A stretch of DNA of 24,202 nt from a virus, in the IMG/VR virus record IMGVR_UViG_3300031963_000908, positions 1 to 24,202 of that record; one strand, 5' to 3'. The notes below the pieces were generated by a model. It made no database searches and was not told the origin of the DNA. It saw only the letters and a program-made list of their open reading frames with translations. Of this stretch, positions 1 through 24,202 are shown one piece after another (within the stretch, counting starts at the first letter, position 1; each line of letters opens with the position of its first letter). The translations under genes and the position numbers were made by a program.

Positions 1-124
1 TTAAGATAGATGCTTGATAAGCTCGCTTTTCTTCTGGGCTTGCCAAAGCAGAAGGCTCCCAGCCAAACTGACGGCGCGGATCACGCTGAACCCGCTCCAA
101 CATCTCTTGTTCTCTGTTGGCCAT
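1..124 (-). CDS. Partial hypothetical phage protein (5' end only)
   Basis: Direct translation of the minus strand from an ATG at 124 gives 41 codons that stay open to the left edge, so only the N-terminus is in the window. It begins MANREQEMLERVQRDPRRQF and continues with a charged, helical stretch. The start sits 13 bases after the stop of the proline/glycine-rich gene at 137-826, in the same direction and with the same tight packing as the rest of the operon. The plus-strand frame over the same bases has no recognisable content. I do not recognise the family. The short 'RRQFGWEP' stretch suggests a small structural or linker protein, but that is a guess. Confidence 0.6.
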   Translation of the reverse strand, partial: MANREQEMLERVQRDPRRQFGWEPSALASPEEKRAYQASIL

Positions 125-136
125 TGGTTAAATTTA

Positions 137-826
137 TTATCTTGTTCTATTTAGAAAAGACTCCTCACGAACAGGAAATCTTGGAACATTGGCAAATGAT
201 GTTAACGAAGACGTTGTTTCGCGAGGAATCGGAGAAGGAATAGTTTGAGGAATTGCGGGCGTGCTATATGGGGATTCTCCAATGTTTCTCCCAAATCCAG
301 TAAATGCCATAGGACTTTCAGCCGTCATTCCAAGAGATCTGTCTGGAACAATTGGAGGAGGAGTCATTCCTTGTGCTGGTTGCGGGCCACCGCTTGGCAT
401 TGCTGGGGCTTGAGGCAATGACACTGGCTGCTCTTCATTTGTATTCATGCCAATTGATCCAAAAGTTCCAAATGGCTGTGGACGGGGTGCGCGATAAATT
501 GGGCCAAACCCCATCGGATTAATTCCAACCATTTCAACCTTATTGATATCTGTCTGTGCAGGAAGCCCCATCCCGACAAGTTTTTCCATTTCTTGTTTTC
601 TTTCCATGCCAGCCTGTTGATAAGCAAGAGATCCCCTTAATGGAGTTAATCGATCAGGAGCGGTCAAACCACTTAGTTGTCCGCCACCTTGCGGGCTGCG
701 AAACGAATAAATTGCGCTTGGATCTGTTCCAAATCCAGAATACTCACCACGCAAAGCCATTTCTGGCGTTGTGAATTGTGGTAGTGGTGAGTATTGTGGA
801 GCATCGCCCCTTCTTCGTCTTGCCAT
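137..826 (-). CDS. Pro/Gly-rich probable virion protein
   Basis: This encodes a 229-residue protein with a basic N-terminus (MARRRRGD) and very high Pro, Gly, Ser and Gln content. No predicted membrane segment or catalytic motif is visible. The low-complexity central and C-terminal parts (several 'PxPxP' and 'SPIPRE'-type stretches) suggest an extended, largely disordered chain. It follows the probable connector or neck gene at 831-1805 by only a few bases and is followed by another short gene, so all three are probably co-transcribed. By position it may be a minor head, internal or tail-associated protein. That role is inferred from neighbours, because no family is recognised. The start codon is ATG at 826, with no better internal alternative. 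Confidence 0.65.
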   Translation of the reverse strand: MARRRRGDAPQYSPLPQFTTPEMALRGEYSGFGTDPSAIYSFRSPQGGGQLSGLTAPDRLTPLRGSLAYQQAGMERKQEMEKLVGMGLPAQTDINKVEMVGINPMGFGPIYRAPRPQPFGTFGSIGMNTNEEQPVSLPQAPAMPSGGPQPAQGMTPPPIVPDRSLGMTAESPMAFTGFGRNIGESPYSTPAIPQTIPSPIPRETTSSLTSFANVPRFPVREESFLNRTR

Positions 827-830
827 AATA

Positions 831-1805
831 TTAAGTCATGTTTACGAGTCTACGAGTTAGCCAAGGAGCTATTTGCATAACCCCTTCTTGTCCTGCGTTA
901 TACTCTTTTAGTTCTGCGTTGAGAAGTAAAATTGCTCTGTCCATGTAATATTGTCCGCGCTCGACATCGGCTTTTTCTTCGGCGTTCAGAGCCATAAGAC
1001 CTAGCTTGATAGCTTCCAGTGAGTCAGGATAAAGCGGGTCATTGTCGCTAATCGCCCAGCAATGCTTGCGTTTAAAGATACCCTGAACGGCGTCCCAATT
1101 GCGATCCACCAGATAGCGGCGATAGCTTATGGCCCGCTCGCCCGCCTCATACTTGGCCAAGGTGGTTGCCCCAGCCGATAGGGAGATGACGCCCGTGGTA
1201 GGGGTTTTCTCGACAGAATAGATTTCCTTGAATGTCTGCGAGGTGGTTTGGGTTCCGTCTCCAAGGTCAAGACGAATTCCCTCCACTCGTTCTCCATCAA
1301 CTGTAGAATAAATTTTATTCCCATTTGAGTCCTTTCCACGAATCCAGATGTAGCTTCCAGCGCACTCTGTTTCGCTGCTAGATAGGGTAAGTTGGGACGG
1401 CGTCTCAATGTCCCGAAATGTAACAAACCCTTCGCCCATGTCTTGAATCGGGCCGTAGTATTTCTCGTCAGTCTTGCGGATGCCGCGCCCTTGAGGAAGA
1501 TATTGATACCACTCGCTCTGGACAGCTACGGTTTTGTAGCCCGCTTTGCCCGCCCGAATACAGGTCTCTAGATGACGGGGAATGGTGATAAATTTGTTGT
1601 CGTTGGCGTCCTCGTAGGCCGTGATCATCGCTTGCACCAGAGTTCCGACCCATTTACCCTCGCTGATTACACGTTCGCAGAAACGATTAATATTGTTTCG
1701 GAGTTCGGCCTGACCATCAAATCCTTGAAGGTCGGGAGGGTCTGGTTGAGGATGGACGGAGGCTGGCAGTCTCTCGACAGCCAAGCCCATTGTGAGACTC
1801 GACAT
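831..1805 (-). CDS. Probable head-tail connector or tail structural protein
   Basis: I chose the ATG at 1805, giving about 324 residues beginning MSSLTMGLAVERL. The frame stays open to a GTG at 1826, which would add seven residues, and neither start has a clear ribosome-binding site. The N-terminal part carries an acidic-helical region followed by 'FITIPRHLETC' and 'SEWYQYLPQG'. I associate this layout with podovirus connector or tail-tube-like proteins. A middle beta-rich section (GSYIWIRGKDSNGNKIY) looks like a small Ig-like insertion. The C-terminus (ALNAEEKADVERGQYYMDRA) is a long helix followed by a short tail. It sits between a glycosyltransferase and a Pro/Gly-rich protein. The assignment rests on sequence style and context, not on a confirmed family. 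Confidence 0.6.
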   Translation of the reverse strand: MSSLTMGLAVERLPASVHPQPDPPDLQGFDGQAELRNNINRFCERVISEGKWVGTLVQAMITAYEDANDNKFITIPRHLETCIRAGKAGYKTVAVQSEWYQYLPQGRGIRKTDEKYYGPIQDMGEGFVTFRDIETPSQLTLSSSETECAGSYIWIRGKDSNGNKIYSTVDGERVEGIRLDLGDGTQTTSQTFKEIYSVEKTPTTGVISLSAGATTLAKYEAGERAISYRRYLVDRNWDAVQGIFKRKHCWAISDNDPLYPDSLEAIKLGLMALNAEEKADVERGQYYMDRAILLLNAELKEYNAGQEGVMQIAPWLTRRLVNMT

Positions 1806-1852
1806 AATTGGCAAAGAAATTACCACCTTCGCAACAGAAGGTCAATAGCGGA

Positions 1853-2638
1853 TTATTGCTTAAAAAGTAAATCTGCCGAAGCTCCGCTACCCACCCATGG
1901 CAAAAACTGTTTTAGATCTTTAACGGGCCACTCCGTGTTGTTTTGCAGTCTCTCCCAATTCTCGCAAGCATTCTCGTATCCACCTTTGTAGATACGTTGT
2001 TTCTGGGCCACCTGTTGCGGGGTCACCCACGCCATGTGGAGAATTTTGCCAACAGTCATTGATGTCTTGCCGCGATCCAGCAGCTTGCCCTTGTTACCAT
2101 TGAACACGGGGGGTTCGTGACGTTCCATCCAAATCCCCACATTATAGCGCCAAGCCCGAATCCACTCATTCTTTCTATTGCCATAACCATCTGTGGATGT
2201 TGACTTTATGTTAGGCCCAAGCATGTAATCCATCTCAAACTGAGCGGTGTTGGCTTCGGGATTTTTCTCAAACAGATAAAGCAACTCAATCATCTGGTGA
2301 AACGTCCAAAGCTCATCACTATCCATTTGAAGTAATACCCCATCCTTCTTAAATGCGGTCAACGCCGCATTGATCATCTCGTTCTTTCCGCCCCACTCTG
2401 GCTTGAAATTGATAGTGATTCGGGGGTGGGATGCTAGACCCCGAAGGAATTGATGGGTTCCGTCATGGGACACTTTCCCCGCCTGATTCCCCATCCAGCC
2501 CGTATCTTTTACGGGCATAGCCGCACCCTCGGCAATCGACCAATGCCAGTCAATGTCTTTTAGACGGCACAACTCCGCAAACTGCGCCCCGATCCACGGA
2601 GAGCCATCAAGGACAATCGTGAAGATGTTGAGGGTCAC
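1853..2638 (-). CDS. Glycosyltransferase, GT-A / family 2-like
   Basis: This is a probable nucleotide-sugar-dependent glycosyltransferase. The GTG at 2638 is preferred because it gives a GTGA overlap with the upstream stop and a typical start (MTLNIFTIVLDGSPW). A TTG at 2650 is the alternative. The protein is 261 residues. A Rossmann-like first strand (residues 3-10) is followed by a 'GGKNEMINAAL' segment (83-93) and the metal-binding DxD as 'QMDSDE' (D106, D108), a layout known from GT-A enzymes. The C-terminal half is rich in Trp and Tyr and contains 'HMAWVTPQQVAQKQRIY'. There is no signal peptide or membrane helix, so it should be cytoplasmic. Possible targets are the virion, modified DNA bases or host glycans, and the sequence does not decide between them. 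It is unrelated in sequence to the second glycosyltransferase at 9247-10083. Confidence 0.8.
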   Translation of the reverse strand: MTLNIFTIVLDGSPWIGAQFAELCRLKDIDWHWSIAEGAAMPVKDTGWMGNQAGKVSHDGTHQFLRGLASHPRITINFKPEWGGKNEMINAALTAFKKDGVLLQMDSDELWTFHQMIELLYLFEKNPEANTAQFEMDYMLGPNIKSTSTDGYGNRKNEWIRAWRYNVGIWMERHEPPVFNGNKGKLLDRGKTSMTVGKILHMAWVTPQQVAQKQRIYKGGYENACENWERLQNNTEWPVKDLKQFLPWVGSGASADLLFKQ

Positions 2639-2859
2639 AGCCCGTCCCAAAGATCTCCATGACCAAACTCATCTAGATACTCTCCGAAGGTAATCAACTT
2701 GTCTTCGTTGTAGATGTAGTCAAACAAATGGTCTTTAAGATGACCTTCTTCGATCTCAAGATCTTTGCAGAGTTTTTCAAAGTAGACCTCTTGAACCTTG
2801 GATAGTTCGTTGATGAATTCTTTGACCTTGAAGATATTATCGTCAGGATGAGGCTTCAT
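2635..2859 (-). CDS. Small acidic hypothetical protein
   Basis: This encodes a 74-residue, acidic, mostly helical protein (MKPHPDDNIFKVKEFINELS) ending in 'EFGHGDLWDGL'. It has no cysteines in metal-binding spacing and no membrane segment. Its stop overlaps the GTG start of the glycosyltransferase by four bases, so the two are probably translationally coupled. Its ATG lies two bases after the upstream lysine-rich gene. The family is not recognised. Position and coupling make it a real gene, but no function can be assigned. Confidence 0.6.
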   Translation of the reverse strand: MKPHPDDNIFKVKEFINELSKVQEVYFEKLCKDLEIEEGHLKDHLFDYIYNEDKLITFGEYLDEFGHGDLWDGL

Positions 2860-2861
2860 TG

Positions 2862-3092
2862 TCAGCGATATTTTGAAGTTTTCTGTGCAATCTTCTTTGG
2901 CTGTTTGACAAATTGCTTTCCAGCCTTATTGCCCTTGGCCTTGGCTCGATTGGTTGCCGCCTTCTCAGCGGGAGACAATGCGCTCCACGCAGCATCAGGA
3001 AGATAGCGTTTTTTGCCCTTGGACGGCGAACCGTCCGAAGTGCGCCACTTCTGCTCTGTCCATTTCTTGAGTGATTGTTGTGGTTTTTTCAT
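2862..3092 (-). CDS. Lysine-rich small protein, DUF5872-like
   Basis: This encodes 76 residues with about a quarter Lys plus Arg. The layout 'LKKWTEQKWRTSDG' followed by 'KRYLPDAAWSALSPAEKAA' and a C-terminal 'GKQFVKQPKKIAQKTSKYR' matches, from memory, a small uncharacterised family found in phages and giant viruses (DUF5872). A profile search is needed to confirm this. The start overlaps the stop of the endonuclease VII-like gene in an ATGA arrangement. The protein is probably cytoplasmic and possibly bound to nucleic acid because of its charge. It is one of four strongly basic small proteins in this operon (also 3528-3713, 3734-4027 and 5609-5767). Confidence 0.65.
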   Translation of the reverse strand: MKKPQQSLKKWTEQKWRTSDGSPSKGKKRYLPDAAWSALSPAEKAATNRAKAKGNKAGKQFVKQPKKIAQKTSKYR

Positions 3093-3547
3093 AGATTTGA
3101 ATAGCTTCCTTTCTCTTTTAGGTAGTTTGCTGCCCTTGTCAAGACATTGGGACTATCGTGAAACAGACCCAAGGCACGATTGCACTTTTTGCACAGAACG
3201 CCACGAAATTCACCAGTATTGTGGTTATGATCAATTGCGCTTCCCATTAGCTCTATGTGGTTTTTACAAATTGGACAAAGTCCGTTTTGCGCCTCGTATG
3301 CTTCTATTAAAATTTGTGGAGATATTCCGTGCCTCTTGCATCTTTTTACTATCGTCCACTTGTCTCTTTGTCGATATTCCCTGACCCTGTCTTGGTTTTC
3401 TTTTGTCCACCTTAAATGCTCTTTGTAGAGGCAGGAGTTGCAGCGACTTTTAACTAAATGCGACATTGCCCCACCCCGACTTCTGAATTTTGAAATCGGT
3501 TTGGTTTCTTTGCACATTGTGCATTTTTTAGTCCTTGTATCCTCCAC
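3089..3547 (-). CDS. HNH nuclease, phage recombination endonuclease VII-like
   Basis: This is a 152-residue His-Me finger nuclease of the phage endonuclease VII type, a family known for resolving branched DNA and for homing-type HNH enzymes. The catalytic centre reads CPIC (C91, C94), 'AIDHNHNTGEFRG' (D106, H107, H109) and C119-x2-C122 followed by Asn. The paired CxxC motifs form the structural zinc site. A second N-terminal zinc ribbon is visible at C9-x2-C12 and C36-x2-C39, joined by a charged helix. The frame overlaps the upstream gene by 20 bases and the downstream gene by an ATGA. It could be a Holliday-junction resolvase for the phage or a free-standing homing endonuclease that entered between two small genes. 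Confidence 0.88.
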   Translation of the reverse strand: MEDTRTKKCTMCKETKPISKFRSRGGAMSHLVKSRCNSCLYKEHLRWTKENQDRVREYRQRDKWTIVKRCKRHGISPQILIEAYEAQNGLCPICKNHIELMGSAIDHNHNTGEFRGVLCKKCNRALGLFHDSPNVLTRAANYLKEKGSYSNL

Positions 3548-3713
3548 CAGCTTTTTTATATTCTCTAGCTAATAGCTGACTCTTTCTCGCGCCCCATTCG
3601 CCTTTGTCCCCGCCCTTGGTTCCAGCCTTGATCTTTTGGTAAAGGCGCTTACGCATTGCTGGCTTTGTATAGTTGCCAGCAGCATTGACTGTTGATTTGG
3701 ATTTCTTTTTCAT
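3528..3713 (-). CDS. Small basic conserved-type phage protein
   Basis: This encodes 61 residues starting MKKKSKSTVNAAGNYTKPAM and ending 'ARKSQLLAREYKKAGGGYKD'. It is Lys/Arg- and Gly-rich with no hydrophobic segment. Similar short proteins with an 'AGNYTKP...RKRL' start and a 'GGGYK' end are, to my knowledge, common in environmental phage genomes with no known role. The last 20 bases are shared with the endonuclease VII-like gene in another frame. It is preceded by about 20 bases of spacer after the gene at 3734-4027. The very basic character suggests DNA or RNA binding or packaging with the genome, which is inference only. Confidence 0.7.
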   Translation of the reverse strand: MKKKSKSTVNAAGNYTKPAMRKRLYQKIKAGTKGGDKGEWGARKSQLLAREYKKAGGGYKD

Positions 3714-3733
3714 AAGTCGTTGATTTTAAATCA

Positions 3734-4027
3734 CTACCACTTCTCGCGGTTCGCCCAATATGCCGCACTCATTTTGCCCTTTTTAATATTGGAAGCATGG
3801 CGAGCCTTGAATGATTCTCGGCGCTTGCGATAGGACTCTGACTCTCCTTCTTTCTTGGGAGAACCGCTAACTCCCTGTTGGCCAAAACGAATGACCTTGG
3901 TCTTGTCACCCTCTTTAGCCAATACAACATGGCTCTTGGTTGGATGGGACGGTGTGCGCTTTGGCTTGTTGACGCCAGAAAGTCCAAGACGTTTTAGCGT
4001 TGATTGTGTTCTATTTGATTTGCTCAT
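3734..4027 (-). CDS. Basic hypothetical protein, DUF6321-like
   Basis: The frame is open to 4063, but the ATG at 4027 (MSKSNRTQSTLKRLGLSG, 97 residues) is preferred. It leaves only five bases to the stop of the nuclease gene instead of a 31-base overlap. The C-terminal half carries 'VIRFGQQGVSG' and 'RRESFKARHASNIKKGKMSA' followed by 'AYWANREKW'. I associate this pattern with DUF6321 of tailed phages, from memory and not from a search. The protein is strongly basic and has no membrane segment. It lies between the PD-(D/E)XK nuclease and other small basic genes of the same operon. Confidence 0.7.
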   Translation of the reverse strand: MSKSNRTQSTLKRLGLSGVNKPKRTPSHPTKSHVVLAKEGDKTKVIRFGQQGVSGSPKKEGESESYRKRRESFKARHASNIKKGKMSAAYWANREKW

Positions 4028-4032
4028 AGTAA

Positions 4033-4899
4033 TTATTTTTTTAGGTTTCTTCCGTAGTTGCAATAGGCTCTAACACGGCAGTAGTCCGCGCAACGTTTAT
4101 CTTCCCCAAGCCGTTCCTCAACAATACCTCCGATACGCTTGGCATGAGCTTCAGCTTGTAGTCTGTCTTCGTAAGTCCCATTGTTGACCGCTCGCTTTGC
4201 TCTTTTTTTCGGGAGGACGGCATAGAGGTCTGGGACACGCCAGCGTTCGGATTCGGTGCAGATCGGGATCTGGTCATCAGTAAGGTCTTTAGCTTGTTGA
4301 TGGAGGTTAATCCGACTTTTGATATATGCAAATGTTTCTTCGGGCTTCCATGCATCCAGCTTAATTTCTACCACAGGACACTTCGGGTAGTCGGCCTTGA
4401 TCTTCGCATCCCGCAACTTAAAATCTTTCATTACGAGAATGATGGCAGAACGCTTGACTGGATAGCCATTGTGTTCTAGTAGCAGTCGGTTGACCGCCGC
4501 TTGTGCCGTCCACTCAAAACGATCATCACTCATTGCCTTGTAGACACCGCTGACCTTGTAGTCATAGAGGACTTGCTCCTGCTTGTCATAGAGGTCGATC
4601 TGGCCTCCGAGCTTCACGCCGTCCACCGTGAGATAGAGCCTCACTTCGGTTAGATAGCGTTCGGGATTCCTCTTGGCGATCTGCTCCAGAACGTAATGGT
4701 TGGCTGTTCCAAGCATTGTCCACACGCGATCCGAAGCATCTTCTGTAATCGTATCCCCGTGCCGCTTCATTAACTCCCGAATTTTCGGGGGCTGGAAGAG
4801 ACTTGTCGTAGTGATATCAGCCTCCCCCGCCGAATACGAAGACTCGCTCACCAAGTCAACGAACGGCTGGGGCAATCCAAAAATATTACTAACCCTCAC
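4033..4899 (-). CDS. PD-(D/E)XK exonuclease with Fe-S type cysteines (Cas4/RecB-like)
   Basis: This 288-residue protein belongs to the RecB/Cas4-type nuclease superfamily. Visible landmarks are the motif-I region with H68 ('GTANHYVLE'), the catalytic 'GGQIDLYD' (D102), 'LYDYKVSG' (D113, K115) and the Gln of motif IV at 133 ('TAQAAVNRLL'). Four cysteines, C214 and C270-x3-C274-x5-C280, bracket the C-terminal half. That resembles the 4Fe-4S clasp known from Cas4 and AddB nucleases. The expected activity is metal-dependent single- or double-strand DNA exonuclease in the cytoplasm. No CRISPR array or other cas gene is present, so a role in phage recombination or replication is more likely, together with the OB-like and endonuclease VII-like genes. 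Its start overlaps the upstream gene by 11 bases. Confidence 0.85.
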   Translation of the reverse strand: MRVSNIFGLPQPFVDLVSESSYSAGEADITTTSLFQPPKIRELMKRHGDTITEDASDRVWTMLGTANHYVLEQIAKRNPERYLTEVRLYLTVDGVKLGGQIDLYDKQEQVLYDYKVSGVYKAMSDDRFEWTAQAAVNRLLLEHNGYPVKRSAIILVMKDFKLRDAKIKADYPKCPVVEIKLDAWKPEETFAYIKSRINLHQQAKDLTDDQIPICTESERWRVPDLYAVLPKKRAKRAVNNGTYEDRLQAEAHAKRIGGIVEERLGEDKRCADYCRVRAYCNYGRNLKK

Positions 4900-5182
4900 G
4901 AAGCCATTCCTCCTCTTCTTTGATCCATTGGTCTATGTCTTTTTCGGCCTTGTCCAAGCACTCTTCAAACGAATCACCGCCCCAATCATAGTGACGGGCT
5001 GGCCCCAAAACATAGCACGAAAGCTTGATTATCCAAGGGATATTCCCGAAATAGTTTGGGAAGACAATGCTGAACTCGCCCTCATATATTTTGCAATGAG
5101 GCTCCTTCATAAGGTATTCGCGGATGAACGCGAACGTCCGCTCCCGAAGGCGCATGAATCTGTCGATTTGATCTAGTGTCAT
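4889..5182 (-). CDS. Hypothetical phage protein
   Basis: This encodes 97 residues. A charged N-terminal helix (MTLDQIDRFMRLRERTFAFI) is followed by a mixed beta segment with 'YEGEFSIVFPNYFG' and 'CYVLGPARHYDWGGDSF', and then a very acidic C-terminal helix (AEKDIDQWIKEEEEWLREG). There is no membrane helix and no catalytic signature. It overlaps the PD-(D/E)XK nuclease start by 11 bases, which suggests coupled expression. The upstream bases are A-rich (AACAAA) with no clear Shine-Dalgarno site. The family is not recognised. An accessory role to the nuclease is possible from position only. Confidence 0.68.
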   Translation of the reverse strand: MTLDQIDRFMRLRERTFAFIREYLMKEPHCKIYEGEFSIVFPNYFGNIPWIIKLSCYVLGPARHYDWGGDSFEECLDKAEKDIDQWIKEEEEWLREG

Positions 5183-5291
5183 TTTGTTGGTTTTCTAGAG
5201 TCGGAAGCTGCTTCAATAAGAGAAGCACAATAAGCCAAAATAGCATAGTGAATATTATCTCTAGTTCAAAATATTTTGATTTATTGCCCAT
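5082..5291 (-). CDS. Possible small membrane protein (uncertain)
   Basis: This encodes 69 residues from an ATG that overlaps the end of the zinc-ribbon gene (stop at 5281-5283). Residues about 10-27 form a clear hydrophobic segment (IIFTMLFWLIVLLLL), so the product would be a single-pass membrane protein. The last 100 bases are shared, out of frame, with the well-supported 97-residue gene at 4889-5182. It fills an otherwise empty 98-base gap, which favours a real gene. The shared 3' half has no conserved look, so either the C-terminus is unconstrained or the frame is fortuitous. Confidence 0.3.
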   Translation of the reverse strand: MGNKSKYFELEIIFTMLFWLIVLLLLKQLPTLENQQNDTRSNRQIHAPSGADVRVHPRIPYEGASLQNI

Positions 5292-5493
5292 ATACTTTAT
5301 TCAGTTTGTTAATATTTTCCCATGTCTCGCGGAGGTATTCTTGCGGTGTTTTCCCGTAGACCATTCCGCGATCTTCGGTGTAGCCGCATCCGCACCACAT
5401 GACGGAGTCCCACTGCGGAGGATAGCTGCAATAGATTTGCTCTGGCGGCTTTTCGACCATTACTGATCCGCATTTTGGGCAGATGTTGCTCAT
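5281..5493 (-). CDS. Zinc-ribbon microprotein
   Basis: A longer open frame extends to 5724, but its N-terminal part is the out-of-frame shadow of the real gene at 5609-5767. The ATG at 5493 gives 70 residues beginning MSNICPKCGSVMVEKPPEQI. Two cysteine knuckles are present, C5-x2-C8 and a second set in 'VMWCGCGYTEDRG', typical of a zinc ribbon. The C-terminus is a short helix (TPQEYLRETWENINKLNKVYG). No Shine-Dalgarno site precedes the start. Zinc ribbons of this size usually bind nucleic acid or a polymerase or nuclease partner. The actual partner is unknown. Confidence 0.72.
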   Translation of the reverse strand: MSNICPKCGSVMVEKPPEQIYCSYPPQWDSVMWCGCGYTEDRGMVYGKTPQEYLRETWENINKLNKVYGQ

Positions 5494-5608
5494 ATGTGTT
5501 TTGACAGGTGTATGGTTGATTCGTTCAAAAAATGTGCAGTCTCTCCTGCTGTCACGCCATTGTAGCCCACGGTTGCGACCCGCAATGCTGGCTGACGTTG
5601 CCAAAGTG

Positions 5609-5767
5609 TTACTTGCCCTTCTTCTTGCTCTTGCCAGCTTCGCTGAGTGCGATTGCGATGGCCTGTTTGGGATTCTTGACCTTCTGGCCAGAACTGCTTT
5701 TGAGTTTGCCCTTGCCATACTCACGCATGACCTTGCTGATTTTTTTCTCTCCTTTGGATTTCTTCAT
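5609..5767 (-). CDS. Small lysine-rich protein, DUF6496-like
   Basis: This gene is found only by direct translation of the minus strand, because it is shorter than 60 codons. It encodes 52 residues starting MKKSKGEKKISKVMREYGKG, then 'SSSGQKVKNPKQAIAIALSE' and a Lys-rich tail. I recognise this as the pattern of the small DUF6496-type proteins found in many phages and bacteria, recalled from memory. The ATG overlaps the stop of the SWIM-domain gene (ATGA at 5764-5767), so its translation is probably coupled. About 115 bases separate it from the next gene at 5493, and I see no gene in that gap. The high positive charge suggests binding to nucleic acid. The function is unknown. Confidence 0.8.
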   Translation of the reverse strand: MKKSKGEKKISKVMREYGKGKLKSSSGQKVKNPKQAIAIALSEAGKSKKKGK

Positions 5768-6027
5768 ACTACTGCTATTTCTAGTTGGTTGTTGTTTGTT
5801 GACTTCGGCGTTTCGACGCCCAAGAGTTTACAGAGGTATCGGATGTGGAAGCACTCTTTGCGGAAGTGATAGCCTGAACAAGTGCAGGAACATCCTGTGA
5901 CGTCTCCCGCTTCATCGGTAGTGAATTCCACCAAGTAGTAGTCTTCGCGATTAGACCGACTTTGAACGAGGAATGATCCCTTATCATGCGACAGAATTTC
6001 GATGCCGCGCTCTCGTTCATTAGTCAT
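5764..6027 (-). CDS. SWIM-type zinc-finger protein
   Basis: This encodes 87 residues. The motif C46-x-C48 ... C59-x-H61 ('GCSCTCSGYHFRKECFHIRY') fits the SWIM zinc-finger pattern CxCx(n)CxH, known from proteins that bind DNA or mediate interactions, including Rad51-paralogue partners and transposases. The N-terminal half (ILSHDKGSFLVQSRSNREDY followed by a beta strand) resembles the small beta-sheet domain often seen before a SWIM finger. There is no nuclease or helicase domain, so it is a stand-alone SWIM protein. It overlaps the upstream OB-like gene by eight bases and the downstream DUF6496-like gene by an ATGA. That places it in the recombination-type operon together with a PD-(D/E)XK nuclease. 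Confidence 0.8.
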   Translation of the reverse strand: MTNERERGIEILSHDKGSFLVQSRSNREDYYLVEFTTDEAGDVTGCSCTCSGYHFRKECFHIRYLCKLLGVETPKSTNNNQLEIAVV

Positions 6028-6643
6028 TTGCCTGTGGATTATTCAGGGATTCGGCCTTGCTCGCCCCGAAGCCAAGTTGTTCGGGAGTATATGCCGTGAT
6101 TGGCATGGAGGAAATATAGCCCTGCTTATCACCATTGATGAAAAGTGTGGTTGCAATTCCCTGACGATGCTGCTCTGGAAGATTCAATTCCACCGCAATA
6201 TCATTGGCCTTCTTGACACATAGACGCATCAGATTTGCCGCCTGACAGAGGAATTGCTTGGCTTCCTTGTCTGGATGGGCTGGAGCAGTAATAACCTTTT
6301 CTGCGGGCTTTTGGGATGATTGCGGGGCACTTTTGGCCGCTGGCAGGCTGGAAGCTGGAACCCCAGCAGGCTGAATTTCCATGGAGTCGGTCTTTTGCTT
6401 GGAATTACCAGAGGCAATTAGCACTACAGACTTGCCAACATATTGCTGAAACTTCGACGCAATGTCTTTATTCTCAGTAAAATATACATGGGCAGCGCCA
6501 TCCACAATCAATTCGATAACGCACAACGAATTGTTCTTTACCCACTTGGGGGGTGATTTGACGGCTACAAGTTTGGGCCCATTTTTCGCGAGCGTGTAGT
6601 GTGAGAGGACTGGTGCTTTGGGTTGGTTGGATTGATATGCCAT
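6020..6643 (-). CDS. Probable single-stranded-DNA-binding / OB-like protein
   Basis: This 207-residue protein is the first gene of the left minus-strand operon. Residues about 28-80 form a beta-rich stretch ('SLCVIELIVDGAAHVYFTEN', 'VGKSVVLIASGN') with the look of an OB-fold. A Pro/Ala/Ser/Lys-rich linker follows (about 90-125). The C-terminal part (about 130-185) is helical and contains 'LNLPEQHRQGIATTLFI', a layout I have seen in phage proteins annotated as DNA-binding. The function would be to coat or organise single-stranded DNA. This is moderate inference, because no catalytic residue marks it. A promoter-like TTGACA/TATAAC lies directly upstream, leaving a leader of under ten bases and no Shine-Dalgarno site. 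Confidence 0.55.
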   Translation of the reverse strand: MAYQSNQPKAPVLSHYTLAKNGPKLVAVKSPPKWVKNNSLCVIELIVDGAAHVYFTENKDIASKFQQYVGKSVVLIASGNSKQKTDSMEIQPAGVPASSLPAAKSAPQSSQKPAEKVITAPAHPDKEAKQFLCQAANLMRLCVKKANDIAVELNLPEQHRQGIATTLFINGDKQGYISSMPITAYTPEQLGFGASKAESLNNPQAND

Positions 6644-6657
6644 ATAGGTAGATGTTC

Positions 6658-6684
6658 GTTATATCCGACAACCGATCTTGTCAA
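6658..6684 (-). promoter_or_regulatory. Promoter-like sequence for the left minus-strand operon
   Basis: On the minus strand a perfect -35 (TTGACA, 6679-6684) and a near-perfect -10 (TATAAC, 6658-6663) are separated by 15 bases. Shifting the -10 to give a 17-base spacer yields TAACGA, a weaker match. It sits right after a minus-strand terminator and just before the gene starting at 6643. The predicted transcript would have only about eight bases of leader. Confidence 0.6.
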
Positions 6685-6690
6685 GCGTTC

Positions 6691-6728
6691 AAAAAAAAAG
6701 CGGGGCCGAGTTTTTAGCCCGACCCCGC
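6691..6728 (-). terminator. Strong intrinsic terminator (minus strand)
   Basis: Read on the minus strand, 6728-6718 pairs with 6710-6700 to form an 11-bp GC-rich stem with two G-U pairs and no mismatch, around a seven-base loop (CUAAAAA). A run of nine U (6699-6691) follows. Read on the plus strand the two G-U positions become mismatches and no U-run follows, so the signal is directional. It would stop transcripts coming from the right, antisense to the plus-strand block, and insulate the promoter that follows. Confidence 0.85.
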
Positions 6729-6854
6729 CCCACACACATGAAAACAGGAAGACGAGCGCCTTCCAAGCTGGAATCTATCATGCCCATCAACCAATGCAAG
6801 CGGAAAATCATCTTGCCGCCAACTATCTTTTAGAGTAAGTTTTCGGGATTCTCC

Positions 6855-9002
6855 ATGGCCGACTACCCGCCTATCAACAAGTTTTACACCGCTTCCTATG
6901 CGGCTAATGATCGTGACTTTCCAATAGTTGCGATTCGCCTAGATCCCAGAACCGCTGGATACAGGGTTCCAGAAGATCTTAGCCCACACCCCGATAGCAA
7001 ACGCTATCCCAACCATGTCTTTACAGGTTCGCAACCAACTAGTGGAGACCAAGTTGTCACTCATGTCTACGAAATTCTCCCGTCTCCTTGGGTTCCGTTT
7101 ACTCGCTATGATGATGATCTAGGCCCGATTCAAGGCAGACGCCGCTCTGTAAAAAACGAAGGACAGGTAGCCAGCCTTGCCGCTGACAAACGTGTTACCT
7201 ACGAAGCCCGCGAGGGTTCAGCCATTGTCTATACCGAGATTGAGGAATCTTGGTCGATCAAGACTGACGATGATGGTAATTCTCTGTTTCCGATTCGGGA
7301 TCGGGATTTTTACGATGCTTCTCGCGGAGCCGTCCAAGAACGCCGTCAATTGTTTGTTCCAACTGGCGAAGAGGTTGGAAGCCTTGAGAATGTTGATGGG
7401 GTTATAACCCAAACTTCTTACGAACCATACAACGAATTTCTTTTATTTAAGATTGTTCAGACATATTCCGTAGATGGGCCGCAACTTATTGGTAATGTAA
7501 CAAACGAACAAGGACAGCTTGTCACGGTCACAACGCAACGCAAAGCGGCCTTGGACTACATCGCGCCAAACCCAACGGCAACAAGAACGGTTGAGGCTTC
7601 TCGCGAAGACGCAGAATCGCTTGTTGAGCGCATTGTAGACTCGCCCAGTGTTTTTGAGGGCAAATCACTAAGCCTTGAGAAACCAGATGTTACTCCCCAA
7701 AAGTTTAGGGCCAATGTTCCGTCCACCGTTGTTGAGCGATCCGTTGCTGGAAATGTTGGAAGCTCAATTACTTTGGCGGGAAGCGAAATTTCCAAATCAG
7801 AACAACAAGTAACAGAGTTTGTCAAAAGGGTAAGAACTGAAGAACGCGATCCAGCGGCTGAAGGTGTTGTCCAAGGAGAAGCCTATACCACAGAACTGGG
7901 CGGTGGCATTGCCCAAGTCACAGAACGCTATGGCGCTTCTGTAAATATATCTCCAGCTTATGGAACGGTGACAGCCGAAAAAGAGGCGTTGGGTGACGGA
8001 AAGTTTGTTACCAGAGAGGTTGAGCTATCTTCGCCGCCAGAGCTTACTGGACAAAGCTATGATGAAGAACTGGATATTGTATTCCCGTTCACGCAGCAAT
8101 TTGTAGAACCAAATACTGGAGTAGGAGATCCGAGGACAGAGATCCAGCCAAGAGATGTATTCCATTCCATAAAAAGGAATTTTGATATTTCAGAATTTCG
8201 GGATGCGGCACTGAATCAAGAATGGCAAATTGCGGATTTTGTAAACGTCAATCTTCCAGATCGGCTTGTATCAGTTGATATAATCAAAACATACAGCAAA
8301 TCTACTGGCGCTGGACAGGGCGTTGGAAACGACTTCAATGCTTCGGCACAAGCTTCTGCAAGCCTTACATATTCCGTAAGGCCAAATATTATCAACGGGT
8401 ATACAGGAACGGTTCCCGCAACACGTTATGTTTTCTTTTTGGACAGGAATAATTCCACGATGGCCCAAATCATGGCCAAAACTGGAGCGTCACTATGGCC
8501 ATCAATCAAGCCAGAACCAGTAACAATCACGCTTAATGGGGCCAACATATCTCATAGACAACAAAGATCACAGACATCGTCATCAAGTGGAAGCGGGCTT
8601 TCTTCTTCTGGAAGCTATGATACATCTCTTCAAACCTCCATCATCAATATTCCGCCTACACTCCACGCAAGCCTTACGTTCAACAGGATATTTGGAACTG
8701 GCTCGCCAACCAATGAAAATTGGTACACTTATAGCCTTATAAGATTTGGAAACGCTCCATCACTTGGATACAACACATTGCCCAGCGGTGTAATGATTCC
8801 CGTTGAACCTCCGTTCAACGTCAGTGCGTTTGCCGACATCACAAGCAACGAAATAGATTTTTATCCAAAGACGGCTAATGCAACAAATTATCCACAGTTT
8901 CCAACTGGCAACTTCATTGTCAGCATAGATTCACAATCTTATAAATATGGATTGGTAAGAATCACGGCTGTTATTGCACACATAACCAGCGAATACGTCT
9001 AA
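6855..9002 (+). CDS. Large hypothetical, probable virion protein
   Basis: This encodes 715 residues starting MADYPPINKFYTASYAANDR. It has no signal peptide, membrane helix or catalytic motif. The composition is acidic and beta-rich, with many Ser/Thr/Gln/Val stretches. A repeated style of 'TRTVEASREDAESLVERIVD' and 'VTEFVKRVRTEERDP' occurs in the middle (about 245-330), and a Ser/Gly-rich linker (SSSSGSGLSSSGSYD) at about 575-590. The last 120 residues look like a compact beta domain ending 'YGLVRITAVIAHITSEYV'. This is typical of a phage structural or fibre-associated protein. It opens the only plus-strand block in the window and is followed after eight bases by the 79-residue gene. No Shine-Dalgarno site is obvious. 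The family is not recognised. Confidence 0.75.
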   Translation: MADYPPINKFYTASYAANDRDFPIVAIRLDPRTAGYRVPEDLSPHPDSKRYPNHVFTGSQPTSGDQVVTHVYEILPSPWVPFTRYDDDLGPIQGRRRSVKNEGQVASLAADKRVTYEAREGSAIVYTEIEESWSIKTDDDGNSLFPIRDRDFYDASRGAVQERRQLFVPTGEEVGSLENVDGVITQTSYEPYNEFLLFKIVQTYSVDGPQLIGNVTNEQGQLVTVTTQRKAALDYIAPNPTATRTVEASREDAESLVERIVDSPSVFEGKSLSLEKPDVTPQKFRANVPSTVVERSVAGNVGSSITLAGSEISKSEQQVTEFVKRVRTEERDPAAEGVVQGEAYTTELGGGIAQVTERYGASVNISPAYGTVTAEKEALGDGKFVTREVELSSPPELTGQSYDEELDIVFPFTQQFVEPNTGVGDPRTEIQPRDVFHSIKRNFDISEFRDAALNQEWQIADFVNVNLPDRLVSVDIIKTYSKSTGAGQGVGNDFNASAQASASLTYSVRPNIINGYTGTVPATRYVFFLDRNNSTMAQIMAKTGASLWPSIKPEPVTITLNGANISHRQQRSQTSSSSGSGLSSSGSYDTSLQTSIINIPPTLHASLTFNRIFGTGSPTNENWYTYSLIRFGNAPSLGYNTLPSGVMIPVEPPFNVSAFADITSNEIDFYPKTANATNYPQFPTGNFIVSIDSQSYKYGLVRITAVIAHITSEYV

Positions 9003-9010
9003 ATGATATA

Positions 9011-9250
9011 ATGGATGGGTTGCCACAATATAAAGCTAGTCCAGCATTTGTTGGCCTTGGAACAAAAGACCCTCAAGCGTTTATTCGGGGAAACAGTCCA
9101 TATGCTCCGAGCGGGCCACAAGGATCTAGGCTTGTTTTTTCAGAGAAGCTATTTGACCTGACATCAAGGCAAATGGATCAGACAACAAATTACATCTCGG
9201 CACTTAATATTTCAATAGGATCTGGATCGGCACTAGGAACAATACCATGA
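9011..9250 (+). CDS. Small hypothetical protein of the plus-strand block
   Basis: This encodes 79 residues (MDGLPQYKASPAFVGLGTKD) with many Gly, Ser and Gln residues and no membrane segment. The middle part carries 'RGNSPYAPSGPQGSRLVFSE', and the C-terminus is polar. The ATG at 9011 is chosen because the earlier ATG at 9003-9005 meets a stop after two codons. Its stop overlaps the glycosyltransferase start in an ATGA arrangement. It may be a minor virion protein that accompanies the 715-residue protein, which is inference from position only. Confidence 0.65.
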   Translation: MDGLPQYKASPAFVGLGTKDPQAFIRGNSPYAPSGPQGSRLVFSEKLFDLTSRQMDQTTNYISALNISIGSGSALGTIP

Positions 9251-10083
9251 AACTTGTATACACCGCAATTTTTGAAGACGTTGGATCTTATATTCCAAAC
9301 AGCTTTTTCTGTAATAAATTTTTCGACAGAGCCTGTCTGCTGCTGTCGGTCACTCTGTCTAAACAATATTTTAACAATATTGAAATAAGAACAACTCCAG
9401 ATATGGGGGAGTTTTTGTCTGAACTGTTTAGCGATGTGTCTATAGTTCACCAGAATTGTCAACAGTTCGGAGATTACAACTGGCAAATGAATAAGATAAT
9501 GTCTTATTCACAACAATCCGAACCGTTTCTGCACATTGACCATGATGTTTTTATTTACAAAAATCCAAATTTAGAACTCTGGAACTCTGGCTTTTTAACA
9601 CAAAACTTGGAATCGTCATCAGACAAACAGGATCATATTAGGTCTGTTTACTTTATGGCCAAAAATAATGGCCACATTTTTCCAGAATATGCCGAAGAAA
9701 GGGCAACCCAAAAACTGTGGACACAACACAATATGGGTCTTTTTGGATGTTTTGATTTGGAAAAATGCCACCAATATTGTCAGGATATTTTTGGCTGTGC
9801 TGGCAACGGAAGGCCGTTCAGTGGACAAGCTATAATATATGAGCAGTTTTGCTTTACTGCATTTGCCAATAAAAACGAAATACCAGTAATGACATTTTTG
9901 GACAACAACAGCATTGAAGACGATGCCGAACGCAAGGGGTATTGTCACCTAATGGGCGGCAAATCAAGAGTGGATACAATGAGCAGGACAATTGACTCTC
10001 TTGGTCGCCACAACCCAGAGGCTTTATACAAACTTTACAAAACTTTCGATACCAAAACTGGCGATCTTAAAGTTTCGGCCTGA
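9247..10083 (+). CDS. Glycosyltransferase, DUF6734-like
   Basis: This encodes a 278-residue protein with a GT-A-like core. A first strand (MKLVYTAIFEDVG) is followed by 'MNKIMSYSQQSEPFLHIDHD' with a D98-H99-D100 metal-binding motif, then 'TQHNMGLFGC' and 'YEQFCFTAFA', and 'KGYCHLMGGKSR' near the C-terminus. This set matches, in my recollection, the DUF6734 group of uncharacterised glycosyltransferases. There is no membrane helix or signal peptide, so it should be cytoplasmic. A plausible AGGA ribosome-binding site lies nine bases before the ATG. The gene is visibly more AT-rich than the head genes, which suggests separate acquisition. The end overlaps the convergent helix-turn-helix gene by 17 bases. 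Confidence 0.78.
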   Translation: MKLVYTAIFEDVGSYIPNSFFCNKFFDRACLLLSVTLSKQYFNNIEIRTTPDMGEFLSELFSDVSIVHQNCQQFGDYNWQMNKIMSYSQQSEPFLHIDHDVFIYKNPNLELWNSGFLTQNLESSSDKQDHIRSVYFMAKNNGHIFPEYAEERATQKLWTQHNMGLFGCFDLEKCHQYCQDIFGCAGNGRPFSGQAIIYEQFCFTAFANKNEIPVMTFLDNNSIEDDAERKGYCHLMGGKSRVDTMSRTIDSLGRHNPEALYKLYKTFDTKTGDLKVSA

Positions 10084-10357
10084 CAAAGTTAATGTCTCTG
10101 GTTTTTCCAGCATGGAAAACCTTTTTTTTGACTGCTTCAAACTTTCCCTCTCGCATCATGTTGTAAATGCGAGGGCTTGATAGTCCAGTTTTTTGTATTA
10201 CCTGATCTACTGTTCTCCATCCTTCGGCGTTCATCGCCTCAATGGTGGTCTTTTGGTTTCGGATATCAAACGAGTCCCATACCTCATCCCATGACGGGAC
10301 TACAATTTTATCATTGGAGCTTTTTGCTCTTCCAGTTTTGCTATGATGGGTTGCCAT
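10067..10357 (-). CDS. Helix-turn-helix DNA-binding protein
   Basis: This encodes 96 residues. After a basic N-terminus (MATHHSKTGRAKSSNDK) the segment 'TIEAMNAEGWRTVDQVIQKT' continues into 'GLSSPRIYNMMREGKFEAVK', a typical helix-turn-helix or winged-helix layout (about residues 38-75). That is followed by a short beta strand (KVFHAGKTRDINFVR). It resembles small phage regulators and excisionase-type proteins. It starts inside the 3' end of the phosphoesterase gene, with an AAGGAAC ribosome-binding site eight bases upstream. Its own 3' part contains, on the opposite strand, the intrinsic terminator of the plus-strand block, and its final 17 bases overlap that block's last gene. A regulator of late or plus-strand expression is plausible. 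Confidence 0.72.
   Translation of the reverse strand: MATHHSKTGRAKSSNDKIVVPSWDEVWDSFDIRNQKTTIEAMNAEGWRTVDQVIQKTGLSSPRIYNMMREGKFEAVKKKVFHAGKTRDINFVRPKL
10100..10129 (+). terminator. Intrinsic terminator of the plus-strand block
   Basis: On the plus strand a stem of GG-TTTT-CCA pairs with TGG-AAAA-CC (10100-10109 with 10113-10121, one bulged T) around a three-base loop, and eight T follow at once (10122-10129). The strength and direction fit a terminator for the genes ending at 10083. It lies inside the coding sequence of the convergent helix-turn-helix gene. Confidence 0.85.
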
Positions 10358-11088
10358 GTGTATGTTCCTTTGTTTACGGTGAAAATTACAAATCCGAAAT
10401 CAACAATGCCCGTGCAACGTCTGGATCCGAAACGGGAGCCAAATCCCTGTAAGGCTGGGGTGGTCATGGCCAGCCAGTCTGGGCCTCCTGCGAAGTTATG
10501 ATAATGAACGTGGGATCGGATAAAGATGTCTCCCTTTGGCTGTAGTTCTTTTTCGGCCCATATAAGGTTCCAGAGGCGGTCTCTGGCCACTCCGCTATGC
10601 CGACCATGGGGAATGCCGCTTGAGCCTGCTGGATGGTGTTTAAGGTCAAATATAACCCCCTCTACGTCCACCCACTCATGCTCTCCGATTGCGGCGTCTA
10701 CACGTTCTGCGATAATGTTTTCCCAGTCCTCCGCATCCCCTGTATGGTAGGGGGTTCCCCTAGTGATAACTATTTTGCAGTTTTTGGTTTTCGGGATTTC
10801 GCGGATGATCTTGACCGCCATATCACACTGCTCCTCCATGTCGGTGGTGATTTGTTCGGTTCCGCCCGACTTTTTACCAGTGCCGTCTACGAGATCTCCA
10901 TTCAGAAAAATGATATCGTAGGGGCCGTTCTTGCGGATATTCTGGTTGTACCAGTTGTAGTAGGCTTTATTGGCATTAACCCAGCGTGACCGCTCTTCTG
11001 CTGGTTCTTCGGGGAGATATCCCCTAGGGGTTAAACCGACCTTATGTCCGCAGTGGAAGTCCGATAGGACTGCTATTTTTTTACTCAT
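10300..11088 (-). CDS. Calcineurin-like metallophosphoesterase
   Basis: This is a probable metal-dependent phosphoesterase. The ATG at 11088 is preferred (MSKKIAVLSDFHCGHKVGL, 262 residues). It gives an ATGA overlap with the upstream gene, whereas the frame is open to 11121. Motifs of the calcineurin superfamily are visible in order: D10 and H12 ('SDFHCG'), G64-D65 ('LNGDLVDG'), a degenerate GNH block as 'TRGTPYHTG' (H115), paired His at 151-152 ('KHHPAGSSG') and the last metal ligands in 'RSHVHYHNF' (H183, H185). The usual Asn of GNH is replaced, so the enzyme may have altered activity. Phage members are often found near nucleotide metabolism genes. The substrate is unknown. Confidence 0.85.
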   Translation of the reverse strand: MSKKIAVLSDFHCGHKVGLTPRGYLPEEPAEERSRWVNANKAYYNWYNQNIRKNGPYDIIFLNGDLVDGTGKKSGGTEQITTDMEEQCDMAVKIIREIPKTKNCKIVITRGTPYHTGDAEDWENIIAERVDAAIGEHEWVDVEGVIFDLKHHPAGSSGIPHGRHSGVARDRLWNLIWAEKELQPKGDIFIRSHVHYHNFAGGPDWLAMTTPALQGFGSRFGSRRCTGIVDFGFVIFTVNKGTYTWQPIIAKLEEQKAPMIKL

Positions 11089-11687
11089 AGAGAGGTTGCT
11101 TGGTTGCAAAGATCTAAACACCGCGCATACCCACAGATGTCTGCGACTGAGTCGCGATGACGGGGCGAATTGGTGAGTCTGGAAAGTTTAACGGCAATCA
11201 TGCACATGGCAATTTGTTGCGTGGTTACATTGGTTCCGAGAATGGCCCCCCACATTTTGGCCTGTTTGGTAAAGTCTTCAATCGGACTTCCATAGTCTGT
11301 TTGGCGATCATAGGAAGTAAGGCGCTTGGCAATGTCGCACACATCTTCTTTTTCCAATCTAACCATTGATGGATAAAGGCGCAAGGGTTTTTCCAGCCAT
11401 TGGGCAACAGCCACTTCCGCTCTAGCCCCCTTGGACTTCTCCCATTTGGGAAGGAGTACCACCTCGTCGCATTCAAAAACCGCATCAATATCTCTTCTGG
11501 CAGCTTCTTCAATGAACTTGCTGTCCATCTGGGAGTTGTGGGGATCTAGCCCAAGGTCTTGATCCATCCTTGCTGGATTGATTACTTTGTGCCCCGCCTT
11601 CATTAGGGCCTCTTCGGCCTCAAAGAATGCAGGATGATTGAGGTTCTTGTGGCCGCGCATAGGGCCACAGATGTATACTGTAGTCAT
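11085..11687 (-). CDS. DUF4406-DUF6378-like fusion (deoxyribosyltransferase-like)
   Basis: This 200-residue protein seems to join two domains. Residues 1-105 are a DUF4406-like domain of the nucleoside 2-deoxyribosyltransferase-like superfamily, with 'YICGPMRG' (5-12), 'INPAR' (36-40) and 'KSKGARAEVAVAQ' with the conserved Glu (E91). Residues about 130-195 resemble DUF6378, with 'YGSPIEDFTKQAKMWGAI' and 'AVKLSRLTNSPRHRDSVADI'. Both families are recalled from memory. The C-terminal type is usually separate or attached to nucleotide-related phage proteins. A role in nucleotide or base salvage or modification is likely. The start ATG at 11687 is clear, and the stop overlaps the phosphoesterase start. 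Confidence 0.8.
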   Translation of the reverse strand: MTTVYICGPMRGHKNLNHPAFFEAEEALMKAGHKVINPARMDQDLGLDPHNSQMDSKFIEEAARRDIDAVFECDEVVLLPKWEKSKGARAEVAVAQWLEKPLRLYPSMVRLEKEDVCDIAKRLTSYDRQTDYGSPIEDFTKQAKMWGAILGTNVTTQQIAMCMIAVKLSRLTNSPRHRDSVADICGYARCLDLCNQATSL

Positions 11688-11707
11688 GTATTGTGTTAGT
11701 GTGGTTG

Positions 11708-11971
11708 TTAAGAGTCTTTGATAACCTTTTTCAAGTCCCCGTCATCCAAGTCATCGTCATCGTCCCCATCCTCTTCCTGCCCATAAAGGATGTCATGGAT
11801 GTTGGATACAATGCCCTCAATAGCGTAATCATTACCAAACTTGACGAATGCATTCTTGGTTTCTCCGCCATCTTGAAAAGTGGCAACGACAAAGCCCGAA
11901 TCAAAGTATTCAACCAAATCGCGACACAGCTTGTCCAATACCTTCTGGAGTCTCTTGTCATGAGATGCCAT
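11708..11971 (-). CDS. Small acidic hypothetical protein
   Basis: This encodes 87 residues. An N-terminal helix (MASHDKRLQKVLDKLCRDLV) is followed by two or three beta strands ('SGFVVATFQDGGETKNAFVK') and then a very acidic tail with a run of Asp and Glu (about 67-79). There is no membrane segment. It begins one base after the stop of the zinc-ribbon microprotein, so the two are tightly linked. The acidic tail could bind basic proteins or mimic nucleic acid, which is inference only. I do not recognise the family. Confidence 0.66.
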   Translation of the reverse strand: MASHDKRLQKVLDKLCRDLVEYFDSGFVVATFQDGGETKNAFVKFGNDYAIEGIVSNIHDILYGQEEDGDDDDDLDDGDLKKVIKDS

Positions 11972-11972
11972 A

Positions 11973-12128
11973 TCAGTCGATTTGTTCTCTGCAATTCTTG
12001 CATGTCTTGACTACTCCGACATGCTTGATTGACGTTTGTTCAATATTTTTTGAGCCACAGTAGGGGCACTCTCTGGCTTCGGGCCTACGGTAGTTCTTTT
12101 TCTTTCGGGGTTTTTCGCCGTCTTTCAT
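11973..12128 (-). CDS. Zinc-ribbon microprotein (51 residues)
   Basis: Found by direct translation, because it is shorter than 60 codons. It starts MKDGEKPRKKKNYRRPEARE and continues with C21-x2-C24 ('CPYCGS') and C43-x2-C46 ('KTCKNCRE'), a standard four-cysteine zinc ribbon. The N-terminus is strongly basic. The ATG overlaps the stop of the endolysin gene (ATGA at 12125-12128), and the stop lies one base before the next ATG. The protein probably binds nucleic acid or a protein partner, and its role is unknown. Confidence 0.8.
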   Translation of the reverse strand: MKDGEKPRKKKNYRRPEARECPYCGSKNIEQTSIKHVGVVKTCKNCREQID

Positions 12129-12820
12129 ACTGCTGTTGATGGGTTGATTCTAATGTAACATCTTACAAGTGAAGGAGTTCTGGTTTTTAGCCAAACGCCG
12201 TCACCAGAAACGGAATCTCGATCTCCCCTGCCATTGGTATTGCCCTCCACGCACTGAAAATTTTTAGCATTCACCTTGGTAACAATACCAATATGGGAGA
12301 AATCAAACACAACCAGATCACCGACTTGCGGCCTGTCCCTCTCGCCCAATACCTTGGTGGTGGCGGGGCGGTCTTTGGCCCATTTAATATATCCAAATGC
12401 GGCGGCTGTCTTGGGCCTCCACTTTTCTGGGGTCATAACCTTAAGCCCCAACCATTTGACCACCTCTGGATCTTTAAGCCATTCCTGTATAACCCATCCC
12501 GTAAACGCAGCGCACCATGGCCAAGAAGCTGGTTTTAGATTGGTAGCAGTCTGATACTTGCGGATCTTTGCCCCGTTGTTGTTTCCGCCAGACTCTTTAA
12601 CACCAACTTGAGACAGTGCTATTTTAACCAGCTTTTCTACTGCGCTTTGATCTTTTTCTTTTTTGATGCTCGGCTCTTTCATGGAGTTCGACTTGGATAC
12701 GGATGGCAAACTCTGCAAGGACGGCGCTTGGCCACTTTTTGATTCTAGCCCAAGTAGTTTCAGGATCAACTGCCACATTGGGCTTTTCCATTTTTTACCA
12801 ACAGCACTTCCTGCGCCCAA
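12125..12820 (-). CDS. CHAP-domain endolysin
   Basis: This is a probable peptidoglycan amidase/endopeptidase that lyses the host wall. The frame has a TTG at 12820 (MGAGSAVGKK, 231 residues) and an ATG at 12778 (MWQLILKLLGL). The ATG start avoids overlap with the upstream gene. Numbering here is from the TTG. The catalytic core is typical of CHAP enzymes: C103 in 'WPWCAAFTGW', H176 in 'DFSHIGIV' and E192-N194 in 'CVEGNTNG'. It is preceded by the 'GVKESGGNNNGAKI' segment usual in phage lysins of this kind. A hydrophobic segment just after the second start may be a membrane anchor or signal-arrest sequence. A Ser/Lys/Gln linker (about 28-60) joins it to the catalytic domain. It lies directly after the three membrane genes of the lysis block. 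Confidence 0.87.
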   Translation of the reverse strand: MGAGSAVGKKWKSPMWQLILKLLGLESKSGQAPSLQSLPSVSKSNSMKEPSIKKEKDQSAVEKLVKIALSQVGVKESGGNNNGAKIRKYQTATNLKPASWPWCAAFTGWVIQEWLKDPEVVKWLGLKVMTPEKWRPKTAAAFGYIKWAKDRPATTKVLGERDRPQVGDLVVFDFSHIGIVTKVNAKNFQCVEGNTNGRGDRDSVSGDGVWLKTRTPSLVRCYIRINPSTAV

Positions 12821-12995
12821 TATCCCAATTCCTAAAAATCCGCTCCACCTCGGACTCCGAAGGATCGGGCAATCTTTCCATCATGGCTCCGCTTGATTTT
12901 GGCTGTGAGTCGGACGGAACTGAATAAACGGACAAAGAAATTTCTGCGATCTTCTTGGGGCGGGGATTTGACGAGTATTGCTTTGAGCGTTTCAT
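12795..12995 (-). CDS. Small hydrophilic protein in the lysis block
   Basis: This encodes 66 residues (MKRSKQYSSNPRPKKIAEIS) rich in Ser, Pro, Lys and Glu with no membrane segment. A TGAGG ribosome-binding sequence lies about eight bases before the ATG, partly made from the stop of the holin-like gene. The last 26 bases overlap the TTG start of the endolysin frame. It is not recognised as any lysis-accessory family. Its position suggests it is co-expressed with holin and endolysin. Confidence 0.6.
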   Translation of the reverse strand: MKRSKQYSSNPRPKKIAEISLSVYSVPSDSQPKSSGAMMERLPDPSESEVERIFRNWDIGRRKCCW

Positions 12996-13004
12996 GGGAT
13001 AGCC

Positions 13005-13346
13005 TCATTTCTTCTTTCTACGAACAGGCTTGGGCATCTTGGGAACCTTGATGGCCCGACGAACCTCAGTGTAGGTAATCGGCCCGACAATGCCATCTTG
13101 GGTTGTATTAACCAAAGCCTGAATCTGTTTAACTCCCTTGGATTGAACCTCGTTGGTAATGTAGTTAACAATCGCCAGAATCAAGGCCACAATAAATCCC
13201 GTAAGGCTAACTTGATCGACGGATTCGGCCAGCGTGGGATCAATCATAGCAAGCTTTGATACAATAGCAGCTACGCCCATGGCCACAAGAGGGGTGATAA
13301 CGCCTCCCGCTTTGGAAACTAGGAATGCAGGGATTTTGTCTTTCAT
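13005..13346 (-). CDS. Holin-like membrane protein with peptidoglycan-binding-like tail
   Basis: This encodes 113 residues. Two hydrophobic segments are visible, about residues 13-32 ('GGVITPLVAMGVAAIVS') and 47-63 ('LTGFIVALILAIVNYI'), which fits a small phage holin. The following segment (71-100, 'VKQIQALVNTTQDGIVGPIT' and 'YTEVRRAI') resembles the short PG_binding_1 repeat, including the 'DGIVGPIT' turn. The C-terminus is strongly basic (KPVRRKKK), as in many holins. The start overlaps the end of the LLH-like gene by four bases. The combination of a membrane module and a peptidoglycan-binding-like module in one small protein is unusual. Confidence 0.75.
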   Translation of the reverse strand: MKDKIPAFLVSKAGGVITPLVAMGVAAIVSKLAMIDPTLAESVDQVSLTGFIVALILAIVNYITNEVQSKGVKQIQALVNTTQDGIVGPITYTEVRRAIKVPKMPKPVRRKKK

Positions 13347-13627
13347 AGATCCAATTTATAACGCTGCACAGCAGATTCAATAGCAAAACGAATCAGGGAC
13401 TCAGAGGCGCTGATGCCCTGTTTTCTAGCTTCGGTAGTGAGCTTTTTGACAGCGGCTTCTCGTTTTTGTGCCCCAGTTTTGTCCGTGTATGCAAGAGACT
13501 CAACAATCTCTAAAGCAATCGGCAAAAGTGCGGCAACCGAAGAGGATGCAACCTCTTTAAGAATCGGAAGGAAGAAGTTGAAGACATTGGAGGTAATTCC
13601 CCAGATTTTGGCAAAGAATGATTTCAT
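13343..13627 (-). CDS. LLH-type holin-like protein
   Basis: The frame is open to 13696, but the ATG at 13627 (MKSFFAKIWGITSNVFNFFL, 94 residues) is preferred. It lies just after the upstream stop and removes a hydrophilic, unlikely N-terminus. One hydrophobic segment spans about residues 12-42. The C-terminal half is amphipathic and charged, with 'GAQKREAAVKKLTTEARKQG' and 'SLIRFAIESAVQRYK'. It matches the layout of the LLH phage holin family as I recall it. It should insert into the inner membrane and permit endolysin access. It is coupled to the next holin-like gene by a four-base overlap. Confidence 0.72.
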   Translation of the reverse strand: MKSFFAKIWGITSNVFNFFLPILKEVASSSVAALLPIALEIVESLAYTDKTGAQKREAAVKKLTTEARKQGISASESLIRFAIESAVQRYKLDL

Positions 13628-13643
13628 ATGGTATAAAGCTAGA

Positions 13644-13916
13644 TTAGAAGCCCTTGGATTGCAAGTATTCTTCGATTCTTTTTGTGCGCTCATCAATTCG
13701 GGCCAAGGTCTCGGAACGCGCTTGGGCGTCTTTCTGGATTAATTCGATCTTTGCATCTTGTTTGGCGTCATTGCCCTGTATGGCTCTCATCTGTTCTGGG
13801 AGGACAACCCATCCGTTAAGCGCCGAAAACAAAGTAACCATCAGGGCTGTTCCAGCAATCAACTCACTCATCGTAAGTTTTATGCCTCGCTCATTTCTAA
13901 CGGGTTGGATGCTCAT
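13644..13916 (-). CDS. Single-pass membrane coiled-coil protein of the lysis block
   Basis: The frame is open to 13952, but the ATG at 13916 gives an ATGA overlap with the upstream structural gene and is chosen (MSIQPVRNERGIKLTMSELI, 90 residues). A hydrophobic segment at about 18-38 ('LIAGTALMVTLFSALNGWVV') is followed by a long charged helix (about 44-88, 'AKIELIQKDAQARSETLARI') that looks like a coiled coil. This layout fits a spanin-like or holin-accessory protein. It lies first in the membrane cluster before two holin-like genes. The family is not certain. Confidence 0.66.
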   Translation of the reverse strand: MSIQPVRNERGIKLTMSELIAGTALMVTLFSALNGWVVLPEQMRAIQGNDAKQDAKIELIQKDAQARSETLARIDERTKRIEEYLQSKGF

Positions 13917-14569
13917 AGCGCCGTAATAATTGAAGCCACTTGATAGCGCCAAGGCCAGTCAATATATGTGGCTAGGTTTGCGGGGTTGCCCGTATCTCCG
14001 CGATAAGCGGCGGCAATATGTCCCAAGGCTTCTTTTTCATTCCAGTCTAGAAATGTATCTGGTTCAGAAGTTAATGCCCTGTAGATATCGCTCCATACAT
14101 AGTTTTTTGGAAGGCTAATATAGTCTGCTTCAGTTCTATCTGCTCCCACGGCTACGGCGATCTTGGCCCAGAGATAGCGTTCTGGAAGAGAGTAGTAGTT
14201 GGAGATCGGGCTGGCTGCTGAAACTTCAGTAACTACAAGATTAGTTACATCGATATCTCCAAACCATCCTGTCGCAAGCCAAGGATAGGCAACATTTGAA
14301 ATAGATGAAAGAACATCTCCATCAATATTTATAGTCCATCCGCCATCCCACTGAATAAAAATAACATCAGATTTTTTATAAGATGGCTTTCCATTAAGAT
14401 TTCCATCATATAAATATGATCCATTTCCTGTTTCATTTATTCCTGAAACCAAAACAGAAGAAGGAGCCTGTGTTTCTCCCTTTTCCTCAACAAGCCACTT
14501 GGCAAGCATCATCCTTCGGGGCAGATCCGCCGCCGAAGCAAACGTAGCATCTAAAGCTGGAAGAGCCAT
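13913..14569 (-). CDS. Structural protein with tandem helical repeats and inserted beta domain
   Basis: This encodes 218 residues. Three or four copies of a roughly 17-residue motif are visible: 125-141 (YYSLPERYLWAKIAVAV), 150-166 (YISLPKNYVWSDIYRAL), 173-189 (FLDWNEKEALGHIAAAY) and 202-218 (YIDWPWRYQVASIITAL). A weaker one lies near 15-29. Residues about 39-100 form a different, Gly/Asn/Trp-rich beta-type section ('NGSYLYDGNLNGKPSYKKSD', 'IQWDGGWTI'). It is encoded by visibly more AT-rich DNA and suggests an inserted domain. The stop overlaps the start of the membrane coiled-coil gene. It is probably a virion decoration or tail protein, by position after the capsid gene. I do not recognise the family. 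Confidence 0.68.
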   Translation of the reverse strand: MALPALDATFASAADLPRRMMLAKWLVEEKGETQAPSSVLVSGINETGNGSYLYDGNLNGKPSYKKSDVIFIQWDGGWTINIDGDVLSSISNVAYPWLATGWFGDIDVTNLVVTEVSAASPISNYYSLPERYLWAKIAVAVGADRTEADYISLPKNYVWSDIYRALTSEPDTFLDWNEKEALGHIAAAYRGDTGNPANLATYIDWPWRYQVASIITAL

Positions 14570-14590
14570 AGTCTATGGACTCTCCAACGG

Positions 14591-14839
14591 TTAGGCCATG
14601 CCCATGATTCGCTCGCCCATTCCGCGCATCGGGGAAACATTAGCTTCCATTTCGTCAGCAGCTTCCTCCTCCATGTCATCCTCTTCGTCTTCGGCCTCTT
14701 CAGTCGCAATCTCGACGCCAGCCAACATGGTGGGGGTCAGCGAATCGCCGTCCACACGGAATGTAACAAGTTCCTCAAACGTGTCGCCATCGGCAACGTC
14801 TTCGGGCAGGGTGTATCCTTCAGGTATAGTTAGTTTCAT
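14591..14839 (-). CDS. Small acidic protein after the capsid gene
   Basis: This encodes 82 residues. The N-terminus (MKLTIPEGYTLPEDVADGDT) is a compact beta-like segment, and the middle carries a run of Glu and Asp (about 47-66). The end is Met/Gly-rich (SPMRGMGERIMGMA). There is no membrane segment. GAGGAG stands about 11 bases before the ATG as a ribosome-binding site, and a nine-base-pair hairpin precedes it. It could be a head accessory or packaging-related protein by position. The acidic tract may bind the capsid or a basic partner. The family is not recognised. Confidence 0.66.
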   Translation of the reverse strand: MKLTIPEGYTLPEDVADGDTFEELVTFRVDGDSLTPTMLAGVEIATEEAEDEEDDMEEEAADEMEANVSPMRGMGERIMGMA

Positions 14840-14861
14840 AATAGTTATCTCTCCTCATAGA

Positions 14862-14891
14862 GCTTGCCTTAGATTTTACTCCAAGGCAAGC
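14862..14891 (-). promoter_or_regulatory. Hairpin between capsid gene and next gene
   Basis: A perfect nine-base-pair stem (14883-14891 with 14862-14870) encloses a 12-base loop on the transcript that leaves the capsid gene. No T-run follows, so it is not a classic terminator. A second, overlapping short hairpin (AAGGC-TT-GCCTT) uses the same bases, so the two folds exclude each other. It may stabilise the 3' end of the capsid mRNA, weaken read-through, or mark a processing site. Confidence 0.5.
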
Positions 14892-14913
14892 CTTGATGAA
14901 GGGAGCCTAACTA

Positions 14914-16140
14914 TTAGACCAAGTATCCGTAGCCAGAGCCGCTAGGGCAGGCGACGAGGTCGTTCGCGAGGTTGCAACGGAGGTGCAGAATGTAGAACCC
15001 GAATTCGGGGAAAATCTGCTTCGCCGCGCAAGCCATCTTGGCCCGCCAGTAACCGCTGTTTTTGTCAGGGTTGCAGTTCTTGTCGTACTCATTGATCCAG
15101 CGGAAATCTCCGCGATAGTTCTGAGCATCATAGACAAGCTTGCCAACCTTGAGGTTAGGATTCGGGACAAGCCACTCAACGGCCTTCGGGTGGAAGATCA
15201 CCGTGGAGGTGTACTTCGCAGCCTTGTAGGCGGGGTTGATGATGAACTTTGTTCCTTTGGTCGCGCCGCTCGTAGCGATATACGGAGCAACTTCGACATA
15301 ACCACCAGAACCGTTATCGTTGAAACGTTTCGGGAACGGACGGCTATGGAACACGAATCCACCGTAAGCCTTGCGGGGCAACAGCGAGGAACCGTTGGCA
15401 CCAAGCAGATCGTTAACGCGATCACTCCAGCGAATGTCCTGACGGACATCGTCGTTGAGTTTGATCAGGTTCTCAATCGTGGCGCGTTCGGCAAACACGT
15501 TGAAGACGGGCGAGCCATCATCGGTAACCGCATCACCGTCATCACCAGCGTTGTTCTGGTAGAGACGATCATAGAGTTCACGAAGGACGCCAATCGTGAG
15601 GACGGAGGTCGGGTTCGGCAACGAGCCAAACGAGCTTCCCGTGGACTCGGCAAGGCCAGGTTCCACAGAGACTTTCGTCACAGCGGCATAGTAGTCGTTG
15701 TCATAACGCTCAATCCATTCCTTGTTGACGTTGTCGGCAAGGATTTTGATGTAGTTGTTGACATCATCAATCGGGAAGGCCGAAGTACGAACGTCTTCCA
15801 AGCAGATCCAATCCGACTCAATCGCCTGATGACGGAGCGAAAAGGTCTTTTGGTCGAAGGCATAGCCGACTTTTTTGACGGGAGCCAAGCAGGAGTTGTC
15901 CTGACCAGACTCACCAGTCACGCCAATTTCCTCCCAGCCGCTGCCAGTGGCAACCGTGCGCTGGGCGATGGTGTTAGTGATCGTTTTGCCCATGTTGTCG
16001 GGGAAAGCCGACTGGGTAACAAAACGAAGATACGGATCTTTATAAAGACCCAAGCGATGAGTGCCAAGAGCGATACGTCCAGTCTCGCGTTGAAACTGGT
16101 CGCTAATAGCCTCACAAGTGGTAGCAGTTTGTGCTGACAT
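14914..16140 (-). CDS. Major capsid protein
   Basis: This encodes 408 residues that should assemble the phage head. The N-terminus is MSAQTATTCEAISDQFQRET, followed by 'RFVTQSAFPDNMGKTITNTI' and a central section with 'YDNDYYAAVTKVS'. The C-terminal half carries 'KAVEWLVPNPNLKVGKLVYD' and 'NYRGDFRWINEYD', a layout usual for HK97-fold capsid proteins. It lies directly after a coiled-coil scaffold-like gene and downstream of the portal, the classic head order. The length fits the family. Many cysteines near the end (NCNPDK, MACAAK, HLRCN, ACPSG) are unusual for a capsid protein. There is no Shine-Dalgarno site, and the leader is A-rich (AATAGAAATAAAATAAT). Confidence 0.88.
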   Translation of the reverse strand: MSAQTATTCEAISDQFQRETGRIALGTHRLGLYKDPYLRFVTQSAFPDNMGKTITNTIAQRTVATGSGWEEIGVTGESGQDNSCLAPVKKVGYAFDQKTFSLRHQAIESDWICLEDVRTSAFPIDDVNNYIKILADNVNKEWIERYDNDYYAAVTKVSVEPGLAESTGSSFGSLPNPTSVLTIGVLRELYDRLYQNNAGDDGDAVTDDGSPVFNVFAERATIENLIKLNDDVRQDIRWSDRVNDLLGANGSSLLPRKAYGGFVFHSRPFPKRFNDNGSGGYVEVAPYIATSGATKGTKFIINPAYKAAKYTSTVIFHPKAVEWLVPNPNLKVGKLVYDAQNYRGDFRWINEYDKNCNPDKNSGYWRAKMACAAKQIFPEFGFYILHLRCNLANDLVACPSGSGYGYLV

Positions 16141-16308
16141 ATTATTTTATTTCTATTTGGTTTATGGGTTAGTTTTGATATCAAGGCATAAAATGCCCGT
16201 CTATCGGTTGAGTTTCTGGGCCGCGACCAGAGATTTACGGCTACAAATTTTGAAGGCTAACCCGCCAGCGAGGCATCCGCGACCAACTCGGATTTAAGTC
16301 TTGAGCGC

Positions 16309-16337
16309 AAACTATTACATTTGCGTTAAATTGTCAA
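16309..16337 (-). promoter_or_regulatory. Candidate promoter in the capsid gene leader
   Basis: The 207-base gap 16141-16347 has no gene and no long open frame. On the minus strand it has a perfect -35 TTGACA (16332-16337) and, 17 bases on, a weak -10 TAGTTT (16309-16314). Farther along lie two hairpins, TCTGG-(7)-CCAGA at 16215-16231 and GGCAT-(3)-ATGCC at 16185-16197. A capsid-specific promoter with a structured leader is plausible. The -10 is the weak point. Confidence 0.35.
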
Positions 16338-16347
16338 TAGCAGAATT

Positions 16348-17673
16348 TTAACGGAAAATAGATTTTCCGAAATTCATCAGGCTGTCAGGATTTTCGTCCC
16401 CATCATCATTACTGTCGGTTTCCGTGGCCTTGCCCAAGCTTGGGGTGGCTCCGACCAGTCCTTCTAGTTGAGTCTGAAGTTCTTTAATTTTGGCATCCTT
16501 TTCGGCACTCATCCGCTCCATCTGGGAGGTATAATGATTAATTGCCGACTCAAGGAAGGGGACAACAGCAGCCCGTGCGAGGATGGCGCTTCGGTCTTCG
16601 ACGCTCAAGCGATCCAAGTTGGTTTCTGCGGCATTCTTCTTGGCATTGCGGATGTGACTATTCCACTCATCCTGTCCGTCGATTTCTTGAAGGAAAGAGT
16701 AGCGATCTTCAAGATTTGTCCAAGTTTTGGCAGTAAATGCTTTCTGAAGACGGAGGTCATTCTCAATAAACTCTTGCTCAGATTGGGCCTTGCGGGCGGC
16801 TTCGGCTTCCGCGAGGGTTTCCGCTTCTTTCTGGAACCGTTCATGGTATTGTGCCAACTCATGGTATTTATCGGCCATTTTGACGATGGACAGTTGCTCC
16901 ATGCGTTTGAAGTCGCTGGTCAAATCTTCCAGAGAATCGATGCGCTTACGGGCATCGGGCTCCGTCAAAGCTTGCCAGAGCTTGGAGAAATCGGCGTCAT
17001 TGGCTTCTGCAATGGCTCGTAAATCACCCTGAAGGCCACTTAGGGGCTTTTTGATGGTCTCGACGTATTCGGGGCTTCTTTCAAAATTAGCGGCCTTTAG
17101 TTCGCGATTAAGCTCGGCAAGGCGGGTTTTGTAGCCCTCAAGCTCTTCTTGGAGACTCTTGACTGTTTCACCCTCATATTTGCCAACCTTCTCTTTGGTG
17201 GCTTCCAATTCAGCCTTGAGACGATCCCGCTCTTCACGGGCCTTTTTCATTTCGGTTTTGATTTCTTTCCAGCTTGAGATCCCCTTCTCGGAATCATCGC
17301 CTTCGGGCCTGTCTGCCACAGGCTTGTCGGCAAAGTGGGGATTGAGCGGAAGATCGTCTTCCGAAGTATTCTCATTTGACTTATCCTCAGTCTTCTCCGA
17401 AGCAACTTCCTTGGTAAGGGTTTCTACCGCCTTGGCAGTCTCCTCTTTGGTGGCCTTGGGTTTCTTTTCGGCCTTGGGTTCCGCTTTGATGGGAGATTTT
17501 TTCTCCTCTTTGGGAGCTTCTTCTTTCGGAGTCTCGGTGGCGGACTGTTCTTGAGCTTCGGGTGCAGGCGTCTCACTCGGCGTGGGTTCTACGGGTTCTT
17601 GGTTTTTGCCGCCAAAAATTGTGCCAGCAAAGTCTGCTTCACCCGTGAGGGCGGAATTAAGGATATCAGCCAT
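16348..17673 (-). CDS. Scaffolding-like coiled-coil protein
   Basis: This encodes 441 residues. The first 140 residues are a Pro/Glu/Lys/Ser/Thr-rich disordered region (MADILNSALTGEADFAGTIF, then repeated 'EAPKEEKK' and 'KAEPKAEKKP' type stretches). Residues about 135-400 are long, charged, mostly helical heptad-type segments (e.g. 'EIKTEMKKAREERDRLKAEL'), a strong coiled-coil signature. The C-terminus (NPDSLMNFGKSIFR) is short and basic. An acidic, helical, disordered protein just before the major capsid gene is the usual layout of a phage scaffold. It should act inside the procapsid and be lost on maturation. There is no Shine-Dalgarno site. Confidence 0.82.
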   Translation of the reverse strand: MADILNSALTGEADFAGTIFGGKNQEPVEPTPSETPAPEAQEQSATETPKEEAPKEEKKSPIKAEPKAEKKPKATKEETAKAVETLTKEVASEKTEDKSNENTSEDDLPLNPHFADKPVADRPEGDDSEKGISSWKEIKTEMKKAREERDRLKAELEATKEKVGKYEGETVKSLQEELEGYKTRLAELNRELKAANFERSPEYVETIKKPLSGLQGDLRAIAEANDADFSKLWQALTEPDARKRIDSLEDLTSDFKRMEQLSIVKMADKYHELAQYHERFQKEAETLAEAEAARKAQSEQEFIENDLRLQKAFTAKTWTNLEDRYSFLQEIDGQDEWNSHIRNAKKNAAETNLDRLSVEDRSAILARAAVVPFLESAINHYTSQMERMSAEKDAKIKELQTQLEGLVGATPSLGKATETDSNDDGDENPDSLMNFGKSIFR

Positions 17674-17689
17674 GGTAGTATTATATTAG

Positions 17690-17980
17690 TTATTGGTTTT
17701 GTTCTTCTGAAGTTATATGGGAGAATGGTTCTGGCAAGTCAAATTTGGGTTTATTTACCTGACCCTGACCCAAGGTATCAATGAGATCCATAACCTCTTG
17801 ACTGCCCTCATAAAAACCCGCGCTCTTAATAAACACGGGCGACAGATCGAAACCTTGCGCGACAGGACTACTACTCCGCTTCGGGCGAACCCGTTTGGAG
17901 ATAAATTTAAGCCCCTTCTGCATATTGGGCATCGCCCAAGTTTTGGCCCATTCACGGGCATCCTGATCTGTCCACTCCAT
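17690..17980 (-). CDS. Small hypothetical protein between portal and scaffold
   Basis: This encodes 96 residues (MEWTDQDAREWAKTWAMPNM). An acidic N-terminal helix is followed by a basic patch (LKFISKRVRPKRSSS) and a polar C-terminus with 'AGFYEGSQEVMDLIDTLGQG'. There is no membrane segment. A promoter with a perfect TATAAT lies just upstream, and an AGGA ribosome-binding site is ten bases before the ATG. Position between portal and scaffold suggests a head assembly factor. The family is not recognised. Confidence 0.65.
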   Translation of the reverse strand: MEWTDQDAREWAKTWAMPNMQKGLKFISKRVRPKRSSSPVAQGFDLSPVFIKSAGFYEGSQEVMDLIDTLGQGQVNKPKFDLPEPFSHITSEEQNQ

Positions 17981-18003
17981 TAATAAATCCTAACTATACT
18001 CAG

Positions 18004-18032
18004 ATTATATCTTTGTCTAGTATAAATGTCGT
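18004..18032 (-). promoter_or_regulatory. Promoter for the scaffold/capsid transcript
   Basis: On the minus strand a perfect -10 TATAAT (18004-18009) is 17 bases from a fair -35 ACGACA (18027-18032, four of six matches). The predicted start is about 17 bases before the ATG at 17980. It lies in the 57-base gap after the portal gene, so it would give the scaffold and capsid genes their own transcript. Confidence 0.6.
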
Positions 18033-18037
18033 AAATT

Positions 18038-20308
18038 TTACGCTGTTGCTGCAAGCGGTGGTCGGCCTGCGGGTCTTGCCGTCTTCTCTAAAATAGAACT
18101 GCGTGTCTTTAGATCATTGAGTGCCATTTGCTGACGGATGGTTTCCATCTTTTGCTGATGGGTTTCTTGGTTCATCATCCGCTTTTCTTGCATTTCTGCA
18201 AGCTTCAATTGGGCCTTCTGGAGTTCCATTTCGGTGCGTGGATCAATCTGTCCCTGCGGAGCTTGCATTGCAGCCTCTTGTGCTTGGCTCTGCTGTGCCA
18301 TCATGCGGTTGATCACCTGTTGCTCTAGCTCGTCAATGTAGGCAGTGAGGTTTTGGAGTTGGCGACGAAGCTCTCGGACTTCCTGCGCCCTAAAGCTATT
18401 GTTGGAGAATAGAACAAGGTGTTCGGTCACATGGTCTGCGGCAGGACGAAGGATCTGCATCGCCTGCTCATCGGTCATTTGCTGCTGGCGATGGGCTTCA
18501 ATGATCTCGGCAATCATCGGGATATGGGCCTCAATGTGAACCGCGTGGTTCTGGCTATCGTGAACCATCTGCTGAATACCCTGACGGAGGTTGCCGTTCT
18601 CAAGGTTGGCGATGTCAAAATCAACCACACGGCGCGGGCCTTTGTCGGAAACGAAGAGGTTAACCTTCTGCCAACCCACACCAGAGATTCCCGCAATGAC
18701 GGAGCGTAGAGTATTTTCCTTACCCTTCTCGTCCATCAAGGAATAGAGTTCCATGAGTTGCTTACTTGCCATCTCGGTCATTACGGGACTTCCATCGCCC
18801 ATGGCGCGGAAAGCCGTGACTTTAAGAAACTGGCGCATACGCTCAATAGAAACTCCTCGACGCGCACAACGGCGGCGGAACTCAAGGGCGAGTTGCCCAC
18901 CCCTATCATTAGCGGTAAGGAGGGGATTGACGGCTCTGCGGTATTGTTCGGTCAGAAGCTTGTTATACGGAGTGTAGAAAAGTTCCAGTGCTGCGGCGTT
19001 GAGGGTGGATTCTTGGCGAGCCTGCTGAACAACTTCTGTGGCAGAGCGGGCCTGTCCATCTGGAGTGGCCTGACGCGAGCGATAGCTTCCAGTGTTGTTC
19101 TGTAATACTTGGCTCATAAGATTGTAAACAGGAAGACCCTGAGTAGCAATCGAAGGAGGCTGAAGTTGGATCGGGGTCAATCCGCTGGGGATGAATGTAT
19201 AAGGCCCGACCTCAATGTATTGAAAGTCTTGGATGGCCTCGGCGTCACCCTGTAATTGAATAAGTCCTGCCGTGATGGCGGCTTGGGCCGACTGACAAAG
19301 AACCCTGTTAGAAATCTGGATCTGATTGTAGATCTTTTGCTTGAGTCCGCGAATCGTGTGGAATGTTCCCTGTCCCACTCCGTAGGTGAAGATGACAAAG
19401 CACTGGTTCACATTTCCATAGCGGGAATAACGCTCGTAGAGGAAGTCCGAAGAATCACGGGAACCAATAAGCTGGGTAAATTTGCCGTCGAATTCACGGT
19501 TGTAGCCATAGATTAGCTGTGCGCGGTGGTAGGCAGATTCCCCAGCATAGAGGTCATTCTCTTTAATCTCGCGTTCAAAATCTTCCCAGTGGGCGGTGTA
19601 GTTCTTCCACTGATCCCGCTTGGTCGAGGCTTTCCAAATGGCCTGCTTGACCGCATTGAGATTCCAGCCAAGTTCTTTCGCGGCTTTAGGATTGCGGATG
19701 TATCGATAAAGCTCGCTTACGCTCATGGAGCGTTGGACGATAGCTACTTCAATAGATTCATCTGATACCTTGGTATCGCGAGCTACCTTAAAATCCTTGA
19801 GTCCGCAAGGTTCCCAGAAGATGGAGCGTTCGTCAGGCCACATGGCAACCCCAACCCCGTCACCCACAAACTCACGGGAAAGAAGTTGCATATTATAGGC
19901 ATGGTCGCTCCATTCTTTGAGCATCCAGTCAAATTCTTCAGAGATGATCTCGGAGTCTTCATTGGAGTCTCCTTGATAGGAGTCCATGACTACGTTGGCA
20001 ATGCGCGGCACCCCGTTTTGGAGTTCGATATACGGGGCCAAGGCGGCTTCCATGATGGCATTGGCTTCCCCGAAGTTGGCATTGACCACATGGGTCAGTC
20101 CCTTGGACTTCAGTTCTTCTGCATCGTAGGGGGCCTCGCCGTTGACCAAGGCTTGCGCCCGCGCCCGAAGATACGCCGCATCCTCATCTTGTTCGATATA
20201 CTTGTTAGCGATTGCAACAAGGCTATCGGATGATTTGATGCGTTTTTTCGGTGGAGATCCTACCTCAGTCAGGTTTTCCAGTTGCGCGTTTCCGTCTTGA
20301 TTAGCCAT
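18038..20308 (-). CDS. Portal protein
   Basis: This encodes 756 residues that should form the dodecameric head vertex for DNA packaging. The length fits podovirus portals of the P22 or T7 size class. The N-terminus (MANQDGNAQLENLTEVGSPP) is followed by a helical segment, then the wing/stem-like central part with 'LLSREFVGDGVGVAMWPDER' (about 142-161) and 'FVIFTYGVGQGTFHTIRGLK'. 'RSRQATPDGQARSATEVVQQ' (about 405-424) is the portal-like 'ATEV' segment. The last 130 residues form a long Gln-rich coiled coil (QQSQAQEAAMQAPQGQ). No Shine-Dalgarno site is visible, and the leader is AT-rich (CTTATTATTA). A weak TTGACT/TAACCT pair lies upstream. Confidence 0.9.
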   Translation of the reverse strand: MANQDGNAQLENLTEVGSPPKKRIKSSDSLVAIANKYIEQDEDAAYLRARAQALVNGEAPYDAEELKSKGLTHVVNANFGEANAIMEAALAPYIELQNGVPRIANVVMDSYQGDSNEDSEIISEEFDWMLKEWSDHAYNMQLLSREFVGDGVGVAMWPDERSIFWEPCGLKDFKVARDTKVSDESIEVAIVQRSMSVSELYRYIRNPKAAKELGWNLNAVKQAIWKASTKRDQWKNYTAHWEDFEREIKENDLYAGESAYHRAQLIYGYNREFDGKFTQLIGSRDSSDFLYERYSRYGNVNQCFVIFTYGVGQGTFHTIRGLKQKIYNQIQISNRVLCQSAQAAITAGLIQLQGDAEAIQDFQYIEVGPYTFIPSGLTPIQLQPPSIATQGLPVYNLMSQVLQNNTGSYRSRQATPDGQARSATEVVQQARQESTLNAAALELFYTPYNKLLTEQYRRAVNPLLTANDRGGQLALEFRRRCARRGVSIERMRQFLKVTAFRAMGDGSPVMTEMASKQLMELYSLMDEKGKENTLRSVIAGISGVGWQKVNLFVSDKGPRRVVDFDIANLENGNLRQGIQQMVHDSQNHAVHIEAHIPMIAEIIEAHRQQQMTDEQAMQILRPAADHVTEHLVLFSNNSFRAQEVRELRRQLQNLTAYIDELEQQVINRMMAQQSQAQEAAMQAPQGQIDPRTEMELQKAQLKLAEMQEKRMMNQETHQQKMETIRQQMALNDLKTRSSILEKTARPAGRPPLAATA

Positions 20309-20351
20309 TAATAATAAGTAGGTTAAATTGTTTCGGGATTTAAGTCAAAGA

Positions 20352-21968
20352 CTATTGCGTCCATCCCGTAATAATCCCATTGCTTATGGTAACGGTATTA
20401 GTGGTGTAATTGGTTCCATTATAAGAAACAAAAACACGGTTAGTTGACAGACCGCCGCCAAGTCCCATTTCTTCGCGACTGTAAATTTGTTTCCACCTAT
20501 TAGTGAATGTTGTAGATGCTGGGTTTACCAATACCCACGTTTTTGATTGTTGGGGAGGAATCGTTGTAATAGTGCTTCCTTGAAATCTTAAAAAATTAAT
20601 GTTGTTAGAAGTGCTGTTGTTACGAATTGTAAATTGGTATCCATTTGGAAATATTGTTTGATTTCCTTGTTCCATTAATGATGTGTTTAAAACATTTCTA
20701 TTTGTTTCTAGCGGATTAATTTCATAATAGGCATTCCTATTGGTATTCAACAACGGATAATTGTTGGAAATAGAAACATTGGTCACGAGTGGCAATGATG
20801 CACCATCAACCACATTGCTAATATTCATTTCTTGAGAAGAAACCGATGGTATAAATTGCAATTCGTAAATATTTGTTTTTCCATCTATTGCAATAATTTT
20901 TCCGTCAATTTCTGCCATTCCTTGCAATCTATCGGTTGCTCCAAATTTTCCCGTGTAATAAGTGGTTTTATTTGAATTGTTTAAATTATATTGATAAATT
21001 TCACCATCTCCAAAAAAATACACATTGCCATTTGTGCTATAAACTCCGCTATACGAAAAATTACCCATATTTATAAAATCATGGTTAGTTAAATTATAAG
21101 CCCCACTAGGATTGCCAGAAACAAATGCGTAATTTTCATTTACACCAATAACATTATAAATCAAATTGGTTGTTGAGGTTCTGGTTGCTGAAAAGTTTGA
21201 AAGTGCAATTGTCCAAAAAACAGAATTAGATCCACTTAGTCCCGTCATTGCTCCCGCCAAAATTGTTCCAGCGGGATTGGTTTCCATGCGATAGATTGCA
21301 GCCGTATTAGCATTTGTGGGCGCTACGGTAACAACATCTACTTGTACATCATTGGTTAAATTGATTTTACTAATAGCCTCTGATGAAGGGGCACCACCTT
21401 TAGAGACATACATAAATGCACCAACTATCAAAGCTGGTCTATGCTGGGCTCCAGCATTTGTTGAAATAATACTTACAGAATAATTGGTCGGATTAATTCC
21501 AATAACTCGGTCATTCCTGCCACTAGCATACATGACATTGCGTTCAGAATTATATCTATAACCTCCATGTGCGGCATTGGCGTTTGTTATTATTAAATTT
21601 GTCTGCTGCGAAAGATTAAAAACATTGCTAAAGACAGCTAAAGAAACGGAATTATTAGTTGTTGGATCGGAATTTGCCAACCAAAGCCTGCCTTGTGGTG
21701 TCACTCCAGCATAAGTGTCTGGTATTGGAGTCCAACTGGTTTGCTGTGGATAAGTAACATCGTGACGGCGGGTAACAAATTGAAGAAATCCATTGGTTTG
21801 TCCAAAAGCATTGGTTCCAATAAACTCCTGAACATTTGTGGAAATTGGAGCCTGTTGCCAAAAATTTGTTGGAAAAACAACTCCACCATTTGTGTTAACC
21901 ATGACAGTTTGCTTCTGTCCGTAAGACGCCGAAACTAAAGCAAGTAAAATAATTAGAAAATATTTCAT
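20352..21968 (-). CDS. Secreted-type Asn/Thr-rich protein, possible fibre or adhesin
   Basis: This encodes 538 residues beginning with a clear signal peptide (MKYFLIILLALVSASYGQ, cleavage likely after about residue 16-18), which is unusual for a virion protein. The mature part is extremely rich in Asn and Thr, with about two dozen 'TN' pairs. It also has repeated beta-type units such as 'GRLWLANSDPTTNNSVSLAV' and 'IYQYNLNNSNKTTYYTGKFG', suggesting a beta-propeller or beta-solenoid. The gene is much more AT-rich than the neighbouring portal gene, a sign of recent acquisition. It overlaps the upstream short fibre-repeat gene in an ATGA arrangement. It could be a host-derived adhesin, a fibre tip or a secreted factor. 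Asn/Thr-rich secreted proteins are, in my experience, frequent in Verrucomicrobiota, which is only a hint. Confidence 0.72.
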   Translation of the reverse strand: MKYFLIILLALVSASYGQKQTVMVNTNGGVVFPTNFWQQAPISTNVQEFIGTNAFGQTNGFLQFVTRRHDVTYPQQTSWTPIPDTYAGVTPQGRLWLANSDPTTNNSVSLAVFSNVFNLSQQTNLIITNANAAHGGYRYNSERNVMYASGRNDRVIGINPTNYSVSIISTNAGAQHRPALIVGAFMYVSKGGAPSSEAISKINLTNDVQVDVVTVAPTNANTAAIYRMETNPAGTILAGAMTGLSGSNSVFWTIALSNFSATRTSTTNLIYNVIGVNENYAFVSGNPSGAYNLTNHDFINMGNFSYSGVYSTNGNVYFFGDGEIYQYNLNNSNKTTYYTGKFGATDRLQGMAEIDGKIIAIDGKTNIYELQFIPSVSSQEMNISNVVDGASLPLVTNVSISNNYPLLNTNRNAYYEINPLETNRNVLNTSLMEQGNQTIFPNGYQFTIRNNSTSNNINFLRFQGSTITTIPPQQSKTWVLVNPASTTFTNRWKQIYSREEMGLGGGLSTNRVFVSYNGTNYTTNTVTISNGIITGWTQ

Positions 21969-22195
21969 GGCACAATTTCCTCTATAAGTTGTCCTTCAGT
22001 TCCAGCCCTGTATCTGTGACGGACTCCATTAGAATCCCGAAAAATAATACCCTTGGAAGCATCGGTAATCTCTATATCTGAACCCCCAACCTTCTGTGCC
22101 GCCCCAACAATACGGCTATCATTACCTTCCGCATAGGTTCCTGCGGTGGTTCCTGCCACTACGGGCTGGGGGTAATATGCGGAGAGTAAGGCCAT
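21965..22195 (-). CDS. Short tail-fibre-repeat protein
   Basis: This encodes 76 residues. The segment 'AGTTAGTYAEGNDSRIVGAA' is a well-known short repeat of phage tail-fibre proteins. The remainder is a compact beta-type end with 'GGSDIEITDASKGIIFRDSN' and 'GVRHRYRAGTEGQLIEEIVP'. It may be the C-terminal part of a former longer fibre, or a small fibre-accessory protein. Its stop overlaps the start of the signal-peptide-bearing gene. It lies 55 bases after the gene ending at 22251. Confidence 0.72.
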   Translation of the reverse strand: MALLSAYYPQPVVAGTTAGTYAEGNDSRIVGAAQKVGGSDIEITDASKGIIFRDSNGVRHRYRAGTEGQLIEEIVP

Positions 22196-22215
22196 TTCTA
22201 TTTAGTATATTTGGA

Positions 22216-22269
22216 TTCGGGGTTCTAGGCGACTATTATGTTTCGGGGTTTCAGGGTTCGGGGTTCGGG
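22216..22269. repeat. Short TTCGGGG repeats
   Basis: The seven-base unit TTCGGGG stands at 22216, 22242 and 22257, with a near-copy at 22264. The spacing is irregular (26, 15 and 7 bases). They lie in the gap and last codons between two fibre-region genes, and the last two encode the repeated 'NPEP' end. The array is probably a slippage product and may not be functional. Confidence 0.45.
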
Positions 22270-22697
22270 CTGTTGAGATCCTGAACCGCTTCGCTTGAAG
22301 CCTCTTCAAACGATGCCGCAGGGCTTCCGAAGTTGGCCGCAGGCGCGGGCGTTGGATTCATCGCCCAGCCCAGCATCACGGATTCCAGCCATGTCTTGCA
22401 GGCGGTCATTTTCGCGCCGAGGGGCCTACCTGCTTGGAGCAATGCCATCTCAAAACGCTGGAGGGCGAGCGTCTGGTAGGGAGAGAAGTATTGGCTGACA
22501 GCCTCTTCTGCGGTCATCGTCGCCACAGGCGGCACACTCCAAGCCCCATCCTGCCACACGGCATTTGGTGACGGCGGTTCGGGGACTACAGCCCAATCAA
22601 AACGCTTGGGATTGTCGGCAAGCTGCCACGAGGCCATCTGCTCGCCAAGGTCGCGGACATCGTTGGGGTCGCTGATTCGGTAGTAGAGATTAGGCAT
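22251..22697 (-). CDS. Tail-fibre accessory / DUF4376-like protein
   Basis: This encodes 148 residues. The N-terminus (MPNLYYRISDPNDVRDLGEQ) and the Trp-rich 'VWQDGAWSVPPVATMTAEEA' are followed by a helical segment 'VSQYFSPYQTLALQRFEMAL' and 'LGWAMNPTPAP'. This resembles the small fibre-assembly or fibre-accessory proteins of tailed phages, which often carry a DUF4376-type end. The identification is from pattern, not from a search. The C-terminus is Pro/Ala-rich. It overlaps the adhesin gene at 22690 by eight bases and is probably translated with it. Confidence 0.6.
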   Translation of the reverse strand: MPNLYYRISDPNDVRDLGEQMASWQLADNPKRFDWAVVPEPPSPNAVWQDGAWSVPPVATMTAEEAVSQYFSPYQTLALQRFEMALLQAGRPLGAKMTACKTWLESVMLGWAMNPTPAPAANFGSPAASFEEASSEAVQDLNSPNPEP

Positions 22698-23358
22698 AAA
22701 CGCGGGGATGGTTGGCGACTGTCGCGCTGTTGTTGTTGGCGATGGTCAAGCCGCCGCGCACATCTTGGAGGTCGCGGATTAAGGGCGCGTAGAAGACAAG
22801 AGACTGCGGACGCACCTTGTCGCAGGTCATGCCAGCCGAAAGTGACTTAATCTCATCGGCGGTGAGGGCGGCTGACCAGACCCCGACTTCGGCCAATAAT
22901 CCAGACCAAGTCGCTGCCGCTGATGTGTTATTCGTAAGGTTTGCGCCTATATGGATGTTGGCAACAGTGGGAGGCGAGTATGATGTGGTATTTGAAGCAG
23001 ACGTTGAGTGATTCAAATATACTGTTCTTGAGGTAGTGGATTCAAATACTCCAGCGCCATGATTCCACACTTGATTGCTTACCGTTCCCGAGGCTGTCTC
23101 GGCTTGAACGGAAGTTGTTGCTCCGCCAAATCCGCCTCCGCTTAATGAAATGGCCCGCAAAACTTGAGCGCCTGAGGGTATAACAAGACGATACACTTCT
23201 CCGCCAGCCAGAGCCGTGTTTCCTATTTGAGCAATGACTCTTTGCGCTGTTGATACATTAGAATTAAACCATGCAGCGATTGTTAATGGCATACTGGTCA
23301 CAGGCGTGGAAGCTGTGGACAAATACTGACTGCTCGCGGCTGTAAAATTGTAAGCCAT
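22690..23358 (-). CDS. LamG / concanavalin-like adhesin
   Basis: This encodes 222 residues with the layout of a laminin-G-like jelly-roll domain. It begins 'MAYNFTAASSQYLSTASTPV' and continues with 'LTIAAWFNSNVSTAQRVIAQ' and 'SRTVYLNHSTSASNTTSY'. The typical end 'GLLAEVGVWSAALTADEIKS' is present. Such domains bind carbohydrates and are frequent at phage tail-fibre tips. A short C-terminal extension follows ('RPQSLVFYAPLIRDLQDVRG'). The start overlaps the previous gene's stop by one base (TAATG). It probably recognises host-surface glycan. No signal peptide is present. Confidence 0.83.
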   Translation of the reverse strand: MAYNFTAASSQYLSTASTPVTSMPLTIAAWFNSNVSTAQRVIAQIGNTALAGGEVYRLVIPSGAQVLRAISLSGGGFGGATTSVQAETASGTVSNQVWNHGAGVFESTTSRTVYLNHSTSASNTTSYSPPTVANIHIGANLTNNTSAAATWSGLLAEVGVWSAALTADEIKSLSAGMTCDKVRPQSLVFYAPLIRDLQDVRGGLTIANNNSATVANHPRVYA

Positions 23359-24202
23359 TACGCCGCGCTCCTTAACTCAACTGCGACCAACTCAATGTCC
23401 CCACTGGCTGAATCTGCGGCGTCTGCTCCGAGCCGTTGCACCCGCAAACGGAACAAGTCGCCAGCCGTGATGCCGTCGATGGCCGTGCAAGTGATGCTGC
23501 CCACGGCGACCACACCAGAGGTTGAGGCAACCGCAACTGTGGCAGCGGTGGCCGTGTCGAAAGAATCGCTGTCGAGGTCGGTCGTGCAACGCTCAAAGGC
23601 GACACTCCAGCGCACGTTGCCGCTGGTGGCCGTGGTTGCCATGAAGTCGAGATTGACGATCAAGCCGCTGCCGAGTGATGCGCCTTCGGGCATGATGCCG
23701 ACGAAGACAGCAGATTCGGTCGAGGCGTCATCGAAGTCGAGGACGGCGATGCTGTTGCGGGTGTCGAGAGTGGCGAAGCTGGTCGATGGCGGCTGGTTGT
23801 GTTCGGCAGTGAAGACGGCGTAGGTCTTCGTGCCGCCAGATCCTCCTCCAGATGCCGCCGCAAATGTTACCCCGCCCGATCCATTGGCCGTCAGCACATG
23901 GCCGTTGGTCGCGCCTGTGGCGGCGAGGGAGGTTAGTTCGTGGGAATGGTTGCCAGTGGCAACCGTGCCTGCGGTTGTGCCCGTGTTGAGTGTGGCGCTG
24001 TTGCCGAGGGTCGGTTTGTTAAGAATCTGCGCGTCACCGCTCGATGCGTTCCAGTCGGCGTTGACGTTTACTTCCGCGCCCGAAGCAATTCCGTCCAGCT
24101 TGGTCTTGTCCGCCGTGGACATGAAGCCAGCGACAGACTGTGTGGCGTCCGAGTGCGTGTGCGAGCTTGCCGCCGCGCCGACATCGGAGGGTGTGCCGTA
24201 GG
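23358..24202 (-). CDS. Tail-fibre protein (5' end missing)
   Basis: The frame stays open to the right edge, so only the C-terminal 281 codons are present. An internal ATG at 24122 is not the real start. The visible part has the typical fibre pieces 'HTHSDATQSVAGFMSTADKT', 'KLDGIASGAEVNVNADWNAS' and 'GNHSHELTS', common in phage collar or tail fibres. The C-terminus is a beta-rich section with 'GGGSGGTKTYAVFTAEHNQP' and 'VRWSVAFERCTTDLDSDSFD'. It is encoded by GC-rich DNA, in contrast to the AT-rich gene at 20352-21968. It should be the main or shaft part of the fibre, acting with the LamG protein next to it. Confidence 0.85.
   Translation of the reverse strand, partial: YGTPSDVGAAASSHTHSDATQSVAGFMSTADKTKLDGIASGAEVNVNADWNASSGDAQILNKPTLGNSATLNTGTTAGTVATGNHSHELTSLAATGATNGHVLTANGSGGVTFAAASGGGSGGTKTYAVFTAEHNQPPSTSFATLDTRNSIAVLDFDDASTESAVFVGIMPEGASLGSGLIVNLDFMATTATSGNVRWSVAFERCTTDLDSDSFDTATAATVAVASTSGVVAVGSITCTAIDGITAGDLFRLRVQRLGADAADSASGDIELVAVELRSAA

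What the first reader, a model, noticed from the sequence alone, without database searches (positions are those of the whole stretch)
20352..21968. Signal-peptide-bearing, Asn/Thr-rich protein in the fibre/head region
A standard Sec-type signal peptide is rare in a phage late operon. The product is very rich in Asn and Thr with repeated beta units, and the DNA is much more AT-rich than on both sides. It may be a host-derived adhesin or a secreted factor that modifies the infected cell surface (for example by blocking superinfection), not a virion part.
Basis: partly seen in the sequence, partly recalled or inferred. Interest (0 to 1): 0.6.

Follow-up and report, generated by a model that had tools for sequence, protein, structure and literature searches.

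The report
Exported phage protein beside tail-spike genes
A freshwater virus that probably infects Verrucomicrobiota bacteria carries, among the genes for building its own particle, an exchangeable protein with a genuine export signal, and all its sampled relatives do something similar, which suggests that these viruses send fibre-like proteins out of the infected cell.

Summary
ORF 20352-21968(-) encodes 538 aa with a clean Sec signal peptide (MKYFLIILLALVSASYG|Q) and no Cys, 12.8% Asn and 11.0% Thr, on DNA of 36.5% GC (window mean 47%). It is not a lone oddity. Relatives show a phage-specific family of signal-peptide (SP) proteins inside the structural operon. A tail-fibre-type protein with the same SP and N-terminal module follows terminase in 65 of 65 relatives sampled without regard to the SP. 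In 36 distinct SPs the -1 position is always G/A/S, -3 always small, and +1 always Gln. The 538-aa gene fills a hypervariable slot before the portal gene. It overlaps by 4 nt (ATGA) a 76-aa mini-spike that shares its N-terminus with pectate-lyase-type tailspikes. In relatives with full tailspikes, short SP proteins with the same two ends occupy the slot. The ~350-aa middle, possibly a beta-propeller, was recently swapped as a cassette between phages. Three Verrucomicrobiota genome records hold the module in phage-like or prophage contexts; no cellular copy was found. Best reading: a Sec-exported, exchangeable fibre-family protein paired with the adhesin locus, most likely acting at the envelope (for example receptor masking), less likely joining virions outside the cytoplasm. 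Final location and function are untested.

The parts
20352..21968 (-). 538-aa exported phage protein (the finding)
   Evidence: same protein at 100% in L002 and 97% in L003
21918..21968 (-). Signal peptide, residues 1-17 (MKYFLIILLALVSASYG), predicted SPase I cut before Gln18
21858..21917 (-). N-terminal module QKQTVMVNTNGGVVFPTNFW, shared with the signal-peptide fibre family and with short slot proteins
20814..21752 (-). Exchangeable all-beta middle (residues 73-385), propeller-like period of ~44-45 aa
   Evidence: period; cassette exchange; fold not solved
20355..20477 (-). C-terminal tail (residues 498-538, ...TNTVTISNGIITGWTQ) shared with short signal-peptide proteins that follow tailspikes in relatives
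   Evidence: 63% over 41 aa, E 2e-10; SW 115 against a null maximum of 62 in 2000 shuffles
21965..22195 (-). 76-aa mini-spike: first ~32 aa 90% identical to the N-terminus of pectate-lyase-type tailspikes of relatives; ATGA overlap with the 538-aa gene
23358..24200 (-). C-terminal part of the 1096-aa tail fibre without signal peptide (whole in L002)
18038..20308 (-). Portal-like gene immediately downstream (role inferred from operon position; no Pfam or PHROG match above threshold)

Best explanation
The gene is the exported partner in an exchangeable adhesin module of a tailed phage, probably of Verrucomicrobiota. Made late with the structural proteins, its product is sent through Sec and cut by signal peptidase I after residue 17, so it ends in the periplasm or outside the cell. 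It has a fixed N-terminal module and a fixed C-terminal tail, with an exchangeable, probably propeller-like, binding domain between them. Most likely it binds a surface or envelope ligand of the host, so that newly made phages do not stick to the dying cell or its debris and rival phages are kept out. Shown: the SP pattern and its conservation, the family, the operon, the pairing and the cassette exchange. Inferred: late expression, export itself, the propeller, ligand binding and receptor masking.
For: SP with the -3/-1 rule and Gln at +1 in 36 of 36 distinct relatives while -2 varies freely. SP plus PTNFW module on the first large ORF after terminase in 65 of 65 loci chosen by terminase, not by SP. 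dN/dS of SP plus module 0.019. Slot before the portal: all 9 recognised mini-spike stubs are followed directly by an SP protein of 168-538 aa; when the spike is a full lyase-type tailspike, the next gene is a short SP protein of 115-277 aa, several with the same N-module or C-tail (length difference p=0.004). Cassette: 94-100% DNA identity inside the gene against 77-89% in the flanks between two phages, with edges inside the SP/module and just after the C-tail. Three Verrucomicrobiota genome records carry SP proteins with the module in phage-like or prophage context, one of them Mu-like. Precedent for exported receptor blockers coded beside the adhesin: T5 llp next to oad (PMC9586334, PMC4728585).
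Against: No experiment shows export, ligand or phenotype. The paralogues have tail-fibre features (PHROG tail fibre E 4e-26; fold matches to tailspike and fibre domains), which also fits a virion part. A mini-spike stub with no binding domain would make sense if the SP protein completed it. No lipid anchor or beta-barrel signature was seen that would hold it in the outer membrane. Some relatives have cassettes with no SP partner.
Confidence: 0.45

Rival explanations
1. It is a virion adhesin made by an unusual route: exported by Sec, folded outside the cytoplasm, and docked on the particle (perhaps on the 76-aa mini-spike) at or after lysis.
For: Same SP and module on long, length-variable (531-1658 aa) tail-fibre-type proteins; the modelled domain of that paralogue matches phage tail and tailspike structures (PDB E 4e-4 and 2e-3; 71 viral hits below 1e-3); upstream genes match L-shaped tail fibre assembly (phrog_3304); the mini-spike plus SP pairing.
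Against: No tailed phage is known to me to assemble fibres this way; tailed-phage particles form in the cytoplasm. The same operon also encodes an ordinary fibre without SP.
Confidence: 0.3
2. The hydrophobic N-terminus is not a signal peptide in use but a fibre anchor that stays on the protein.
For: Fibre-type paralogues and the structural-operon location.
Against: The SPase I site is kept in 36 of 36 distinct sequences with changes only among G/A/S at -1; the spacer to the module varies in distant relatives while the site is kept; the core is only ~12 residues.
Confidence: 0.1
3. It is a host-derived or moron cargo gene (secreted enzyme or adhesin) that happens to sit there.
For: AT-rich DNA, cassette exchange, no family for the middle domain.
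Against: Both ends belong to a phage-specific scaffold also found in cargo-free short proteins; no cellular copies of the module were found.
Confidence: 0.1

Closest known systems
T5 Llp / Cor superinfection-exclusion lipoproteins
   Same: Phage-coded protein with an export signal; gene beside the adhesin gene (PMC4728585); blocks adsorption to infected cells and fragments (PMC9586334).
   Different: Ours has no lipobox Cys, is 538 aa rather than small, sits in the structural operon, and has a fibre-family N-terminal module; receptor blocking is not shown.
Lambda Lom
   Same: SP-bearing product coded between tail spike and tail fibre genes (PMC12309495).
   Different: Lom is an outer-membrane beta-barrel; ours shows fixed ends around an exchangeable middle and no evidence of a barrel.
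Tail fibres and tailspikes of tailed phages
   Same: Modular, exchangeable; the paralogue with the same SP matches tail-fibre PHROGs and fibre folds.
   Different: Known tail fibres do not carry Sec signal peptides (my knowledge); here the SP is universal in the sampled family.

Membership tests
Virion tail fibre / tailspike | Sequence or fold match to fibre or spike families | tested here: inconclusive
   None for the 538-aa protein itself; yes for the paralogue sharing SP and module
Virion tail fibre / tailspike | Cytoplasmic N-terminal anchor without export signal | tested here: not met
   SP on every full-length homologue
Virion tail fibre / tailspike | Present in purified particles | not testable with these tools
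   No proteome data available
Llp/Cor exclusion lipoproteins | Gene adjacent to adhesin gene | tested here: met
   Overlaps the mini-spike gene; same slot holds tailspikes in relatives
Llp/Cor exclusion lipoproteins | Lipobox cysteine | tested here: not met
   No Cys in the protein
Llp/Cor exclusion lipoproteins | Binds receptor and blocks adsorption | not testable with these tools
   Needs binding and adsorption assays
Sec/SPase I substrate | n-, h- and c-regions with small residues at -3 and -1 | tested here: met
   Rule-based
Beta-propeller | Repeated ~40-50 aa four-strand blades | tested here: inconclusive
   Period 44-45 aa with p about 0.02; no sequence repeat; structure model failed
Lambda Lom-type outer-membrane protein | Outer-membrane beta-barrel | tested here: inconclusive
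   No barrel family match and no usable structure model
Host-derived secreted protein | Cellular homologues outside prophages | tested here: not met
   Module in 2 of 388 Verrucomicrobiota genomes, one a Mu-like prophage and one a prophage-like contig; middle domain in 0 of 388 without a positive control

The most novel reading that the evidence does not exclude
Phages of Verrucomicrobiota make part of their adhesin set through the host Sec pathway: SP-bearing fibres and spike partners are exported, processed, and join the particle outside the cytoplasm, a route of assembly not known for tailed phages.
Probability: 0.28. Interest if true: 0.88.

Novelty: new variant of a known kind. Interest (0 to 1): 0.64.

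Why it matters
A family of exported, fibre-like proteins that is universal in a sampled phage lineage and recurs in unrelated Verrucomicrobiota prophages points either to a systematic way of remodelling the infected cell's surface, or to tailed-phage parts assembled outside the cytoplasm. Both can be tested with one virion proteome and one export assay. It also gives a marker (SP plus V-PTNFW module) for phages of a phylum with few isolated phages.

Tried and rejected
Pfam, PHROGs, PDB and 50,697 phage records: no match for the 538-aa protein. Single-sequence AlphaFold: pLDDT 33, not used. Homology of residues 401-538 to the fibre domain A3: not supported (hhalign probability 0.2%). Internal sequence repeats in the middle: not above shuffles. 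Host assignment from the 'Q-rule' (Gln after the cut): the rule is described for Bacteroidota and a text search of that paper found no mention of Verrucomicrobia (PMC5837995), so not used. A survey of 35 Mu-like Verrucomicrobiota portal loci gave 38 SP among 302 ORFs against 1 of 102 in eight Mu-like control phages; several of the 38 look like flanking host genes (by inspection), so the rate is not used as evidence; single clear arrays in prophages are. Akkermansia phage Chantilly showed no SP protein by the strict rule, so the habit is not universal in the phylum. Literature searches found no report of SP-bearing tail fibres.

Full report
The window is a 24.2-kb virus record. It matches a 68.5-kb contig (L002) with 2 mismatches over 11.8 kb. 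The ORF at 20352-21968(-) exists as described: 538 aa, a Sec-type signal peptide with cleavage predicted before Gln18, no Cys, 12.8% Asn and 11.0% Thr, 36.5% GC against a window mean of 47.3%. The SP rule fires on 1.2% of random N-termini of the same composition and on 2 of 90 other long ORFs of related contigs.

Direct searches with the whole protein gave nothing in Pfam, PHROGs, PDB or 50,697 phage records, and only four viral contigs. One of these matched only residues 22-50, inside a different SP protein. That opened the case: L002 carries, nearer to terminase, a 626-aa protein with SP, the same module (QTRNVLVGTNNTVVQPTNFW) and tail-fibre repeats (ARTNLGLG..ALTNTN).

A scan of viral contigs with the module found 163 relatives, 80 kept. 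Of those analysed, every full-length protein with an N-terminal module has an SP; the exceptions are truncated or over-extended ORFs. In 36 distinct SPs (one 5'-truncated artefact left out) the -1 residue is G, A or S, the -3 residue G, A, S or V, and +1 is Gln, while -2 is free. To avoid choosing by motif I sampled by terminase instead: 65 of 65 loci with enough sequence downstream have SP plus PTNFW on the first large ORF.

This SP fibre hits PHROG 'tail fiber protein' families (E down to 4e-26), and its neighbours p123 and p122 hit 'L-shaped tail fiber protein assembly'. A domain shared by 15 diverse copies folds well (pLDDT 82) and its best PDB matches are phage tail and tailspike structures, with 71 viral matches below 1e-3, many named tail fibre or minor tail protein. 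The same operon also encodes a conventional fibre without SP in most relatives.

The 538-aa gene lies in a slot just before the portal-like gene. Relatives sampled by the portal fill the slot in several ways: a full tailspike with pectate-lyase or tail-spike matches followed by a short SP protein (115-277 aa); a 71-83 aa mini-spike followed by a larger SP protein (168-538 aa); an Mtd_N-type protein followed by a protein without SP; or other genes. The window's 76-aa gene shares its first ~32 residues at 90% with the tailspikes and overlaps the 538-aa gene as ATGA. All 9 recognised stubs are followed by an SP protein, and SP proteins are longer after stubs than after full spikes (p=0.004). The 538-aa protein has the N-module and the C-tail (...TNTVTISNGIITGWTQ) of the short SP proteins. 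So it is a two-ended scaffold with a ~350-aa insert.

That insert moves as a cassette. Between L002 and L003 the DNA is 94-100% identical inside the gene and 77-89% outside, with edges at the SP/module and just after the C-tail; dS is 0.43 in the first 54 codons and 0.066 in the middle. Overall dN/dS of 0.127 says the protein is under selection to be kept. The insert shows beta propensity with a 44-45 residue period (p about 0.02). I infer a propeller, but no model confirms it.

Host: a genome-collection scan with the module gave two loci, both in Verrucomicrobiota MAGs. One is a Mu-like prophage (Portal_Mu E 2e-69) with two consecutive SP proteins; the other is a short phage-like contig with several SP proteins in a row. 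A third Verrucomicrobiota genome has a prophage-like contig with SP plus DSNGVVYHPDNFW and two more SP ORFs. Further Mu-like prophages carry blocks of SP proteins between tail-tube-like and tape-measure-like genes, up to about six in L184; gene roles there are by position and reading, not by profile. The habit is not universal. The host assignment is an inference.

Mechanism. Conservation of the SPase I site makes export likely (about 0.85 in my estimate). What happens next is open. Because exported receptor blockers beside adhesin genes are known (T5 llp), and because tailed phages assemble in the cytoplasm, I favour an envelope-acting role such as masking the receptor of the same adhesin module. 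The fibre-type paralogues and the mini-spike pairing keep the rival alive that these proteins are docked on virions outside the cytoplasm. Late expression is inferred from the shared orientation and the overlap with structural genes, not measured.

Noticed in passing
L002:1076-2956 and 65 terminase-linked loci (L194-L269): Length-variable (531-1658 aa) tail-fibre-type protein with a Sec signal peptide, present in every sampled relative right after terminase; arguably a stronger finding than the one given.
   Followed up: yes
L184 (reverse complement) 7567-14008: About six consecutive SP-bearing ORFs between tail-tube-like and tape-measure-like genes of a Mu-like prophage in a Verrucomicrobiota genome.
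   Followed up: partly
L287:5465-7962 (also L290, L302, L338, L341): Alternative slot cassette: Mtd_N-domain protein (PF18454, E 2e-11) followed by a ~444-aa protein without SP; a diversity-generating retroelement nearby was not looked for.
   Followed up: no
L072:6669-7058, L099:6334-6723, L041:8964-9422, L021:12193-12594: A second small SP family (129-152 aa, ...A/G|QLVPQTQLEQDL...) fills the slot before the portal in other relatives.
   Followed up: partly
window 22690-23358 (-): LamG/concanavalin-like protein (PF13385, E 2e-16) between the fibre and the mini-spike.
   Followed up: no
window 9247-10083 (+): DUF6734 protein (PF20508, E 4e-29) on the opposite strand in an AT-rich stretch; role in the phage unknown.
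   Followed up: no
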